DNA from: Janthinobacterium lividum
GTDB lineage: Bacteria; Pseudomonadota; Gammaproteobacteria; Burkholderiales; Burkholderiaceae_D
Assembly: GCF_034424625.1 (NCBI RefSeq)
Contig: NZ_CP139976.1
Location: 2,976,001 to 3,040,000 of the forward strand
Direction of reading: 5' to 3'
Length of the DNA stretch: 64,000 nucleotides
A model generated the notes under the pieces. The model worked only from the letters and a program-made list of their open reading frames with translations, made no database searches and was not told the origin of the DNA. Below are positions 1 to 64,000 of the stretch, piece after piece (position 1 is the first letter of the stretch; each line of letters begins with the position of its first letter). A program made the translations under genes and the position numbers.

Positions 1-2919
1 CTGCCCTGGCGAACCTGGCACCGGCGCCGGTGCGGAAGAGGGGGCGGATGCCGGTGCCGGTGCCGAATCCTGGCCGCCCACGGTTTTCAGCAGCTCGATC
101 ACCAGCGCCTCGGTGGCGGCGGCCGCAATCACATGCGTCAAGCCCTTTTCGTCGGTCATGCCGCTCTCATAGCTGCCATCTTCGCGCTTGATGCGGTAGG
201 GCTGGCGCGGCATCGCTTCGCCCGTGTCGCGGTCGCGCAGCACGAAGCCTTCATCGAACAGCTTGATGCGCGTGTCCGGCAGCGCCGGCAGCACGCCCGC
301 CGCGCTGGCGCCGCCGTTGAACACGTGCTGGCCGCCCTTGACCGTGAAGTTGCCGGGACAGGTAAACGTGATATTGCCGCCTTCAAGCGTGATCGACGAT
401 TGCCCGGCCTGCAGCGTGATCTTCTGATTGGCCTTGATGTCGATGCAGTCGTTGACCGAGATCACGGTAATGGCCTTGTCGGCCAGGATTTCCAGTTGCC
501 CCGTATGCGCCTGCAGCGATACGGGGCCGTTGGCGGCAATTGCCTGGATGCCGCCGGCGTGGGTAAACAGTCCTTGCGCGCTGGCCGACACGGATGAATA
601 GGTGTGGCCGGCCGTCATGTGCAAGTCCGCTTGCATCGTCCAGTGCAACTGCTGGGCGGCAAACACCACGGTCGAGCCGGGCGTGGCCCAGTTGATGCTG
701 GCAGGCGCTTCCATCAGTACCAGCGGCTGGCCGAACTTTTCCACCGGCTGGTCGGCGGCCAGCTTGCGCTCGCCTGCGCTGGCCTTCAGTGCTTCCTGAC
801 CGCCCACGCTCGCTTGGTATTTGCCATCATGCTGCGGATCGATCTGCTTGATCAAGTCCAGCTGGGCCTGTTTCGCGTCCTGGCTGAACAGGGCGGTTTG
901 TTGCTGTGCGGCCTCGGCCAGCGACTTGTTCAGTTCGGCCGCGCCTTTCAGCTGGGCCAGCGCTTCCATGGTGTCGAGCTGGGTAGAAGCAACGCCCGCG
1001 CCAGTCTGTGCGCGGGTGGTGGTCGAGATGAGCACGCCTTCGCCGCCGCGCAGCACCGTCCAGGCATCGGTGCGCAGTTCGAAACCGCTGCCGCGGTAAC
1101 TGCCGCGCTGGGCCGTGTTGGGGCCCTGCTGGACCAGGTAGCCGAGGTTCAGCTGCGTGGCTGCGCTGCTCGTCGCCAGGCGGGTGCGCAACTGGCCCGG
1201 CGTGTCGTCGATCACCCACTGGTTATAGCCGCCGCCATCGAAATTGTGGCTGTGGATGCCGGAAATGACGCCGGCGTGATTGACGTCCGAGCCGACGCCG
1301 GCCGCATACGGCGGCGCGTCGCTGCCGGTATAGAGCTGGGCCACTACCAGCGGACGGTCCATGTCGCCTTCGATGAAGTCGACCAGCACTTCGGTGCCGA
1401 TGCGCGGCGTAAATTGCGAACCCCAGTTCGGGCCGGCCAAGGCTTCGGCAACGCGCACCCAGGTGCCTGACGCTTCATTGCCGGGTGCGTTGCCCTGTTG
1501 ATCCGTGTTGTGCCCCATGCCGCCCGGATTGGCGGCGCCGCCCCGTTGCCAGGCGAACTGGATGCGTACCTGGTGGTCGCGCCCGGTGGTCGCCACGCTG
1601 TCGGGCAGGCCGACCACCAGCGCCGTTTGCGGCCCCAGCGCGCTGCTGGCCACGCGCGCGGCGGTGGCGAGCGGCACGATGGCCACGCTGGTCCGCGCGC
1701 AAGCGAAGGTATTGCGGTAGGTGCCGGCCTCGAGCTGGCCATCGAGCAGGCTGGCGACGTCGCTCAGGCTGGCCACTGCCGACAGTTTCGACAGTAGCGC
1801 CGTCAGCGCGCCGCCGGCTGGCCCCAGGTTGTTGCGTGCTTCGTGCTCGACCCAGAGCACGGTGAACTGGTTGGCGCCATCGGCATAGTGCTCGTGCTGC
1901 AGCAGGTTAAAGGCGTGGCCGGCCGCCATGCGCCGCACCGCGCCAGCGCCCGTGAATTGCTTGTTCTCCAGTTCCAGCGCCTGTAGCATGCGCAGGCCGT
2001 GCGGATCGGCCGCCGTGCTGTCGGCATAGCGCCGTTCGCCGGAGCCGTCGTACAGGGGCAGGGGCGGCAGCTCGCCCGCCTGCAGGCTCGAACTGTGTTC
2101 GGCAGCCGGCGCCGCCAGTTGCTGCGGGTCCCAGCTGCTGATGCCGACCGCATTGGGCCGCACCTGGCGCCGCGCGCTGAAGCTGTCGATGGCGTCATCG
2201 GTATCGCTGGCGCGCACGCCGTGAAAGCGTAGGCCAGCCACGCCCGGCGTCGGCGGCGCGACTGCCTTGCTGTCGAAAATCACCAGCTTGTGTTTTGCCT
2301 GCTGCGCGTTCTGTTGTTCGCCTTGTTGCGCCGCTCCATCCTGTTCGTGCTCGAAGCGCCAGCTCAGGCCTTCGAAGGCCAGCACGCGGGTCAGGAAGGC
2401 CAGGTCGCTTTCGCGGTATTGGGTCCAGACGGGGCGTGGCGCCAGTTCCTGGCTGACATCGAATTCGAAACGGACCTGCGGATAGTCGCCGAGCAGCTCC
2501 GTGATGAGGTCGCGCGCGTTCTTGTCCTGGAAGATATAGCTGTCGCGGCGCAAGCCCAGCAAGGCCAGGGCAGGCTCGAGGCGCAGCCGGTAGCGCGCCA
2601 CGCCGCCATCGGCGCCGGCAAAGCCGCAGTCGGTGCACAGTCCGTGCCAGGCGCGCCAGCTGCCGTCGGGCTGCAGCAGCTTGAGCGTGATTTCTTCCCC
2701 GAGAAAGCTGGCCAGGTCCAGGCCCGCCGCCGTGCTCAAGGCATCGACCTCGAAGCGGAACAGCTCATTGACCGCCTCGCGGCCCGTCATCCGCTCCACC
2801 ATCAGCGATTCGGGCAGGTTCGATTCCTGCGCCGTGGCAAGCGTGATCAGCCGCGCATGCTGGGACAGGCCGGTGCCGAACACCCCCAGGGCGGCCTCTG
2901 TCGTTGCCGGGCCGCTCAT
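1..2919 (-). CDS. vgrG: VgrG spike protein (TssI) with C-terminal transthyretin-like extension, cut by left edge
   Basis: Trimeric T6SS spike protein. Reading the minus strand from the ATG at 2919, the frame stays open to base 1, so at least 973 residues are present and the stop lies outside the window. The N-terminal part begins MSGPATTEAALGV and carries the gp27-like region with the usual QYRESD motif near residue 165. Near the left edge there is the VgrG needle pattern SSITLEGGNITFTCPGNF (bases about 340-400) followed by a domain with PYRIKRE, TDEKG and THVIAA, which looks like the transthyretin/carboxypeptidase-regulatory fold used by some VgrGs to bind effectors, and then a Pro/Ala/Ser-rich stretch. 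The start codon overlaps the tssL stop (TAATG), so it is the third gene of tssK-tssL-vgrG. The cognate effector should lie to the left, outside the window. The VgrG assignment is firm; the extension fold is inferred from pattern only. Confidence 0.93.
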   Translation of the reverse strand, partial: MSGPATTEAALGVFGTGLSQHARLITLATAQESNLPESLMVERMTGREAVNELFRFEVDALSTAAGLDLASFLGEEITLKLLQPDGSWRAWHGLCTDCGFAGADGGVARYRLRLEPALALLGLRRDSYIFQDKNARDLITELLGDYPQVRFEFDVSQELAPRPVWTQYRESDLAFLTRVLAFEGLSWRFEHEQDGAAQQGEQQNAQQAKHKLVIFDSKAVAPPTPGVAGLRFHGVRASDTDDAIDSFSARRQVRPNAVGISSWDPQQLAAPAAEHSSSLQAGELPPLPLYDGSGERRYADSTAADPHGLRMLQALELENKQFTGAGAVRRMAAGHAFNLLQHEHYADGANQFTVLWVEHEARNNLGPAGGALTALLSKLSAVASLSDVASLLDGQLEAGTYRNTFACARTSVAIVPLATAARVASSALGPQTALVVGLPDSVATTGRDHQVRIQFAWQRGGAANPGGMGHNTDQQGNAPGNEASGTWVRVAEALAGPNWGSQFTPRIGTEVLVDFIEGDMDRPLVVAQLYTGSDAPPYAAGVGSDVNHAGVISGIHSHNFDGGGYNQWVIDDTPGQLRTRLATSSAATQLNLGYLVQQGPNTAQRGSYRGSGFELRTDAWTVLRGGEGVLISTTTRAQTGAGVASTQLDTMEALAQLKGAAELNKSLAEAAQQQTALFSQDAKQAQLDLIKQIDPQHDGKYQASVGGQEALKASAGERKLAADQPVEKFGQPLVLMEAPASINWATPGSTVVFAAQQLHWTMQADLHMTAGHTYSSVSASAQGLFTHAGGIQAIAANGPVSLQAHTGQLEILADKAITVISVNDCIDIKANQKITLQAGQSSITLEGGNITFTCPGNFTVKGGQHVFNGGASAAGVLPALPDTRIKLFDEGFVLRDRDTGEAMPRQPYRIKREDGSYESGMTDEKGLTHVIAAAATEALVIELLKTVGGQDSAPAPASAPSSAPAPVPGSPGQ

Positions 2920-3698
2920 TAAGGCAACGTGATGGTCAGGTTGGCCGTGCGCGGCGCCAGTTTGACGATATCGCTGTAGGCGTTCATCTGCTGTTCGGTG
3001 TTTTTGGCCAGCATGGTGCGCAGGCCCAGGTAACCGAGTGCACAGATCAGCGCGAATATCGAGCACAGCACCCACAGCGGCACGTCGTTGCGCAACTTGT
3101 GCGCAATCTGGTCGGGGCGTTCCGCATGTGGCGCAAAGCCGGCTTTCTTGCCCTTCATCTGGGCGATCTCGTCACCCAGGCGGGCCGTCAGGTAGGCCAG
3201 TTTTTCCGAGCCTTCCAGGATGTACCGCCCCTGGAAGCCGAGCAGCAGGCACATGTGAAACACTTCCAGCGCCTGCAGGTGTGCGCTGCCGCGCGCGCGC
3301 AGGGCTTCGAGACGGATGAAGAAATTCTCGCCGGCCAGCTGGTCGCCGAACAGCACCAGTTGCAGCGGGCGGCGCGCCCAGTCGTCGCGGATGGCATACG
3401 GCGAGCGCAGGATGATTTCGTCGACAGCCGCACAAAATGCATATTTGGCGGCATCGATATCGTCGGCCGAGGCCGCATGTTTTTTCGCCGCGTGCCCGAA
3501 TTCGTCGAGAAACTGCGTCATCTTTCTGATGAAATCGGCATTGTCTTGCGGGCCGCTGCCGTTTTTCAGCATGAACAGCGCGTAGAAACCGTCGTACATC
3601 AGGTCCGTCAGCGTATGTTCCGTGCCCGGGCCGGCAGGTACGCTCGATGCGTAAGCGGCGGAGCCGCCGGACATCAGGGAGGGGGCGTTTGCATTCAT
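2919..3698 (-). CDS. tssL: TssL, DotU-family inner-membrane protein of the T6SS
   Basis: Component of the TssJLM trans-envelope complex; links the membrane complex to the baseplate through its cytosolic domain. The 259-residue protein has a cytosolic IcmH/DotU domain (about residues 25-200; motifs FCAAVDEIIL and QLVLFGDQLAGENFF are typical) and one hydrophobic segment near residues 208-228, with a short periplasmic tail. It lacks the peptidoglycan-binding OmpA domain found on some TssL proteins; a separate OmpA protein is encoded at 31547-32341. It follows tssK by 9 bases and its stop overlaps the vgrG start. The start ATG at 3698 is preceded by GAAGA. Confidence 0.95.
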   Translation of the reverse strand: MNANAPSLMSGGSAAYASSVPAGPGTEHTLTDLMYDGFYALFMLKNGSGPQDNADFIRKMTQFLDEFGHAAKKHAASADDIDAAKYAFCAAVDEIILRSPYAIRDDWARRPLQLVLFGDQLAGENFFIRLEALRARGSAHLQALEVFHMCLLLGFQGRYILEGSEKLAYLTARLGDEIAQMKGKKAGFAPHAERPDQIAHKLRNDVPLWVLCSIFALICALGYLGLRTMLAKNTEQQMNAYSDIVKLAPRTANLTITLP

Positions 3699-3707
3699 CG
3701 TTTATCT

Positions 3708-5054
3708 TCAGGAAGTAATGGCGACAAGTTCAAGTTTCAGATCCCGCATGCCGGACGGAACGTAGATCGAAATCGACTGGGCCTGCAGCATGCGGTCGTA
3801 CATCTGGCCCTTCGCTTCGATGGTGAAGTAGTACGTATCGGGCCGCACGGGCACGGCGGCCGGCACTTGCGGCGTGTGCTGCAGGCGCACGCCGGGCAGG
3901 GCCGACAGCACGAATTTTTCCACATCGTCGGGCGCGCCGATCTTGAAGCGCAGCGGCACCACGTCCACCAGTTCCACGCCCGGCAGGTCGGCCGAGACGC
4001 CCAGGTAAAACGCGGTCTTGTCGTCGATCTTGCCGGAATCGAGCTTGCCGTGATGGTAAGACGGCTTGATTTCGGTCAATGCAATGGCGAAATATTTTGA
4101 CGAGATCACCGTGTCGAGCAGTTCGCGGATGATCGCGTGCAGGCGCGCGAACGACGGCCCCGGATCGGTGTGCTGATAAGCCGGCAGGTCGGCCAGCGCA
4201 TGGGTTTTCGAGAACGTCATCAGCGCGCCGGCCAGGGCCAGCAGCGCTTCGTACAGGCGCTCCGGGTGCAGCGCCGGATGATGGAAATAATGGCTGAGCG
4301 AGGCGAAGGCCGAACTGGCCGTGTGCAGCAGCCAGAACGAGGACATGTCGCCGGAGCGAAATTCGATCACATTTTTGCTCGGCTCGCGGTGGTGGCCGTA
4401 CAGGGCGTTGACCTTTGCCTGCAGCGCATCGATCAGGCGGCGCAGTTGCAGGAACAGCAGCGGGGCGCTGCGGATCGACAGGCTCGGCGGCACGAACGAC
4501 GGGTCCGGCTCGAAGCCGCCGGTCGACAGGCGCCGCAGGCGCAGCAACGGAAAATTCACATACGAATCGCGCGGTTCCGATTCGGCCACCAGGCGCAGCG
4601 ATTTTTGCAGGTAGGCCAGTTCGGCCTGCGCCGCATGGGTGTACAGGTCGGGCGTTTCCAGGTTGGTCTGACCGTAGCGGGCTGCGCTGTTGGTTTGGTC
4701 GGGCGCGGCAAAGTTGCCGCCGAAGTGTTTGAAGGCGGGCAGGGCGGCATAAAACGTGACGGTTTGCTGTGATTGCAGCAGCTTGCTCAGGTCCAGGGCT
4801 TCGGGCAACTCGTCGGCGCCGGGAGCGTTGTAGATTTCGCCATCCTGGAACACCAGCGACAGTTCCAGCAGCCGCAGCGTGTTATTGCTCAGCGCATCGC
4901 GGTCGATCTGCACGTGATTGACACCCCAGGCGTAGGGATGCAGCGCCTTGATGCTTTCGTGCAGGCGATGTTCATGGTACCGGTCTTGCTGCTGGAAGTG
5001 CTGGGGGCGCAGAAACAGGCCTTCACCCCATAACAATTTGCTTGTAATGCTCAT
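3708..5054 (-). CDS. tssK: TssK, T6SS baseplate protein
   Basis: Baseplate subunit that joins the TssFG wedge to TssL/TssM. I place the start at the ATG at 5054 (MSITSKLLWGEG), preceded by AAAGGGC, giving 448 residues, because the family begins with this kind of segment followed by GLFLRPQHFQQQDRYHE, the TssK hallmark. The longer in-frame reading from 5153 adds 33 residues with no family resemblance. It is the first gene of a leftward operon with tssL and vgrG and is divergent from the tssB operon, with which it shares a 359-base upstream region. Confidence 0.95.
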   Translation of the reverse strand: MSITSKLLWGEGLFLRPQHFQQQDRYHEHRLHESIKALHPYAWGVNHVQIDRDALSNNTLRLLELSLVFQDGEIYNAPGADELPEALDLSKLLQSQQTVTFYAALPAFKHFGGNFAAPDQTNSAARYGQTNLETPDLYTHAAQAELAYLQKSLRLVAESEPRDSYVNFPLLRLRRLSTGGFEPDPSFVPPSLSIRSAPLLFLQLRRLIDALQAKVNALYGHHREPSKNVIEFRSGDMSSFWLLHTASSAFASLSHYFHHPALHPERLYEALLALAGALMTFSKTHALADLPAYQHTDPGPSFARLHAIIRELLDTVISSKYFAIALTEIKPSYHHGKLDSGKIDDKTAFYLGVSADLPGVELVDVVPLRFKIGAPDDVEKFVLSALPGVRLQHTPQVPAAVPVRPDTYYFTIEAKGQMYDRMLQAQSISIYVPSGMRDLKLELVAITS

Positions 5055-5413
5055 CGATTGCCCTTTTTCCCGAGGAAGTAAAAGCGCGGAGAACGCTGCC
5101 GCTCCCGGGCTCTTTTGCAGCGCGATCGGCGCCTTGCAGGTGCATCCGATCATTCAATCTTTGCAATAAGAAATTATGTGCTTTTTTCGCAACTGCAACA
5201 ACATTAACATTATCTGGAAGAAAGGCGCGTACGGTACGTTTCCCGCATGGTGCCTGCCTTTGCGGCCGATCGGATTGTGAGTTTTCGCGTATTTTCTATT
5301 GAACGGAGTCAATATTCAATCCGTGTTAGTCTCGCAAAAATAAGAATTTGGCAACTATAAATTGCAAGTTTTTTAATGACCGCGTCATCTTTTTTTTTGA
5401 GGGAAATCAGACC
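5055..5413. promoter_or_regulatory. Divergent intergenic region between tssK and the tssB operon
   Basis: This 359-base gap holds no convincing gene and must contain the promoters for both divergent T6SS operons. Visible structure: a palindrome CGTACGGTACG at 5228-5238 and a weaker inverted pair ATTGAA/TTCAAT around 5299-5321. The ribosome-binding site GAGGG of the downstream lipoprotein is at about 5399-5403. I could not identify a well-spaced sigma-70 or sigma-54 promoter by eye. Confidence 0.5.
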
Positions 5414-5995
5414 ATGTCTCGCCAATTCACACTCCATTTTTTTGCCGCGGTTGCCTGCGCATTGACGCTCAGTGCCTGCAGCACCGCGCCTGCGGTCAAG
5501 ACGGCGCCGCCGCCACCCTCGCTCGACGAGCTGATGGCGAAGGCGACCCAGGCTGCCAGTTCGGGCAACAACGAAGCGGCCATGGGTTTGTGGAAACAAG
5601 CCGCTGTCGAATTCCCAGCCGATAAGAATCCATGGGTCCGCATGGCGCAGACCCGCTATGAGGCGGGCCAGTACGGCGACGCCATCATCAATGCCCAGGA
5701 AGTGCTGGTGCGCGACCCCGCCGACAAACTGGCCAACAGCGTCATTGCGATCAGCGGACTGCGCCTGTCGACGCGTGCATTGGCCGACCTGAGCCGCCAG
5801 AACAACCTGTCCGGCCCGCTGCGCACCGAATCGCAGGATCTGGCCAAGCTGTTGCGCGAAAGCCTGGGCGAAACCGTGCTGGTACCGGCGCCTGCCGCGG
5901 CGCAGGCGCGCGACAAGCAACCGGCGCGTCCGCCGCGCAAGGGACAGAGCAAGACTGCTGACAGCAGTGCCAATCCCTTCGATGGTTTGAAGTGA
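5414..5995 (+). CDS. TPR-containing lipoprotein at the head of the tssB operon
   Basis: Predicted outer- or inner-membrane lipoprotein of 193 residues. The start at 5414 (MSRQFTLHFF) follows a GAGGG ribosome-binding site; the longer reading from 5348 would place a charged segment before the signal peptide. A hydrophobic signal ends in the lipobox LSAC (Cys near residue 22). The body (residues about 40-120) looks like tetratricopeptide repeats, and the tail is Pro/Ala/Lys-rich. It lies 66 bases before tssB. By position it matches AsaA, the periplasmic TssM-interacting protein upstream of tssB in Acinetobacter; homology is not established here. It does not look like TssJ, which has a beta-sandwich rather than TPR sequence. 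Confidence 0.75.
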   Translation: MSRQFTLHFFAAVACALTLSACSTAPAVKTAPPPPSLDELMAKATQAASSGNNEAAMGLWKQAAVEFPADKNPWVRMAQTRYEAGQYGDAIINAQEVLVRDPADKLANSVIAISGLRLSTRALADLSRQNNLSGPLRTESQDLAKLLRESLGETVLVPAPAAAQARDKQPARPPRKGQSKTADSSANPFDGLK

Positions 5996-6061
5996 AGCTG
6001 AGGCAGTAGCAATCTACCAGGGCATCGCGGATGCCGCCGATTACTCGTGAAGGGATGTGTC

Positions 6062-6571
6062 ATGTCAAAAAAAGAAAGTGTTCAAAAACGCCTGCAAAAG
6101 GTCCGGCCGCCACGCGTGCAGATGACGTATGACGTGGAAATCGGCGATGCGATTGAAAACAAGGAACTGCCCTTCGTGATGGGCGTCGTGGGCGACTTCG
6201 GCGGCAATTCGGAAGTCGAGCAGAAACGGCTGAAGGACCGCAAGTTCATCGGTATTGACCGCGACAATTTCGACGAGGTGCTCAAGGGCGTCGAGCCGCG
6301 CGCCGCGTTTGGCGTCAGCAATGAGCTCAGCGATGAAGGCGGCCAGCTGCGCGTCGACCTGCGCTTCAAGTCGCTCAATGACTTCCGTCCCGAGGCGGTG
6401 GTGGAGCAGGTGGCGCCATTGCGCCGCCTGCTCGAGGCGCGCACCAAGCTGGCCGACCTGCGCAACAAGCTGGCCGGCAACGACAAGCTGGAAGATATCC
6501 TGAACGACGTGCTCAACAGCACGGAAAAGCTGGCCCAGCTGGAACAACAATCCACCGCCAAGAAAGACTGA
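6062..6571 (+). CDS. tssB: TssB, contractile sheath small subunit
   Basis: Forms the contractile sheath with TssC. The start at 6062 (MSKKESVQKRLQ) has AAGGGA upstream, giving 169 residues. Family motifs are clear: RPPRVQMTYDVEIGDA at the N-terminus, LPFVMGVVGDFGG, and the C-terminal helix region with LLEARTKLADL. It sits 4 bases before tssC, as is usual for this co-assembled pair. Confidence 0.97.
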   Translation: MSKKESVQKRLQKVRPPRVQMTYDVEIGDAIENKELPFVMGVVGDFGGNSEVEQKRLKDRKFIGIDRDNFDEVLKGVEPRAAFGVSNELSDEGGQLRVDLRFKSLNDFRPEAVVEQVAPLRRLLEARTKLADLRNKLAGNDKLEDILNDVLNSTEKLAQLEQQSTAKKD

Positions 6572-6575
6572 TCCC

Positions 6576-8060
6576 ATGTCCGCTCAACTGACCCCCGCGT
6601 CCGGCGCCGCCGCGACCACCGATATCGGCTTGCTTGACCAGATCGTCGAACAAAGCAAGGTTGCCAAATCCAGCGTCGAGCATGCACGCGCCAAGGATCT
6701 GATTTCAGAACTGGTCAGCCAGGTGATGGAGGGCACCGTGGTGGTGTCGGACAACCTGGCGGCCACCATCGATGCGCGCGTTGCCGAGCTGGACAGACTC
6801 ATTTCGCGCCAGCTCAGCGTCATCATGCATGCGCCCGAATTCCAGAAGCTGGAAAGCAGCTGGACCGGCCTGCATCACCTGGTCGATAACACGCCCACCG
6901 GCACCAACCTGAAGATCAAGCTGCTGAACGCCACCAAGCGCGAGCTGGTGCGCGATTTCCAGAGCGCGCTGGAATTCGATCAGTCGACCATGTTCAAGAA
7001 AGTGTATGAGGAAGAGTTCGGCACTTTCGGCGGTGCTCCATTCGGCGCGCTGCTGGGCGACTTCGAATTCACGCGCCAGCCCGAAGACATGTATTTCCTC
7101 GAACAGATGTCGCATGTGGCCGCTGCCGCCCACGCGCCCTTCATTTCGGCCGCATCGCCCGAGCTCTTCGGCCTCGAGAGCTATTCCGACCTCGGCAAGC
7201 CGCGCGACCTGGCCAAGGTGTTCGACACGGTCGAATATGCGAAGTGGAAGTCGTTCCGCGAATCGGAAGATGCGCGCTACGTCGGCCTCACGCTGCCGCG
7301 CTACCTGGGGCGCCTGCCGTTCAATCCGGCCGACGGCGCCACCGTCGACGGCTTCAACTTCGTCGAGGATGTCGATGGCACCAACCACCAGAAATACCTG
7401 TGGTGCAATGCCGCCTATGCCTTCGGCGCCAAGCTGACGGCGGCCTTCGACGATTACGGCTGGTGCGCGGCGATCCGCGGCGTGGAAGGCGGCGGCCTGG
7501 TCGAAGACTTGCCGACCCATACCTTCAAGACCGACGAGGGCGAAGTGGCGCTGAAATGCCCGACCGAGATTGCGATTACCGACCGGCGCGAAAAAGAGCT
7601 GAGCGACCTGGGTTTCATTTCGCTGGTGCATTGCAAAAACACGGATTACGCGGCGTTCTTCGGCGCCCAGTCGGCGCAGAAGGCCAAGAAGTACAACACC
7701 GATTCCGCCAATGCGAATGCGGTGCTGTCGTCGCAGCTGCAATACATCTTTGCCGTCTCGCGCATCGCCCATTACATGAAGGCGATGATGCGCGACAAGA
7801 TCGGCAGCTTTGCCGCCGCGTCCAACGTCGAAGATTTCCTCAATCGCTGGCTGATGCAATACGTGCTGCTCGACGATAACGCCAGCCAGGAGCAGAAGGC
7901 CCAGTTTCCACTGCGCGAAGCATCGGTGCAGGTGTCGGAAGTGCCTGGCCGTCCGGGCGTCTACCGGGCGATTTCCTTCCTGCGTCCCCATTTCCAGCTC
8001 GATGAGCTGTCCGTTTCACTCCGTTTGGTCGCGGAGCTGCCGCAATCGACCAAATCCTGA
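6576..8060 (+). CDS. tssC: TssC, contractile sheath large subunit
   Basis: Large sheath subunit of 494 residues, typical for the family. Visible motifs include VSDNLAATIDARVAELD near residue 55, the conserved core FGALLGDFEFTRQPEDM around residue 155, and LPRYLGRLPFNPADG near residue 240. The N-terminal helix after the Ala/Thr-rich leader is the region contacted by TssB. It is followed 29 bases later by hcp with the ribosome-binding site AAAGGAA. Confidence 0.97.
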   Translation: MSAQLTPASGAAATTDIGLLDQIVEQSKVAKSSVEHARAKDLISELVSQVMEGTVVVSDNLAATIDARVAELDRLISRQLSVIMHAPEFQKLESSWTGLHHLVDNTPTGTNLKIKLLNATKRELVRDFQSALEFDQSTMFKKVYEEEFGTFGGAPFGALLGDFEFTRQPEDMYFLEQMSHVAAAAHAPFISAASPELFGLESYSDLGKPRDLAKVFDTVEYAKWKSFRESEDARYVGLTLPRYLGRLPFNPADGATVDGFNFVEDVDGTNHQKYLWCNAAYAFGAKLTAAFDDYGWCAAIRGVEGGGLVEDLPTHTFKTDEGEVALKCPTEIAITDRREKELSDLGFISLVHCKNTDYAAFFGAQSAQKAKKYNTDSANANAVLSSQLQYIFAVSRIAHYMKAMMRDKIGSFAAASNVEDFLNRWLMQYVLLDDNASQEQKAQFPLREASVQVSEVPGRPGVYRAISFLRPHFQLDELSVSLRLVAELPQSTKS

Positions 8061-8089
8061 TTTTTTCATAAACAACCGAAAGGAATGAC

Positions 8090-8581
8090 ATGGCAATCGA
8101 CGTTTACTTGCAAATTGATGGTATCAAAGGCGAATCCACCGACACCTCCCACAAAGATTGGATCGAATGCAAGTCGGTCCAGTGGGAAGTACTGCAGCCG
8201 AAATCCGCCACCGCCTCGACGGGCGGCGGACATACCGCCGAACGTACCGAGCACAAGGATATCGTGGTCGCCAAGCTGGCCGACCTCGCCACGCCCCTGC
8301 TGCTGCAAAATTGCTCATCCGGTAAAACGATCCCGAAAGCCAAATTCGAATTCCTGCGTGCTGACGGCCAGGGCGAGCGCATCAAGTACTTCGAGATCGA
8401 ACTGGAAAACGTGCTGATCAGCAGCGTGGCGCCATCCGTCGCGGCTGGCGACATCCTCGGCGAAAATGTGTCGATCAAGTATTCCAAGGTCAAGTGGAAA
8501 TACACGCAGCAAAAAGTCGGTGGCGGCTCAGGCGGCAATACCTCCGGCGGCTGGGATCTGTCGGCCAACAAGACGATTTGA
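8090..8581 (+). CDS. hcp: Hcp, T6SS tube protein (TssD)
   Basis: Hexameric tube subunit, expelled on contraction. 163 residues with the classical start MAIDVYLQIDGIKGEST, then KDWIECKSVQW and the C-terminal strand VSIKYSKVKWKYTQQ. The short Gly/Ser-rich tail with GGWDLSANKTI is common in Burkholderiales Hcp. A terminator-like hairpin lies downstream, which would allow hcp to be expressed above tssE and the later genes. Confidence 0.97.
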   Translation: MAIDVYLQIDGIKGESTDTSHKDWIECKSVQWEVLQPKSATASTGGGHTAERTEHKDIVVAKLADLATPLLLQNCSSGKTIPKAKFEFLRADGQGERIKYFEIELENVLISSVAPSVAAGDILGENVSIKYSKVKWKYTQQKVGGGSGGNTSGGWDLSANKTI

Positions 8582-8670
8582 TCGGCAACGGCCCTTGCCG
8601 GATGAAGCCGTTCCGGCTAGCCGCCGACGGTGACTCCGGCTTGTGCCTGCGTGACTGATGCTCCTGAATC

Positions 8671-8697
8671 AAAGGGCCGCCGCAGGCCGCCCTTTTG
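8671..8697 (+). terminator. Terminator-like hairpin between hcp and tssE
   Basis: AAAGGGC at 8671-8677 pairs with GCCCTTT at 8689-8695 and the right arm runs into TTTT. A second small hairpin, CGGCAA/TTGCCG at 8583-8600, follows the hcp stop immediately. Position suggests partial attenuation after hcp; activity is inferred. Confidence 0.5.
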
Positions 8698-8727
8698 TTC
8701 CTTCCCACTGCCAATGACGGGATACCG

Positions 8728-9216
8728 ATGAAGGGTTTTACGCCGGGATTGTTCGACCGCCTGATGGACACGCCTATCCAGGGTGCTTCCAGCAGCACCG
8801 TCTCGCGCCTGTCGCTGGAGGATTTGAAAGACACCGTGGCGCGCGACCTGGAGGCGCTGCTCAACACGCGCACCGTGATACCGGAAGCGCTGCTGAAAAA
8901 ATTTCCCGAATGCGGCCGCTCGATTGTCACCTACGGCCTCAATGATTTCGCCGGCCTGAGCTTGTCGAGTTCCGATGACCGCGCGTATATCTGCCAGTGT
9001 CTGGAAAAGGCCATCGCGCGCCATGAGCCGCGCCTGCGCAGCGTGCGCGCTTCGCTGGAAATCCAGGAAGGCTCGATCAATCGCCTCAATTTCGCCATCA
9101 CCGCGCTATTGGTGGTGCACTCGGCCCAGGAACCCGTCAACTTCGACGCCATCCTGCAGCCGTCAAGCCTGCATTACACGATCAGCAAGGCGCGCCGTGC
9201 GGCGCAAGGAGCCTGA
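8728..9216 (+). CDS. tssE: TssE, gp25-like baseplate wedge protein
   Basis: Small baseplate subunit homologous to phage T4 gp25, which initiates sheath polymerisation. I choose the ATG at 8728 (MKGFTPGLFDRLMD), preceded by ACGGGATACC, giving 162 residues; the upstream TTG reading at 8695 lies within the terminator hairpin. Family motifs: the N-terminal LFDRL, DLEALLNTR, and GLNDFAGLSLSS. The C-terminal half carries the gp25 fold including RLRSVRASLE. tssF begins 2 bases after its stop codon. Confidence 0.93.
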   Translation: MKGFTPGLFDRLMDTPIQGASSSTVSRLSLEDLKDTVARDLEALLNTRTVIPEALLKKFPECGRSIVTYGLNDFAGLSLSSSDDRAYICQCLEKAIARHEPRLRSVRASLEIQEGSINRLNFAITALLVVHSAQEPVNFDAILQPSSLHYTISKARRAAQGA

Positions 9217-9218
9217 AC

Positions 9219-11063
9219 TTGGAAGAATTATTGCCGTATTACGAACGTGAACTGGGTTTCCTGCGCCGCTATTCGCGCGAGTTTTCCGAGCGCTACCCGA
9301 AGATCGCGGGACGGCTGCTGATCGGCGGCGAAGTCTGCGAAGACCCGCATATCGAGCGCATGATCCAGTCCTTCGCGCTGCTCAATTCGCGCATCTCGAA
9401 ACGCCTCGATGACGATTACCCTGAATTCACCGAGGCGCTGTTCGAGGTGCTGTATCCGCATTACCTGCGGCCGTTTCCTTCGTGCTCGATCGCGCGTCTC
9501 GACTACAGCGGTGCGGCGGCGCAGCTGACGGCCGCCACCGAGATTGCGCGCGGCACCGAACTGGCCACGCGCCCCGTCAAGGGCGTCGCGTGCACCTTCC
9601 GCACCGCGTATCCGGTCACCGTGGCGCCGCTGGCGCTGACGCATGCGGCGTTTGCCGCCATCATCGACGCGCCCGAGCAGGTGCAACTGCCGCCCAACGC
9701 CACCTCCAGCGTCAGCATCGTCATCGAAGCGACCGCCGATCAGATCAGTCTGGCGCAACTGGGTGTCAAAAAGCTGCGCGTGTTCATCGACGGCGAGCCT
9801 TCGTTTTGCGCGGCGCTGCGCGACGCGCTGTTCATGCGCACGCTCAAGGCCTATGTGGAAGCGGACGATAGCGGACGCTGGAGCGCGCTGGCGCAGATCC
9901 CCGTCAGCGCCGCCGGCTATGCCGAGGACGATGCGCTGATCCCGTTTTCAGCCCGTTCGCATCCGGCCTACCGGCTGCTGACCGAATACTTCTGTTTTCC
10001 CGAAAAATTCAATTTTTTCGACATCGACCTGGCCGCGCTGTGCGCGCCGCTGCCGTCCGGCTGCCGGCGCATCACCTTGCACCTGGCCCTGGCCGGGCTG
10101 CGCACGGATTCAAATACGGCGCGCATGCTGGGCACCATGTCGACGAATAACCTGCTGCTGGGCTGCACGCCGGTGGTCAACCTGTTCCGCCTGCGCGGCG
10201 AGCCGATCCGGCTGACGCATACGGCCGCCAGCTATCCGGTGCTGGCCGATGCGCGCCGCGCCTACGCCTTCGAGGTGCAGGCCATCGAATCGGTCAAGCT
10301 GGTGCGCCAGACGCCGCAAGGGGAGTCGATCACGGAATTTCGCCCGTTCTATTCGCTGCGCCACGGCCAGATGCCGGCCAGGGATGGCCATTACTGGGTA
10401 ATGCGGCGCGATGACACCATCAGCGAGAAAAGCCCCGGTTACGAGACCGAGATTTCCATCGTCGACATCGATTTCGATCCGGCCGCGATTGAAACCGATA
10501 CCCTCAGCCTGGAGCTGAGCTGCACCAACCGCGACCTGCCGGCGCAACTGACCTATGGCCTGCGCGGCGGCGACCTGTTCCTGGAAGGCGGATCGAGCGT
10601 GCGCAGCATCCACTTCCTGCGCAAGCCGACGGAATCGCACCGCTTCGAGCGGGGGCGCGGCGCGCACTGGCGCCTGATCTCGCACCTGTCGCTGAACCAT
10701 CTGTCGCTGTCGGGCAGCGGCCTGGAAGCGTTCCAGGAAATGCTGACCCTGTATGACTTGCCCCGCTCGGCGACCTCGCAACGGCAGATCAGCGGCATTG
10801 CGGCGATCGACCACAAGGCGGCCAACGCCTGGCTGCCCGGCAATCCCTTCGCCTGCCTGGTGCGCGGCCTGGAAGTGCGGCTGACGCTCGACGAGGAAGC
10901 GTTTGTGGGCAGCGGCATCCATGCGTTTGCCCATATCGTCGAGTGCTTTCTCGGCCTGTACGTGCATGCCAACAGTTTTACCCAACTGGTGGTACTGTCG
11001 AAAAAATCGGGAGAGGAGTTGTTGCGATGCAAACCACGCAGCGGCGATTTGAGCCTAGTGTAA
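9219..11063 (+). CDS. tssF: TssF, baseplate protein
   Basis: Baseplate wedge protein that works with TssG, TssE and TssK. 614 residues from a TTG start at 9219 preceded by AAGGA; the N-terminus (LLPYYERELGFLRRYSREF) is the TssF signature, so the non-ATG start is well supported. Other recognisable segments are FPSCSIARLDY near residue 86, which is the edge of the N-terminal domain, and the C-terminal LVRGLEVRLTLDE. Its 3' end overlaps the tssG start by 37 bases, indicating translational coupling. Confidence 0.96.
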   Translation: MEELLPYYERELGFLRRYSREFSERYPKIAGRLLIGGEVCEDPHIERMIQSFALLNSRISKRLDDDYPEFTEALFEVLYPHYLRPFPSCSIARLDYSGAAAQLTAATEIARGTELATRPVKGVACTFRTAYPVTVAPLALTHAAFAAIIDAPEQVQLPPNATSSVSIVIEATADQISLAQLGVKKLRVFIDGEPSFCAALRDALFMRTLKAYVEADDSGRWSALAQIPVSAAGYAEDDALIPFSARSHPAYRLLTEYFCFPEKFNFFDIDLAALCAPLPSGCRRITLHLALAGLRTDSNTARMLGTMSTNNLLLGCTPVVNLFRLRGEPIRLTHTAASYPVLADARRAYAFEVQAIESVKLVRQTPQGESITEFRPFYSLRHGQMPARDGHYWVMRRDDTISEKSPGYETEISIVDIDFDPAAIETDTLSLELSCTNRDLPAQLTYGLRGGDLFLEGGSSVRSIHFLRKPTESHRFERGRGAHWRLISHLSLNHLSLSGSGLEAFQEMLTLYDLPRSATSQRQISGIAAIDHKAANAWLPGNPFACLVRGLEVRLTLDEEAFVGSGIHAFAHIVECFLGLYVHANSFTQLVVLSKKSGEELLRCKPRSGDLSLV

Positions 11064-12121
11064 TCGAGCGCCTGTTCGCCGAGCCTTACCGCTTCCAGTA
11101 CTTCCAGGCGGTGCGCATGCTCGAACTCTGGCTGGTTCGCAACGGCATGGCGCGCGAGGGCGCGGTGGCCAACTACCTGCGCTTTCAAAATTCGGTGTCG
11201 CTCAATTTTGCACCCAGCCAGCTTGAAGCGGTGCAGGCGGAACCGCGCGAGCTGGGCGCCCTGGCGGCCGACATGCGCGCGCTGGGCGAGGCCGTGCGGG
11301 GCGGCGAACTGAAATACGTCCGCATCACGCCTGCCTTCATGGGCTTTCTCGGCGTGGCCGGCGCGCTGCCGGCCCACTATACCGAACGCATCGCCGCGCA
11401 CCAATTGTACGAAAAGGACGAAGGACCGCGCGCCTTTCTCGACACCTTTTCCAGCCGGGCGCTGGCGCTGTTCTACGAAGCGTGGCGCAAGTACCGCCTG
11501 GAACTCAAGTACCAGCTTGATGGCAGGGACAAGTTCCTGCCGCTGCTGCTGTCGCTGGCGGGACTGGGCCATGCGTCGCTGCGCCAGCGCCTGTACGACG
11601 ATGGCGACGGTGTGCTCGACGAGTCGGTGGGGTTTTTTGCGGCCGCCATGCGGCACCGGCCGCCATCGGCGGTGGCGATCGGCCAGGTATTGTCGGCCTA
11701 TTTCGGCCAGACCATCAAGGTGACCCAGTTTGTCGGCTGCTGGTACGACGTGCCGCCCGACCAGCAAAGCAGCCTGGGTGGCATGAACGCCATGCTGGGT
11801 TCGACCGCGCTGGTCGGCGCGCGCGTCTGGCAGCGCGACTTGCGCATGCGGCTGGTGGTCGGACCGTTGGCGCGCATGCATTTCGACGCCTTTCTGCCGG
11901 GCGGTGCGGCGGCGCGCGCGCTGGAAAAAATGCTCACCATGTTTACCGGCCTGTGCCTCGAATACGAAGTGCAGCTGGTGTTGCGCGCCGAGGATGTGCA
12001 TGGCGTCACGCTGGAGCAGCCGCGCAGCGGCGGGCGGCTGGGCTGGGACAGCTTCCTGATCACCTCCGGCGCCGCGCAGGACCGTGGCGACGTGCGCTAT
12101 GAACTGCATACGCTGGCATGA
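11027..12121 (+). CDS. tssG: TssG, baseplate protein
   Basis: Partner of TssF in the baseplate wedge. Start at the ATG at 11027 (MQTTQRRFEPSV), with GAGAGG upstream, giving 364 residues. The N-terminal segment FAEPYRFQYFQAVRMLE and the following RFQNSVSLNF are typical of the family. It lies inside the tail of tssF by 37 bases and is 46 bases from clpV. Confidence 0.95.
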   Translation: MQTTQRRFEPSVIERLFAEPYRFQYFQAVRMLELWLVRNGMAREGAVANYLRFQNSVSLNFAPSQLEAVQAEPRELGALAADMRALGEAVRGGELKYVRITPAFMGFLGVAGALPAHYTERIAAHQLYEKDEGPRAFLDTFSSRALALFYEAWRKYRLELKYQLDGRDKFLPLLLSLAGLGHASLRQRLYDDGDGVLDESVGFFAAAMRHRPPSAVAIGQVLSAYFGQTIKVTQFVGCWYDVPPDQQSSLGGMNAMLGSTALVGARVWQRDLRMRLVVGPLARMHFDAFLPGGAAARALEKMLTMFTGLCLEYEVQLVLRAEDVHGVTLEQPRSGGRLGWDSFLITSGAAQDRGDVRYELHTLA

Positions 12122-12167
12122 ATTATTTTTCCTTTTTTATCCGTTTCCACACAAGGACCTTTGCCCC

Positions 12168-14828
12168 ATGAGCATCAACCTCAAGACGCTGATCAGCAAG
12201 CTCAATGACACCAGCCGCACCGCCGCCACCCGCGCCGCCGGCATCTGCGTCGGCCTCGGACAATACGAGGTCGACCTGGAACACCTGTTCCTGGCCCTGC
12301 TGGAACAGCCGGCCAGCGACTTTGCGCTGATCGCCCGCCACAGCGGCATCAGCGTCAGCATGCTCGAAGCGGACCTGCAGGCCGAGGTGGCGCGCCTGCA
12401 GACCGGCAATGCGCGCACCCCCGTGTTTTCGCCCAGGCTGCCGAAGCTGTTTGAAAATGCCTGGCTGATCGCGTCGCTCGACGTGCAGGCCGGCCGCCAG
12501 GCGAGCATCCGCAGCGCCCATCTGCTGCAGGCGCTGCTGACCGACCCGGAGCTGGCGCAGCTGGCTTACCGCGGCTCGAAACTGTTCAACAAATTCAAGC
12601 TCGACGACCTGAAGCACAACCTCGACAAGATCACGCAAGGCTCGCAGGAAGCGGCAGGCGCCCCGGCTGCCGATGGCGAGGCGGGGGAGGGCGGCGATCC
12701 GGTCGGCGAACTGGAAGGGCGCGCGGCCGCGTCGAAAACCCCGGCGCTGGACCAGTTCACCACCAACCTGACGGCGCGCGCGCGCGACGGCAAGGTCGAT
12801 CCGGTGATCGGGCGCGATGCCGAGATCCGCCAGGCGATCGATATCCTGATGCGCCGGCGCCAGAACAATCCCATCCTGACGGGCGAGGCGGGCGTGGGCA
12901 AGACGGCCGTGGTCGAAGGGCTGGCGCTGCGCATCGCGCAGGACGACGTGCCCGATGTGTTGAAGGGCGTCGAGATCCATACGCTGGACATGGGCCTGCT
13001 GCAGGCTGGCGCCAGCGTCAAGGGCGAGTTCGAGAACCGCCTGAAAAACGTCATCGACGAAGTCAAGAAAAGCCCGCACGCCATCATCCTGTTCATCGAC
13101 GAAGCGCACACCATGATCGGCGCCGGCGGCACGGCCGGCCAGAACGATGCGGCCAACCTGCTCAAGCCGGCCTTGGCGCGCGGCGAGCTGCGCACGATCG
13201 CCGCCACCACCTGGGGCGAGTACAAGAAGTATTTTGAAAAGGACGCCGCGCTGGCGCGCCGCTTCCAGGTCGTCAAGATCGAGGAGCCGAGCGAGGAACT
13301 GGCCTGCGCCATGTTGCGCGGCATGGCGCCGCTGATGGAAAAGCATTTCAATGTGCGCATCTACGACGAAGCCATCACCGAAGCGGTACGGCTGTCGCAC
13401 CGCTACATCATGGGCCGCCAGCTGCCCGACAAGGCCATCAGCGTGCTCGATACCGCCTGCGCCAAGGTGGCGCTGGGCCAGAACGCCACGCCGGCCCTGC
13501 TGGAAAACCTGGTCAAAAAGCTTGACCGCATCGACGCCGAAGTCGCCACGCTCGAGCGCGAGGAAAAGAGCGGCGGGAACCACCCGGTGCGCCTGAAGGA
13601 CTTGCGCGCGCAGCGCAGCACGGCCGCCGGCGAGCATGCGACGCTGGCCGCGCGCTGGGAAAACGAAAAGACCCTGACCGGGAAGGTCAAGGCGGCGCGG
13701 CAGGAGCTGGAAAACGCCGGTGCGAAACCGGACGCCAGCCAGGCTGGCGACCTGCAGGCCTTGCTGAAGGACCTGCGCGCGCTGCAGGGCGAAACGCCGA
13801 TGGTGCCGGTGCAGGTTGACGGCCACGTGGTGGCGGAAATCGTCGCCGGCTGGACCGGCATCCCGCTCGGCAAGATGGTCAAGGATGAAATCCGCACGGT
13901 GCTCAAGCTGAAGGATATGCTGGAAGAGCGCGTACTGGGCCAGTCGCATGCGATCGAGGCGGTGGCGCAGCGCGTGCGCACCTCGCGCGCCAACCTGGAC
14001 GACCCGAACAAGCCGAAGGGCGTGTTCCTGTTCGTCGGCCCGTCCGGCGTGGGCAAGACGGAAACGGCGTTGGCGCTGGCCGACGTGCTGTATGGCGGCG
14101 AACGCAAGCTGATCACCATCAACATGAGCGAATACCAGGAAGCGCACAGCGTATCGGGCCTGAAAGGCTCGCCGCCCGGCTATGTCGGTTATGGCGAAGG
14201 CGGCGTGCTGACCGAGGCCGTGCGGCGCAACCCGTACAGCGTGGTGCTGCTCGACGAAGTGGAAAAAGCTCACCCGGACGTGCTCGAACTGTTCTTCCAG
14301 GTCTTTGACAAGGGCGTGATGGAGGATGCCGAAGGGCGCGAGATCGACTTTAAAAACACCATCATCATCCTGACCTCGAACGTCGGTTCGGGCATCCTGA
14401 TGCAGGCCTGCCTGAATGTGGCGGCGGCTGACCTGCCGACGCCGGAACAGCTGGAGGAAAAGATCCGCCCGCAACTGGTGAAAACCTTCAAGCCGGCCTT
14501 CCTGGGGCGCTTGAAAGTGATTCCGTTCTATCCGATCTCGGACGATGTGCTGGTCAATATCATCGGCCTGAAACTGGGCAAGATCGCCCAGCGCATCGCG
14601 GCCAATCACAAGGCCGAATTCAGCCACGACGAGGCGCTGGTCGAGGCAGTGCTGGCGCGCTGCACCGAAGTCGATTCGGGTGCGCGCAACGTCGACAATA
14701 TCCTCAACGGCACCGTGCTGCCCGAGATCGCCGAGTCGGTGCTGGCCAAAATGGCCGAAGGCGCAGCGATCACGAAAATCAAGGTCAGCGCCAGCAAGCA
14801 GGGGCAGTTCAAGTACACCATCAAGTAA
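12168..14828 (+). CDS. clpV: ClpV (TssH), sheath-recycling AAA+ ATPase
   Basis: Hexameric ATPase that disassembles contracted TssB/TssC sheath. I use the ATG at 12168 (MSINLKTLISKLN), with AAGGA upstream, giving 886 residues. Domains in order: N-domain (about 1-160) that binds TssC; AAA1 with Walker A GEAGVGKT from residue 239 (Lys245) and Walker B LFIDEAHT; a coiled-coil middle domain (about 440-560); AAA2 with Walker A GPSGVGKT from residue 624 (Lys630) and Walker B VVLLDEVEKAH. All catalytic motifs are intact. Last core gene of the rightward operon, followed 66 bases later by vgrG. Confidence 0.97.
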   Translation: MSINLKTLISKLNDTSRTAATRAAGICVGLGQYEVDLEHLFLALLEQPASDFALIARHSGISVSMLEADLQAEVARLQTGNARTPVFSPRLPKLFENAWLIASLDVQAGRQASIRSAHLLQALLTDPELAQLAYRGSKLFNKFKLDDLKHNLDKITQGSQEAAGAPAADGEAGEGGDPVGELEGRAAASKTPALDQFTTNLTARARDGKVDPVIGRDAEIRQAIDILMRRRQNNPILTGEAGVGKTAVVEGLALRIAQDDVPDVLKGVEIHTLDMGLLQAGASVKGEFENRLKNVIDEVKKSPHAIILFIDEAHTMIGAGGTAGQNDAANLLKPALARGELRTIAATTWGEYKKYFEKDAALARRFQVVKIEEPSEELACAMLRGMAPLMEKHFNVRIYDEAITEAVRLSHRYIMGRQLPDKAISVLDTACAKVALGQNATPALLENLVKKLDRIDAEVATLEREEKSGGNHPVRLKDLRAQRSTAAGEHATLAARWENEKTLTGKVKAARQELENAGAKPDASQAGDLQALLKDLRALQGETPMVPVQVDGHVVAEIVAGWTGIPLGKMVKDEIRTVLKLKDMLEERVLGQSHAIEAVAQRVRTSRANLDDPNKPKGVFLFVGPSGVGKTETALALADVLYGGERKLITINMSEYQEAHSVSGLKGSPPGYVGYGEGGVLTEAVRRNPYSVVLLDEVEKAHPDVLELFFQVFDKGVMEDAEGREIDFKNTIIILTSNVGSGILMQACLNVAAADLPTPEQLEEKIRPQLVKTFKPAFLGRLKVIPFYPISDDVLVNIIGLKLGKIAQRIAANHKAEFSHDEALVEAVLARCTEVDSGARNVDNILNGTVLPEIAESVLAKMAEGAAITKIKVSASKQGQFKYTIK

Positions 14829-14894
14829 GCATGCGCACGCGAAGCAACATGGCTGCGCCGGCAGGCGCAGCGTCACTCAAGGGAATGGACATGC

Positions 14895-17432
14895 ATGGCT
14901 AATCCGGAGCAGGGAACAGACAATCTGTTTGCAGGGATCGGACAGCACGCCCGGCTGCTCAAGCTGGACACGCCGCTGGGCGCCGATGTCTTGCTGGCGC
15001 AGCGCGTCCATGCGGTCGACTGCGTGAGCGAGGGATACGACTATGTCGTCGATCTGCTGTCGCTCGACGATGCGGTGGAACTCAAGCAGCTGATCGCCCA
15101 GGAAGTGACCTTGTGGGTACTGCAGCCCGACGCCAGTTACAGCCCCATCCACGGTTACGTGCATACGGCCAGGAAGCTGGGCAGCGATGGGCAGCTGTCG
15201 GCCTACCAGATCGCTTTTGCCAGCTGCCTGCACTTCCTCAAGTTCCGCAAGGATGCGCGCATCTGGCAGAACAAGGGCGCCGACGACATCATCGCCGACG
15301 TGCTGGGCGGCCATCCGCAATGCCAGGGCAAATTCAGGTTCGACCTGAACCAGGCGGTGCGCCAGCGCTCGTATTGCACGCAATACGAGACGGACTGGCA
15401 ATTCGTCATGCGCATGCTGGAAAGCGAAGGCTGGTACGGCTATGTCGAACAGGCGGCCGATGGCAGCGGCCATCAGTGGATCATCACCGATTCGGTGCAA
15501 TCGCTCAAGCCGCTGCAGCCCGGGCAGATTGCCTTTCACCGCGCAGCTGGCACCGAGGAACTGGACAAGATCGTCCAGTGGGGCGGCGCCCGCACGCTGT
15601 CGAACAGCCAGCTGGCGACCCGCACCTACGACTACAAGGCACCGCGCAGCAATCACCAGGACGCCGTGCAGATCTTGCCCGGGCACGGCAGTATTCCGTC
15701 GCAGCTCGAGGTTTACGAATATACGGGCGCTTACAGCAGCGCCGACACCGAGCATGGCGCGCAACAATCGCGCCTCCGGGTGCAGGAGTGGGAATCGCGC
15801 ATCAAGCGGTTTTTTGGCACTTCGGGCGTGCGCCGGCTGCCGGTGGGCTGCTGGTTTACGCTGCTCGACCATCCGGCCCATGCCGAAGAGGCGGCCGAGG
15901 AGCGCCAGTTCGTCGTGCTGGGCGTGGAATGGGCGATCGAAAACAACCTGCCGCTGTCCAGCATGCAACAGGATTTTTCGGGCAGCCTGAAAGGCCGGCT
16001 GCAGCAGTTCAAGGAAGAGGCGGGCTTGAACCGCGCCGACCTGGCCCCGACCGGTACCGGCGATGAGCGCACCGGCCACTGCTTCAACCGCTTCGAAGTG
16101 CAGCGCCGCAGCGTGGAATACCGCAGTGCCTTCGTGCACGCCAAGCCGGCCATGCATCCGCAGACGGCCACCGTGGTCGGCCCGGCCGGCGAGGAAATCC
16201 ATACCGATACCCTGAACCGCGTGAAGGTGCGCTTCCATTGGGACCGCCTCAATCCCGGCGATGAAAAGGCCTCGTGCTGGGTGCGCGTGAGCTATCCGAA
16301 TGCCGGCGAGGGCTATGGCGCCGTGCATGTGCCGCGCGTCGGCCAGGAAGTGATCATCACCTTTCTCGACGGGGACGTGGACCGGCCCATCATCACGGGT
16401 CGCATCTACAACGGTGAACAGGCGCCGCAGTGGCATACCGATGGGCGCATGTCGGGCTACAAATCGAAAGAATACAAGGGCGCGGGCTTCAATCAGCTGG
16501 TGATGGACGACAACACCGAGCAGAACCGGGTGCAGCTGTACAGCAGCAATACCCATGCACAGCTCAACCTGGGCTATCTGGTGGGGCAGCAGGGCAATCA
16601 GCGCGACGGCTTTTTCGGTTCCGGCTTCGCCCTCAATTCGGATGCGTATGGCGCCATCACCACGCAAAAGGGACTGTACATCAGCACCTACGGCCGGCCC
16701 GGCGGGCGCGGCTCCCAGCTCGACGTGCGCGAGGCGTACGATCAGCTGACGCAGGCGCACGAGCTGGCGCAAAACCTGTCGGACGTGGCGGAAAAGTCCA
16801 GTGCCGAGGCGCTGCCGGGGCAGCAGGCGTTCCAGCAATTCATCGACGCGACCCAGGCGCAATACGACGGCGCCGGCCAGCAGGGCGCCAACCGCTTCGC
16901 CGAGCCGGTACTGCTGGCGGCGTCGCCGGCCGGCATCGGCCTCGCCACGCCGAAGAGCACGCACCTGCACAGCGGCGAACAGCTCACGATGTCGACGGGC
17001 GAGGATGCCAATCTGGCTGTCGGTAAAAGCCTGATCGCCAGCGTCAAGGAAAAGATCAGCCTGTTTGCATACAACGCGGGCATCAAGCTGTTCGCCTCGA
17101 AAGGAAAGGTCGAGATCCAGGCGCACGGCGGCGACATCGACATCATCGCCGAAAAGGTATTGCGCCTGCTGTCAGCCACGGACCGCATTGAAATTTTTGC
17201 CAAGAAGGAAATCATCCTCGGTGCCGATGGCTCGGCCATCAGGATCAACGGCGCGGGCATTACCGACATGACGAGTGGCCAGCGCATCAGCCATAACGCC
17301 GATTTTTCGATGCCAGGCCCCAAGACGATGCCGTATGCGCTGCCGGTGCTGCCCAAGGAAGTCTGCCTGGAATGCCTGAAAAAGCGCGCAAAACAGCGTA
17401 CCGCCTTCGTCAACAAAGGATCTCAACGATGA
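14895..17432 (+). CDS. vgrG: VgrG spike protein, cassette 1
   Basis: T6SS spike of 845 residues. Starts at ATG 14895 after AAGGGA. It has the gp27-like base domain, the gp5-like OB-fold region with RVKVRFHWDR and VPRVGQEVIITFLDGDVDRP around residues 440-490, and a DUF2345 needle. The tail ends with PYALPVLPKEVCLECLKK, a Pro-rich motif followed by CxxC that recurs in the cassette 2 VgrG. Its stop overlaps the DUF4123 adaptor start (ATGA). The cassette continues with lipoproteins, a DUF2235 lipase, PAAR and a membrane protein. Confidence 0.96.
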   Translation: MANPEQGTDNLFAGIGQHARLLKLDTPLGADVLLAQRVHAVDCVSEGYDYVVDLLSLDDAVELKQLIAQEVTLWVLQPDASYSPIHGYVHTARKLGSDGQLSAYQIAFASCLHFLKFRKDARIWQNKGADDIIADVLGGHPQCQGKFRFDLNQAVRQRSYCTQYETDWQFVMRMLESEGWYGYVEQAADGSGHQWIITDSVQSLKPLQPGQIAFHRAAGTEELDKIVQWGGARTLSNSQLATRTYDYKAPRSNHQDAVQILPGHGSIPSQLEVYEYTGAYSSADTEHGAQQSRLRVQEWESRIKRFFGTSGVRRLPVGCWFTLLDHPAHAEEAAEERQFVVLGVEWAIENNLPLSSMQQDFSGSLKGRLQQFKEEAGLNRADLAPTGTGDERTGHCFNRFEVQRRSVEYRSAFVHAKPAMHPQTATVVGPAGEEIHTDTLNRVKVRFHWDRLNPGDEKASCWVRVSYPNAGEGYGAVHVPRVGQEVIITFLDGDVDRPIITGRIYNGEQAPQWHTDGRMSGYKSKEYKGAGFNQLVMDDNTEQNRVQLYSSNTHAQLNLGYLVGQQGNQRDGFFGSGFALNSDAYGAITTQKGLYISTYGRPGGRGSQLDVREAYDQLTQAHELAQNLSDVAEKSSAEALPGQQAFQQFIDATQAQYDGAGQQGANRFAEPVLLAASPAGIGLATPKSTHLHSGEQLTMSTGEDANLAVGKSLIASVKEKISLFAYNAGIKLFASKGKVEIQAHGGDIDIIAEKVLRLLSATDRIEIFAKKEIILGADGSAIRINGAGITDMTSGQRISHNADFSMPGPKTMPYALPVLPKEVCLECLKKRAKQRTAFVNKGSQR

Positions 17433-18343
17433 ATTTTTTGCCTCTGGATCAGGCTTCGTTTGCAACAAACCTGGCAAGCGCGCTCGACAATCGTGAACTG
17501 AGCTGTTATGCCATTGTCGACCAGGCGCAGGACGGCACGCTGCTGGCGCACTTTGAAAAAGAGCAGATCAGCATGCACAGCAAGTGCCTGCTGCCGGCGG
17601 CGCTCGGGTCCGATACGGAAGCGTACGCGCCCCATCTGGTGGCGTTGTGGCCACTGGCTGCCGATACCGAAGCGTGGCCGGATATCGTGCAAGGCGCCGC
17701 CAGCCATCCTGCCAGCTTTACGCTGCTTGCAAGTACTGATGATTTCGACACGCTGTGGGAAAGCCTGGCGGCGTTTACTGAAATACTGCTGCCGGACGGC
17801 ACCGACATGATTTTTGCCTTCTGGGACCCGGCCATCCTGGGCACCCTGACGGGACAGAAAAGCGACCTGACTTTGCACGTGGGGGTGCAGGCGCTGACCG
17901 TTTCCCAGCGCGAGCGCCTGCTGCAAGGCATAGTAGCATGGTGGTACTGGGACCGCGATGGCCATCCCCAGCAGGTGCTGCCAGGGGAAAACGATCACGG
18001 CCTGCCTCCCCACCGGGTGACCTTGCCGCTCAAGCTGGCCCAGGTGCAGGTCGACATGCTGGTGGAAGCGGGCATGCCGGACCAGCTCTTGTCGATGCTG
18101 CAGGAAAACCAGCCGCAGCTGCTGATGGATATTCCACCAGCACAGCACTACCGCCTCGTGCAAAAACACCTGTTGGCCGCGCGCAAACTGAAGCTGTCCG
18201 GCATGCGCGACATTCTTAACTACACCTGCGCCGCCCTGATCTACGGCGACAAGCTCCAGACCAACCCGGTCATTGCGTCACTGCTGGCGCAGGTCAAGGC
18301 CGGCGATATCAGCTTTGAAGCTGCCATGGACCAGTTTCCATGA
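17429..18343 (+). CDS. DUF4123-type effector adaptor, cassette 1
   Basis: Predicted Tap/TEC-type chaperone that loads an effector on the adjacent VgrG. Start at 17429 overlaps the VgrG stop by 4 bases and gives 304 residues; the upstream reading from 17372 would run far into vgrG. The N-terminal half has DUF4123 features (YAIVDQAQDG near residue 24, LAAFTEILLPDGTDMIFAFWDP near 115, the latter being the characteristic beta-hairpin region). The C-terminal half is helical and presumably contacts the cargo. Its stop overlaps the next gene, a lipoprotein, by 4 bases. The family call is by pattern and context. Confidence 0.82.
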   Translation: MNFLPLDQASFATNLASALDNRELSCYAIVDQAQDGTLLAHFEKEQISMHSKCLLPAALGSDTEAYAPHLVALWPLAADTEAWPDIVQGAASHPASFTLLASTDDFDTLWESLAAFTEILLPDGTDMIFAFWDPAILGTLTGQKSDLTLHVGVQALTVSQRERLLQGIVAWWYWDRDGHPQQVLPGENDHGLPPHRVTLPLKLAQVQVDMLVEAGMPDQLLSMLQENQPQLLMDIPPAQHYRLVQKHLLAARKLKLSGMRDILNYTCAALIYGDKLQTNPVIASLLAQVKAGDISFEAAMDQFP

Positions 18344-18816
18344 GCATCTGGAAACAGGACGCAACGAAGTCAGGCCGGCGGCTGGCGCTCGGATTGATGG
18401 CGTGCGGTTTGCTACTGCCGCTGGCGGCGTGCGGGCAAGCGGTAAAGAAAGAGATATGGCTGAATGTGGAGATGGTCTCGTATGTCGATCGGCCCATCTT
18501 CGATATTATTTTTAACGGCACTGACTTGGGTGTGATGGACGAATATGGTTCCACTGGAACCATTACCGAGGTACGAATTCCTTTCGGTATCCAGGCGCTC
18601 AAGTGGACGCTCGATGGACCAAAGGACTCGCCGCGCAATGGTGAGGTCGTGACCATCAAAAACCAGTTGGTGATTTCAGCAGAGCAGATACCGCTTGGAA
18701 CGCGTTATTTTGGCTTGCATCTTTATCCGGACGACACCGCCGAGATAACCTTTGCGGACTTCATACCTGAACGAACAGCCCGAGGCGAGAAAATTCTGGC
18801 GGCGAGGAAGAAATAA
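18340..18816 (+). CDS. Lipoprotein, likely immunity protein (copy 1)
   Basis: 158-residue lipoprotein with signal peptide ending in the lipobox LAAC. The mature part has repeated short beta-strand patterns such as FNGTDLGVMDEYG and NGEVVTIKNQLVIS and no enzymatic motif. It is a clear paralogue of the protein at 19150-19635: both share NGT(D/G)LGVM and a near-identical C-terminal third. Tli1 immunity proteins against Tle1 phospholipases are periplasmic lipoproteins, and this gene sits between a DUF4123 adaptor and a DUF2235 lipase, so immunity is the best guess. After its stop the DNA junction GAAGAAATAACATG matches the junction at the second copy, where the lipase starts. Confidence 0.7.
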   Translation: MSIWKQDATKSGRRLALGLMACGLLLPLAACGQAVKKEIWLNVEMVSYVDRPIFDIIFNGTDLGVMDEYGSTGTITEVRIPFGIQALKWTLDGPKDSPRNGEVVTIKNQLVISAEQIPLGTRYFGLHLYPDDTAEITFADFIPERTARGEKILAARKK

Positions 18817-18817
18817 C

Positions 18818-19075
18818 ATGCGTGGCAAGGATGGAAGAAACGCGGCAAATCAAAAATTGGCACTTTCGCCGCCAGGCAGGCGTCACGCCACCATGGTGAC
18901 TGCACTGGGCTGGCAATCTCGCTGGTGGACTGCGGTCATGTCTTGCGAAAAGAAATCGGCTGAAAGTCTAGCTGTTCTCTTACCTAGGCAAGCCGATGCA
19001 CGAAACAGGGCGGTAGGTGTCCGCACCTGCAGCCGTGATATCGCTGCGGTGAAAACCGGCGCAAGGCTGCGTTGA
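18818..19075 (+). pseudogene. Decayed ORF, probable remnant of a DUF2235 effector start
   Basis: An 85-codon frame begins one base after the lipoprotein 1 stop, at the same spacing as the intact lipase after lipoprotein 2. Most of it resembles nothing, but the end (RTCSRDIAAVKTGARLR) matches RACNRDVAGVEPSAK near the N-terminus of the DUF2235 lipase at 19637, and the DNA matches too. I read this as an effector gene that was deleted or scrambled after duplication of an immunity-effector unit, leaving the first immunity gene as an orphan. It could instead be noncoding. The rest of the 18817-19149 gap shows nothing else. Confidence 0.4.
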
Positions 19076-19149
19076 AATGATAGCTAGCAGCACACTTGGT
19101 CACACACACAGCATAAGGGCATAACATCATGACAGGCGACGAACGAGAT

Positions 19150-19635
19150 ATGGTTATTCATAAATCACGACCATTGCTATCAGGCCGGCGGAGTGCCATC
19201 GGCTTGATAGGTTTGGGTTTGATGATGCCGCTTGCGGCTTGTGGACAAGGAAAGAAAAAAATGCAAAAAGAAACAGCGCTGCATGTAGAAGTGTTCTCTT
19301 ATATTGATCGAATCATTATTGATATTTCTTTTAACGGCACCGGCTTGGGCGTGATGAATAGGTACGGGCGCACGGGCACTATTACCGATGTTTACATTCC
19401 GTTTGGAATTCAAACATTGCGATGGAGATTGGATGGGCCAGAGGGTACACCGCGCAATGGCGAGGTGGTGACCCCAAAGAACCAACTCGTCATTTCGCCG
19501 GAGCAGATATCCCCGGGAACGCGTTATCTCGGTATACATCTTTATCCCGATGATACGGTCGAGTTCACCTTTGCGGACTCCATACCAGAACAAACAGCCA
19601 GAGGTCAAAAAATTCTTGCTAACAGGAAGAAATAA
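19150..19635 (+). CDS. Lipoprotein, likely immunity protein for the DUF2235 lipase (copy 2)
   Basis: 161-residue lipoprotein, signal peptide ending LAAC. The ATG at 19150 is preferred to that at 19129 because it aligns the N-terminus exactly with copy 1 (both have SGRR at residues 11-14). The body shares FNGTGLGVMNRYG, TITDVYIPFGIQ and HLYPDDT with copy 1. It ends one base before the DUF2235 lipase, the expected place for its immunity gene. The base composition is more AT-rich than the core genes, pointing to acquisition. Function inferred from location and lipidation. Confidence 0.72.
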   Translation: MVIHKSRPLLSGRRSAIGLIGLGLMMPLAACGQGKKKMQKETALHVEVFSYIDRIIIDISFNGTGLGVMNRYGRTGTITDVYIPFGIQTLRWRLDGPEGTPRNGEVVTPKNQLVISPEQISPGTRYLGIHLYPDDTVEFTFADSIPEQTARGQKILANRKK

Positions 19636-19636
19636 T

Positions 19637-21751
19637 ATGGCCGAAGGAGATAAATTGCTTGCGGCGCGGGCATGCAACCGTGATGTTGCCGGCGTAGAAC
19701 CCAGTGCGAAACAGAATTGCGCGGATACTGTAAATATCAGTATCTACTTTGATGGAACTGGAAATAATAGAGACGCGGATAAAGACCTCCGGCGTTGGTC
19801 GAATCCGGCGCGGCTGTGGCAGTCGGCTCAATTTCTTCTGGGGGGTAATTTTCCAAATTACGCTATTTATATCGCTGGGGTCGGGACGCGTTTTAATGGT
19901 ACAGCGACAGACTGGATGGACGAGAAGCTGAGGAGGGTGGAAGATTCGGAAGCCGCCGGACGTGGGCTTGGTGCTGGCGGAACACGCCGAACCGAGTTTG
20001 GGCAAACTAACGTTGATGAAGGTTTGCGTGTCGTCCTTATGCAAAATGCTGCCAAGCTGAACATCCCATTAAAGGCCTATAGAGAAAAGGGGAAGCCAGC
20101 CAATATCAATGGTCTCGCTGCCGCGATCGAGGCACATGGCCTGATTACTATCATTAATCTTTCTATCTTTGGCTTTTCACGCGGCGCAGCATTGGCCAGG
20201 GCTTTCAGCAACGACATGCTGAAAGCATGCACCACTGGAAAAGATGGCTTGCTGCGTTACAAGGGAGTACCCATACGCTTCAACTTTATGGGATTGTTCG
20301 ATACGGTTGCCTCGTTTGGCTTGCCAGCGCTGAACGTCGATACGCCCTTTAATGAAAAGAATCTGGTAGTACCGCATGCGGTCGAGCGTTGCGTGCACTA
20401 TGTAGCGGCGCATGAGTTGCGTTTTTCGTTTCCAGTCGATCTGATCCGGAAGAATGGGGCGCTCAAGTCTGGTTGGACTGAAACAGTGTATCCGGGAGCC
20501 CATTCCGATGTTGGGGGAGGGTACGAACCGAAAAACCAGAATATTTTGAATAGCTATGCGCGTATTCCGATGCGCGACATGATGCGCGAGGCAGTAAAGA
20601 GCGGTGTACGGTTGGTCGATTATGACGATATCCATAAGTCTAGTAAGGTAATTTTTGAAGAACGTTTTGAGTTTAAGCCTGAAGTCGAAGCGTCTTACAA
20701 GCAATACATGGCAGCAATTGGTGCGCCCGCCACCGTGGAGCAAGCTGTTACGGCCCACATGAAAGCCCTGTATTCCACATGGGGCACGATGACCAAGCGA
20801 AAAATCAAGACGCCGGACCTGATTGAAGCCGAGAGCGCAGGTGGCAGCAAAAAAGGTCATCCCGGCATTGCGCGTGAAGCTGAATTGTTGCTGGATGCCG
20901 CCAAAGCAAAAGAATTTGCCGTGTCGCATATTCTGCCCACGGTATCGGCAGCAACGCTGCAGGTCATCGGCATGAAGTACAGCATGATCGTACGCCCGGA
21001 AAAGTGGCGGCTCGATGCCTGGCAAGCGACGGCATCCGATCCCGTACTCAATTTCATCAAATCCGCAGTGCATGATTCCAAGGCCGGCTTCATGGGCGGC
21101 GTGGAGCCGTTCAGTTATTTCCGTCCGCGCGGCATGACAGAATCGTCGCGCAATGTGCTGGCGCAAGGCTTGGACTGGCTGGACGATACCGTCACTGCCA
21201 TCAAGAAGGGCGTGATCAAGGTGTATCACCGGACCGAGGGCGTGGTGGTGGAAACCTGGGAAGGCGGCAAGCGGGTGGCCACGCATACGTACAAGGTGGG
21301 TGAAAAATTTGTCGTCGATACCGTGCGTGCTGGCGTCACCTATACGGTAGAGGTGTATCAGAGCGGCAAGCAGGTCGTCATCGCTGCCGTGAAGCGCGGC
21401 CAGCAGATGGTCATTACCTCGGTCAACGTCGTCAAGAAAGAAATCACCGATGCCGCGACGGCCGTGCAGAAAAAGGCCGGTGAGGTGGTGGACGCAACCC
21501 AGGAGCTGGCGGCGGAGGCCGGGCGCAAGGTGCAAAGCGGCGTCAACCAGGCCAAGGACATGGCCACCGAAGCCGGGCGCAAGGTGCAGAGTGGCGCCAG
21601 CCAGGCCCGGGACATGGCCACTGAGGCCGCACGCAAGGTGCAGGGCGGCGCCAGCAAGGCGGCCAAGGCGATCAGCGACGGCGTCGATACGCAGGTAAAA
21701 GCGATTGAAGATGGCTGGAGTGCCTTCCGGCGCAATCAGCTGGGATTCTGA
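19637..21751 (+). CDS. DUF2235 phospholipase effector, Tle1 type (cassette 1)
   Basis: Predicted antibacterial lipase delivered by the cassette 1 VgrG. The ATG at 19637 follows AGGAAGA and gives 704 residues. The alpha/beta-hydrolase part has INISIYFDGTGNN-like start, the nucleophile motif GFSRG (Ser181), GLFDTVAS (Asp222) and PGAHSDVGGGY (His289), matching the Ser-Asp-His triad of the Tle1 family (known phospholipases A1/A2). Beyond about residue 470 comes a segment VHDSKAGF also found in the second lipase, then a region of valine-rich strands and an amphipathic repeat at the C-terminus. The PAAR gene starts one base after its stop, suggesting joint loading. Confidence 0.88.
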   Translation: MAEGDKLLAARACNRDVAGVEPSAKQNCADTVNISIYFDGTGNNRDADKDLRRWSNPARLWQSAQFLLGGNFPNYAIYIAGVGTRFNGTATDWMDEKLRRVEDSEAAGRGLGAGGTRRTEFGQTNVDEGLRVVLMQNAAKLNIPLKAYREKGKPANINGLAAAIEAHGLITIINLSIFGFSRGAALARAFSNDMLKACTTGKDGLLRYKGVPIRFNFMGLFDTVASFGLPALNVDTPFNEKNLVVPHAVERCVHYVAAHELRFSFPVDLIRKNGALKSGWTETVYPGAHSDVGGGYEPKNQNILNSYARIPMRDMMREAVKSGVRLVDYDDIHKSSKVIFEERFEFKPEVEASYKQYMAAIGAPATVEQAVTAHMKALYSTWGTMTKRKIKTPDLIEAESAGGSKKGHPGIAREAELLLDAAKAKEFAVSHILPTVSAATLQVIGMKYSMIVRPEKWRLDAWQATASDPVLNFIKSAVHDSKAGFMGGVEPFSYFRPRGMTESSRNVLAQGLDWLDDTVTAIKKGVIKVYHRTEGVVVETWEGGKRVATHTYKVGEKFVVDTVRAGVTYTVEVYQSGKQVVIAAVKRGQQMVITSVNVVKKEITDAATAVQKKAGEVVDATQELAAEAGRKVQSGVNQAKDMATEAGRKVQSGASQARDMATEAARKVQGGASKAAKAISDGVDTQVKAIEDGWSAFRRNQLGF
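21515..21676 (+). repeat. Three tandem 54-bp units in the lipase C-terminus
   Basis: Units 21515-21568, 21569-21622 and 21623-21676 each encode an 18-residue pattern A(G/A)RKVQ(S/G)G..., rich in Ala, Lys and Gln and probably helical, similar in style to LEA-type 11/18-residue helices. The third unit is diverged. The repeat ends about 75 bases before the stop. Confidence 0.75.
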
Positions 21752-21752
21752 C

Positions 21753-22019
21753 ATGGCGCTCGCAATCATCCGGCTCGGCGACAAGACGACCCACGGCGGC
21801 GTCGTGGCAAACGCCTCTCCCGTGCATACGATCCGCGGCATCGGCATCGCCAGGGTGGGCGACATGGTCGCGTGTCCATTGCCGGGCCATGGCAGCAATC
21901 CGATCATCGAGGGCAGTACCGTATTCAGTATCGGCGGACGCAAGGTGGCGCTGCATGGGCATAAAAGCGCTTGCGGCTGCGCGCTGATCGCCAGCCTGCC
22001 CGTGGCCACGATAGGGTAG
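21753..22019 (+). CDS. PAAR-repeat spike tip protein (1)
   Basis: 88-residue PAAR protein that caps the VgrG spike. Start at the ATG 21753, one base after the lipase stop; the longer reading would run into the lipase gene. PAAR hallmarks are the IRLGDKTTHGG beginning, GIGIARVGDMVACP, and a second HGHKSACGC element, with the His/Cys residues that bind the tip zinc. No toxin extension. Followed 7 bases later by a two-TM thiolase-like protein, the same pairing as at 38753-37273. Confidence 0.93.
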   Translation: MALAIIRLGDKTTHGGVVANASPVHTIRGIGIARVGDMVACPLPGHGSNPIIEGSTVFSIGGRKVALHGHKSACGCALIASLPVATIG

Positions 22020-22026
22020 GAGGAGC

Positions 22027-23373
22027 ATGAGCGATATTTTCTTGCCGCAAGCACCGCCCGTACACCGTCCGCGCCGCCGGCTGGTGTTCAGGATAATCTT
22101 GTGGATACTTGTGCTGGCAATTGTCGGCATTGCCTGGATTGCTCTGCTGGCAAGCGTGGCGCCATCGCGCCTGGATTTGTCAGGTGGGCGCGCAATACTG
22201 ATGCTCTGCGCACCGCCCGTGCTGCTGGCCTTTCTGGGCTGGACAGGCCTGCAATTTCTTGCAACCCCAGGACCCGTGCCGTCTTTGCCTGCCAGCACGG
22301 CGATCCCGGCGCCGGCGCAGGAGCTGCCGCAGGAACCGCCGGCGCCGCCGATTCCCCTGGTGCGCCTGCATATCGGTGCCTGGAGCGCGCTGACGCCCCA
22401 TGGTGCCGTGACCGAAACGGCCGAAGGCAGCAAGGCGCGCAAGCAAGTCTTCAAACCTGACAAGGCCATCCTGCACCCGTCCGGCTACCCGGCCCATGCC
22501 GGTATCGTCGATCCTCTCGACCTCGGTGCGATGGGGCATGCCGCCGGCACGCGTCTGCGCCTCCCGCGCGTGATGACCCTGCTCGCCGCCATCCTTGACG
22601 ACCTGCATGCGCAGCAGGGCAGCCTGGTTCGCCGCATCGATGGCCCGGTGAGCGTGTATTGGCTGGCGCCCGATGCGATATCCGGCGGCGCGGCGCAGGG
22701 CGCAGTCTTTGCACGGGCATGGCAGCATTCGGCCTGGCGTGACATGCCCTATGTCTTGCAGCCGATGGCGGCCGGCGAAGCCCGTCTTTTCACGGTACTG
22801 TCGGCCCTGCAGCACGGCATTCGCCAGCCTGCCGTTTGCGCCATCATCGTCGGCGCCGACAGCTTGCTGGACCCCGAGGAACTGGCGCCTGCCTTGGCGC
22901 TGGGACAGGTGTTTGCCGCCAGTGCGCCGCAGGGCTTCATTCCTGCCGAAGGCGCGGGCGGCATCGTGCTGTGGAACCCGGACAGGGCGCCGGAGCAGGG
23001 TTGGGCGCATGCCGCAATACTGGGACCGGTCAGCACCGTGCAGGGTGCCGCGACGCACGCCGCCGTGCATGGCGTGATGTCCGCCGCGCTCATGGCGTCG
23101 GGCATGGACGCCGCCGATATCGCCCATGTTGTCAGCGATGCCGATCACCGCCCGCAAGCAAGCATGGCCGTGGTGGCCGCCATGTTGCAGCTGCTGGCCG
23201 GTCTCGACCCGCTGGAACAGCGGATGAGCCCCATGGAGTCGGCAGGCAGTTTTGGCGCTGCAACCGATCTGGTCCATCTTGCGCTGGCGGTAGAACTGGC
23301 CAGTGAAAAACCGGTGCTGGCGCTCGGCACCACAGGCGGACAGTGCGCTGGCGTCGTGGTAATGCCCGCCTGA
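22027..23373 (+). CDS. Two-TM protein with an apparently inactive thiolase/ketosynthase-like domain (A)
   Basis: 448 residues, no assigned role. Two hydrophobic segments (about residues 20-45 and 58-78), a Pro/Ala linker, then a large soluble domain. Within it, GFIPAEGAGGIVLW (near residue 312) matches the ketosynthase motif G.xxGEGAG.LvL, and SDADHRPQ followed by MESAGSFGAATDLVHLALA corresponds in order to the HGTGT and GHxxGAAG regions, but the catalytic Cys and first catalytic His are not recognisable. So the fold is likely thiolase-like and non-catalytic. The gene starts 7 bases after a PAAR gene. Its paralogue lies at 37273-38721, also directly after a PAAR gene. Fold is inferred from motif order; function unknown. 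Confidence 0.72.
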   Translation: MSDIFLPQAPPVHRPRRRLVFRIILWILVLAIVGIAWIALLASVAPSRLDLSGGRAILMLCAPPVLLAFLGWTGLQFLATPGPVPSLPASTAIPAPAQELPQEPPAPPIPLVRLHIGAWSALTPHGAVTETAEGSKARKQVFKPDKAILHPSGYPAHAGIVDPLDLGAMGHAAGTRLRLPRVMTLLAAILDDLHAQQGSLVRRIDGPVSVYWLAPDAISGGAAQGAVFARAWQHSAWRDMPYVLQPMAAGEARLFTVLSALQHGIRQPAVCAIIVGADSLLDPEELAPALALGQVFAASAPQGFIPAEGAGGIVLWNPDRAPEQGWAHAAILGPVSTVQGAATHAAVHGVMSAALMASGMDAADIAHVVSDADHRPQASMAVVAAMLQLLAGLDPLEQRMSPMESAGSFGAATDLVHLALAVELASEKPVLALGTTGGQCAGVVVMPA

Positions 23374-23482
23374 GCGGCAAGGGTGCACATGCAATGGTTT
23401 CAATCGCGCTCCTGCGATATACATTCCTCGCTACAATAATTGCAAAATATGCAAATCGTGGTAAACGACTGACGGGAATCGC

Positions 23483-26284
23483 ATGTCATCCACCTCGACC
23501 GACAAGATTGCTGACGCACTGGCCGCTTTCACGAGCGCCACGCGGCTGTACGAATTGATCATCGGCGAGGACGCGAACGGCAGCTTGCTGGTCGAAGCCT
23601 TTGCCGCCGACGAACGGCTGCAGGAGGTCGGCGCGCGCGACGTCATCGCCTTGTCCACCAGCGCCCATGTTGCGCTGGCGTCCCTGCTGGGCCAGCCGGC
23701 CAGCCTGCATATCAGCCTGGCGGACGGCACGCGCACGCAGTTTTCCGGCTATGTCAGCGAAGCGGCCATGCTAGGCAGCAATGGCGGCCTGGCGCGCTAC
23801 CGGCTGCGCATCACGCCTTGGTTGTGGCTGCTGACGCAAGTGCGTAACAGCCGCGTCTGGCAAGATCGGAGCGTGACGGCCATCATCGACGAGGTATTGC
23901 AGGCGTATGCGCCGTATGCGCTGTGGCGCTGGAGCGACGAGGTCGCATCTTTCATGCAGGACGCGGGCGAACGCAGCTATTGTTGCCAGTACCGCGAATC
24001 GGATTTCGATTTCGTGCGCCGCCTGCTGACGGAAGAGGGCATCGCCTGGCGCTTCGAGGCGCACACTCTGGTCCTGTTCGCCGACAGCAGCCAGGCTTGC
24101 GCCACGCCCGAGGACGCCAGCAGCGCACAGGCGGGCGGGCTGCGCTTTCATGGCGCGCGCGTCGGCGAGCCGGGCGACAGCGTGCAAGCCTTGAGCGCGC
24201 GGCGCAGCCTGCAGGTGGGCCTGAGCAGCGTGCTCAGCTATGACTACAAGGCGAAAAAGGCCGTGGCCGCCAGCGTGCCGGCCAACATCGCGCTTGGCGG
24301 CAAGAACGCGCCGGTGCTGGAAAGCTACGACACACCGGGCCAGTACTGGTACGCCAGCGCCGCCCAGGCGCAGCGCTACGCGCAGTTGCAGATGCAGGCC
24401 CATGAAGCGCGCGCCCAGCTGTGGCAGGCCCGTTCGACCGTGCGCACCCTGCGCGCCGGCACGCGCTTTACCCTGACGCAGGGACCGTTACCGCAGGCCG
24501 ATGGTGCCGCGTCCGAATATGTCGTGCTGCGCGTGGCCAGCATCGGCGTCAACAACCTGCCGGCGCCGGCCCTGGAGGGATTGGCGGAACTGTTCGGCCC
24601 GATACCGGAATTGCTGGAAGAAACCGTGGCGGAGTGGGGCGCAGGATTTCCCGATGTCGCCGCCGCGATCGCCCAGGCGCAAACCAGCGGTTACGCCAAC
24701 TGCATCGAGATGATCACCGCAAGCACCCCGTGGCGTCCGGTGCATGACAGCAACGATGCGCGCCAGCACGCCACGCCGACCGCCCTGGGCAGCCAGAGCG
24801 CCATCGTCATCGGCGCCGATGGCAATGACGTGGCCAGCGGCGCCGATGAAATTTATTGCGACAGGCTGGGCCGGGTGCGCATCCGCTTCCACTGGCAACA
24901 GGAGACTGGCGCGACTTGCTGGGTGCGCGTGGCGCAGCGCGCGGCCGGCGGCGGCATGGGCAGCCAGTTCCTGCCGCGCATCGGCCAGGAAGTGCTGGTG
25001 CAATTCCTGGAAAACGATATCGACCGGCCCGTCATCATCGGCGCGCTGTACAACGGGCAGGGCGAGGGCGGCACCGTAGCCACGCCGGGCGGTATTGCGC
25101 GCGATCAAAACGACGCTGGTGTTTTCCATCCGGCCCACGATCACGCCGTAGCGGGGCAGGGTAATCTGGCGGGCGGCAACAGTCCCTTGTGGCATGGCGC
25201 CGCAGGCGCCAGCGCGGCGCACCGCAATGCCAGCGCGCAATGGGGAGTTCGCAGCAAGGAGTTCGGCAAGGCGGGCGGCATGGCCGGTTACAACCAGCTG
25301 CTGTTCGACGACACCGACAGCCAGGGCCGGGTACAGTTGAAAAGCAGCCATGCGGCCAGCGAGCTGAGCCTGGGCCATCTGATCCACGGCGCCGACAATT
25401 ACCGTGGCAGCCTGCGCGGCGCCGGCGCCGAGCTGCGCACCGATGCGTATGGCGCGGTGCGCGCCAGGGCGGGCTTGCTGATCACCAGTTATGTGCTCAA
25501 GCACGAGGCCGCGCAGCGCGATCCTGCCGGCGACAATGCCGGCGGCATCGCGCTATTGAAGCAGGCAGTGATGCTGGGCGACACCTTCAGCGCTGCCGCC
25601 AAAACGCACGAAACGGTGGCCTACGCCAGCCATGTGGGCGTCACCGCACCGAATGCCAGCGAACTCGACGAGCAGGCGGCGCCCCTGAAAGCCATGCAGG
25701 CCAGCGTGGCGGGCATGCACGAACAATTGCCGCACACCAAGGACTCGCTGATCGCGATTGCCGCCAAGGCTGACCTGGGCCTGATCGCCGGGCAGGACCT
25801 GCAACTGGCCAATGGCGAGAGCGTCGTCCTGATGAGCGGGCAGGACACGCAATGGAGCAGCGGCGGCCAGTGGCGCCTGCACACGGGCCAGGCCATCGGC
25901 ATGTTGGGCGGCGCCGTCAAGGCCGGGGAGGGGGGGGCCGGGGTGCAGCTGATCGCCGCCCAAGGCATCATCGACGCGCAGGCGCAAGGCGACACCTTGC
26001 GGCTCCAGGCGCGCGACGAGGTCAACGTCATCAGCGCCAACGCGCATGTCGACTGGGCGGCGGCGAAAAGCATCCGCCTGTCGACGGCGGGCGGGGCCAA
26101 CATCACCATCGAGGGCGGGAACATCACCATCCAGTGTCCTGGCAAGATCACCGTGTTTGCAGGCAAGAAAAGCTTCATCGGGCCCACGCGCACACCGTAT
26201 GTGATGCCGCCGCTGCCATCGAGCACGTGTAAAAGCTGCATTTTGAGCGCCATGCAACAGGGCGCAGCGGGAGTGCTGCGGTGA
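23483..26284 (+). CDS. vgrG: VgrG spike protein, cassette 2
   Basis: 933-residue spike protein with gp27-like region (CCQYRESDFDFV near residue 170), gp5 OB-fold (RVRIRFHWQQETG, LPRIGQEVLVQFLENDID), and a DUF2345 needle ending ITIEGGNITIQCPGKITVF. The tail PYVMPPLPSSTCKSC repeats the Pro-rich plus CxxC motif of VgrG cassette 1. It is very similar to the VgrG at 40868 for most of its length, but the tails differ completely. A GTG-started DUF4123 adaptor overlaps its stop by 4 bases. The 109-base gap in front has no recognised promoter. Confidence 0.96.
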   Translation: MSSTSTDKIADALAAFTSATRLYELIIGEDANGSLLVEAFAADERLQEVGARDVIALSTSAHVALASLLGQPASLHISLADGTRTQFSGYVSEAAMLGSNGGLARYRLRITPWLWLLTQVRNSRVWQDRSVTAIIDEVLQAYAPYALWRWSDEVASFMQDAGERSYCCQYRESDFDFVRRLLTEEGIAWRFEAHTLVLFADSSQACATPEDASSAQAGGLRFHGARVGEPGDSVQALSARRSLQVGLSSVLSYDYKAKKAVAASVPANIALGGKNAPVLESYDTPGQYWYASAAQAQRYAQLQMQAHEARAQLWQARSTVRTLRAGTRFTLTQGPLPQADGAASEYVVLRVASIGVNNLPAPALEGLAELFGPIPELLEETVAEWGAGFPDVAAAIAQAQTSGYANCIEMITASTPWRPVHDSNDARQHATPTALGSQSAIVIGADGNDVASGADEIYCDRLGRVRIRFHWQQETGATCWVRVAQRAAGGGMGSQFLPRIGQEVLVQFLENDIDRPVIIGALYNGQGEGGTVATPGGIARDQNDAGVFHPAHDHAVAGQGNLAGGNSPLWHGAAGASAAHRNASAQWGVRSKEFGKAGGMAGYNQLLFDDTDSQGRVQLKSSHAASELSLGHLIHGADNYRGSLRGAGAELRTDAYGAVRARAGLLITSYVLKHEAAQRDPAGDNAGGIALLKQAVMLGDTFSAAAKTHETVAYASHVGVTAPNASELDEQAAPLKAMQASVAGMHEQLPHTKDSLIAIAAKADLGLIAGQDLQLANGESVVLMSGQDTQWSSGGQWRLHTGQAIGMLGGAVKAGEGGAGVQLIAAQGIIDAQAQGDTLRLQARDEVNVISANAHVDWAAAKSIRLSTAGGANITIEGGNITIQCPGKITVFAGKKSFIGPTRTPYVMPPLPSSTCKSCILSAMQQGAAGVLR

Positions 26285-27204
26285 CGCCCGACAGCGTTTC
26301 GGCATTGCACCACTGGGTCCGGGCCAGTCTTGAGCGGCAACGCCTGCCTTATCTGCTGCTCGACAGTGCGCAAGCCGAAAACAGCCACCTGGCGCTGCAG
26401 CGCTGGAAAGTGCCATATGCGTCGCTGTTCGAGGAAACCCACGAAGCGAGCCTGCCCGAGATCGCGCCCCTGCTGATACGGCTGTCCGGCCTTGCGCCGG
26501 CCATGCTGGAAAAAGTCTGCGACTGGGCCGAAAAGCTCGGTTATGGCGCGCCTTGCCTGAGCTGGATGGAAAGTCCATGGCCCTTGCCCGAACTGGCGCG
26601 GCATTTGCGCCAGTTTCACGCCGTCGGCCTGAGCGACGAGCAGCAGATGATGCTGCGCTGGTATGACACGCGCATCCTGCCCGTCTGGCTGGCCTGCCTG
26701 GAGCCGCTGCAGCGCGAGCAGTTTGTGGCGGGACTGTTGAACTTGCAGTATATCAACCGTTTTGGCGACGTTGCCGTCCTGCTGGAGGTCGATACTGCCG
26801 GTGCTGCACCGGACGCTGCGCTCATGGACTCGCCGCTCATCCACCTTGACGATGCGCAATACGGCATGCTGGTCGATGCCGGCGACGCCGATACGCTGAT
26901 CAGTCATTTGCGGCGGGTGATCACGGACGAAACCAGCGATACCCCGCCCCGGTTGCTGTACGAATTCGTCGCCCGCTACCAGCAGCGCGCACTGGCCGCC
27001 GGCATCGACGACCTGGACCGCCAGACGCAATACCTGCTGCTGGCCTTGTATACGTCCGGCGCCGGCATCGAACATCCCGATTTCATCGCCCTGATGCAAG
27101 ACCCACCCACCTCTATCGAAAGTTTTTATGAAGCCATGCAAGCCTTGTCCGACGATGTATGGGAAGCCGGCCCGCCTTTATGGGGCGTACAAGTTGAAGC
27201 TTGA
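26281..27204 (+). CDS. DUF4123 adaptor, cassette 2
   Basis: 307-residue DUF4123-like loader protein with GTG start at 26281 overlapping the vgrG stop. Residues 1-120 contain the family pattern (RLPYLLLDSAQAEN near 20 and a Cys/Trp-rich CLSWMESPWPLPEL near 97). From about residue 200 there is a helical C-terminal domain, SHLRRVITDETSDTPPR through WEAGPPLWG, which is repeated as a separate exported protein encoded immediately downstream. Expected role: bind the DUF2235 effector at 28265 and hand it to VgrG. Confidence 0.8.
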   Translation: MTPDSVSALHHWVRASLERQRLPYLLLDSAQAENSHLALQRWKVPYASLFEETHEASLPEIAPLLIRLSGLAPAMLEKVCDWAEKLGYGAPCLSWMESPWPLPELARHLRQFHAVGLSDEQQMMLRWYDTRILPVWLACLEPLQREQFVAGLLNLQYINRFGDVAVLLEVDTAGAAPDAALMDSPLIHLDDAQYGMLVDAGDADTLISHLRRVITDETSDTPPRLLYEFVARYQQRALAAGIDDLDRQTQYLLLALYTSGAGIEHPDFIALMQDPPTSIESFYEAMQALSDDVWEAGPPLWGVQVEA

Positions 27205-27645
27205 CCGGCTGCCGGCGCTGGCACTGTGCCTGAGTTTGGTCTTGGCATTTGCCAGCAGCAACATCGCGGCGCAGACAACGGTAAAAGTCGCGCCGCAAGC
27301 GTCAAGCGCGGTGAAGCATGGCAAACTGAAACCGGCCGACACCGCCAACCTGGTCAGCCATTTGCGGCGCGTGATCACCGATGAAACCAATGACACGCCG
27401 CCGCGCGTGCTGAACGCCTTTGTCGCGAAATACCAGCAGAGGGCGCTCGATGCCGGGATCGATGACCTCGACCGGCAAACGCAGTACGTCTTGCTGGCGC
27501 TATATACCTCCGGCAAGGCCATGGAACAGCCCTTGTTTATTGCATTCATGAAAAACCCACCCGCATCGCTCGATGCTTTTTACGACGCGCTGCAAGCCTT
27601 GCCGAAAACCGTTTGGGAAGCGGGGCCACCGTTGTGGGAGTCGTA
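26881..27645 (+). repeat. Tandem duplication of the adaptor 3' end
   Basis: About 300 bases encoding the adaptor C-terminal domain (26881-27184) recur at about 27336-27645. Over the best-conserved stretch 46 of 53 residues are identical, and differences are mostly silent or conservative at DNA level, so both copies have been kept under coding constraint. The second copy acquired a signal peptide in front. Confidence 0.85.
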
Positions 27646-27661
27646 TGAGCCAAAGGGATAA
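27194..27661 (+). CDS. Exported stand-alone copy of the DUF4123 adaptor C-terminal domain
   Basis: About 155 residues if the TTG at 27194 is used; an ATG at 27155 in the same frame would add 13 residues. I prefer TTG because it leaves a compact signal peptide (MKLDRLPALALCLSLVLAF, then AAQ) with GGGG 8 bases upstream. The frame overlaps the adaptor tail. The mature protein, after a linker with KHGKLKPADT, is a copy of adaptor residues about 200-300. No enzymatic motif. Being periplasmic it could act as an immunity-like sequestering protein or an assembly factor; there is no sequence basis to choose. It lies between the adaptor and a DUF3304 lipoprotein. Confidence 0.78.
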   Translation: MKLDRLPALALCLSLVLAFASSNIAAQTTVKVAPQASSAVKHGKLKPADTANLVSHLRRVITDETNDTPPRVLNAFVAKYQQRALDAGIDDLDRQTQYVLLALYTSGKAMEQPLFIAFMKNPPASLDAFYDALQALPKTVWEAGPPLWESYEPKG

Positions 27662-27732
27662 TGATTCTTGAAATTGATTTCATGTAATTTGAATCACAAG
27701 ATTTATTTGGCCGGCGAATTTCAGGAGATCAC

Positions 27733-28233
27733 ATGATAAAAAAACTAATGCCGAAAAATTTACTCAATGTATTTTTATGTATTTTTATGGCATTTTCAAA
27801 TATTGCTTGTAGCAAGGAATCAATGAAAACTAGCGTGAGTTTGACGGCATATAACCATACTGAGAGCGGCGTCGGAAGTTATATTGTGACACTGGCAGAT
27901 GGAACTTCAGTAGAGGCTGGCTACCTGGCTCCTGGCGAAGGGGGGGGCGGGGAAACTTGCTGTCTTTCAATTCCTTCAGTATGGAAGCCTGGCATGAAAG
28001 CGACGATATCTATGCAAATATTAAAAAATGGTAAGCCGATTCGAGTGGAAAAGACTGTCTCTGTACCTCGTTACAATTCGTCCGATGCCGGCAGGTTTGT
28101 CGTTCATTTTCTTCACGATGGCAGCTTAAAGGTTTTTGTAACTAAATACTCGTTGGGACATCGAAAATATCCACTTTCTGGCAAGGAGGCGGAACTGGAG
28201 CCTGGCGTTCCACTAGAAATAATATGGGAATAG
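27733..28233 (+). CDS. DUF3304 lipoprotein, likely immunity protein of cassette 2
   Basis: 166 residues with signal peptide and lipobox NIAC. The mature part has the DUF3304 pattern: a GG/Cys pair (GETCCLSIPSVWKPGM, near residue 75) and a beta-sandwich-like remainder. DUF3304 lipoproteins often accompany T6SS lipase effectors. It precedes the DUF2235 lipase by 31 bases, as the lipoprotein in cassette 1 does. ATG at 27733 has CAGGAG upstream. AT-rich composition compared with the surrounding core genes suggests acquisition. Confidence 0.78.
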   Translation: MIKKLMPKNLLNVFLCIFMAFSNIACSKESMKTSVSLTAYNHTESGVGSYIVTLADGTSVEAGYLAPGEGGGGETCCLSIPSVWKPGMKATISMQILKNGKPIRVEKTVSVPRYNSSDAGRFVVHFLHDGSLKVFVTKYSLGHRKYPLSGKEAELEPGVPLEIIWE

Positions 28234-28264
28234 AAATTATAAATAATTCAGGGGTTTTGTAAAA

Positions 28265-30415
28265 ATGTCTATTGTTTATACAGGAAGAAAAGCTCCTCTC
28301 GATGGGCGACGCAGGCTCACTCCCAAAGAATCGTCACAGCGTGCCAAGGCGATGGCTTGCGTCAGGTCGCCTCATAAAACAGAATGTCAGGGGCAGATTT
28401 ATATCGGACTGTTTTATGATGGCAGTGGAAATAATCATGATTGGAAGCAGAAAGATCCGCTAGTCAATCCCAAGAACTTGACACAAAGGCAAAGAAACAA
28501 GCACAGCAATGTTGCCCGGCTTTGGGATGCACATCTTGATGAAGAAAAAAATGGATTCTTTCGTGCATATATGCCAGGTGTTGGTACGCCGTTCAAGGAG
28601 ATTGGCGATACGGTCGAGGCATTAACTGATAATGCGGGTGGTGGCTTCGGTTACATGGGTGCCGATCGTATCAATTGGGGTATCACTTCATTGCTCAATG
28701 CAGTGCACCGTTATTTGACAGGTACACCTATGCTAGGTTGGGACGAGCAAAGGCTGCTGGTTAATTGGATGAGTTCGCAAATGCTGCTTGGGTTGGAAGG
28801 CGTGCAGCGTTGGACAATGCTGACGTCGCTTGAAGAAAAACTGGCGCGTGTCGTCAAAAATCATCAGCGCAAGCTCAAGCAAATCAACGTATCCATCTTC
28901 GGTTTTTCTCGTGGCGCGGCCGAAGCGCGCGCCAGCGCGCACTGGCTGCATCAGGTGTTCGAACGGGAAACCGGCGCATTTGAGCTGGCAGGCGTCCCCA
29001 TACGCATAGGCTTCCTGGGAATTTTTGATACCGTCGCCGCCGTTGGCGTCGGTGACGTAACGCCGGTGACCTTCGGGCATATGGCCTGGGGAAATGGAAC
29101 CCAGAGCATTCATCCCGTAGTTGAAGAGTGCACGCATTTCATCGCTTTGCATGAACAGCGCGCCAGTTTTCCGTTGGAATCGGCAACGGGACGGGGCAAT
29201 GTTGGTTACCCCGGCATGCATTCTGACGTAGGTGGGGGATATTACCCTGGCGAGCAGGGCCGTTCCATGCCGGGCTGGGGGCCTTCGCCGCATCTGTCGC
29301 AGATTCCCTTGATCGACATGCATTTCGCCGCCCTGAAAGCCGGTGTGCCCTTGCGCACCCTGAATGAGATGAAAGAGGCCAGGCACAGTTTGCTATTGCT
29401 TTCCTTTGCCACTGACCCAAGACTGATCGCCTCCTATAACAACTGGCTGACCCATAACGGCATCAAGGGCGCGGACGTGAAGACCTTTACCGAGGCGCAT
29501 ACAAAACAATATCTGCGCTGGCGCGGCATGTTGCACGCGCAGGGAAAAACGCAATTGAAGAGCAAGCGTTTTTTCAAGGAGTCGGATAAGCCAGGCCAGA
29601 AAGACTTGCTGGAGGCCGACACCGATCTGGGGATATATTTGCGCTCCTGGCGCGAACGAAAGATGGCCAACGCAACCGTGGCGGGGTGGCTCAATGAACG
29701 TGCCAAGACGGTCTTGAATCGCGTCAGCCCGGCTGGCATGCTGTTTGTCGAAGACGGGAAAGACCCGTTAAGCGACTGGGAAGAGCGGTTTTTGAAAATC
29801 ATGACGGAAGGCGCGCAGCCGCCGGCCGGCTGCGTCACGCTGTTTGAAGATTATGTGCACGATTCGCGCGCCGGCTTTCGCATCCTGGGCAAGCACGAAC
29901 CGGTATGGCTGACCGGCGGCTATGGCCGCTTCCGCAACGTTTTCGTGCAAAGCGATGATTATTCGAACATGTCGAATATCGCCAATGAATCTTTGAAGGC
30001 CGTCAAGGCAGCAGGCGACGCGGCCGTGACCTACTTCCAGAAGTTGTATGGCTATACGGTCAGCACTTACCGGGCAGCGCGCAGAAAGGTTGCCGCGACC
30101 GCGAAGGCGGTGGCCGAGGCCGAAAAACGGCTGGAGCGGCAGGCGGTGGCAACGTACAGGGAAACGAGCCGGATGATCGTCGATGGCGCCACCCGCGCCG
30201 GTCACGGCGTGCATGATGCCGGGGTGGAGGTGGAAAAAAAATTGGACCGCGCAGTCAAGACCGCGAAAAACGCCATGCAGCAAGCCAGCCAGGAAGCCCG
30301 GCTTTATTATCAGGCCGAAAAAAAGGTCATCTTGAAATATGCGAAGGCAGAGGCCGAGTGGAAGGCGCAGCTGGAAAAGCGCTGGCGCGAGGAAGAGCGG
30401 GAAAAAGCGAAATAA
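28265..30415 (+). CDS. DUF2235 phospholipase effector, Tle1 type (cassette 2)
   Basis: 716 residues. Alpha/beta-hydrolase domain of the Tle1 family: GLFYDGSGNN near residue 49, nucleophile GFSRG (Ser215), GIFDTVAAVG (Asp255) and PGMHSDVGGGY (His319). It shares the central VHDS(R/K)AGF motif with the first lipase, but the C-terminal 150 residues are instead a charged helical, probably coiled-coil region (QAVATYRETSRM ... AEKKVILKYAKAEAEWKAQL). The N-terminal region is AT-rich. Start ATG at 28265. It is the last gene of the cassette and converges on tssA. Confidence 0.88.
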   Translation: MSIVYTGRKAPLDGRRRLTPKESSQRAKAMACVRSPHKTECQGQIYIGLFYDGSGNNHDWKQKDPLVNPKNLTQRQRNKHSNVARLWDAHLDEEKNGFFRAYMPGVGTPFKEIGDTVEALTDNAGGGFGYMGADRINWGITSLLNAVHRYLTGTPMLGWDEQRLLVNWMSSQMLLGLEGVQRWTMLTSLEEKLARVVKNHQRKLKQINVSIFGFSRGAAEARASAHWLHQVFERETGAFELAGVPIRIGFLGIFDTVAAVGVGDVTPVTFGHMAWGNGTQSIHPVVEECTHFIALHEQRASFPLESATGRGNVGYPGMHSDVGGGYYPGEQGRSMPGWGPSPHLSQIPLIDMHFAALKAGVPLRTLNEMKEARHSLLLLSFATDPRLIASYNNWLTHNGIKGADVKTFTEAHTKQYLRWRGMLHAQGKTQLKSKRFFKESDKPGQKDLLEADTDLGIYLRSWRERKMANATVAGWLNERAKTVLNRVSPAGMLFVEDGKDPLSDWEERFLKIMTEGAQPPAGCVTLFEDYVHDSRAGFRILGKHEPVWLTGGYGRFRNVFVQSDDYSNMSNIANESLKAVKAAGDAAVTYFQKLYGYTVSTYRAARRKVAATAKAVAEAEKRLERQAVATYRETSRMIVDGATRAGHGVHDAGVEVEKKLDRAVKTAKNAMQQASQEARLYYQAEKKVILKYAKAEAEWKAQLEKRWREEEREKAK

Positions 30416-30480
30416 GACCGAGCCAGGCAGAACACCCTCGGCGACGGCAGATGCGCCGCCAAGGGGGAGGGGGCATCCGC

Positions 30481-31527
30481 TTAGCCATTGCCGGGCGGTT
30501 GCACGCCCAGCAGTTCTTCGATATGCGCGAGCGAATGGGGATCCTTGACCACCGAGCGCAGCCAGCTGTGCAAATCCTGGTCGGCCGCATTGGCGGCCTT
30601 GTCGGCAAAATAGGAGACGGGGCTGTGCGGCTCGCTGCGGCGGAAGAATTGCGCCACGGCGCGCAGTTGCTCGATCGCCTGCGCGCGGGTGGCGATGGCG
30701 CCGGGCGGGCCGGCCGGGATCGCTGGCAGGGCCGGCGCCATGGTGCTTTCTGCAACGGCCGTGCCGCCCGCCGCTGCGACAGGCACGGCTGGCGCCGCGC
30801 CGGCACTGGATGGCATCACGCGCAGCATCGCTTCGACGGCTTCCCGCGCTGTGGAGAAGGCCGGGCTGTCGTTGCCCAGCCGGGCGTCGACGACTCTTTC
30901 AAGCTTGCGCAGCGCTTCCAGGCAATCTTGCGCGTCGACGGCGAAGCTGGCGCAGAAGGCGGCCGAGTTGTTGCGCCGCGCCGCTTCCATGTCGGACAAC
31001 TTGACGCCCTCATGCTGTCTGGCGGAATCACCCGGGGCGGCCTGGCGCCGCGCCGTCTCGAAATCGATGGTGGAAAAGGCGCCGCCCGGGCCGCCCGTGA
31101 CGGGCACCTCGCGCAGCAGCGCAGGAATGCGCGAGAGTATCCAGCTGAGGTTGCCGATGCGCTGTTCCTGGTCGCCATCCTCGGCTTCCGGGAACAGGCC
31201 CCGGTCCCAGAATTTTTCGCACAGCCCCGCCAGCGCCAGCAAGCCTTCGGCCATGCCGCGCAGGTGGTAGCGCTTGGTGCCCGCTTCCGTCAGCCAGACG
31301 GCCAGGCGCAGATCCTTGCTGCTGCCGGCGAGCAGGCCGGCGCAGCTGCGCACGACGAAGTCCCAGTCGGCCTCCTTCAGGTCGGCGACCCATTCGCCCT
31401 GGTCGAGCGTGGGGTCGTCGAACTTGCGCGCCAGGGTAATGGCGTCGAGTTCGGGCGAAAACGCCAGGTCCACGCCTGCCGGCTGTTCATTGCTAATTGG
31501 AAATAATAATTGTTCGGCTGAAAACAT
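30481..31527 (-). CDS. tssA: TssA, ImpA-type T6SS protein
   Basis: Baseplate/cap protein that primes sheath and tube polymerisation. The ATG at 31527 (MFSAEQLLFPISNEQPAG), preceded by AGGGGAC, gives 348 residues. The N-terminal ImpA domain contains LFPIS, DDPTLDQGEW, ADWDFVVR and the conserved region LRLAVWLTEA. An Ala/Pro-rich linker follows, then a C-terminal domain with RAQAIEQLRAVAQFFRRSEPHSPVSY. It terminates the leftward tagX-PAAR-membrane protein-tssM-tagF-tagN-tssA operon, and is convergent with the second lipase gene. Confidence 0.93.
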   Translation of the reverse strand: MFSAEQLLFPISNEQPAGVDLAFSPELDAITLARKFDDPTLDQGEWVADLKEADWDFVVRSCAGLLAGSSKDLRLAVWLTEAGTKRYHLRGMAEGLLALAGLCEKFWDRGLFPEAEDGDQEQRIGNLSWILSRIPALLREVPVTGGPGGAFSTIDFETARRQAAPGDSARQHEGVKLSDMEAARRNNSAAFCASFAVDAQDCLEALRKLERVVDARLGNDSPAFSTAREAVEAMLRVMPSSAGAAPAVPVAAAGGTAVAESTMAPALPAIPAGPPGAIATRAQAIEQLRAVAQFFRRSEPHSPVSYFADKAANAADQDLHSWLRSVVKDPHSLAHIEELLGVQPPGNG

Positions 31528-31546
31528 GTGGTCCCCTGATGGATGA

Positions 31547-32341
31547 TTATTGCGCCATGCGAAATTCAATGCGCCGGTTGCGGGCGCGCCCGTCCACCGT
31601 GTCATTGCTGGCGATCGGCCGGTCGGAGCCCTGGCCCGACGCCGTCAGCAGGTCGCCGTGGATGCCTTTCGATGCCAGGTAGAATTTGACGGCCTCGGCC
31701 CGCGCCTGGCTCAGGCTCTGGTTACTGGCGCGCAAGCCCTGGTTATCGGTATGGCCGATGATTTCGACCTTGCGGCCAGCCAGTTTTTGCATGGCTGCCG
31801 CCATTTCATCGAGGATGGCGCGGCCCGATGGCGTCAAGGTGGCCTTGCCGCTTTCAAACTCGATGGTGCGGTTGGCCAGGGTGGTGTCGAGCACGCCTTG
31901 CTCGCTGGCCGACACGCGCAGGCCATTGTTGACGCTGTAGGTGGGATTGAGGCTGGTAGCGATATCGCTGGCGATTTTTTGCCGCTGCGCCTCGTTGGCC
32001 ACTTCCCCGCGCACGCTGACGACGCTGCCGTCGATTTTCAGCTGGCCGCGGCTGATCTGCTTGAGGTTGGGCGACAGCAGCTTTTGCACATAGGCGTTCC
32101 AGTTGGCAGGCAGCACCACCTGGCCGACGGCGATCTGGTCGACCACCTTGTCGGCGCCGTACAGTTCGCGCAGGCGCGCCAGCACGGCGGCCTTGCTCGC
32201 TTCGTCAGGCACGGTGCCAGCGGCCAGCACCTGGCCTGGTTGCGGCGTGGCGGCCGTGGGTACCGAGATGGGCGCTTGCGCTGAAGCGGACATGGCGGCC
32301 AGCGCCATGCCGAGGAAGAGAACGATCCGGGATACGCGCAT
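31547..32341 (-). CDS. tagN: OmpA-family protein with BON-like repeats, TagN-type
   Basis: 264-residue exported protein. Signal peptide ends near residue 22 (ASAQA). Residues about 45-145 contain two BON-like segments (GSVVSVRGEVANEAQRQKIA), followed by an OmpA domain (residues about 165-260) with TDNQG and the closing NRRIEF, the peptidoglycan-binding signature. It probably anchors the membrane complex to the cell wall, replacing the OmpA module missing from TssL. It follows tagF by 2 bases and precedes tssA by 19. The symbol follows the usual T6SS nomenclature and is assigned by domain and position. Confidence 0.82.
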   Translation of the reverse strand: MRVSRIVLFLGMALAAMSASAQAPISVPTAATPQPGQVLAAGTVPDEASKAAVLARLRELYGADKVVDQIAVGQVVLPANWNAYVQKLLSPNLKQISRGQLKIDGSVVSVRGEVANEAQRQKIASDIATSLNPTYSVNNGLRVSASEQGVLDTTLANRTIEFESGKATLTPSGRAILDEMAAAMQKLAGRKVEIIGHTDNQGLRASNQSLSQARAEAVKFYLASKGIHGDLLTASGQGSDRPIASNDTVDGRARNRRIEFRMAQ

Positions 32342-32343
32342 GG

Positions 32344-33324
32344 TCAGGTTCCGATAAAGGCGGCGCGCAGGGAATCGTGCGCCGATTTGAGCGAGAGGTT
32401 GGCTTGCGCCAGATAGGTCGACACTTTCTTGATCGCGTAGTCGTTGCCGACGTGTTCCTCGACCCAGTCCAGGTCGTCGAACGCGATATGGTGTTCCAGT
32501 GCCGCTTGCGGGTTCATCAGTACATGCAGGGTCTGCGCCGACGCGCCGGAAAATCCCAGCACCAGCGTCTGCCGGCCGCGCAGCCGCGTGATGAACAGCG
32601 CCAGCTCGAAGTCGGCACGCGCCAGGAACGGCGTGATCAGGTGCATCCAGAACGCCGCCACCATGTTGCGGTACAGCGGGTCGGCCGGCAGCGGCAATTC
32701 GAGACTTTTCTCCAGCCGGCTGGAACTGCTGGCCATCACCGGCTGCAGCAGCAGGCCCAGTGCCAGCAGCACCTGCCGCACCGTGCCGGTGAACCCGGTG
32801 GGCGCCAGCAGCGCGTCGAGTTCGCCCACGGTCTGCATGTCGAGGAAATCGTTGAAGGTGGCTTCATAGGCGGCGGCACGCAGGTCGAGGTCGATGCTGG
32901 CATGGCTGGCCGCGTGCAGCGCGTTGCCCGCATCGGGGCCGCGCATGTCGTTGCTGAGCGCCTCGCAACGGTTCCACAGGCGCGACAGCACCAGCGGACT
33001 GTTGGCGACAAACGCGGCCGGCTGGTCCACTTCCATGGTGCTCATCATCAGGAAGGGAAAACGGCGCGACGACGCATCGCTGCTGGCGGCGATATGGCCG
33101 GCGATGGCGCGTCCCCGGCGCGGACCGATGAAGGCGAAATGCATGGGCGGCAACGCATCGTAGGTCAGCTTCCAGCGCGCGTCGGCGCTGAGCAGGTCCA
33201 TCGCCTGCGCCAGCCAGTCGTCGAGGATCTTCAGCAGGGCCGGGTTGTCGCTGGCCTTGACGAAGTCGCCGCGGCTGGGCAGCTTGCCGAAATAGCCGAT
33301 CGGGGTGGCGGTGGTGCGGCTCAT
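32344..33324 (-). CDS. tagF: TagF, T6SS accessory regulator
   Basis: Cytosolic negative regulator of T6SS assembly in other species. The ATG at 33324 (MSRTTATPIGYFGKLPSRGDFVK) overlaps the tssM stop (ATGA) and gives 326 residues. YFGKLPSRGDFV is the family signature. The reading that starts at 33705 would add 127 residues of low-complexity Arg-rich sequence that lies antisense-shifted over tssM and is not credible. No PppA phosphatase domain is fused and no ppkA or fha gene is in the window, so how it acts here is not shown. Confidence 0.92.
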   Translation of the reverse strand: MSRTTATPIGYFGKLPSRGDFVKASDNPALLKILDDWLAQAMDLLSADARWKLTYDALPPMHFAFIGPRRGRAIAGHIAASSDASSRRFPFLMMSTMEVDQPAAFVANSPLVLSRLWNRCEALSNDMRGPDAGNALHAASHASIDLDLRAAAYEATFNDFLDMQTVGELDALLAPTGFTGTVRQVLLALGLLLQPVMASSSSRLEKSLELPLPADPLYRNMVAAFWMHLITPFLARADFELALFITRLRGRQTLVLGFSGASAQTLHVLMNPQAALEHHIAFDDLDWVEEHVGNDYAIKKVSTYLAQANLSLKSAHDSLRAAFIGT

Positions 33325-36300
33325 GGCGCGACGGCGGCGCTGGCCGCATTGCCGGTGGCGGTGGGGGCGGCGCCAGGCGCATTCACGGCCGGTACGCTCT
33401 GGGCCACGACTTCCGGCAGCTTCAGGCCGCGGAAGCCCGCGGCGCCCGAGGCGGTGGCCGGTGCCGCGGGCGGCGCCGGCGTGGCGACGATCTTCAGGTT
33501 GGCCGCCACGCTCACGCCGCTGTTTTCCCAGCTCAATTCGAATACGCCGCCATCCTTGCGCTTGCGCTTGGCCGAATCGATCATTTTCTTCAGGCCGAAA
33601 TGGCCGGGTTCGTTGAGCAACACGACCGTGCGGCCCTCCGGCGTGATGGCGCTGATGCGTGCGCCTGGCGTGCCTTGCGGATTCGGCCAGACCATATGGA
33701 TCCACGGCTGCGGCTGGCCGCGCCAGCGCAGCGCCTGGCCGTCGATCTCGATCGTGTACTCGGTGGCGCCGGTGGCGGCCAGCGCCTGCAGGTCGAAACG
33801 GGTTTGCGCTTCGCCGGCGCCGGCCGCCGTGGCCACGCCGTTGGCGCTGAGCGGAGCGATCCAGCCGGGGAAGCTGGCCACCACCGACGGCGCCAGGCCG
33901 ATGCCCATGTTGGCCCAGGTCTTGGCGCTGAGTGAATCGCCGCGGCGCACCACCAGCGGGCCGATGGTGGTATTGAAGAACTTGGCGATGCTGCCTTCCG
34001 GTCCGAACACCTGGCCGATGTCGGCATTGCTGGCCTCGCTACCCGAGGCGGGCGCGAACGGATACTTGGGCGCCAGGGTTTTCTGGAACGGTTCGAGCAC
34101 CTGCGCCAGCCAGACCTTGTTGATTTCCGTTTCGGTCGGCTTGATGATGACGGCGAACGTCTGCATCAGCGGACGCACCAGCAGCGGCCGGATCGCCTGC
34201 TTTTGCGCATCGGTCATGCCGGTCAGCATCTGTTCATCCACGTATTTGAGCGCATCGGCCAGTTCCGAACCGGTGCCGTCCAGCGTCTGCTGCATGAACT
34301 GCTTGGCGCCGGGACCCGTATCGCCCTGGTTCTTGATCTGGTTGAAGCGGGCGCGCAGCTTCGATAGCGCTTCCATGTAGCCGCGCATCAGCGAAGCGTC
34401 CTTGTCCTTGGTAACCACCAGGCGGGCCACGCCGGAGAATTCGCGGCCCACCGGCCCCATCGGCAAGGCGCCGGCGGCGGGCGCGCCGCTGCCGATGTTG
34501 ACGTTGATGCCGGAGGGTTTCTGGCGCAGGATGGTTTCCTTGAACCAGCCCATCACGCCGCGCTGGGCGCGCTGCAAGCCCTGGCCTAGCAGTGACGGGT
34601 TGTCCCACGAGGTTTCCTTGTACACGGTTTCGATCAGCTTGTTGATCGGCGAGGTTTGCGGATCGCCGAGCCGGTTCATGGCCGCCGCCGCATTGTCGAA
34701 GCCGTTCAACTCGCGGATGCTGACGCCCTGGATGAATTTCTGCCATTCCTTGGCGTAGTCCGTCTTGTACAGTTCGACCAGCGCTTTCTGGATCTGCTCC
34801 GGGCTGCCTTCCAGCGTCAGGTCGTCCTTCGACGCCGTTTTCAGCACCCAGTCGGCACTTTGCAGTTCGCGGTTGGCCGCCTCCTGGAACGCTTGCTGGA
34901 TGAATTGTTCCCATGCGTCGCGCGTGAAGGTGCCGGGAATGGCGTAGCTGCCCAGCACCAGCTCCTTGTCCTGCTCGCCGACGATGCGCGCCACCGTCAT
35001 CGAGGCGAAGCGCGTGGCGGCGCGTGCCTTGACGTCGGCGTACACGCGTTCGCGCGCCGGCATGCCCCGCACCACGCGGCGCAGGCTGTCGCGCGACTGG
35101 TCGACCAGCGCCAGCTTGCTGTCGATCTGCGGCCAGGACGGGTCGTTGATCTGGGTGAGGTAAAACGAAATCATGCGTTCGGCGCTGCGTATCATCTGTT
35201 CGCGCGGCATGCTGCCGCGGTTGCTGTCGAGCCAGACTCTCCAGAAGCGGGTCAGCTGGTCATTCAAGTGGCTCGCTTCGGCGCGCGACTTGTCGCTCAG
35301 CATCAGATAGGTTTTCAGGGCGTTATAGGCGTCTTCCACATTGGCCGGCGAGGCATCCTTGAACTGCTGCGCGCCGAGGTTGACGGCGGCGGCCGTGGCT
35401 GGCGGCGCGGCGGCCGGGGCGCTGGCCAGGGCCGCCGTCGGCGTGGCGGCTACCGGTGCCGCCAGAGTGCCGGCCGGCGCGGGCAGGGTGGCGGCCGCGC
35501 TGGCCGACACCGCGCCCGACTGCGGCGTGCTGGCCATCGGCTGCAAGCGGCTGGCGCCGGCATTGACCTCGGCCAGAAAGGCTTCCAGCGATTGCGACAC
35601 CGGCGCCAGCATCACTTCACGCACGCCCGAAAAATACTCTTCGCGTAGTTTGCGTTCCAGCAAGTCCCCCTGGTACAGGCCCAGGCCCAGCGAGACAGGC
35701 CGGCTGTTGCGGTAGGAATCGAGCTGCTCGATCCGGTCCTGCATGATTTCCAGCGCTTCGAAACGCGATTGCAGGTCGAGCCGCTTGTCCTGCACCTTGA
35801 TCGCCTGATCCAGGTCGGCCTGCACGTTGGCCACGAGCTGGCGGTTGGCCATGTAAGACCAGCTCCAGCCGGCCAGCGCCAGGCCCACCAATGCGGTGGC
35901 GGCAAAGAAAGTGGCGTAGCGCACGCGGGTCTTGGCCGGACTGGCGTACTGGGCGACCAGTTCCTTGTCGGCGAAGATCACCTTGCGGAACAGATTGAGC
36001 AGGAAATAGCCGTGCTGGTCCTGTACCGCGTTCTGCTGCTGCGGCTGCAATTTCAAATCGAAGCGCTGCGCCACGCGTTCCGACGAGGCCGATACCGACA
36101 TGCCTTCCTGCAGCGCGCTGGTGAAATAGAAGCCGCGCATGACGGGCTTGAACTGGAACGGGTTTTCCTCGAACAGGGTGGCGATGAAGGCGCGCAGCGA
36201 CCCCTTGATCGCGCTGAACTCGAGCGGGAAGGTAAACACGCCCGGCGGCATGCGTTCCTGCTGCTGCAGCGCCATGCTGGCCAGGCTCAGCTCTTTCAAG

Positions 36301-37229
36301 CCGTCATACAGTTCGTCGAAACGCTGGTCGAACTGCTCCAGCACGTCCTGCCTGGAACTGGTCTGGCTGTAGGGCAGGGTGGCGCCCCATACCCGGTCGC
36401 GTTCGCCCCGTTCCGTGTCCTGGAAAAATTCGTTGAAACCGGTAATCAGGTCGGCCTTGGTGAACACCACGTAGACGGGCGCGTGCACTTCCAGTTTTTC
36501 CGTCAGCTCCTGCACCCGCTGGCGCAGGTTCTTGGCCAGGTTGATGGCGAATTCGGGCCGGCTGCCGGTCAGCTCGGCAATGCTGACGGCGATGATGATG
36601 CCGTTGATCGGCGCGCGCTTGCGGTGTTTTTTCAGCAGCGCCAGGAAGCCGAACCATTCGGCACGGTCTTCGTCGTTGACGGAATAACGGCCAGCCGTGT
36701 CGAGTAGGATGCCGTCGGTGGTGAAGAACCAGTCGCAATTGCGGGTGCCGCCGATGCCTTGCACGATCTTGCTGTCGGCAAAAGGAAACTGCAGGCCGGA
36801 ATTGGCGATCGCCGTGCTCTTGCCGGCCGCCGGATTGCCGATGACCATATACCAGGGCAACTCGTACAGGGCGGCGTCGCCCGACAGCTGGCCCAGTTTG
36901 GACGTCTTGATGGTGCCGATCGCTTCGAGCATGCGTTTGCGGATGGCTTCGGTTTCCTCGCGCTGCGTGGGCCCCGCCTTGGGTACCGCGCCGGTCGTCT
37001 GCTGTTCCAGCATGCCGCCGAAGCTGGCGGCGTCGCGCTGGCGGCGCCTGCGCTGCAGCCACCATACCGCGCTGGCGACCAGCAGGACCAGCGCCAGCGG
37101 CGGCACGATCCATACCAGCGGCCATTCAAAGATGACGGCGCAACTGACCAGCAGCGCGGCCAGCGCCACGAAGCCGATGGCGAACAGGCTGAAACGGGTA
37201 GTAATGGAATGCCAGAATCGTTGCATCAT
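33321..37229 (-). CDS. tssM: TssM, IcmF-family inner-membrane protein
   Basis: Major inner-membrane component, 1302 residues from the ATG at 37229 (MMQRFWHSITTRFSLF). Two N-terminal transmembrane segments (about 10-30 and 40-60) and a third near residue 430-450 flank a cytosolic domain with Walker A GNPAAGKST starting at residue 131. A large periplasmic part follows with the IcmF-related and C-terminal beta domains. The start has no clear Shine-Dalgarno sequence; the upstream gene (thiolase-like protein B) ends 43 bases before it, so translation is probably coupled. A TTG reading from 37301 overlaps that gene and is less likely. Confidence 0.95.
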   Translation of the reverse strand: MMQRFWHSITTRFSLFAIGFVALAALLVSCAVIFEWPLVWIVPPLALVLLVASAVWWLQRRRRQRDAASFGGMLEQQTTGAVPKAGPTQREETEAIRKRMLEAIGTIKTSKLGQLSGDAALYELPWYMVIGNPAAGKSTAIANSGLQFPFADSKIVQGIGGTRNCDWFFTTDGILLDTAGRYSVNDEDRAEWFGFLALLKKHRKRAPINGIIIAVSIAELTGSRPEFAINLAKNLRQRVQELTEKLEVHAPVYVVFTKADLITGFNEFFQDTERGERDRVWGATLPYSQTSSRQDVLEQFDQRFDELYDGLKELSLASMALQQQERMPPGVFTFPLEFSAIKGSLRAFIATLFEENPFQFKPVMRGFYFTSALQEGMSVSASSERVAQRFDLKLQPQQQNAVQDQHGYFLLNLFRKVIFADKELVAQYASPAKTRVRYATFFAATALVGLALAGWSWSYMANRQLVANVQADLDQAIKVQDKRLDLQSRFEALEIMQDRIEQLDSYRNSRPVSLGLGLYQGDLLERKLREEYFSGVREVMLAPVSQSLEAFLAEVNAGASRLQPMASTPQSGAVSASAAATLPAPAGTLAAPVAATPTAALASAPAAAPPATAAAVNLGAQQFKDASPANVEDAYNALKTYLMLSDKSRAEASHLNDQLTRFWRVWLDSNRGSMPREQMIRSAERMISFYLTQINDPSWPQIDSKLALVDQSRDSLRRVVRGMPARERVYADVKARAATRFASMTVARIVGEQDKELVLGSYAIPGTFTRDAWEQFIQQAFQEAANRELQSADWVLKTASKDDLTLEGSPEQIQKALVELYKTDYAKEWQKFIQGVSIRELNGFDNAAAAMNRLGDPQTSPINKLIETVYKETSWDNPSLLGQGLQRAQRGVMGWFKETILRQKPSGINVNIGSGAPAAGALPMGPVGREFSGVARLVVTKDKDASLMRGYMEALSKLRARFNQIKNQGDTGPGAKQFMQQTLDGTGSELADALKYVDEQMLTGMTDAQKQAIRPLLVRPLMQTFAVIIKPTETEINKVWLAQVLEPFQKTLAPKYPFAPASGSEASNADIGQVFGPEGSIAKFFNTTIGPLVVRRGDSLSAKTWANMGIGLAPSVVASFPGWIAPLSANGVATAAGAGEAQTRFDLQALAATGATEYTIEIDGQALRWRGQPQPWIHMVWPNPQGTPGARISAITPEGRTVVLLNEPGHFGLKKMIDSAKRKRKDGGVFELSWENSGVSVAANLKIVATPAPPAAPATASGAAGFRGLKLPEVVAQSVPAVNAPGAAPTATGNAASAAVAP

Positions 37230-37272
37230 AGTATGAGGGGCGAGAGGTTGATAGGCATGGTGGAGGAAGGGG

Positions 37273-38721
37273 TCATGTCGCGGCGAGGGATTCAGGGGCA
37301 AGGGCTTCCGGGCCCACCACCACGGCGGCCCGGTGGAAGGCGTCGAGGTTGCTCAGGCATAGCACCTGGCTGGCATTCTCGGCCGCCTCGTGCCGCGCCA
37401 GCACCAGCGCCGCCAGGGTGGCTACATGGCCACTCTGGCCGCAGGCCGCCGCCACGCTGAGTACGTCGTTGCTGAGATCGATATCGGGTAGCAGCGTGCC
37501 GGCATTGTTCATCAGTTCGATCATGCGGCTGGAGCGCTGGTCGGCATCGGCGTAGAGCCGCGTGATCGCGTCCGGGGCGACAGACGCCGCCGACATCGCC
37601 TTGCCGCCCAGCTCGGCCAGCAAGGTGGCATCGCCATGGCTGCGGCCATCCGCCGACTGGCCGCGTACGGCCATGCTGGCATGGTGCAGCAGTACCGGCG
37701 TGTCCGCCTGCAGCGCCGCCGCCTGGGCCGCATCGGCCAGCAGCAGGCCGGCCGCGCCTTCGCCGGGAATCTGCCCGCTGGGCTGGCCGGCATTGAACAG
37801 CAGGCCGCGCGAGGTCCAGTCATGCACGGTCAGCTCGCCGATATGCGAACCGCAGGCCAGCACGATGGCCAGGCACGGCAGCTCCTGCAAGGCCGCCTGC
37901 GCGGCCAGCTGTTCGATCAGCGCCAGCGGCCCGCTGTCGCCGGCCAGGTGCACGCTGAGCTTGTCGGCAGGCCAGCCTTGCTGTTGCGCCTGCCCATGCA
38001 GCCAGGCGGCGCCCGTGTCGCGCTGCGGCTTGTTCCAATCGGGCGGCAACAGCAGATGCAGTTGCAGGGTCGGCAACGGCAGCACGGCGCGCGATCCCGG
38101 TTGTGCCGCCTGGTAGTCGTCGAGCTGCGCGTGCATCGCCGCTTCCTGCATCAGTTCGGTCAATACCTCGGCGCCCAGCGCCAGTGCGCGCAAGTGTTCG
38201 GCATCGAAATGCGGGGCTGCGCCCGGCGCCGTATCGGCCGGACGGGTCTGCAGCCAGTCATCCAGCAGGGCTCTCTGGCCATGTTCATCGAGGTCCGCCA
38301 CGCGGGCGCTCATCACCGGGTAGCCTTGCGCGTCGGTCAGTTCCGGATCGAGTTCGGGGCGCTGCTGCTTGTCCAGCAGCGCGGCCGCCAGTTCCGGCGC
38401 CGAGGCACCGCCCGGCATGCGCAGTGCGGCGGCGGCCAGGTGCAGCGGCGCGCGCGGCGCAGGGTCATTGCCGGGCGCCCCGGCGTCGGCGTCGGCGGCG
38501 TCAAACAGCGCCGGCACCGCAGCCGGCGCGGCCAGCCTCGTTACCAGTTTCTTGCCCAGCCACCAGCTGATGAGCAGCGCCAGCGGCAATGCCAGCATGC
38601 TGCCGGCCAGGTCGCCCGTCGATGGCATGCGCGTGCTGGTGCGCCAGTACCAGATCGCGCCGCCCCAGCATAAGGCGAACACGGCCAGTATCAGCAGGCT
38701 GCGCCGCAGCCACGGGCGCAT
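37273..38721 (-). CDS. Two-TM protein with an apparently inactive thiolase/ketosynthase-like domain (B)
   Basis: 482 residues; paralogue of the protein at 22027-23373. Two N-terminal transmembrane segments (about 8-26 and 40-58), Pro/Ala linker, then a soluble domain. GQIPGEGAAGLLL corresponds to the ketosynthase GEGAG motif, LYADADQR to the HGTGT position, and AAACGQSGHVATLAALVLA to the GHxxGAAG region; no catalytic Cys is apparent. The ATG at 38721 has AGGGAG upstream. It follows a PAAR gene by 31 bases and precedes tssM by 43, so it is inside a T6SS membrane-complex operon. Role unknown; possibilities include assembly or positioning of PAAR at the inner membrane. Confidence 0.72.
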   Translation of the reverse strand: MRPWLRRSLLILAVFALCWGGAIWYWRTSTRMPSTGDLAGSMLALPLALLISWWLGKKLVTRLAAPAAVPALFDAADADAGAPGNDPAPRAPLHLAAAALRMPGGASAPELAAALLDKQQRPELDPELTDAQGYPVMSARVADLDEHGQRALLDDWLQTRPADTAPGAAPHFDAEHLRALALGAEVLTELMQEAAMHAQLDDYQAAQPGSRAVLPLPTLQLHLLLPPDWNKPQRDTGAAWLHGQAQQQGWPADKLSVHLAGDSGPLALIEQLAAQAALQELPCLAIVLACGSHIGELTVHDWTSRGLLFNAGQPSGQIPGEGAAGLLLADAAQAAALQADTPVLLHHASMAVRGQSADGRSHGDATLLAELGGKAMSAASVAPDAITRLYADADQRSSRMIELMNNAGTLLPDIDLSNDVLSVAAACGQSGHVATLAALVLARHEAAENASQVLCLSNLDAFHRAAVVVGPEALAPESLAAT

Positions 38722-38752
38722 CAGTGCGCTCCCTTGCAGTGGCGGCCGGAGG

Positions 38753-39022
38753 TCATAGCTGATCCGTGGTGGCTTGCTGGCTGGCGATCAGCACCGCGCC
38801 ACAACTGGTCTTGTCGCCCTGGCGGGCCACCGGTTTGCCATCGACGATCCAGCTGGCGTCGCCGCTGACGATGGGACAGATGCCATGGCCTGGCCGCGGG
38901 CACGACACCTTGTCGCCTACGCGCGCAATGCCGATGCCGCCGCTGTCCGTCACCGCCGAGGCCTCCAGCACGCTGCCGCCATGCGATGTTTTGTCGCCCA
39001 ATCTGATTACGGGACCAGCCAT
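38753..39022 (-). CDS. PAAR-repeat spike tip protein (2)
   Basis: 89-residue PAAR protein with VIRLGDKTSHGG, GIGIARVGDKVSCP and RQGDKTSCGA, close to the first PAAR protein (21753). No toxin extension. AAGGAG lies before its ATG. It stands between the M15 peptidase and the thiolase-like membrane protein B in the same operon as tssM. Confidence 0.93.
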   Translation of the reverse strand: MAGPVIRLGDKTSHGGSVLEASAVTDSGGIGIARVGDKVSCPRPGHGICPIVSGDASWIVDGKPVARQGDKTSCGAVLIASQQATTDQL

Positions 39023-39037
39023 ATGTGCTCCTTCCAG

Positions 39038-39889
39038 TCATCGTTGTTTTTTCATTACACCAGGCACGCGCAGTTCGGTGTGGCCGAAGTCCATCATTTT
39101 CCAGCGGCCGCCCCACGTCATGCCGACCGATTCGGCCACCTCGCCATACAGCTGATAGCCGCGCATGGCCCACGGATCTTTCTCTGATATCACCAGCTTG
39201 CCGTCGCGCAAAAAGGCGCAATCGGCGGCCAGGCCATACTGATGCCAGCTCTGGAACGCGGCCGCATTGGTGACATTGCTGCCCATGCCGGCAAGCATGT
39301 TTTGCCGTTCCGGACTGCGGTAACCTTCCAGGATGGCCATGTCGTAGCCATGTTTGTCCTTCATGATCTTGAACACCAGCAGCAGCCTTTGCGCGTATTC
39401 GGCATTGAGCAGCGTCCAGTTGCGGCTGGCCGATACCAGCATCGGCCGCACTTGCTGCACTTCCTCGGTGGCAAACACCAGCGGCGGCAGATCCACCGGC
39501 GGCACCAGCTGTTCCCCTTGCAGCAGGGCCGACACTTGCGTATTCATTTCGCGCGTCGACACCTCGTAGCCGCCCAACACGTTCTTGCTGCCTGCCAGCA
39601 AGGCGATCGCCGGTGGCAGGCACATCACCGCCGCACCGCCCAGAAACAGCAGGTAATGGCGGCGCACGAACGCCGCGCTGCCGAGCAAGGTGCTGGCGCC
39701 GCCACGGCGCAGCGTGTCCAGTCCGGCGTTCCTGCGCCGGGCCAGCCGCTCGATCCGCGCCCCGATGCCCCGTTCGGCCGTCGCCAGCGCCCGCATCACC
39801 AGTTCGCGGCCGGATGGAAACAGCACGAGCCAGCTGATCAGGCATGCGAGTAAAAAATAGAGTGCCACCGCCAGTAGAAACACGCCCAC
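39038..39889 (-). CDS. tagX: Membrane-anchored M15-type peptidoglycan peptidase, TagX-like
   Basis: 283 residues from a GTG at 39889; a second GTG at 39883 is a possible alternative. Two hydrophobic segments (about 4-24 and 78-98) precede a periplasmic zinc-peptidase domain: EGYRSPERQNML, SWHQYGLAADCAF (His216, Asp223) and MDFGHTEL (His270), the HxxxxxxD...H set of VanY/M15 enzymes. TagX of Acinetobacter is an L,D-endopeptidase needed for T6SS passage through the cell wall; the domain and location in the tssM operon support the same job. Activity is inferred. Confidence 0.85.
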   Translation of the reverse strand: MGVFLLAVALYFLLACLISWLVLFPSGRELVMRALATAERGIGARIERLARRRNAGLDTLRRGGASTLLGSAAFVRRHYLLFLGGAAVMCLPPAIALLAGSKNVLGGYEVSTREMNTQVSALLQGEQLVPPVDLPPLVFATEEVQQVRPMLVSASRNWTLLNAEYAQRLLLVFKIMKDKHGYDMAILEGYRSPERQNMLAGMGSNVTNAAAFQSWHQYGLAADCAFLRDGKLVISEKDPWAMRGYQLYGEVAESVGMTWGGRWKMMDFGHTELRVPGVMKKQR

Positions 39890-40100
39890 CCCGTTCCAAA
39901 AAAGGCGCCAGGCATGGGCAGTTGAATGCCGCTGTGCCAGCGTTTGCGCTAATATTGCCGCTGAGTATATCTTACTAACTTGCTAATTACGGGGGCTTAG
40001 TTTCAATTGTGCGCCGGGTGCACACTGTTGATTTCCTAACATGCGTCACGCTTTTTTTTATTGTCGTAAGGTATTGCAAATATTGACAGGAGTTAAGATT

Positions 40101-40871
40101 TTGCCAAGCAATGACGACAGCCCGCGGCCATCGACACGGCCCAGCTTATTGACGCCCGCACAACAGGCCGAGGCGGACCGTAGCCGTATCCTCAACCATC
40201 TCGAAGGCGGCAAGCGGCCTGCGCCCGTGCCGCTTGGCGGCAGGCGCGCCAGCCGGTGGCCGGTCTGGGGTGGCATGCTGGCCGGCGCCTTGCTGTTGCT
40301 GGCCACCGGCGCCTGGCTGGGACAACGCGAGACGGCGGCGGTGGAGGACCCGGTGCTGCGCAGCACGGCGCCAGCAGCGGAAACACCGGCTGCGGCCACC
40401 GCTCCCGTCACCGCCGCGGCCAGCATACGCGAAGAGGAACAGCCGCCGCCGCCGCGGCAGAGCTTGAGCGAAATGCTGGGCGCCGACCTGCCAGCTCCCG
40501 TCCCGGCGCCGGTGCCCGGTCCCAGGGATGTGCTGAGCAAGGCGCTGGAAAGTCCGCAGAAGAGCGCGCCCAAGCCGGCGCGCGCGCCGCAGAAAAAACC
40601 GCCAGCCAAACCGCTCAAGCCCGCTGATAAGGCCAAGCCTGCCGCCACGCCGGAACAGGAAAGCGACGTAGCCCTCCTGGCCGCGCTGGTGTCGCATGCC
40701 CAGGCTGGCACGCCGCCCAAAAAAGCGCCGTCCAGCCTGCAAGCCCAGTTACAGCAATGCAGCAAGTTGAAACCGGCCGCCGCCGATAGCTGCCGGCAGA
40801 GAACTTGCGCCGGCCGTACCGGCAAGCCGCTATGCAAGGCCGCCAGGGCTGCGGCGAAAGGCGCGCAATGA
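40101..40871 (+). CDS. Single-TM protein of unknown function overlapping vgrG
   Basis: 256 residues from a TTG at 40101, chosen because AGGAG lies 8 bases upstream; an ATG at 40041 would add 20 residues. Cytosolic N-terminus with a charged helical stretch (QQAEADRSRILNHLEGGKR), one transmembrane helix at about residues 57-77, a long Pro/Ala/Lys-rich spacer and a compact C-terminal segment with four Cys (QCSKLKP, DSCRQRTCAG, LCK). No known domain recognised. Its stop overlaps the vgrG start (ATGA), so the two are translated together. The 211-base region before it, shared with tagX, has only a weak inverted pair TGTGC/GCACA near 40010-40026. Confidence 0.65.
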   Translation: MPSNDDSPRPSTRPSLLTPAQQAEADRSRILNHLEGGKRPAPVPLGGRRASRWPVWGGMLAGALLLLATGAWLGQRETAAVEDPVLRSTAPAAETPAAATAPVTAAASIREEEQPPPPRQSLSEMLGADLPAPVPAPVPGPRDVLSKALESPQKSAPKPARAPQKKPPAKPLKPADKAKPAATPEQESDVALLAALVSHAQAGTPPKKAPSSLQAQLQQCSKLKPAAADSCRQRTCAGRTGKPLCKAARAAAKGAQ

Positions 40872-43800
40872 GCGCAGCGCAGCTGGACCAGGTGGGCGCC
40901 GCGCTGGGAGCGTTCTCCAGCATCACGCGCTTGTACGAGATCAAGCTTGAAGGCGACAGCGCGCAGGATGCGGACCTGCTGCTGGTGGAAGCGTTCGCCT
41001 GCGACGAGCAATTGCAGACGCCCGGCGCGCGCGATGTCATCGTGCTGTCGACCAGCGCGCAGCTGGCGCTGGCACCCATGCTGGGCAAGCTGGCCACGCT
41101 GCAAGTGAGCTTGTTTGATGGCAGCCGCGCCAGCTTCAGCGGTCATGTCAGCGAGGCGGCCATGCTGGGCAGCATGGGCGGCCTGGCGCGTTACCGGCTG
41201 CGCCTGACGCCCTGGTTGTGGCGGCTGGGCCAGGTGCGTAACAGCCGCGTCTGGCAAGACAAGAGCGTGATCGAGATCGTCGAGTCCGTGTTCCAGTCCT
41301 ACGCGCCGGCGGCGCGGTGGCGCTGGAGCGATGACACGCGTCCGTTCATGGATGGCGTCGCGGCGCGCAGCTATTGCTGCCAGTACCGCGAGTCGGACCT
41401 CGATTTCGTCAGCCGCCTGCTGACCGAAGAAGGGCTGGCATGGCGCTTCGAGGAACAGGAAGGCGGCCATTGCCTGGTGCTGTTTGCCGACAGCAGCAGC
41501 GACAGCGCGGTGCCGGAAGACGCGTCCAGCGCGGCCGGCGGCGGCATCCGCTTTCATGGCGCGCGCGCCGGCGAGCAGGGCGACACGCTGCAGGCGTTCA
41601 GCACGGCGCGTTCGCTGAACACGGCGCTGGCGACCGTGCTCAGTTATGACTACAAGGCCAAGCAGGCGGTCGCGGCCAGCGTGCCGACCCGGACGGCGGT
41701 GGGCGGCCAGCATGCGCCGCTGCTGGAAAGCTACGATACGCCGGGCCAGTATTACTATGCCGACTCGGCCCAGGCCAGCCGCTACGCGCTGTTGCGGATG
41801 CAATCGATCGAAGCGCGCAGCGAACGCTGCGTTGCCCGTTCGACGGTGCGCACCTTGCGCGCCGGCACGCGCTTCAGCCTGACGCAGGGACCGCTGCAGG
41901 CGGCGGGCGGCGACGCGCCGGCCCCTGCTTATGCGGTGCTGCGCGTTTGCAGCGTGGGCGTCAACAACCTGCCGGCGCCGGCCAGGCAAGGTCTGGCCGA
42001 ACTGTTCGGCCCGATCCCGGAACTGCTGCAGGAAAGCCTGGGCACGCTGAACCTGGGCCCGCGCCACATCGAACATTTCGAGCAGGTGATCGCCCAGGCG
42101 GTGGCCAGCGGCTACGCCAATCATCTGGAAGCGATTCCCGCCGCTACGCCGTGGCGCCCGGTGCTGGGTGAAAACGGATTGCGCCAGCATCCGAAACCGA
42201 CCGCCTTCGGCAGCCAGAGCGCCATCGTCGTGGGAGCCGATGGCAATGACGCGGCCAGCGGCGCCGATGAAATATATTGCGACAGCCTGGGCCGGGTGCG
42301 CATCCGCTTTCACTGGCAGCAGGAGACTGGCGCAACTTGCTGGGTGCGGGTCGCGCAGCGCGCGGCCGGCGGCGGCATGGGCAGCCAGTTCCTGCCGCGC
42401 ATCGGCCAGGAAGTGCTGGTGCAGTTCCTGGAAAACGATATCGACCGGCCCATCATCGTCGGCGCGCTGTACAACGGCCAGGGCGAGGGCGGCGGCGCAC
42501 CCACGCCGGGCGGCGCCGCCGCTGCCCAGGCCGACACGGAGAAATTGTTCGCGCCGGCCCACGACCATGGCGCAACAGCCCAGGGCAACCTGGCGGGTGG
42601 CAATAGCCCGCTATGGCATGGCGCCGCCGGGGCCAGCGCGGCGCACCGGAATGCCAGCGCGCAATGGGGCATCCGCAGCAAGGAGTTCGGCAAGGCGGGC
42701 AGCGTGGCAGGCTACAACCAGCTGCTGTTCGACGACACCGACGGCCAGGGCCGGGTGCAGCTGAAAAGCAGCCATGCGGCCAGCGAGCTGAACCTGGGCC
42801 ATCTGATCCACGCGGCCGACAATTACCGCGGCAGCCTGCGCGGCGCCGGCGCAGAGCTGCGCACGGATGCGTATGGCGCGGTGCGGGCGGGCGCAGGCCT
42901 GCTGGTATCCAGTTATGTACTCAACCATGGCGCCTGCGCGCGCGACCCGGCCGGCGACAATGCGCCCGGCATGGCGCTGCTCAAGCAGGCCGCCAAGCTG
43001 GGCGAGACCTTCAGCGCGGCGGCCGTCACGCACCAGGGCGTGGCCTATGCGGTGCATCTGGGGGCGACGGCGCCCGGCAGCAGTACGCTCGATGCGAAGG
43101 CCGCGCCGTTGCCGGCCTTCCTGACTACTGCCTCGGGCATGCTGAGCCGCGACAGCGTGGCGGCCGCCAGGAGCGATGCGGCCGGCAAGCCCGTCGCGCC
43201 AGCCGACGACAAGCTGCCGCACAGCAGCGACGCCATCATCGCGGTGGCGGCCAAAGGGGGCCTGGGCGTGGTGGCTGGCCAGGATATGCAATTGTCGAAT
43301 GGCGAAACGGTAACACTGATGAGCGGGCTCGATACGCAGTTCGCCGGCGGCGGCAAGTGGCGATTGCACACGGGCCAGGCGATCGGTCTGCTGGGCGGCG
43401 TGGTCAAGCCGGGCGAGGGCGAGCTGGGCATGCAGCTGGTGGCGGCCAGCCAGCCCATCGAGGTGCAAGCCCAGTCCGACGAGATCAAGGTCCAGGCGCG
43501 CGAAGAGGTCAATGTCGCCAGCGCCAGCGCGCATATCGACTGGGCGGCGGCAAAAAGCATCCGCCTGTCCACGGCGGGCGGCGCCAACATCACCATCGAG
43601 GGCGGCAATATCACGATCCAGTGCCCCGGGAAGATCACAGTGTTTGCAGGCAAGAAAAGTTTTCTGGGGCCGACAGGACTCGGTTATCCATTGCCCCGCC
43701 TGCCGCGTTCCGAACTGGCGTTGCGGCCGTTGAAATTCTTGCTGCGCCTGGCCGACACGCCGGGGCTGAAAGGCCATGCGCTGGCGCACACGCCGTGGAA

Positions 43801-44176
43801 GATCACCCATGGCGCGCAGCCCGACGGCATGGATTTCATCGACGACGACAAGCTGGTGGCGCAGGGCAAGACCGATGCATCGGGGAATATCAAGCTCAGC
43901 GATGCGGAGGAAGAAAAGCTTGCCGCCGTCTATGCGAGCAATCCGGACCATACATGGATCGTGTATCCGGGCCACAGCGTGCGGCTGAACGTGGAAACCG
44001 AATCGCCCGACTGGACCGACAAGGAAAAGCTGTTCCATGCGATGCAGGCGGCGGATTTCAGCGCCGGGCGCTATGCCACCATCTTCGAGGCGGCCGCCGC
44101 GCCGCAGGCGCGCTATGCGAAAGAAGCGCTGGCCTCGCTTACCCTGAAAAACATCCTGCCGAAGGTGAAAGTCTGA
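40868..44176 (+). CDS. vgrG: VgrG spike protein with C-terminal extension, cassette 3
   Basis: 1102 residues; the ATG at 40868 overlaps the preceding gene. gp27-like domain, OB-fold (RVRIRFHWQQETG, LPRIGQEVLVQFLENDID) and DUF2345 needle are nearly the same as in the VgrG at 23483. After GKITVFAGKKSF the tail changes: YPLPRLP is kept, CxxC is absent, and about 150 extra residues follow with TPWKIT, GKTDASGNIKLSD and WIVYPGHSVRLNVE. That pattern fits a transthyretin-like effector-binding domain. No DUF4123 gene is next to it; the phospholipase D effector follows directly. The fold of the extension is inferred. Confidence 0.95.
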   Translation: MSAAQLDQVGAALGAFSSITRLYEIKLEGDSAQDADLLLVEAFACDEQLQTPGARDVIVLSTSAQLALAPMLGKLATLQVSLFDGSRASFSGHVSEAAMLGSMGGLARYRLRLTPWLWRLGQVRNSRVWQDKSVIEIVESVFQSYAPAARWRWSDDTRPFMDGVAARSYCCQYRESDLDFVSRLLTEEGLAWRFEEQEGGHCLVLFADSSSDSAVPEDASSAAGGGIRFHGARAGEQGDTLQAFSTARSLNTALATVLSYDYKAKQAVAASVPTRTAVGGQHAPLLESYDTPGQYYYADSAQASRYALLRMQSIEARSERCVARSTVRTLRAGTRFSLTQGPLQAAGGDAPAPAYAVLRVCSVGVNNLPAPARQGLAELFGPIPELLQESLGTLNLGPRHIEHFEQVIAQAVASGYANHLEAIPAATPWRPVLGENGLRQHPKPTAFGSQSAIVVGADGNDAASGADEIYCDSLGRVRIRFHWQQETGATCWVRVAQRAAGGGMGSQFLPRIGQEVLVQFLENDIDRPIIVGALYNGQGEGGGAPTPGGAAAAQADTEKLFAPAHDHGATAQGNLAGGNSPLWHGAAGASAAHRNASAQWGIRSKEFGKAGSVAGYNQLLFDDTDGQGRVQLKSSHAASELNLGHLIHAADNYRGSLRGAGAELRTDAYGAVRAGAGLLVSSYVLNHGACARDPAGDNAPGMALLKQAAKLGETFSAAAVTHQGVAYAVHLGATAPGSSTLDAKAAPLPAFLTTASGMLSRDSVAAARSDAAGKPVAPADDKLPHSSDAIIAVAAKGGLGVVAGQDMQLSNGETVTLMSGLDTQFAGGGKWRLHTGQAIGLLGGVVKPGEGELGMQLVAASQPIEVQAQSDEIKVQAREEVNVASASAHIDWAAAKSIRLSTAGGANITIEGGNITIQCPGKITVFAGKKSFLGPTGLGYPLPRLPRSELALRPLKFLLRLADTPGLKGHALAHTPWKITHGAQPDGMDFIDDDKLVAQGKTDASGNIKLSDAEEEKLAAVYASNPDHTWIVYPGHSVRLNVETESPDWTDKEKLFHAMQAADFSAGRYATIFEAAAAPQARYAKEALASLTLKNILPKVKV

Positions 44177-44230
44177 TGCTGACATTTTCCTTCCATGCAA
44201 GCCAACCGGCGACACACTGCGACATGCGTC

Positions 44231-47200
44231 ATGACAAATAAAAATATCTCCCAGCTGACGGGCAAGGACGGTACGCCGAGCGCGCCGGCCACGTCGGCGC
44301 CCGGCTGTTTCGTGCACGATGGCGAAGAACTGCCGAATTTCCCCGAGCAAAAGTGGGGCAGCATCTTTTCGGAACAGCAAAAGGGCAACCAGGTCGAATT
44401 CTATGTCACCGGCGAAGAGTATTTCACGGCTGTCGCCAAGGCCATCGAAGGCGCCAAGAAATCGATTTTCATCACCGGTTGGCAAGTCAATTTCGATGTC
44501 GAACTGACGGCGAGCAAGACCTTGTTCGAATGCCTGGAAACGGCGATAAGCAATCCCCACCGTCCGAAAGTGTATGTGATGCCGTGGCTGTCGCCCAAGG
44601 TCGGGGTCGATACGGGCGACTTCGAAACCGTGCTGGCGATCTTCCAGCTCAATGCAGGCGTCGGCGGCCCCGCCAAGGCGTTCGCTTTGCCGGCGATCGC
44701 CCAGAGCGACATGGAAGGCATGCTGGGCATCGGCTTTTCCCATCACCAGAAACTCGTGGTGATCGACAATGAGCGCGCGTTTGTCGGCGGCATCGACCTT
44801 GCCTATGGCCGCCGCGACAACGGCAAGTTCGCCCTCAGCCATGGCACGCGCAAGGGCAACGAGGTGTACAACACCTGCATCCCGGCCATCGAGCCGATGA
44901 ACCATGAAGCGCAAACGGCCTACCTGACGCGCGCCGAACTGCTGGCCGGTTGCATCGGCGGAAAAGTCGGTGGCGCGGCCACGTTTGCCACCTCGGCCAC
45001 GATCAGGCCGATCGCCGTCGTGCTCGACGTGGTGCAGGACGCCAAGGATGGCATCGCGCGGATATCGAAGAATATGTCCGCCAAATGGGATGCGATCGAC
45101 CTGATGCCCGACTTTATCGGCAAGCTGCAAGACATACCGATCGATGTTGCGCAGGATATATCGCGCTGGGCTTACGGCCAGCTCGACAAGGGCTTGCGCG
45201 ACAAGGTCGATGCCGTGCGCACCACGGGCAGCGCGCATGTGATCGATGGCGGCACGGCGCTGATGTCGTGGCTGAACGCCGGCTCGCTGAACAAGCTGCC
45301 GCCCGAATTGCGCAGCGGCACGGTCAAGCTGATCGAGACTTTCGTGATCGGCATCCTCACTTATCTGTCGACCTTGGCCGACGCGCGTCCCACGCGCTAT
45401 GAAAACCTGAAAAAATTGCGCAAGATCATGCCGACCGGGGCCAAGACCTTCGCCGCCACGCAGCCGCGCATGCCATGGCACGATGTGCATGCGGCCATCG
45501 TCGGACCGTCGGTCAGCGACTTGAGCCGCAATTTCATCGAGCGCTGGAACGGCATTGCCCAGCGATATGAAAAATCGTACCAGGCCAGCATGCCGCCTTC
45601 GCTGATCAAGATGTTCCAGGCGCTGGGCATGTCCGGCACGCCCAGGCTGGTCTTGCAGCGCATCGCTGCCGCGCCGCCGCCCAAAACGCCTGCGAAGCCG
45701 CCGGGAGATGCTTGGGTGCAAGTGTTGCGCAGCGCGCCGATGAGGTTGCTCAATGACGAGCTGGCCGCACATGCGCGCGGCAGCAAACCCGCGGCCAGGC
45801 CGGAATGGCCGCAGAACAACTGTCTGAAGGCGATGCTGACGGCAATTAATGGAGCGCAGAAGTTCATCTATATCGAAGGCCAGTTTTTCCAGTCGGAATA
45901 TGGCAGCGATGCAAGCAAGACCAGGCCGCTGTCCGGTCCGATGGCGGCGCTGCTCGACATCAGCAAGTCGCCGGCCTATGAAAAGTATGCGCGGCAGCTC
46001 GGCGTGTATGGCGTGCCGCCGGCAGACATGATCGATAAGCTGATCTGGTCGCAGATCGACGATGTCAAGGCCGACATTACCGGTGGCGGCAGCGATTTCA
46101 TGGCCGATCTGTTCAATGTGATGAGCAACTATGCCGATATCACCTCGACCCGCATGATGGGAAAGGAAGAGCCAGGCATCCTCAATCCGATTGGCCTGGC
46201 ATTGTCGCAGCGCATCGAGCGGGCCATCAACGATGGCTTGCCCTTCCATGTCTACATGGTGCTGCCGGTGCATCCGGAAGGCACGCTCGACACCCTCAAT
46301 ATCATGACGCAGCTGCATTTGACGATGCAGTCGCTGGTATTCGGCAAGGATAGCCTGGTGAACCGGATCCGGCGCGCCATCCTGGTGCGGGATCTGCGCA
46401 AGAGCAAAAAACTGGGGGCGGAAGAGGCCAGGAAAACCGTTGCCGGCTACGCGCCGGACCGGCTGGCCGAACTGGCCGGCGACAAGTGGACCAGCTACCT
46501 GACCTTGCTCAACTTGCGCTCCTGGGAAACCCTGGGCACGCGTCACGTGACGGAGCAGATTTATGTGCACTCCAAGCTGTTGATCGCCGACGACAGGGTG
46601 GCGATCCTGGGCAGCGCCAATATCAACGACCGCAGCCAGCTGGGCGGGCGCGATTCTGAACTGGCGGTCGTCGTCAGGGATGACAATCAGACCGATGTCG
46701 AGCTCGATGGGGTCGATAGCGACAAGGTCAGCGTCAACGTGCATGACTTGCGGGTGCGCCTGTGGAAAAAACTGTTCGGCCTGACCGATGGCGCCACCCC
46801 GGCCAAGGGCTTGATCAAGCACCTGTTGCGTCCGGCGGCTCCGGACACCTGGGAGGCGATTCAAAAATTGGCGCTGGCCAATGCGGAAGCGTATGCCAAG
46901 GCCTTCGCTTTCCTGGCCCGTCCAAGCGGCAAGCCCAGTTCGATCTGGCCCACCTGGAATGCCAGGACGCGCAGCCTGGAGCACCACATGCCGTTCCACG
47001 AGCGCTTCTGGCGCGATGCCGATATGTTGCGCGACAAATCGCATTCCTGGGAGGCGCAAACGCGCGCGCCCGAATCGGCGCCGGTGGGTGTCGAGGGTTT
47101 TATCGTGGCCTTGCCGGTCACCTGGACGGCCGGCGAAAACAATATTTCAGGCATGAATCTGACCCTGCTGGCCCATCAGGAGAAGAAACCGCCGCGCGAT

Positions 47201-47287
47201 GCAGACCATCCATTGCCGCAAGAGACCTACGCCCAGGTTGAATCAGGCAAGCGCCCGCCAGCCGGCCAGGGCGAAAGCTCGGCTTGA
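44231..47287 (+). CDS. Phospholipase D effector, Tle5 type
   Basis: Predicted antibacterial phospholipase D. The ATG at 44231 gives 1018 residues; earlier ATGs at 44195 and 44224 are possible, and none has a strong ribosome-binding site. Two HKD motifs: HQKLVVID (His172, Lys174, Asp179) and HSKLLIAD (His780, Lys782, Asp787), both with the following GSxN/GGxD segments (FVGGIDLAYGR; ILGSANINDRSQLG). The about 600-residue spacing and T6SS setting fit the Tle5 family, which includes PldA/PldB. It is followed by a Tli4-like immunity gene and preceded by a VgrG with a possible binding extension. Confidence 0.88.
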   Translation: MTNKNISQLTGKDGTPSAPATSAPGCFVHDGEELPNFPEQKWGSIFSEQQKGNQVEFYVTGEEYFTAVAKAIEGAKKSIFITGWQVNFDVELTASKTLFECLETAISNPHRPKVYVMPWLSPKVGVDTGDFETVLAIFQLNAGVGGPAKAFALPAIAQSDMEGMLGIGFSHHQKLVVIDNERAFVGGIDLAYGRRDNGKFALSHGTRKGNEVYNTCIPAIEPMNHEAQTAYLTRAELLAGCIGGKVGGAATFATSATIRPIAVVLDVVQDAKDGIARISKNMSAKWDAIDLMPDFIGKLQDIPIDVAQDISRWAYGQLDKGLRDKVDAVRTTGSAHVIDGGTALMSWLNAGSLNKLPPELRSGTVKLIETFVIGILTYLSTLADARPTRYENLKKLRKIMPTGAKTFAATQPRMPWHDVHAAIVGPSVSDLSRNFIERWNGIAQRYEKSYQASMPPSLIKMFQALGMSGTPRLVLQRIAAAPPPKTPAKPPGDAWVQVLRSAPMRLLNDELAAHARGSKPAARPEWPQNNCLKAMLTAINGAQKFIYIEGQFFQSEYGSDASKTRPLSGPMAALLDISKSPAYEKYARQLGVYGVPPADMIDKLIWSQIDDVKADITGGGSDFMADLFNVMSNYADITSTRMMGKEEPGILNPIGLALSQRIERAINDGLPFHVYMVLPVHPEGTLDTLNIMTQLHLTMQSLVFGKDSLVNRIRRAILVRDLRKSKKLGAEEARKTVAGYAPDRLAELAGDKWTSYLTLLNLRSWETLGTRHVTEQIYVHSKLLIADDRVAILGSANINDRSQLGGRDSELAVVVRDDNQTDVELDGVDSDKVSVNVHDLRVRLWKKLFGLTDGATPAKGLIKHLLRPAAPDTWEAIQKLALANAEAYAKAFAFLARPSGKPSSIWPTWNARTRSLEHHMPFHERFWRDADMLRDKSHSWEAQTRAPESAPVGVEGFIVALPVTWTAGENNISGMNLTLLAHQEKKPPRDADHPLPQETYAQVESGKRPPAGQGESSA

Positions 47288-47315
47288 AGAATAGTGCTTT
47301 TTTTGATTGGTAGCC

Positions 47316-48671
47316 ATGATGATAGTTTGTCTTCCGCGTTTTGCCGCATGCCATCTCGCCACTCTCCTGCTGTTTGCCGGCGCGTATGGCGAAGGCATGG
47401 CCGCCAACCAGGCCGATCCGGCGGCGCCATCGCGCAGGCCCACGGCGCAGGAACTGATGCAGGCGACCGCGCCCGGGTACGCGACGCCGGCCGGCATGGC
47501 GCGCGAGTGCCTGGGGCGGCTGGTGTTCGACGTGCATGCACCGGTACAGTGGCCGACCCGCTACAAGGACGCGTCCGACACGGGCATCTTTTACCGGTCT
47601 TTCAGCGAAGACGTATTTCACCAGGGTGATGAGATACAGGTTGGAAATGTCCGCATCGGTGTGCTGGGGCCGCTAGGCAAGGAAGATATGGCCGCCTTGC
47701 GGGAAGCCATGCCGCAACCCAGGATCGACCGCCTGCAGGCGCTGCTCAAGGACGATGAGGCGGAACTGGCCGAATTGAAAGGCCAGCCCGCCAACGCGAA
47801 GACCCGTCAGGCGAGCTATCTGGCGCAGAAGTCGCTCACCGGCAGGCAGGCGCAGATCAAGGAACTGCAAAGCAACTACCAGACATTTGATTCCGGCCTG
47901 CCCGACAGTGACGGTTACCGCAGCAGCGAAGGTTCGGGAACGGCCAACCCCACCCGCTATTCCATCTATCGCAGCCACCTTCAGCGCGGCGAATATGTGT
48001 ATGTGTTTGAATCCATGCAAGAAATACGCGACAACAATAGCGAGGCAGCGCATGGCCAGCAGTTCATCCGCTTCCTGAAAAGCTTCCGCCCGCGCGCCGC
48101 CAATGAAGTGCCGAAAGAACTGGGCCTGTGCATTCCGCATGGCTTTATCGCTGACGATGGCAAGACGGTCAGCGCTATCCAGCAGTCCTTGCGCTGGCCC
48201 GACGCGCCCGGCGTGTTGTATACGATCAGCACCGGCAACGTCGATCCGCGCGCCTTGAAGGTGCCGCTGGTCCAGGCGGCCGCCACCGGCGGCATCGGCC
48301 AGTTCGGCAGCCGCGGCGAGCAGGAGGCCAAGCCTTTCATTGTCGAACGCATCGCGCCCCGTAGCGTCCGCATCGGCGCGCTGACGGCGCAGCAGGGCGG
48401 CCTGGCGCTGAAAGTGGAGCGACCAGGCAGCGCGCCGTTTGAAACCTATACGGTATTCACCGGTTACGCGGGATGGCTGGGCACGGCGGTGCTGCCCTAC
48501 ATCCTGATCGAACTTGGCAGCCGCAGCATGGAGCAGGCACCGGAACTGAAGCAGAATCCGCCGCCTTTCAAGAGCAGCTACGCGCGCCTGGAAACCTTGT
48601 TGAAGAGTACGCATTTGCGGCCCACCGAACCGGCCATGCCGGAGTTGCGCGGTCTGAGCGGAACGCAATGA
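47316..48671 (+). CDS. Tli4-family immunity protein
   Basis: 451 residues from the ATG at 47316 (MMIVCLPRFAACHLATLLLFAG), with a signal peptide. The mature part begins with a Tli4 N-like pattern, ARECLGRLVFDVHAPV near residue 62, and contains GLCIPHGFIADDGKTVSAI near residue 270, resembling the second Tli4 domain. It lies immediately downstream of the phospholipase D gene, so it most likely neutralises that toxin in the periplasm. The Tli4 name denotes the family; the partner is inferred from adjacency. Confidence 0.78.
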   Translation: MMIVCLPRFAACHLATLLLFAGAYGEGMAANQADPAAPSRRPTAQELMQATAPGYATPAGMARECLGRLVFDVHAPVQWPTRYKDASDTGIFYRSFSEDVFHQGDEIQVGNVRIGVLGPLGKEDMAALREAMPQPRIDRLQALLKDDEAELAELKGQPANAKTRQASYLAQKSLTGRQAQIKELQSNYQTFDSGLPDSDGYRSSEGSGTANPTRYSIYRSHLQRGEYVYVFESMQEIRDNNSEAAHGQQFIRFLKSFRPRAANEVPKELGLCIPHGFIADDGKTVSAIQQSLRWPDAPGVLYTISTGNVDPRALKVPLVQAAATGGIGQFGSRGEQEAKPFIVERIAPRSVRIGALTAQQGGLALKVERPGSAPFETYTVFTGYAGWLGTAVLPYILIELGSRSMEQAPELKQNPPPFKSSYARLETLLKSTHLRPTEPAMPELRGLSGTQ

Positions 48672-48702
48672 TTGCTGAGCCGAGATTTCAATCGAAACAC
48701 TC

Positions 48703-48731
48703 TTGCTATAAAAAAATTTCTAGGGTGTAAT
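48703..48731 (+). promoter_or_regulatory. Candidate sigma-70 promoter for vgrG cassette 4
   Basis: TTGCTA at 48703-48708 and TGTAAT at 48726-48731 are 17 bases apart, in an AT-rich gap between the immunity gene and the next VgrG. Four and five of six consensus bases match. Confidence 0.45.
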
Positions 48732-48780
48732 GGCTTCGATAAAAATGCTTATTTACTAATTTTATGCGGGAAGCCGCGTG

Positions 48781-51597
48781 ATGGAGTTCCGGATGTCCAT
48801 GTCCTTGCCCGCCAGTTTCACGCAAGCCAGCAGATTGCTACAGCTGACTACGCCCCTCGGCGCCGACCGCCTGCTGGCCGAATGCGTGCGCGGCGAGGAA
48901 GGCTTGAGCACGGGCTTCGTGTTCCAGATCGCGGCCCTCTCGTCGGACGCCTCCATTTCCTTGCGTACCCTGATTGGCCAGCCGGCCCTGCTGCAATTGT
49001 TGACCGCTACCAGCGCCGACGCGCTGCGCCCGTTCCACGGCCATATCACCGCCGTCGAGCTGGTTGGCGCGAACGGCGGCATGGCGCGCTATCACCTGAC
49101 CCTGGAACCGTGGAGCGCGTTTCTTGCCCACGGCCGCGACAGCCGCGTGTTCCAGGACATGACGGTATTCGACATCCTCGACGCGCTGTTTGCCGCTTAC
49201 CAGGCGCAGGGCAAGCTGGCGCCGGCTTGGCGTTTCGATATCCTCGACCGCGCGGCATACCCGAAGCGCAGCCTGAGCACCCAGTACCAGGAAAGCGACT
49301 GGGCCTACGCGCAGCGCCTGATGCACGAGGAAGGGCTGTTCTATTACTACGAACACGGCGGCGATCCCGGCAGCCCCAGCTTGGGCAGCCACTGCCTGGT
49401 GATCGCGGACCATAACGGCGCGTTCAAGCCGAATGCCCAGAGCAGCATCAATTTCACGCAGCCGGGCGCCGTCATGAAGGTTGACAGCATCGACCGCTGG
49501 CGCACCGAATTGCGCCAGCAGACCAATGCCATCGAAATGGGCAGCTGGGATTACCGCTCGCTCGACCAGCGTGTTGCCAGCGCGGCAGGTCCGGTGCAGG
49601 GCGTGGAGCTGCTCAGCCGCGACGCGCCCGGGGCCTATGCCTATGCCTCGCGCGAGCAGGGCCAGCGCATCGCGCGCAACCAGTTGCAGGCGCTGGAAGC
49701 GGGCAAGGAAGTCCACGTGGCGGCCGGTACCGTGCGTACCTTGTCGCCGGGCACCACGTTTAGCTTGCAGGGGCAGCCGGTGTTCGACCAGGCGGGCAGC
49801 GACGACGAGCGCAGCTTCCTGATCGTGCGCACGGTCCACCTGATGCACAACAACTTGAGCGCGGATCTGCAGTCGTCCATTGTGCAGACGCTCAAGACGG
49901 GCTTGCTCGATACGGCCATCCGCAAGGAGCAAGCCGGCAGCCTGCACCGCATGCCCGCGCTGCTGGGCGCCATTGCCGAGCGGCCCCTGTACCGCAACCG
50001 CATCGATGCCATCCGCAGCAATATTCCTTATCGCGCCAGCGGCAAGGACCAGCATGGCCAGCTGCTGCATCCGCGCCCGACCGTGCATGGCCAGCAGACG
50101 GCCGTCGTGGTGGGGCCGGGCGGCGCCGTGATTCACACCGACCGCGACCACCGCATCAAGGTGCAATTTCACTGGCAGCGCGGCGTCATGAGCCACAGCC
50201 GCCTCGACCATCCGCAAGGCGGCAAGCATACCGGCGCGCCAGGCGACGACAGTGCCGGCACCTGGGTGCGCGTCGCCTCCACGATGGCGCCGGTAGCGGG
50301 CGCCAACTGGGGCGGCCATGCCTTGCCGCGCATCGGCCAGGAAGTATTGATCGATTTCCTGGAAGGCAATATCGACCGACCGCTCGTGATCGGTACCGTC
50401 TACAACGGCCAAGGCACGGCCGACGCCCAGAATAACCGCGTGGCCCATGGCGCCGGGCCGGCCACCGGCAATGCGCCGGCCTGGTTTCCAGGGGAAGCGG
50501 GCGCGCATGCCCACCCGGCCGCACTGTCCGGCATCAAGAGCCAGGCCATGCAAGCGAGCCAGCAGGGCGGCGCGGCGTACAGCCAGCTGGTATTCGACGA
50601 CAGCCCGGGCCAGCCACGCGTGGCGCTGCAGCGCCATGCCGGCGCACATCAGGGCACTGCCGAGCTGAACCTGGGACACTTGCGCCATCAGACGGACAAC
50701 CAGCGGCTGGCCGCTGCCGGCTTCGGCGCGGAACTGAAAACCGAGCACAGCGCCGCGCTGCGTGCGGGGCAGGGGCTGCTGCTATCGACCGACGGGCGCA
50801 CCAATGCCAGCGGCACGCAGATGGATACCAAGGAAGCCACGGCCCAGATCGAACAAAGCTTGGCCCTGCTGACTTCGCTTGCCGAGACGGCGCAAAAGCA
50901 CAAGGCTGTGTTAGGCGGTGGGCAAGGCCAGGCCGAAGCGGCGCCCGATACGCTGCCGGCGCTGAAGCAATTGGCGAACAGCATCGAAATGCTCAAGGGC
51001 ACGGCGGGCACGGGCGATGGCCAGGTAACGGCCTATGGCGCGCCGCAGCTGCAATTGTCCAGTCCGGCCGGCATCGCCGCGACCACGCCGCTCAACGCCC
51101 TTTTCGCCGCCGGCAATACCAGCAGCATCGCGGCAGGGCAGGATATCAATTTCGGCGCGCAAGGCAACCATTTCCATGCGATCAGTTCCGGCATCAGCCT
51201 GTTTACTTATGGCAAGGCCAGCAAGCCCGACAAACCCAACCAGGAAACGGGCATTCGCCTGCACGCGGCCAGCGGCAAGGTCAGCAGCCAGAGCCAGTCC
51301 GATGAAACAAAATTAACCGCAGACAAGGCCGTGACCGTTGCCAGCGTCAGCAAAAGCGTCAACATCAACGGCAAGCAGCATGTGCTGATGACGGTGCAGG
51401 GCGCCTATATCAAGCTCGAAGGCGGCAATATCGAGATTCATGGGCCCGGCAAGATGGAATTCAAGGCCGGCATGAAGGAGCTCACGGGGCCGGCCAGCAG
51501 TAGCGCGGTAAAGCAATTGCCGGTGGGTGAGATCAAGGGGTGTGAACAAGCAAGTAAGAATGCCAGCGCCACTCAGGCCGGATCACAAACATTGTAG
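48781..51597 (+). CDS. vgrG: VgrG spike protein, cassette 4
   Basis: 938 residues from the ATG at 48781 (a GTG three bases earlier and an ATG at 48793 are alternatives); GGGAAG precedes. gp27-like domain with TQYQESDWAYAQRLMHEEG, OB-fold with RIKVQFHWQRG and LPRIGQEVLIDFLEGNIDRP, and a DUF2345 needle ending in IKLEGGNIEIHGPGKMEFK. The tail (AVKQLPVGEIKGCEQASKN) is short and unlike the other VgrGs. Its N-terminal region is closer to the cassette 1 VgrG style than to the pair at 23483/40868. A DUF4123 adaptor follows after 14 bases. Confidence 0.95.
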   Translation: MEFRMSMSLPASFTQASRLLQLTTPLGADRLLAECVRGEEGLSTGFVFQIAALSSDASISLRTLIGQPALLQLLTATSADALRPFHGHITAVELVGANGGMARYHLTLEPWSAFLAHGRDSRVFQDMTVFDILDALFAAYQAQGKLAPAWRFDILDRAAYPKRSLSTQYQESDWAYAQRLMHEEGLFYYYEHGGDPGSPSLGSHCLVIADHNGAFKPNAQSSINFTQPGAVMKVDSIDRWRTELRQQTNAIEMGSWDYRSLDQRVASAAGPVQGVELLSRDAPGAYAYASREQGQRIARNQLQALEAGKEVHVAAGTVRTLSPGTTFSLQGQPVFDQAGSDDERSFLIVRTVHLMHNNLSADLQSSIVQTLKTGLLDTAIRKEQAGSLHRMPALLGAIAERPLYRNRIDAIRSNIPYRASGKDQHGQLLHPRPTVHGQQTAVVVGPGGAVIHTDRDHRIKVQFHWQRGVMSHSRLDHPQGGKHTGAPGDDSAGTWVRVASTMAPVAGANWGGHALPRIGQEVLIDFLEGNIDRPLVIGTVYNGQGTADAQNNRVAHGAGPATGNAPAWFPGEAGAHAHPAALSGIKSQAMQASQQGGAAYSQLVFDDSPGQPRVALQRHAGAHQGTAELNLGHLRHQTDNQRLAAAGFGAELKTEHSAALRAGQGLLLSTDGRTNASGTQMDTKEATAQIEQSLALLTSLAETAQKHKAVLGGGQGQAEAAPDTLPALKQLANSIEMLKGTAGTGDGQVTAYGAPQLQLSSPAGIAATTPLNALFAAGNTSSIAAGQDINFGAQGNHFHAISSGISLFTYGKASKPDKPNQETGIRLHAASGKVSSQSQSDETKLTADKAVTVASVSKSVNINGKQHVLMTVQGAYIKLEGGNIEIHGPGKMEFKAGMKELTGPASSSAVKQLPVGEIKGCEQASKNASATQAGSQTL

Positions 51598-51611
51598 CTC
51601 GGGGAATTTGT

Positions 51612-52553
51612 ATGGAATCGACGGTCGAGGTCATTGTCAGCCAAGCATGGGAAGCACCACTTCAACTGCTCCATAAACAATTTCATGAAACGGCAAATGA
51701 CCGATGTTTGTTATGGGTAAATCCTGCACAAGGAGATCCGTTTTCTTCGCATGCGATTGTGCAGCAACGAAAAATAGTCGTGCCCATTGCACATCCCCGT
51801 TTCGATCAGCAGTTCGCGCCATATCTGATCGAGTTGGCGCTGGATGAATATGCCGGCGCTGAACTATTCAAAATGAGTGTCGAACTTGCCTGGAACTCTT
51901 GGACAAAGGACAGTCTGTGGGCTGGTAACGGTCAAGCGATCGCTGGATGGGTTATCAGTGACGAAGCGCCGGAAAACATAGCGCGCCATTGGGCCAGCCA
52001 TTGCCATATTCATTCAGTTCAAGGCCTGGAAAAATTGCTCAGATTCCATGACCCGGGTGTCCGCGAATGGTTATGGCCGGCGATGACTGTCGAACAGCAG
52101 CGTCAGATGCTGGGGCCAGTAAGCAGTGTGATCGCATTTGACCGGCAGCAAAACCTGATGCGACATGGTCTGGATGACACCCATGCGCTTTTTCCTCATG
52201 CCGCGCTTGAACAGCGGCTGATCTTGAGTTCATCGCAGTGGGCGCAAGTGAATGATTATTCCACGCTTCATGCCGCGTGGCTAACGTGGGGAGAATCTGG
52301 GCCGAAGCAATGGGAACAGGCGATTTTTTCAGCATTGGCACGCGCGACGCACTATGGCATCGTCGATAAAAAAGACCGTGAGTTATTTGCTTTGCATGTT
52401 TTGCAGCTTGGCAGTGATTTCCATGATGATCAGCGTCTACAGGCAGTGTGGAGCATGACCGGCGCCGGCGAATTTTATGGCGGTGCACTCGAAGAGGTGA
52501 CTGGATGCCCTGCTGATCAATTACAAGATTATTTTTCTAAAAAAATAAGATAA
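51612..52553 (+). CDS. DUF4123 adaptor, cassette 4
   Basis: 313 residues, likely loader of the downstream pore-forming effector onto VgrG 4. DUF4123 pattern: LLWVNPAQGDPF near residue 32, a Trp-rich AWNSWTKDSLW about residue 92 and GLEKLLRFHDPGVREWLWP near residue 137, the last being the family's common fixed segment. The tail is helical. It lies between vgrG and the effector with short gaps. More AT-rich than the vgrG before it. Confidence 0.83.
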   Translation: MESTVEVIVSQAWEAPLQLLHKQFHETANDRCLLWVNPAQGDPFSSHAIVQQRKIVVPIAHPRFDQQFAPYLIELALDEYAGAELFKMSVELAWNSWTKDSLWAGNGQAIAGWVISDEAPENIARHWASHCHIHSVQGLEKLLRFHDPGVREWLWPAMTVEQQRQMLGPVSSVIAFDRQQNLMRHGLDDTHALFPHAALEQRLILSSSQWAQVNDYSTLHAAWLTWGESGPKQWEQAIFSALARATHYGIVDKKDRELFALHVLQLGSDFHDDQRLQAVWSMTGAGEFYGGALEEVTGCPADQLQDYFSKKIR

Positions 52554-52571
52554 AGACCCTCAGGAAAATTT

Positions 52572-55319
52572 ATGGCTTGTACTAATCCAAAAAACCCAGA
52601 ATGCGAAAACTGCAATAAGTCAGGACTGGCTATTCTGCCTGTTCGATATGCCGTTGTGCCAAATGATGTTGATGCAACACTACCCGATCCGCTAGGAAAT
52701 AAAGTCACGGATGTGAAACTCAAGTATCACAAGTATGCATTACGCACCTTGCGTAAAGGTTTTGTCTATCTTTTTTATGAAAAACATGCGCGTGGAAGTC
52801 AAATCAAATGGGAAGTGTATAGCGTCTCTGAGGCAGGGACATTGTGGAAACAATATTTTAACAGCGGTCTCAAGCCAATTAGCGTTGAGCCGGCCTGCTC
52901 GCGCGACGGGCATAATATACCTGCTTCAATCATATCAATCGAAAAACCCGAAAAATGTGGCAAAGTCTGGCTGGCATTTTCAGACCATGCATGGAGTAAA
53001 GAAACTTTCACTTTGTTTGCCAGCGACGAAAAATTGCGCGACAAACGTATGCAAACTTTTTTACCTTCGATATGGGTGACAGCTGGAGGTTACCGACACG
53101 GCCTTCCCGCTACCAAGAAAAATATCGAAAAGGTCATTGAGTATCAAGAGAATTTCAATTCAATAAGTCTCAGCGGGTTGCCACTTGGCGAAATGAGCAA
53201 GGTGGATGGTAGCTACAACGCTACAAAACTGAAAATGGAAAGTACTTGCCATGCTTTGCACCTGAGAAAGGGTGAAAGCGAAAAACTGGCTGGATTGATG
53301 AAAACAGTCGGTGAGGGAAAAAATACCAAGGGTAATGCTCCTGTCATTATCGCCCTATGGGATGCATTTGGCATTACCCATGAGCTCAACGGCTTCCGGA
53401 ATGAACCTGCAGGTTGGATAAAAAAATACAGTGAAGAACGAGAGCTGGAACTGACTGCATTGCAAGGTATAGAAGGCGTCAGAAAAACTCTGGAAAATAC
53501 GGCCGTTGCGAACGAAGAGCAGCATCAGGAAGACACGCGAAATAATGCTCCTCAAATAAGCTCCACGCAGGAGCGGCGTGATCGGGCATTAAAACTGGCG
53601 GAACCGCAAAGAGGCCGTGAAACCGAAGTATGTGATTTGTTGGACCAATGGGCTCGGGAGAAAGTGCCGGTTACCATGGGTTTTAGTGCGCGTCTTAATG
53701 ATGCAAATGCGTATCCGGAGCCGTCGCGCAGCATCAAGATGGCCAAGGTAAAAGCCGATGCGGACAGCTTTATTGCGAGGAGAAGAGAAAATTCTCCAGC
53801 GATGATCGCCAAAGAAAAAGAACTATCTTGGGCGAAGTATGAGGAGATGCTGGAGCCTGGAGCTTATCAGGACTTCCGGAAGAGATATGATGCGATGCTG
53901 GATGACGCAAAAAATATTATCGACGAAAGAACACATGATCTGATCATGTGGTTGGAATCAAAATTATTGATTAATTACTTGAGCGAATTTAATGAGGAAA
54001 GTATCGAAGATGGCGTTGCCTTTGAGGATAAGATTGGTAGCGCAATAAACGGCATGAATTCAAGTATTCAAGGACAGAATAAAATTACCGAATGGGTCAA
54101 AGAAATGAAGGCGCATGAGCCGAATCTTCTTTGGCGAGCTCTGTCTTTAAATCAGAAAGCGCTTGGTGAACAATTTAATACTGCGCTGGCAGAAGCAGGA
54201 ACAAGTTTCAGTGAGGTCGGTAAGGCCAGTATGGACTTTTTGGCCGTGCATATCAGAAAGGCCTGCGATATCTACAAGAAGGTCAATACCATGCAAAATA
54301 CCTTGCTGAAAGCCGCAGATGCCTCCGAAGGTATTAAGGTCATAAAGGTGGTGGATCTTGATCGCTTGTTCATGACAATTGGAGATTTGCTGTTCAGGCC
54401 TTTTTTGAAGAGAGGCGCAGATTCCACCGCTGAATATGCTGTTCGAGGTTTGATGATGGCGCGTGCCGGAGTTGAACCTGGTCGCATCATCAGCGCAATA
54501 GAAATTCAGGCGAGGCAGGAAGGTTTAGCCAGAGCCGATATTGTACGTCGCTTGTCGACAGCAAAAAGCTTCATTGGATCGGGGAATGATTTAAAAAGCG
54601 AAAAATATGCAGCACTGGAAAAGAAATGGATGGAGGTAAAGGAAGATACTACTAAAGGCCCTACAGCGCTGAAAGAAAATCGTTTATCGTTGCTTGTCGC
54701 GACACTTGAAATTATTAATTTGGTAAAAATTGCCTGGGAATTCAAGGATGATAAAAAAACCTTGGGTGAACTGTGTGCTGCCATATGCTCGACGACTGCC
54801 GCGATTCTTGATATTGGCGCCAATGCGGCAAAACATTTAGTTGGTGATAAAGTATCGGTGACATTTCAATATTTAAAAGTTTATGGCGGAGTTTTAAGTA
54901 CAGTAGCCGGTTATTACTCGGCTGCTAAAGAGGCGGAAACTGGAAGAAAGTATTTGGATAAGGAAAATTACAATCTTGCAGCTCTTTACTTTTTAAAATC
55001 CGTGGTGCAATTTATTGCGGTTACATTCGGATTGCTTTCGAGTTTGTCTTACGCGGCACCGCTACTAAAAACTAGTAGTCAGAAAATTGTACAATGGACA
55101 GGAACGAGACTTTTATATTACCGGTTATTTAGCATGACTTGGGCAGTTCGCCTTAATATGGTGGGGCTGGCTGTTACTCTAATTATATGGCTAGTAGTGC
55201 CAAATTCCTTAAAGGAATGGTGTGAGACATGTCCTTTTGGGAGGGATAAGGTAAAAGGTACAAAAAATCCGCAGGTATTATTGGAAAAACTTGGAGATGC
55301 TTATCAAAAAATATCATGA
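52572..55319 (+). CDS. VasX/BTH_I2691-type T6SS effector
   Basis: 915-residue predicted colicin-like pore-forming effector. The N-terminus has Cys residues 3, 11 and 14 (CTNPKNPECENC) then GLAILPVRYAVVP and YALRTLRKGFVYLFYE, the toxin VasX N-terminal signature also used for the BTH_I2691 family. The middle is charged and helical. The last 150 residues hold three hydrophobic segments (about 775-800, 825-850 and 870-892), consistent with membrane insertion. Downstream membrane proteins look like immunity proteins. Low GC over the whole gene suggests acquisition. AGGAAAA precedes the ATG. Confidence 0.85.
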   Translation: MACTNPKNPECENCNKSGLAILPVRYAVVPNDVDATLPDPLGNKVTDVKLKYHKYALRTLRKGFVYLFYEKHARGSQIKWEVYSVSEAGTLWKQYFNSGLKPISVEPACSRDGHNIPASIISIEKPEKCGKVWLAFSDHAWSKETFTLFASDEKLRDKRMQTFLPSIWVTAGGYRHGLPATKKNIEKVIEYQENFNSISLSGLPLGEMSKVDGSYNATKLKMESTCHALHLRKGESEKLAGLMKTVGEGKNTKGNAPVIIALWDAFGITHELNGFRNEPAGWIKKYSEERELELTALQGIEGVRKTLENTAVANEEQHQEDTRNNAPQISSTQERRDRALKLAEPQRGRETEVCDLLDQWAREKVPVTMGFSARLNDANAYPEPSRSIKMAKVKADADSFIARRRENSPAMIAKEKELSWAKYEEMLEPGAYQDFRKRYDAMLDDAKNIIDERTHDLIMWLESKLLINYLSEFNEESIEDGVAFEDKIGSAINGMNSSIQGQNKITEWVKEMKAHEPNLLWRALSLNQKALGEQFNTALAEAGTSFSEVGKASMDFLAVHIRKACDIYKKVNTMQNTLLKAADASEGIKVIKVVDLDRLFMTIGDLLFRPFLKRGADSTAEYAVRGLMMARAGVEPGRIISAIEIQARQEGLARADIVRRLSTAKSFIGSGNDLKSEKYAALEKKWMEVKEDTTKGPTALKENRLSLLVATLEIINLVKIAWEFKDDKKTLGELCAAICSTTAAILDIGANAAKHLVGDKVSVTFQYLKVYGGVLSTVAGYYSAAKEAETGRKYLDKENYNLAALYFLKSVVQFIAVTFGLLSSLSYAAPLLKTSSQKIVQWTGTRLLYYRLFSMTWAVRLNMVGLAVTLIIWLVVPNSLKEWCETCPFGRDKVKGTKNPQVLLEKLGDAYQKIS

Positions 55320-55327
55320 GGAAAAAT

Positions 55328-56023
55328 ATGCATGAATTATCTTATCAGCTAATCAGTGGAATTGTTGGTGGTTTAAAAACGTCTAACGTGAACGTGAATT
55401 ATTTGAAGAATGGCGAGTCATTCAAAAAAATGTCCAGCTTGACCGCGGTAGTTCAGGCGGCAGCGGGTGAGCCAGGAGCTGTTCATAGTGCGCAAGCGGC
55501 AGCAAGTGACGGAGATCCTGTCACAGGCTTCACTATGAATGTGGGCGGCAAGTTAGTTACCGGAAGTTTTTGGGAGGTTGATTTTAGAGACGGAGACGAG
55601 GTTCAAGTTGTGGGGTATGAAAAAGGCAATAATTTTTTCGCTGTCGCAGTCGTTGATGTAAAGGAAGAAAAAATATGGATGCAGCCACATTGTGAACGTG
55701 GAACACTTGCAAAAAAATATCATCTTTTAAAATGCTGTGGATATTCTTTTATTGGATTGTGTATTTTTGAAATTTTATTGGGATTTTTTACTGGATTTCC
55801 AATTTGGTTTGTTTTGATTTGCTCGGCCTTTATTAATCCAATTATTTTGTTTGTAACTGTTGGATTAAGCTGGAAGGATTTTATGAATTTTGCAAAAGAA
55901 ATGAATAGAGTAGGAAAGGCGCTAGTTATTGCTGAGCCGGAAAAAATTGATCTTTTTAAAAGTACGAGAAAATCAAGAAAGTCAGGGAAGCCCGCTTTGC
56001 CGATGGGTGTGTATTATCTTTAA
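55328..56023 (+). CDS. Membrane protein, likely immunity protein to the VasX-type effector
   Basis: 231 residues. The ATG at 55328 (MHELSYQLISGIV) is used because the broken paralogue at 57268 starts with the same MHELSY and GAGGAAAA lies just upstream; the in-frame ATG at 55316 overlaps the effector stop. Residues 1-130 form a soluble domain with GDPVTGFTMNVGGK and EVQVVGYEKGN; two transmembrane helices follow (about 135-185), then a basic tail with STRKSRKSGKPALPM. Colicin-type pore formers are countered by inner-membrane immunity proteins, and the gene directly follows the effector, so immunity is the most likely role. An effector-accessory role is also possible. Confidence 0.7.
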   Translation: MHELSYQLISGIVGGLKTSNVNVNYLKNGESFKKMSSLTAVVQAAAGEPGAVHSAQAAASDGDPVTGFTMNVGGKLVTGSFWEVDFRDGDEVQVVGYEKGNNFFAVAVVDVKEEKIWMQPHCERGTLAKKYHLLKCCGYSFIGLCIFEILLGFFTGFPIWFVLICSAFINPIILFVTVGLSWKDFMNFAKEMNRVGKALVIAEPEKIDLFKSTRKSRKSGKPALPMGVYYL

Positions 56024-56218
56024 GCGCGAGGGTGCTACTATGTAGAGATATTTGCAGACACCTTAGATATTGATGTAAATTTCATCCATCGGTCAGATCA
56101 GCCGACCGGAAGCTCGTGTTGGCAGGCCATCTTTTCGATGCGCGACAGGAATCGAATCGCCTACCAGTTGATCGATGAATGGTCTGCCGATACGTCGCGC
56201 CTTTCCATCATTTATTGA
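56024..56218 (+). other. Open frame without a start, possible gene remnant in the 56024-56389 gap
   Basis: Immediately after the preceding stop the same frame stays open for 64 codons and reads like protein (FADTLDIDVNFIHRSDQPTG, then RNRIAYQLIDEWSADTS) until TGA at 56216-56218. No start codon with a ribosome-binding site is visible apart from an internal ATG at 56135. It may be the 3' end of a lost gene. The rest of the gap to 56389 shows nothing else recognisable. Confidence 0.3.
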
Positions 56219-56389
56219 AGATGGATATCTGATATAGATCAGCAATGACGAATTGGCGAACCGGTTTCAAGCATGAAAATGGAGGAAAAGATAAGAATGG
56301 CTTAGCGGATAGTCATTTGATTCTGTTGAGAAATTAATGCAATTGCAGAAGACATTAAAGATGGTTCAAGCATAATTGTTAGGAAGCGC

Positions 56390-57175
56390 ATGGTGGCTGA
56401 AGAGAATAATGAAAATACATCTTCCGACGAAGATTTCTTTATGGTGGAAGGAAAGATTACAGAATTTCATATGGCTGCAACAAATGTGAATTTGCTTAAT
56501 AAAATAGAAAGAAGCCTTGCGGAAAAGAATCTGGCAGGTGGCGTCGCGGCCGTCATCAATGGCATGCCTGGGACATTGGCAACTTCAGCCATGCTAAGTT
56601 TGTACGATGGCGAAGATATGCATAATTTTGCGGGACTGGTCAATGGAGAAGTAGTGTGTGGTGTTTTTGCCGATGCGGACAAGATCAAGGACGGCGATTT
56701 AGTCAGGTTGGTGGTAGCAAGGAGAGGTGATGTCCTGCACGTGCACAGTTTGCTTCGCATTGAGGATAGCCTGTTATTGATGCCTCTGAATGCGTATTGC
56801 GGAGAACGCGCATTTTTCTGGAATTGCATGAGATTTGCAAGAAATATGACGTTGTTTGTTTGGATTGTTTTATTTTCCGGATTTTTCTTATTTATTGATG
56901 TATCGCAGGAAAGAAAAGAGGATTTAATTACTGCATGTGGCGCAATATTATTGCTACCTCCGCTTTTCTGTTTTCCTTTTGAATACTGGACATATAAGAC
57001 CATGCGTGACTATTCAATATATGCTGAGAAAATATTTGTCGCTTATGGTTTTCCAAGGCCGGATGTGTTTGATGCGAGAGGTGGAATTACTTTTTTTGAG
57101 AATAATGGCAATGGTTTTTTTTCAACCAATTGTGAGCTGGCGCTGAAAAAGCACAAGTCGAAATACAAAATTTAA
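56390..57175 (+). CDS. Membrane protein related to the immunity-like protein upstream
   Basis: 261 residues, ATG at 56390 with AGGAAG upstream. Soluble N-terminal part (to about residue 145) with IKDGDLVRLVVARRGD and LLMPLNAYCGERAFFW, two transmembrane helices (about 150-172 and 183-205), and a polar tail. The arrangement and scattered motifs (xDGDxV, then MP followed by two helices) parallel the 55328 protein, so it looks like a distant family member, probably an additional immunity protein with a different specificity. Strongly AT-rich. Confidence 0.62.
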   Translation: MVAEENNENTSSDEDFFMVEGKITEFHMAATNVNLLNKIERSLAEKNLAGGVAAVINGMPGTLATSAMLSLYDGEDMHNFAGLVNGEVVCGVFADADKIKDGDLVRLVVARRGDVLHVHSLLRIEDSLLLMPLNAYCGERAFFWNCMRFARNMTLFVWIVLFSGFFLFIDVSQERKEDLITACGAILLLPPLFCFPFEYWTYKTMRDYSIYAEKIFVAYGFPRPDVFDARGGITFFENNGNGFFSTNCELALKKHKSKYKI

Positions 57176-57267
57176 TCTGCCTGACAATTCGAAATTCTTA
57201 GCCACTTCCTGCACGAAATTGATGGCATTGCTGGGAGATATTAGCAACTCAGTGATCGAAAAACTAT

Positions 57268-57961
57268 ATGCATGAATTGTCCTATAAGTTGCTCAGCGGT
57301 GTTGTTGAGGATTTAAGAACCTTCGACATGCATGTGAAGTATTTGAAGAGTGCTGAATCATTCAGGAAAATATCCGACTTGACGGCGATTGTGCAAGCTG
57401 CTGCCGGCGAGCCCGGCGCCGTTCACAGCGCGCAGGCGGCCACAAGTGACGGAGATCCTGTCACAGGCTTCAGCATGAGCGTGGGCGGCAAGTGGGTTAG
57501 CGGGAGTTTTTGGGAAGTTGGTTTTCGAGCCGGGGACGAGGTTCAGCTTGTCGGCTATCAAAAAGGCAATGACTTCATCGCTGTCGCAGTCGTTGATGTA
57601 AAGGAAAACAAGATATGGATGCAGCCACATTCTGAACGTGGCACCACCGCAAAAAATATCATCTATTAATATGTAGTGGGTATTTTTGCATAGGATTATA
57701 CATCCTTACTCTTGGAATGGGTTTTTTGGGAATATTCCATTATGGTTGATGCTGATTACTGCGACTATAACAGTGCGGGTTATTTTATTTGCAACAGCGG
57801 GATTGAGTTGGTCAGATTTTATGGATTTTTCAAAAGAAATGGATAGAGTAGGAAAGGCACTTGGGATCACTGAGCCCGAAAGAATTGATCTTTTTAAAAG
57901 TACGAGAAAATCCAGAAAATCAGGAAAGCCCGCTTTGCCGATGGGCGTGTACTATCTTTAA
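57268..57961 (+). pseudogene. Frameshifted paralogue of the immunity-like membrane protein
   Basis: Two out-of-phase pieces (57268-57669 and 57686-57961) together match the whole protein at 55328, including MHELSY, EPGAVHSAQAATSDGDPVTGF and the identical end STRKSRKSGKPALPMGVYYL. The first break is a lost A in a poly-A run: AAAAAAA in the intact gene (after GC near 55711) is AAAAAA here (57651-57656). A second single-base loss occurs around 57715. Both must be repaired to restore the frame. It is therefore recently inactivated, or, less likely, decoded by slippage. Confidence 0.85.
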
Positions 57962-58093
57962 ATTAGATAAGTAAAATGTACGATCCCATTGATGTTCCTG
58001 ATGCGCTGCTACTATCTGGAGTAGAAATGAAGCATCTTCATTTTTCTAGACAAGGATGGCGGCAGGTACTTAGAGTTCGATGCTCTGTCGGTC

Positions 58094-58134
58094 GTAATCG
58101 CGCGCCATCCCCCGCGATGCTGTCGCGCGATTAC
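58094..58134. terminator. Perfect 11-bp hairpin between convergent genes
   Basis: GTAATCGCGCG at 58094-58104 is the exact inverted complement of CGCGCGATTAC at 58124-58134, with a 19-base loop. It lies between the rightward effector cassette and the leftward ankyrin gene, so it could end both transcripts. There is no T-run, so termination type is open. The remaining 57962-58153 gap has no gene. Confidence 0.5.
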
Positions 58135-58153
58135 TGGCAGACAGTGCCCCTGT

Positions 58154-58687
58154 TTATTCCGCTTGGCCCAGGCTGACCAGCCGTGCCAGGGTCTCTTGCG
58201 CGTTCATGCTCTTGGCCAGCGAGATGGCAGTCATGCCGCGGCTGTCCACGGCATCGATGCGGGTGCCGTGCTGCAGCAGCAGGTCGAGGATGGCCAGGCG
58301 GTTGAACATGGCTGCCATCATCAACGGGGTCTTGCCGTCCGGGCTGGCGCCGTCCACCCTGGCGCCGTGCTGCAGTAGCAGCGCGGCGATGTCCAGGTAG
58401 CCTTTATAGGCCACGCCGGCCAGCGGCGTCTGGCCCTGGTCGTTGGGGACGTTGGCGTCGGCGCCCGCTTCGAGCAGCAGGCGCGATGTTTCCAGGTGGC
58501 CATGGTAGCTGGCCAGCATGATCAGGCTGTCGCCTTTTTCGTTGCGGAAGTTGACTGGCACGCCTTGGACCACCATGGCGCTCAGTTGCTGCGTATCGCC
58601 TTCGCGTACCAGGGCAAACAGGCCCTGGACGAATTCCAGCGTTTCGGCATCCATCGTTGCGGGGATTTTTCGTGCATCGGTGTTCAT
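58154..58687 (-). CDS. Ankyrin-repeat protein
   Basis: 177-residue cytosolic protein with about four ankyrin repeats: GDSLIMLASYHGHLETSRLL, GQTPLAGVAYKGYLDIAALL, GKTPLMMAAMFNRLAILDLL and GMTAISLAKSMNAQETLARL. Ankyrin repeats mediate protein binding; no partner is indicated. GAGGAAAGAAGACG lies before the ATG at 58687. It is followed on the other side by a separate MFS gene. Confidence 0.92.
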   Translation of the reverse strand: MNTDARKIPATMDAETLEFVQGLFALVREGDTQQLSAMVVQGVPVNFRNEKGDSLIMLASYHGHLETSRLLLEAGADANVPNDQGQTPLAGVAYKGYLDIAALLLQHGARVDGASPDGKTPLMMAAMFNRLAILDLLLQHGTRIDAVDSRGMTAISLAKSMNAQETLARLVSLGQAE

Positions 58688-58729
58688 CGTCTTCTTTCCT
58701 CGAGGGTGGGGGGCTATGCCTGTAGTCTA

Positions 58730-59929
58730 CTATGCGGCCGGCGCCAGCGCCTTTTGCCGCGAGGCAAGCACCGCGCCGATGAAGAGGGCGATGGCGGAGG
58801 CGATCAAGCCCCGTTCCAGTCCGGCCGGGCCGTCGGCGATCCAGCCAACCACGATGGGGCCGACGATCTGCCCCAGCGCAAAGACCGTCGTGTAGGCGCT
58901 GATGCCGGCTGTCCAGGATTGCTGCGGCAGGTTATGCCGCACCAGGGCCGTGGTCGACGCTACCACCGACAGGAATACGGCGCCGAAGACCAGGCCGGAG
59001 AGGAACACGACGGGTATGAAGCTCGTCAGCGCGGGCAGGATGGTCACCACGCCCAGCACGCCATTCAATATCGCCAGCGATTCGCCGCCCCTGTAGCGGT
59101 CCAGCATGCGCGCCCAGATGCGCGACGACGCCACCACCGCCAGGCCCAATAAAGTGTAGAACACGGTGACCAGGGTGGGCGGCATGCCTTGCTGCTTGAG
59201 CAGCGCGATGACAAAGGTCATGTAGCCGATGTAGCCGACGCCGAACATGAAGTAGCCGGCCAGGCTGGGGGTAAAGTCGCGCCAGGCGAAGCGCCGCGGC
59301 GTGTCGAGGACGCGCGGCGCTTCGCTGATCGCCTTGGCCGGCAAGGCCATGATGGCGGTGGCCAGCAGGCAGGCGATGCCCAGTGCCAACCAGGGCCATT
59401 GCCAGGCGTGCGCGGCGCCGTGTTCCCGGGCGGACGCCAACGCGGCCGGCACCAGCAGGGCAGACAAGGCAATGCCAAAGCCCGTGCCGCCATAGTACAG
59501 GCCGATGTAAAAGCCGGCGCGCTGGCTGTGCATGGACCCGAGCCGCGCCGCCAGCACGCCGCCGGCGATGAACATGAAGGCGCTGGCCACACCCGCGCAC
59601 ACGCGCTGCAGGAACAGGGTGGTCGTGTCGCTGACGAGGCCCGACATCAGCATGAAGATGCTGGCCAGCAAGGAACCGATGATCAGCAAGCGCCACACGC
59701 CCAGGCGGCGCATCAGGGCCGGCGTGGCCAGGGCGCCGAGAAAATAGCCGAGCGCATTGAAGGTGTTCATGGCCCCGGCCAGCAGGTAGGACCAGCCCAG
59801 GTCGGCACGCATGGGCGGCAGCAGCAAGCCATAGGAAAAGCGCGACAGGCCCAGGGCGACGGCCGCGCCCAGCGAAAGCGCCAGCGCCGTGGCCAGCGGA
59901 TGGGCCGGGGAATGATCGTGTGTCGGCAT
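58730..59929 (-). CDS. MFS transporter, YbfB/YjiJ type
   Basis: About 399 residues from the ATG at 59929 (MPTHDHSPAHPLATALALSLG) with twelve hydrophobic segments. The opening VALGLSRFSYGLLLPPMRADLGWSY and the internal GFYIGLYYGGTGFGIALSALL match the YbfB/YjiJ-type major facilitator branch. Substrate unknown. An ATG at 59944 is an alternative start. The gene is divergent from the CsgG operon across a 314-base gap. Confidence 0.88.
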   Translation of the reverse strand: MPTHDHSPAHPLATALALSLGAAVALGLSRFSYGLLLPPMRADLGWSYLLAGAMNTFNALGYFLGALATPALMRRLGVWRLLIIGSLLASIFMLMSGLVSDTTTLFLQRVCAGVASAFMFIAGGVLAARLGSMHSQRAGFYIGLYYGGTGFGIALSALLVPAALASAREHGAAHAWQWPWLALGIACLLATAIMALPAKAISEAPRVLDTPRRFAWRDFTPSLAGYFMFGVGYIGYMTFVIALLKQQGMPPTLVTVFYTLLGLAVVASSRIWARMLDRYRGGESLAILNGVLGVVTILPALTSFIPVVFLSGLVFGAVFLSVVASTTALVRHNLPQQSWTAGISAYTTVFALGQIVGPIVVGWIADGPAGLERGLIASAIALFIGAVLASRQKALAPAA

Positions 59930-60243
59930 GGCCTGGAGACCCATGTATGTGAAAAGCTGCAGTGGAGTGGGCGCCGGGTAGGGCAGGCCGGCGGGCAAGG
60001 TCTGTCGGTGGCAGTGGCATACGGCCTTCAACGCTGACCGTTTTTTACTGTCAAGTTAATGAATTGGCCTTGAGAAGTCAAGCAGGCACCGCCTGAACAG
60101 CACTGGCAATAATGCAATCTTGTTATTGTTACTTTTGGATAGAATTGTGAGACATGCAATACCATATAATTGCAATTAGGAAATTAACTTGCCTAAAATC
60201 AATTTCGCAGGTTGCTCCTGATCCTCCATATCATAAGGGCACT
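59930..60243. promoter_or_regulatory. Divergent intergenic region, MFS gene / CsgG operon
   Basis: No gene seen. Rightward promoter candidates: a perfect TATAAT at 60165-60170 that lacks a correctly spaced -35 box, and TTGCAA at 60170-60175 followed 18 bases later by TAAAAT at 60194-60199. AAGGG just before the CsgG ATG is its ribosome-binding site. Confidence 0.4.
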
Positions 60244-60918
60244 ATGAACAAGAATAAACCCGGCGCGTTGTTGATTGCAGCGCTGATCGGCGCGGCCTTG
60301 GCTGGCTGCGCTTCCGAAACCTCGCAAGCCGTGGCAGTCCCCACGGTTGCCAGTGCAGCCCGTCCCTACGTTGGTCCACGCACCCTGATCGCTGTCGGCA
60401 AGTTCGACAACCGCTCGAACTTCATGCGCGGCATCTTTTCCGATGGCGTCGACCGCCTGGGCAGCCAGTCGAAAACGATCCTGATCGCGCACCTGCAAAC
60501 GTCTAACCGTTTCAACGTGCTCGACCGCGACAACATGGCGGAACTCAAGCAGGAAGCCGAGTTCAAGAAGCAGGGCCAGAATATCAAGGGCGCCGATTTC
60601 GTCGTCACGGGCGACGTGACCGAATTCGGCCGCAAGGAAGTGGGCGACAAGCAATTGTTCGGCATCATGGGCCGCGGCAAGACGCAAGTGGCCTATGCCA
60701 AGGTCACCTTGAACGTCGTCAATATCGCTACGTCTGAAGTCGTGTTTTCGGCCGCCGGCGCCGGCGAATACAGCCTGTCGAACCGCGAAGTGCTGGGTTT
60801 TGGCGGCACCGCCAGCTATGACGCCACCCTCAACGGCAAGGTGCTGGACCTGGCCATGCGCGAAGCGGTCGAGCGCCTGGTGGCTGGTGTCGAAGCGGGC
60901 GCAATGCGCAAACAATAA
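60244..60918 (+). CDS. CsgG/HfaB-family lipoprotein
   Basis: 224 residues from ATG 60244 with AAGGG upstream. Signal peptide and lipobox LAGC (Cys near residue 22). The mature part shows the CsgG pattern: IAVGKFDNRSNF, LIAHLQTSNRFNVLDRDNMAELKQE and GADFVVTGDVTEFG, known from outer-membrane curli-secretion and holdfast-attachment proteins. It is the first of three co-directional lipoprotein genes with DUF4810 and DUF799 members, an arrangement found widely (for example the Neisseria NMB1164-1162 genes). No curli subunit genes are present, so amyloid export is not implied. Confidence 0.9.
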   Translation: MNKNKPGALLIAALIGAALAGCASETSQAVAVPTVASAARPYVGPRTLIAVGKFDNRSNFMRGIFSDGVDRLGSQSKTILIAHLQTSNRFNVLDRDNMAELKQEAEFKKQGQNIKGADFVVTGDVTEFGRKEVGDKQLFGIMGRGKTQVAYAKVTLNVVNIATSEVVFSAAGAGEYSLSNREVLGFGGTASYDATLNGKVLDLAMREAVERLVAGVEAGAMRKQ

Positions 60919-60926
60919 GGTATCCC

Positions 60927-61295
60927 ATGAAAACAATGATGAACAAGGGCGCGGCCCTGCTGGCGCTGCTCGCCTGTGCCGCCCTGACCGGTTGCGCCAC
61001 GCAATCGAAGACCCTGTACCAATGGGAAGGCTACCAGCCACAAGTGTACGAATACCTGAAGGGTGAAAGCCCTGAACAGCAGATCGCTGCAATGGAAAAA
61101 GACTTGCAGGTGATCGGCGCGAAGGGTAACCACGCGCCGCCGGGTTTCCATGCCCACCTGGGCATGCTGTACTCGATCGCGGGCAAACCGGAGCAAGTTG
61201 AAGCACAGTTCGAAGACGAGAAAAAACTGTTCCCGGAATCGACGCCGTACATGGACTTCCTGTTGGGTAAAATGAAAAAAGGCGAGAAATTATGA
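60927..61295 (+). CDS. DUF4810 lipoprotein
   Basis: 122 residues. Signal peptide with lipobox LTGC, then YQWEGYQPQVYEYLKG and the FHAHLGMLYSIAGKPEQ segment characteristic of DUF4810. Starts 8 bases after the CsgG-like gene, and its stop overlaps the DUF799 start. Function not known; likely a periplasmic partner of the other two lipoproteins. Confidence 0.88.
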   Translation: MKTMMNKGAALLALLACAALTGCATQSKTLYQWEGYQPQVYEYLKGESPEQQIAAMEKDLQVIGAKGNHAPPGFHAHLGMLYSIAGKPEQVEAQFEDEKKLFPESTPYMDFLLGKMKKGEKL

Positions 61296-61954
61296 TGTCG
61301 CGCATGTTGAAAATGGCCCTGTGCCTGGGCCCTGCCATCTTCATGGTCGGTTGCGCCACCAAGCAGGCCGCGTATGATTACACGGCCTTCAAGGCGGCCA
61401 AGCCGCGCTCGATCGTGGTCTTGCCGCCGCTGAACAACTCGCCGGAAGTTAATGCCGGCAACAGCGTCTACGCGCAAGTGACGTATCCGCTGGCCGAAGC
61501 GGGATACTATGTGCTGCCGGTGGCCGTGGTCGGTGAAACCTTCAAGCAGAACGGCTTGACGAATGCCGCCGATATCCACGGCGTCGATGCGAAAAAGCTC
61601 AACGAGATCTTTGGCGCCGATGCGGGCCTGTACGTGACGATTTCCAAGTACGGCACGACGTACGCCGTGATCGACAGCGTGACGGTGGTGTCGGTCGATG
61701 CCAAGCTGGTCGACCTGAAGACGGGCGCCTTGCTGTGGCAGGGCGCGGCCAGCGCATCGAGCAACGAAGGCAACAACAGCGGTGGCGGCGGCCTGGTCGG
61801 CATGCTGGTGACGGCGGCCGTCAAGCAGATCATCAACACCAGTACCGATGCCAGCCATCCGCTCGCCGGCACGGCAAATGCGCGCATGCTGTCGGCCGGC
61901 GTGCCGAATGGCTTGCTGTACGGCCCACGTTCGGAACGCTACCTGGCGCAGTAA
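61292..61954 (+). CDS. DUF799 lipoprotein, GNA1162-like
   Basis: 220 residues, lipobox MVGC. After it come RSIVVLPPLNNSPEVNA, TYPLAEAGYYVLPVAVV and GADAGLYVTISKYGT, the DUF799/GNA1162 pattern; the fold is related to TolB-like/LpoA-type domains. The ATG at 61292 overlaps the DUF4810 stop (an ATG at 61295 follows directly). Last gene of the trio; a hairpin lies at 62014-62048. Confidence 0.88.
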   Translation: MMSRMLKMALCLGPAIFMVGCATKQAAYDYTAFKAAKPRSIVVLPPLNNSPEVNAGNSVYAQVTYPLAEAGYYVLPVAVVGETFKQNGLTNAADIHGVDAKKLNEIFGADAGLYVTISKYGTTYAVIDSVTVVSVDAKLVDLKTGALLWQGAASASSNEGNNSGGGGLVGMLVTAAVKQIINTSTDASHPLAGTANARMLSAGVPNGLLYGPRSERYLAQ

Positions 61955-62013
61955 TCGTTCGCGAGTAGCGTGCCCAGGCCCTGCATCAGCCAGGGCATGA
62001 GCAGTGACAACCG

Positions 62014-62048
62014 GCGCCGGAGGAAATCGCGGACTCGTCCTCCGGCGC
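62014..62048 (+). terminator. Hairpin downstream of the lipoprotein trio
   Basis: GCGCCGGAGGA at 62014-62024 pairs perfectly with TCCTCCGGCGC at 62038-62048 around a 13-base loop. Only a weak T-rich tail (TGTCTTTCC) follows. Confidence 0.5.
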
Positions 62049-62091
62049 TGTCTTTCCTGAGTTCGTGCAGATTCCAGGCAGGGAACAAGCG

Positions 62092-62721
62092 ATGGGCATT
62101 CAATTCAACGTCCGCTACAACGTGGAAACAGACGATTTGCAAGGCAACTCCGTGCTGGTTTTCCTGAAGCTGCAAAACCCGCAGGGCCATTACCACAGTC
62201 ATGCCTGGCAAGTGTTGACGGGGTCGGCCGGCGCCACCGAATCGTTCCACTACGAGGACAGGATCTCGACCGACGTGAACAGTTTCGGCATCACCGGGAA
62301 CACCATCGTCTCGGGCCGCCAGGTCATCGCGCCGGGCCAGCTGCTGTCGGCCGTGAGCCCGCATGGCTTGTCGCCGCTGCTGCAGCCGGCCGCCGCCTCG
62401 CTGGCGCAATCGAAGCTGACGCCGGCACAATGCGGCGTCATGAACGAGACCAGCCCATTCATCCCATTCAGCTGCAACTGGTACGTGAACGACCGGCCGG
62501 TCGCGACCATGCCCGATGTCGACGCCAACATGACGGTCGGTTTCGAATACCTGCCCAGCCTCTATTTTGTGGTCGCCATGCGGCCAGCAGCGGGCCAGAC
62601 CTACAGCCTGGAGAGCTTCCAGGACATGACGCAGTATGCGATGCCGGTCTCGGTTACCGAAGTGGACGTGACCTTGCACCGCAGCCAGGACGCGTGGCGC
62701 TTCGACTTCGCCGCCCGCTAG
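62092..62721 (+). CDS. Protein of unknown function
   Basis: 209 residues from ATG 62092 with GGGAA upstream. Beta-strand-rich sequence without signal peptide or membrane segment; features include FLKLQNPQGHYHSHAWQVL near residue 26 and IPFSCNWYVNDRPVATMPDVD about residue 125. I recognise no family. It is convergent with the siderophore-interacting protein gene and separated by 22 bases. Confidence 0.75.
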   Translation: MGIQFNVRYNVETDDLQGNSVLVFLKLQNPQGHYHSHAWQVLTGSAGATESFHYEDRISTDVNSFGITGNTIVSGRQVIAPGQLLSAVSPHGLSPLLQPAAASLAQSKLTPAQCGVMNETSPFIPFSCNWYVNDRPVATMPDVDANMTVGFEYLPSLYFVVAMRPAAGQTYSLESFQDMTQYAMPVSVTEVDVTLHRSQDAWRFDFAAR

Positions 62722-62743
62722 CGCGCGCCGCGACCGGCACGGC

Positions 62744-63592
62744 TCACACTTCGACGGCCAGGTCGTCGAAGTCGGCCAGGGTGCCGCCATTGGCGATCAG
62801 CTGCTCGAAGCTGTGCTTGCGGCGCGCGTCGATGTGCGTATTGCTGACGCCGCGCTTCCAGTAGCCGGCCACCAGCACCTGTTCCTTGTCCAGGCCTGCA
62901 TCGATGCGGAAGTACTGGCGGATGGCGCGCATTTCATCGCGTTCGCCCGCGCCCCATATCGCGTAACCGTGCGGATCTTGTAACGCCCTGGCCTGGGCGG
63001 CCAGCGGCCCCTCCGGCGCCACGTGGGCCGTGCCGAGACGCTGCAATGCCAGGCCAGGCACCTCGGGTAATTCCTGGAACGCCGCTTCATCATCGGTCAC
63101 CACCCAGCCGATGCCGGCCGCGTTGGCGGGCCATTGCTGCAACATGGCATACAGCGCGGGTATGCCCGTCTCGTCGAGGAAGAGGGCGAGCTTGCGTTCG
63201 CCGCCTCCTGGCACGGTGAATTGCGGGCGCGGCCCCGTCAGGCGAAAGACGTCGCCCACGCGCACGCTGTCACCCCAGCGCATCATGGGGCTGGCATGTG
63301 CATGCAGCACGATATCGAAGGTAAAGGCTGATGCCGCCGCGTCATAGCTGCGCACGGTGTAGATGCGCGACTCGCCGCCATCGATGGCGCCGTCGAGATG
63401 GATGCGGAAGGCCACGTTGGGCAGCGTCCAGTGTGGATCGTCGCCCGAGCGGGCCAGACTGGCCGCGACGCGCAGCACGCTGGGGACGGGGCGCGCGATG
63501 GCGGCGACGGTGGCCGTGACTGCATGCAGGCCGCGGTCATGCTCGGCGTTGCGCAAGGGACTGCCGGATTGCGGTTCTGGGGGTGTTGCCAT
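62744..63592 (-). CDS. Siderophore-interacting protein (ferric-siderophore reductase)
   Basis: 282 residues, ATG 63592 after AGGAG. Two-domain FAD/NAD(P)H reductase of the ViuB family: the FAD-binding motif RIYTVRSYD near residue 76, and the NAD(P)-side segments ALFLDETGIPALYAML and YAIWGAGERDEMRAIRQYF, a signature region. Reduces iron in imported ferric siderophores in the cytosol. Divergent from a TetR-type gene that may regulate it through the palindrome in between. Confidence 0.9.
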   Translation of the reverse strand: MATPPEPQSGSPLRNAEHDRGLHAVTATVAAIARPVPSVLRVAASLARSGDDPHWTLPNVAFRIHLDGAIDGGESRIYTVRSYDAAASAFTFDIVLHAHASPMMRWGDSVRVGDVFRLTGPRPQFTVPGGGERKLALFLDETGIPALYAMLQQWPANAAGIGWVVTDDEAAFQELPEVPGLALQRLGTAHVAPEGPLAAQARALQDPHGYAIWGAGERDEMRAIRQYFRIDAGLDKEQVLVAGYWKRGVSNTHIDARRKHSFEQLIANGGTLADFDDLAVEV

Positions 63593-63615
63593 GTAAGTAC
63601 TCCTGTGTCTTGGGT

Positions 63616-63642
63616 AATTAGTTTCATTATGCTAAACTAATT
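63616..63642. promoter_or_regulatory. Inverted-repeat operator candidate
   Basis: AATTAGTTT at 63616-63624 and AAACTAATT at 63634-63642 are perfect inverted 9-mers separated by 9 bases. It lies in the 88-base gap between the reductase and the TetR gene, a typical site for a TetR-family dimer to control both. Confidence 0.65.
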
Positions 63643-63680
63643 GCTGAAAAACGACAACGCAGCTGCCGCCACGGAAAATA

Positions 63681-64000
63681 ATGATGACTATCGCCACCGA
63701 TACACCGCGCCCCGGGCGTCCCCCCAGCATCACGCGCGCGCGCATTGCCGACGCCGGCATCGCCATGGGCTTGCCCGCCATGACCTTTACGGGCGTGGCC
63801 GCCTTGCTCGGCGTCAGCCACGTGGCGCTGTACAAGCACGTCGCGAACCTGGCCGCGCTCAAGCTGCTGGTGGCCGCGGAGATTTTTGAACGCTGGCAAT
63901 TGCCGGCGCCCGGAGAGGATGACCTGGAGCAGTATCTGCTGCGTTTCAGCGCTTCGCTGCGCCAGCTGGTCAAATTGCATCCCGGCCTGGCGCCCTATCT
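63681..64000 (+). CDS. TetR-family transcriptional regulator, cut by right edge
   Basis: N-terminal 106 residues are present. The ATG at 63681 (or 63684) follows ACGGAAAAT. The DNA-binding domain is recognisable: RIADAGIAMGLPAMTFTGVA, then a helix-turn-helix with GVSHVALYKHVANLAALK. The ligand-binding half lies beyond the window. It is transcribed away from the siderophore reductase gene and probably autoregulates both. Confidence 0.88.
   Translation, partial: MMTIATDTPRPGRPPSITRARIADAGIAMGLPAMTFTGVAALLGVSHVALYKHVANLAALKLLVAAEIFERWQLPAPGEDDLEQYLLRFSASLRQLVKLHPGLAPY

What the first reader, a model, noticed from the sequence alone, without database searches (positions are those of the whole stretch)
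26881..27661. Exported duplicate of a DUF4123 adaptor's cargo-side domain
The C-terminal domain of the cassette 2 adaptor is duplicated in tandem (46 of 53 residues identical in the central stretch) and the copy carries a signal peptide. An adaptor domain, normally cytosolic, therefore has a periplasmic twin. It could act as an immunity-like decoy that binds the incoming effector, or stop self-loading. Adaptor-derived periplasmic decoys are, to my knowledge, undescribed.
Basis: partly seen in the sequence, partly recalled or inferred. Interest (0 to 1): 0.8.

Follow-up and report, generated by a model that had tools for sequence, protein, structure and literature searches.

The report
Exported copy of toxin-adaptor domain
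Some soil and water bacteria make a second, apparently exported copy of the adaptor domain that holds their membrane-attacking toxin, and the copy travels with, and is sometimes fused to, the antidote protein, so it most likely helps protect cells from that toxin.

Summary
The C-terminal lobe of the DUF4123 adaptor (26281-27204) is duplicated in the next gene (27128-27661) behind a predicted signal peptide; 46 of 53 central and 72 of 106 aligned residues are identical. The copy belongs to an old, constrained family: 7 of 40 Janthinobacterium genomes and 3 of 34 of a second genus, Herbaspirillum, plus metagenome relatives. All 10 copies with genomic context lie beside DUF3304 (Tli1) immunity genes. 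In 5 genomes, at one shared site, copy and DUF3304 survive without VgrG, adaptor or lipase beside them, yet the domain stays under purifying selection (omega about 0.13). P0038 is a signal-peptide-DUF3304-tail fusion, and a DUF3304-like lipoprotein family ends in a diverged tail-like domain. In P. aeruginosa Tla1 this lobe makes most Tle1 contacts. Best reading: a periplasmic co-immunity protein built from the adaptor's effector-binding lobe, binding the lipase where the adaptor would. Export, binding and neutralisation are untested. 'Stops self-loading' is unlikely for an exported protein. My literature searches showed no description of such a protein.

The parts
23483..26284 (+). VgrG spike protein with DUF2345, first gene of the cassette
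   Evidence: Pfam and NCBIfam matches
26281..27204 (+). DUF4123 (Tap/Tla1-type) adaptor, 307 aa; GTG start
26884..27201 (+). C-terminal helical lobe of the adaptor, the duplicated part
   Evidence: alignment; profile comparison of adaptors and twins, E 8.7e-51 over 108 columns
27128..27661 (+). Exported twin of the adaptor C-lobe, 177 aa from ATG 27128 (alternatives ATG 27155, TTG 27194); overlaps the adaptor by 77 bases in another frame
27200..27274 (+). Predicted signal peptide core and cleavage region of the twin (LDRLPALALCLSLVLAFASSNIAAQ)
   Evidence: rule-based score; no SignalP available
27338..27655 (+). Copied C-lobe within the twin
   Evidence: 72 of 106 residues identical to 26884 onward; AF2 pLDDT block means 88-98 for residues 41-150 of the 154-residue query
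27733..28233 (+). DUF3304 lipoprotein-like gene, Tli1-type immunity protein
   Evidence: PF11745 E 3.4e-16; NCBIfam Tli1a_fam E 3.6e-20, under its cut-off
28265..30415 (+). Tle1-type phospholipase effector (DUF2235)
   Evidence: PF09994 E 5e-22

Best explanation
The twin is a periplasmic accessory (co-)immunity protein against the Tle1-type lipase of this cassette, made from the effector-binding lobe of the cassette's own adaptor. SHOWN: it is a copy of the whole C-lobe bar the first turns of its first helix, lacks the DUF4123 lobe, has a predicted signal peptide, is under purifying selection, and is linked to DUF3304 immunity genes even where adaptor and lipase are gone from the locus. TAKEN FROM THE LITERATURE (P. 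aeruginosa Tla1): the DUF4123 lobe docks on VgrG and the C-lobe contributes most of the contacts with the Tle1 catalytic domain. INFERRED: after Sec export the twin binds incoming Tle1 in the periplasm on the face the adaptor uses, beside or together with the DUF3304 lipoprotein, and so blocks or sequesters the enzyme. Because it lacks the VgrG-binding lobe and sits in another compartment it would not disturb loading.
For: (1) Next to DUF3304 in 10 of 10 exported twins with genomic context: G000, G001, G007, G009, G013, G016, G024, G233, G096, G193. (2) In 5 of these the cluster is twin plus one or two DUF3304 genes, with no VgrG, adaptor or Tle1 gene in the 16 kb read (in G013 the contig ends 536 bases upstream of the twin ORF). 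Genome-wide, 4 of the 5 have no second tail-bearing gene and the fifth, G024, only a broken one. (3) In those 5 the tail domain has omega about 0.13 (2dlnL 53.2 against omega 1) while the linked N-terminal part has about 0.65 (2dlnL 3.1). (4) P0038 is a signal-like N-terminus (core 2.59), DUF3304 and tail in one protein. (5) A family of DUF3304-like lipoproteins (Pfam 13-20 bits, under the cut-off of 22) ends in a diverged tail-like domain: hhalign 78.7%, E 2e-6 over 97 columns, 10 controls at 0.0-0.2%. Over 1962 ORFs and proteins in hand, of the 22 rows shown after its own members 21 are tail proteins. It also drew in two DUF4123-like proteins of one genome of another family, aligned at their C-lobes. 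(6) Exported tails do not form one clade: AU p 0.024, 6 label changes, consistent with repeated origin. (7) The main Tla1 contacts with Tle1, residues 190-200, 207-210 and 242-243 (PMC13133936, section 7), map inside the copied part.
Against: No binding, export or protection data. The five adaptor-less loci share one chromosomal site, so they are one event followed by descent. A different adaptor, Tla3, produced in the periplasm of E. coli, did not protect against Tle3 (PMC6560169, section 15). In Tap3-Tke5 about 54% of the adaptor residues in contact come from an N-lobe loop (PMC12909789, passages), and four DUF4123-lobe residues of Tla1 also touch Tle1, so a C-lobe alone may bind weakly. The exported form is uncommon: 7 of 40 and 3 of 34 genomes in its two genera, and none recognised elsewhere in the order and class samples. 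Several cassettes read here (L033, L035, L036) have DUF3304-like genes and no twin, as has the second DUF3304 gene of the window's own genome. In G162 a free tail lacks a signal peptide. The AU result could also come from gene conversion between twin and adaptor, and well-supported branches alone force only one change.
Confidence: 0.6

Rival explanations
1. The twin is a subunit or cofactor of the DUF3304 lipoprotein: it binds Tli1, not the lipase, and stabilises or positions it. Protection is still the outcome, but the twin does not use the adaptor's docking face.
For: Constant neighbourhood with DUF3304 and the fused forms (P0038; tail-extended DUF3304-like lipoproteins) fit a Tli1 partner equally well.
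Against: The domain comes from the lobe that contacts Tle1 in Tla1 (PMC13133936), and the segments mapping to those contacts lie in the copied part. The interaction section of that paper (section 5) describes no Tla1-Tli1 contact; whether the pair was assayed is not stated there.
Confidence: 0.17
2. The twin is a periplasmic chaperone or sorting factor for the lipase itself (folding or handling of toxin that leaks into, or passes through, the producer's periplasm), not immunity.
For: It is a chaperone domain, and in the intact cassettes the lipase is present.
Against: It persists under purifying selection in 5 genomes whose cluster lacks the lipase, and in G193 the unit that keeps it holds only a remnant of the start of a Tle1 gene.
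Confidence: 0.1
3. Non-functional duplication with a chance hydrophobic N-terminus.
For: Present in a minority of genomes; fast-changing N-terminus.
Against: Strong purifying selection on the domain, open frame and hydrophobic core in all 10 genomic copies, several lineages, fusion to DUF3304.
Confidence: 0.05
4. The twin protects against a different effector, or has a periplasmic role unrelated to Tle1, and merely hitch-hikes with the immunity genes.
For: In the orphan loci no lipase is present to define the target.
Against: Linkage to DUF3304 and Tle1 in both genera, including rearranged cassettes; fusion to DUF3304.
Confidence: 0.08

Closest known systems
Tla1, DUF4123 adaptor of Tle1 in Pseudomonas aeruginosa (PMC13133936; NCBIfam NF053803)
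   Same: The cassette adaptor matches the Tla1 model over residues 25-248; the twin is homologous to the part corresponding to Tla1's C-terminal lobe, which contacts Tle1.
   Different: The adaptor scores under the model's cut-off. The twin lacks the DUF4123 lobe that docks on VgrG, carries a predicted signal peptide, and persists without VgrG or lipase beside it.
Tli1a, DUF3304 outer-membrane lipoprotein immunity of Tle1 (PMC13133936; PF11745)
   Same: Same compartment by prediction, same operon, same inferred target; in P0038 both are one protein.
   Different: Different fold (helical lobe against the beta sandwich reported for Tli1a); no DUF3304 match in the twin; no lipobox at its cleavage region.
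Tap3 of Pseudomonas putida in complex with Tke5 (PDB 9r8g chain B)
   Different: Tap3 is a whole adaptor for a pore-forming MIX effector; much of its contact is through an N-lobe loop.
Tla3 and TplEi/Tli4 of P. aeruginosa (PMC6560169)
   Same: A published case where an adaptor (DUF2875) is homologous to an immunity protein, so an adaptor-immunity link has a precedent.
   Different: Other protein family; there the protein first suspected of immunity proved a cytoplasmic adaptor and did not protect in the periplasm.
Orphan immunity genes of T6SS (search listings only, e.g. PMC5361080, PMC10470768)
   Same: Immunity genes kept without their effector, as in the 5 Janthinobacterium loci.
   Different: The titles and abstracts listed name no adaptor-derived gene in such arrays; I read none of these papers.

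Membership tests
DUF4123 (Tap/TEC/Tla) T6SS adaptor - the twin | N-terminal DUF4123 lobe (PF13503) | tested here: not met
   No Pfam match for the twin at E 0.1
DUF4123 (Tap/TEC/Tla) T6SS adaptor - the twin | Helical C-lobe of the adaptor fold | tested here: met
DUF4123 (Tap/TEC/Tla) T6SS adaptor - the twin | Cytoplasmic, links VgrG to the effector | not testable with these tools
   Predicted signal peptide speaks against it
DUF4123 (Tap/TEC/Tla) T6SS adaptor - gene 26281-27204 | DUF4123 lobe plus C-lobe, next to vgrG | tested here: met
Tli1 immunity (DUF3304) - the twin | DUF3304 domain | tested here: not met
   No match in the twin; it is fused to DUF3304 in P0038
T6SS immunity protein in the broad sense - the twin | Placed in the compartment where the effector acts | tested here: inconclusive
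   Signal peptide by rule only: core hydropathy 2.19-3.43 in 29 of 29 tail proteins taken as exported (28; P0038 2.59), against at most 1.61 in the first 60 residues of 22 adaptors; over the first 75 residues one adaptor reaches 2.25
T6SS immunity protein in the broad sense - the twin | Genetically linked to the effector or its immunity gene | tested here: met
   10 of 10 contexts beside DUF3304
T6SS immunity protein in the broad sense - the twin | Kept under selection without the effector beside it | tested here: met
   5 orphan loci, omega about 0.13; one shared site
T6SS immunity protein in the broad sense - the twin | Binds and neutralises the effector | not testable with these tools
   Needs bench work
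Lipoprotein - the twin | Lipobox cysteine at the cleavage site | tested here: not met
   By eye, the window twin has no lipobox cysteine at the cleavage region (sequence); relative P0021 does have LLGC

The most novel reading that the evidence does not exclude
Using the adaptor's effector-binding lobe as periplasmic antidote is a general, repeatedly evolved form of T6SS immunity. It appears as a stand-alone exported lobe (this window), as a lobe fused behind DUF3304 (P0038), and as a diverged C-terminal domain of a whole DUF3304-like lipoprotein family. Delivery and immunity proteins would thus share one effector-docking domain, and the face that loads the toxin would also be the face that disarms it.
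Probability: 0.5. Interest if true: 0.85.

Novelty: new variant of a known kind. Interest (0 to 1): 0.72.

Why it matters
T6SS adaptors and immunity proteins both bind the same toxin but are usually treated as unrelated parts. Here one domain seems to serve both sides: inside the cell it loads the lipase, and exported it travels with the antidote genes, even without the lipase. If true it gives a simple route by which new immunity can arise (copy the part that already fits the toxin and add a signal peptide). It might help explain why producing Tli1a and Tli1b together with periplasmic Tle1 failed to protect E. coli (PMC13133936, section 6). It also makes the adaptor-Tle1 interface testable as an inhibitory site.

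Tried and rejected
Chance similarity: rejected (score 389 against shuffle maximum 60). Recent tandem duplication: rejected (dS about 1.8). Twin confined to this strain: rejected. One origin of all exported tails: rejected at AU p 0.024, with the caveats that starred branches alone force only one change and that gene conversion would look alike.

Rows dropped: G294, a weak hit to the signal-peptide part with a stop. For the tree, 32 of the 66 proteins were put in (near-copies, fragments and further adaptors left out), plus 10 twins and 9 adaptors read from the window and fetched loci. In the order search with the extended-lipoprotein profile, 4 of 300 genomes matched; G507 and G093 match only the DUF3304-like part and were not read. 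In one search only the best 30 rows were printed.

Literature: searches listed no paper whose title or shown abstract describes an exported adaptor domain; only three papers were opened, so this is weak evidence of novelty. PMC13133936: abstract, outline, term passages, sections 5, 6 and 7, part of the reference list. PMC12909789: term passages. PMC6560169: term passages and section 15. PMC11582642 (Colautti 2024, Tap6/Tap14): not held; known only through the other papers. All others: search listing only.

Full report
WHAT IS THERE. The cassette reads VgrG (23483-26284), DUF4123 adaptor (26281-27204), twin (27128-27661), DUF3304 lipoprotein (27733-28233), Tle1-type lipase (28265-30415), all on the + strand. 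The twin repeats the adaptor's C-terminal lobe: 72 of 106 residues, 46 of 53 in the best stretch. The window lies in a Janthinobacterium-like genome; the name rests on protein hits named Janthinobacterium and on named contigs equal in length to contigs of genomes with the same genus code.

START AND EXPORT. The favoured start is ATG 27128, inside the adaptor gene in another frame. In all 5 loci where the adaptor is gone, the same GAAAGT-n-ATG block still precedes the twin. The N-terminus has the layout of a Sec signal peptide. By a simple rule, 29 of 29 tail proteins taken as exported have a hydrophobic core of 2.19 to 3.43 (28; P0038, first scored over the wrong stretch, 2.59). The first 60 residues of 22 adaptors reach at most 1.61, but one adaptor reaches 2.25 within the first 75. 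SignalP was not available.

WHO HAS IT. An exported copy is present in 7 of 40 genomes of the genus and in 3 of 34 of a second genus of the family, two of whose members are Herbaspirillum sp. GW103 and H. robiniae HZ10. In the family sample 14 of 294 genomes matched at all, counting adaptors and one weak row that I dropped. The order and class samples added none that I recognised (G442 not examined). The protein database adds exported relatives of 44-65% identity, mostly unnamed metagenome proteins.

NEIGHBOURHOOD. All 10 exported copies with context sit beside DUF3304. Five lie in loci with an adaptor (G000, G001, G233, G096, G193). Five (G007, G009, G013, G016, G024) lie in small clusters of twin plus one or two DUF3304 genes without VgrG, adaptor or lipase in the 16 kb read; in G013 the contig ends 536 bases upstream of the twin ORF. 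Four of these five genomes have no second tail-bearing gene anywhere at E 0.001, and G024 has only a broken one. The five share one chromosomal site, so they are one event. The twin's first bases, with about 14 bases before its ATG, still match window 27114-27155, which in the window is adaptor 3' end and twin 5' end at once (separate blastn hits of 33-42 bases in three loci, inside a longer hit in G013, none in G016). In the adaptor's frame a 19-residue match to adaptor residues 280-298 shows in G007 (E 0.005), weakly in G009 and G016. This suggests, but does not prove, that the cluster came out of a full cassette. In the orphans one DUF3304 copy is interrupted (G007), one lacks its start (G013) and one is absent (G016), while 5 of 5 twins are open.

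SELECTION. Among the five orphan twins the copied lobe has omega about 0.13 (2dlnL 53.2 against 1), while the N-terminal part has about 0.65 (2dlnL 3.1). With the two cassette twins added the values are 0.10 (138.4) and 0.5 (9.6), so the N-terminal part is also mildly constrained there, where it partly overlaps the adaptor gene. The domain is thus kept for a function that needs neither the adaptor gene nor the lipase gene beside it. The same genomes do hold other Tle1-like genes: matches of 500 or more residues are 35-37% identical, shorter ones up to 42%. G024 holds fragments of a decayed close copy (up to 85%) and G013 a 31-residue piece at 71%. So 'no lipase at all' would be wrong.

FUSIONS. 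P0038 (273 aa) is a signal-like N-terminus, DUF3304 (38-131) and tail (167-265) in one chain. An adaptor P0067, 67% identical over 37% of P0038, comes from a contig of the same length, 4088 bases, perhaps the same one. Separately, five longer lipoprotein-like proteins from three genomes of the second genus (L031 two, L033 two, L035 one), and a sixth in G064 (L094, by eye), are DUF3304-like and carry about 110 further residues; all those scanned score under Pfam's cut-off for DUF3304 (13-20 bits against 22). The extension profile of the five matches the tail profile with hhalign probability 78.7%, E 2e-6, over 97 columns; their N-terminal part, the reversed extension and 8 column shuffles gave 0.0-0.2%. 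Searched over 1962 ORFs and proteins in hand, a set rich in tails, the extension profile's best rows after its own members are tail proteins, exported ones first (E from 1.6e-4); of the 22 such rows printed 21 are tails. The full-length profile also drew in two proteins of one genome of another family that match DUF4123 under the Pfam cut-off (25.3 and 16.9 bits against 25.8), aligned at their C-lobes. I read this as a remote but real relation; it is less sure than the main finding, and P0038 is a single sequence.

ORIGINS. On a tree of 51 tails the exported ones need 6 label changes (5-6 over bootstraps), and holding them as one clade is rejected at p 0.024. The Janthinobacterium twins stand beside their own adaptors (94/89, not starred). 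Repeated origin or exchange between twin and adaptor both fit; well-supported branches alone do not force more than one change.

HOW IT MAY WORK. In P. aeruginosa the DUF4123 lobe of Tla1 docks on VgrG, and the C-lobe gives most contacts with the Tle1 catalytic domain (predicted residues 190-200, 207-210, 243; R197, R92 and D242 confirmed by two-hybrid; PMC13133936, section 7). Four DUF4123-lobe residues also touch Tle1. By the NCBIfam alignments of whole adaptors the C-lobe contacts fall inside the copied part, whose first residue corresponds to about 191. Tle1 acts in the periplasm and its immunity Tli1a is an outer-membrane lipoprotein (same paper, abstract and section 6). An exported C-lobe is therefore an effector-binding domain without the VgrG-binding half, in the compartment where the toxin acts, encoded with the antidote. 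The step from 'could bind' to 'protects' is inference. Against it stands that periplasmic Tla3 did not protect from Tle3 (PMC6560169, section 15).

COMPARISON AND VERDICT. It is not a DUF4123 adaptor (that lobe is absent) and not a DUF3304 Tli1; it works, in my reading, like a T6SS immunity protein with a new building block. The Tla3 paper notes that Tla3 is homologous to the immunity protein TplEi, so a link between adaptor and immunity families is not without precedent. In eight literature searches no listed title or shown abstract described an exported adaptor domain. I rate it a new variant of a known kind, interest 0.72.

Noticed in passing
L032:12355-12930 (G193, H. robiniae): The twin ORF begins with about 35 residues 51% identical to the start of Tle1, fused in frame upstream of the signal peptide: a lipase gene seems lost between DUF3304 and twin while both neighbours stayed.
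   Followed up: partly
L017:7183-10798 (G024): A decayed copy of the cassette: VgrG start joined to a piece of tail, three open DUF3304 genes, lipase only in fragments.
   Followed up: partly
L034:8089-8562 (G162): A free-standing tail of 157 aa without an evident signal peptide near a VgrG gene; a counter-example to the exported form.
   Followed up: no
P0023 (232 aa, 5 contigs): A VgrG piece (PF05954) fused to an adaptor tail, named as from uncultured Herbaspirillum: either a deletion scar or a real VgrG-tail fusion.
   Followed up: no
window 14895-21751: A second Tle1 cassette: VgrG, a diverged DUF4123 adaptor (17372-18343), two similar lipoprotein-like ORFs (18340-18816, 19129-19635) and another Tle1-like lipase (19550-21751).
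   Followed up: partly
window 22027-23373: 448-aa ORF between the two cassettes with no Pfam match; an 81% identical ORF lies beside the same genes in G024 (L017).
   Followed up: no
L012-L016, upstream of the orphan twins: An A/T-rich block shared by the five loci, with a TATAAT-like hexamer in L014, precedes the orphan clusters (sequences printed); perhaps a promoter gained after the cassette was lost.
   Followed up: no
P0021 (145 aa): An exported tail with an LLGC lipobox-like motif, so some relatives may be lipoproteins like Tli1.
   Followed up: no
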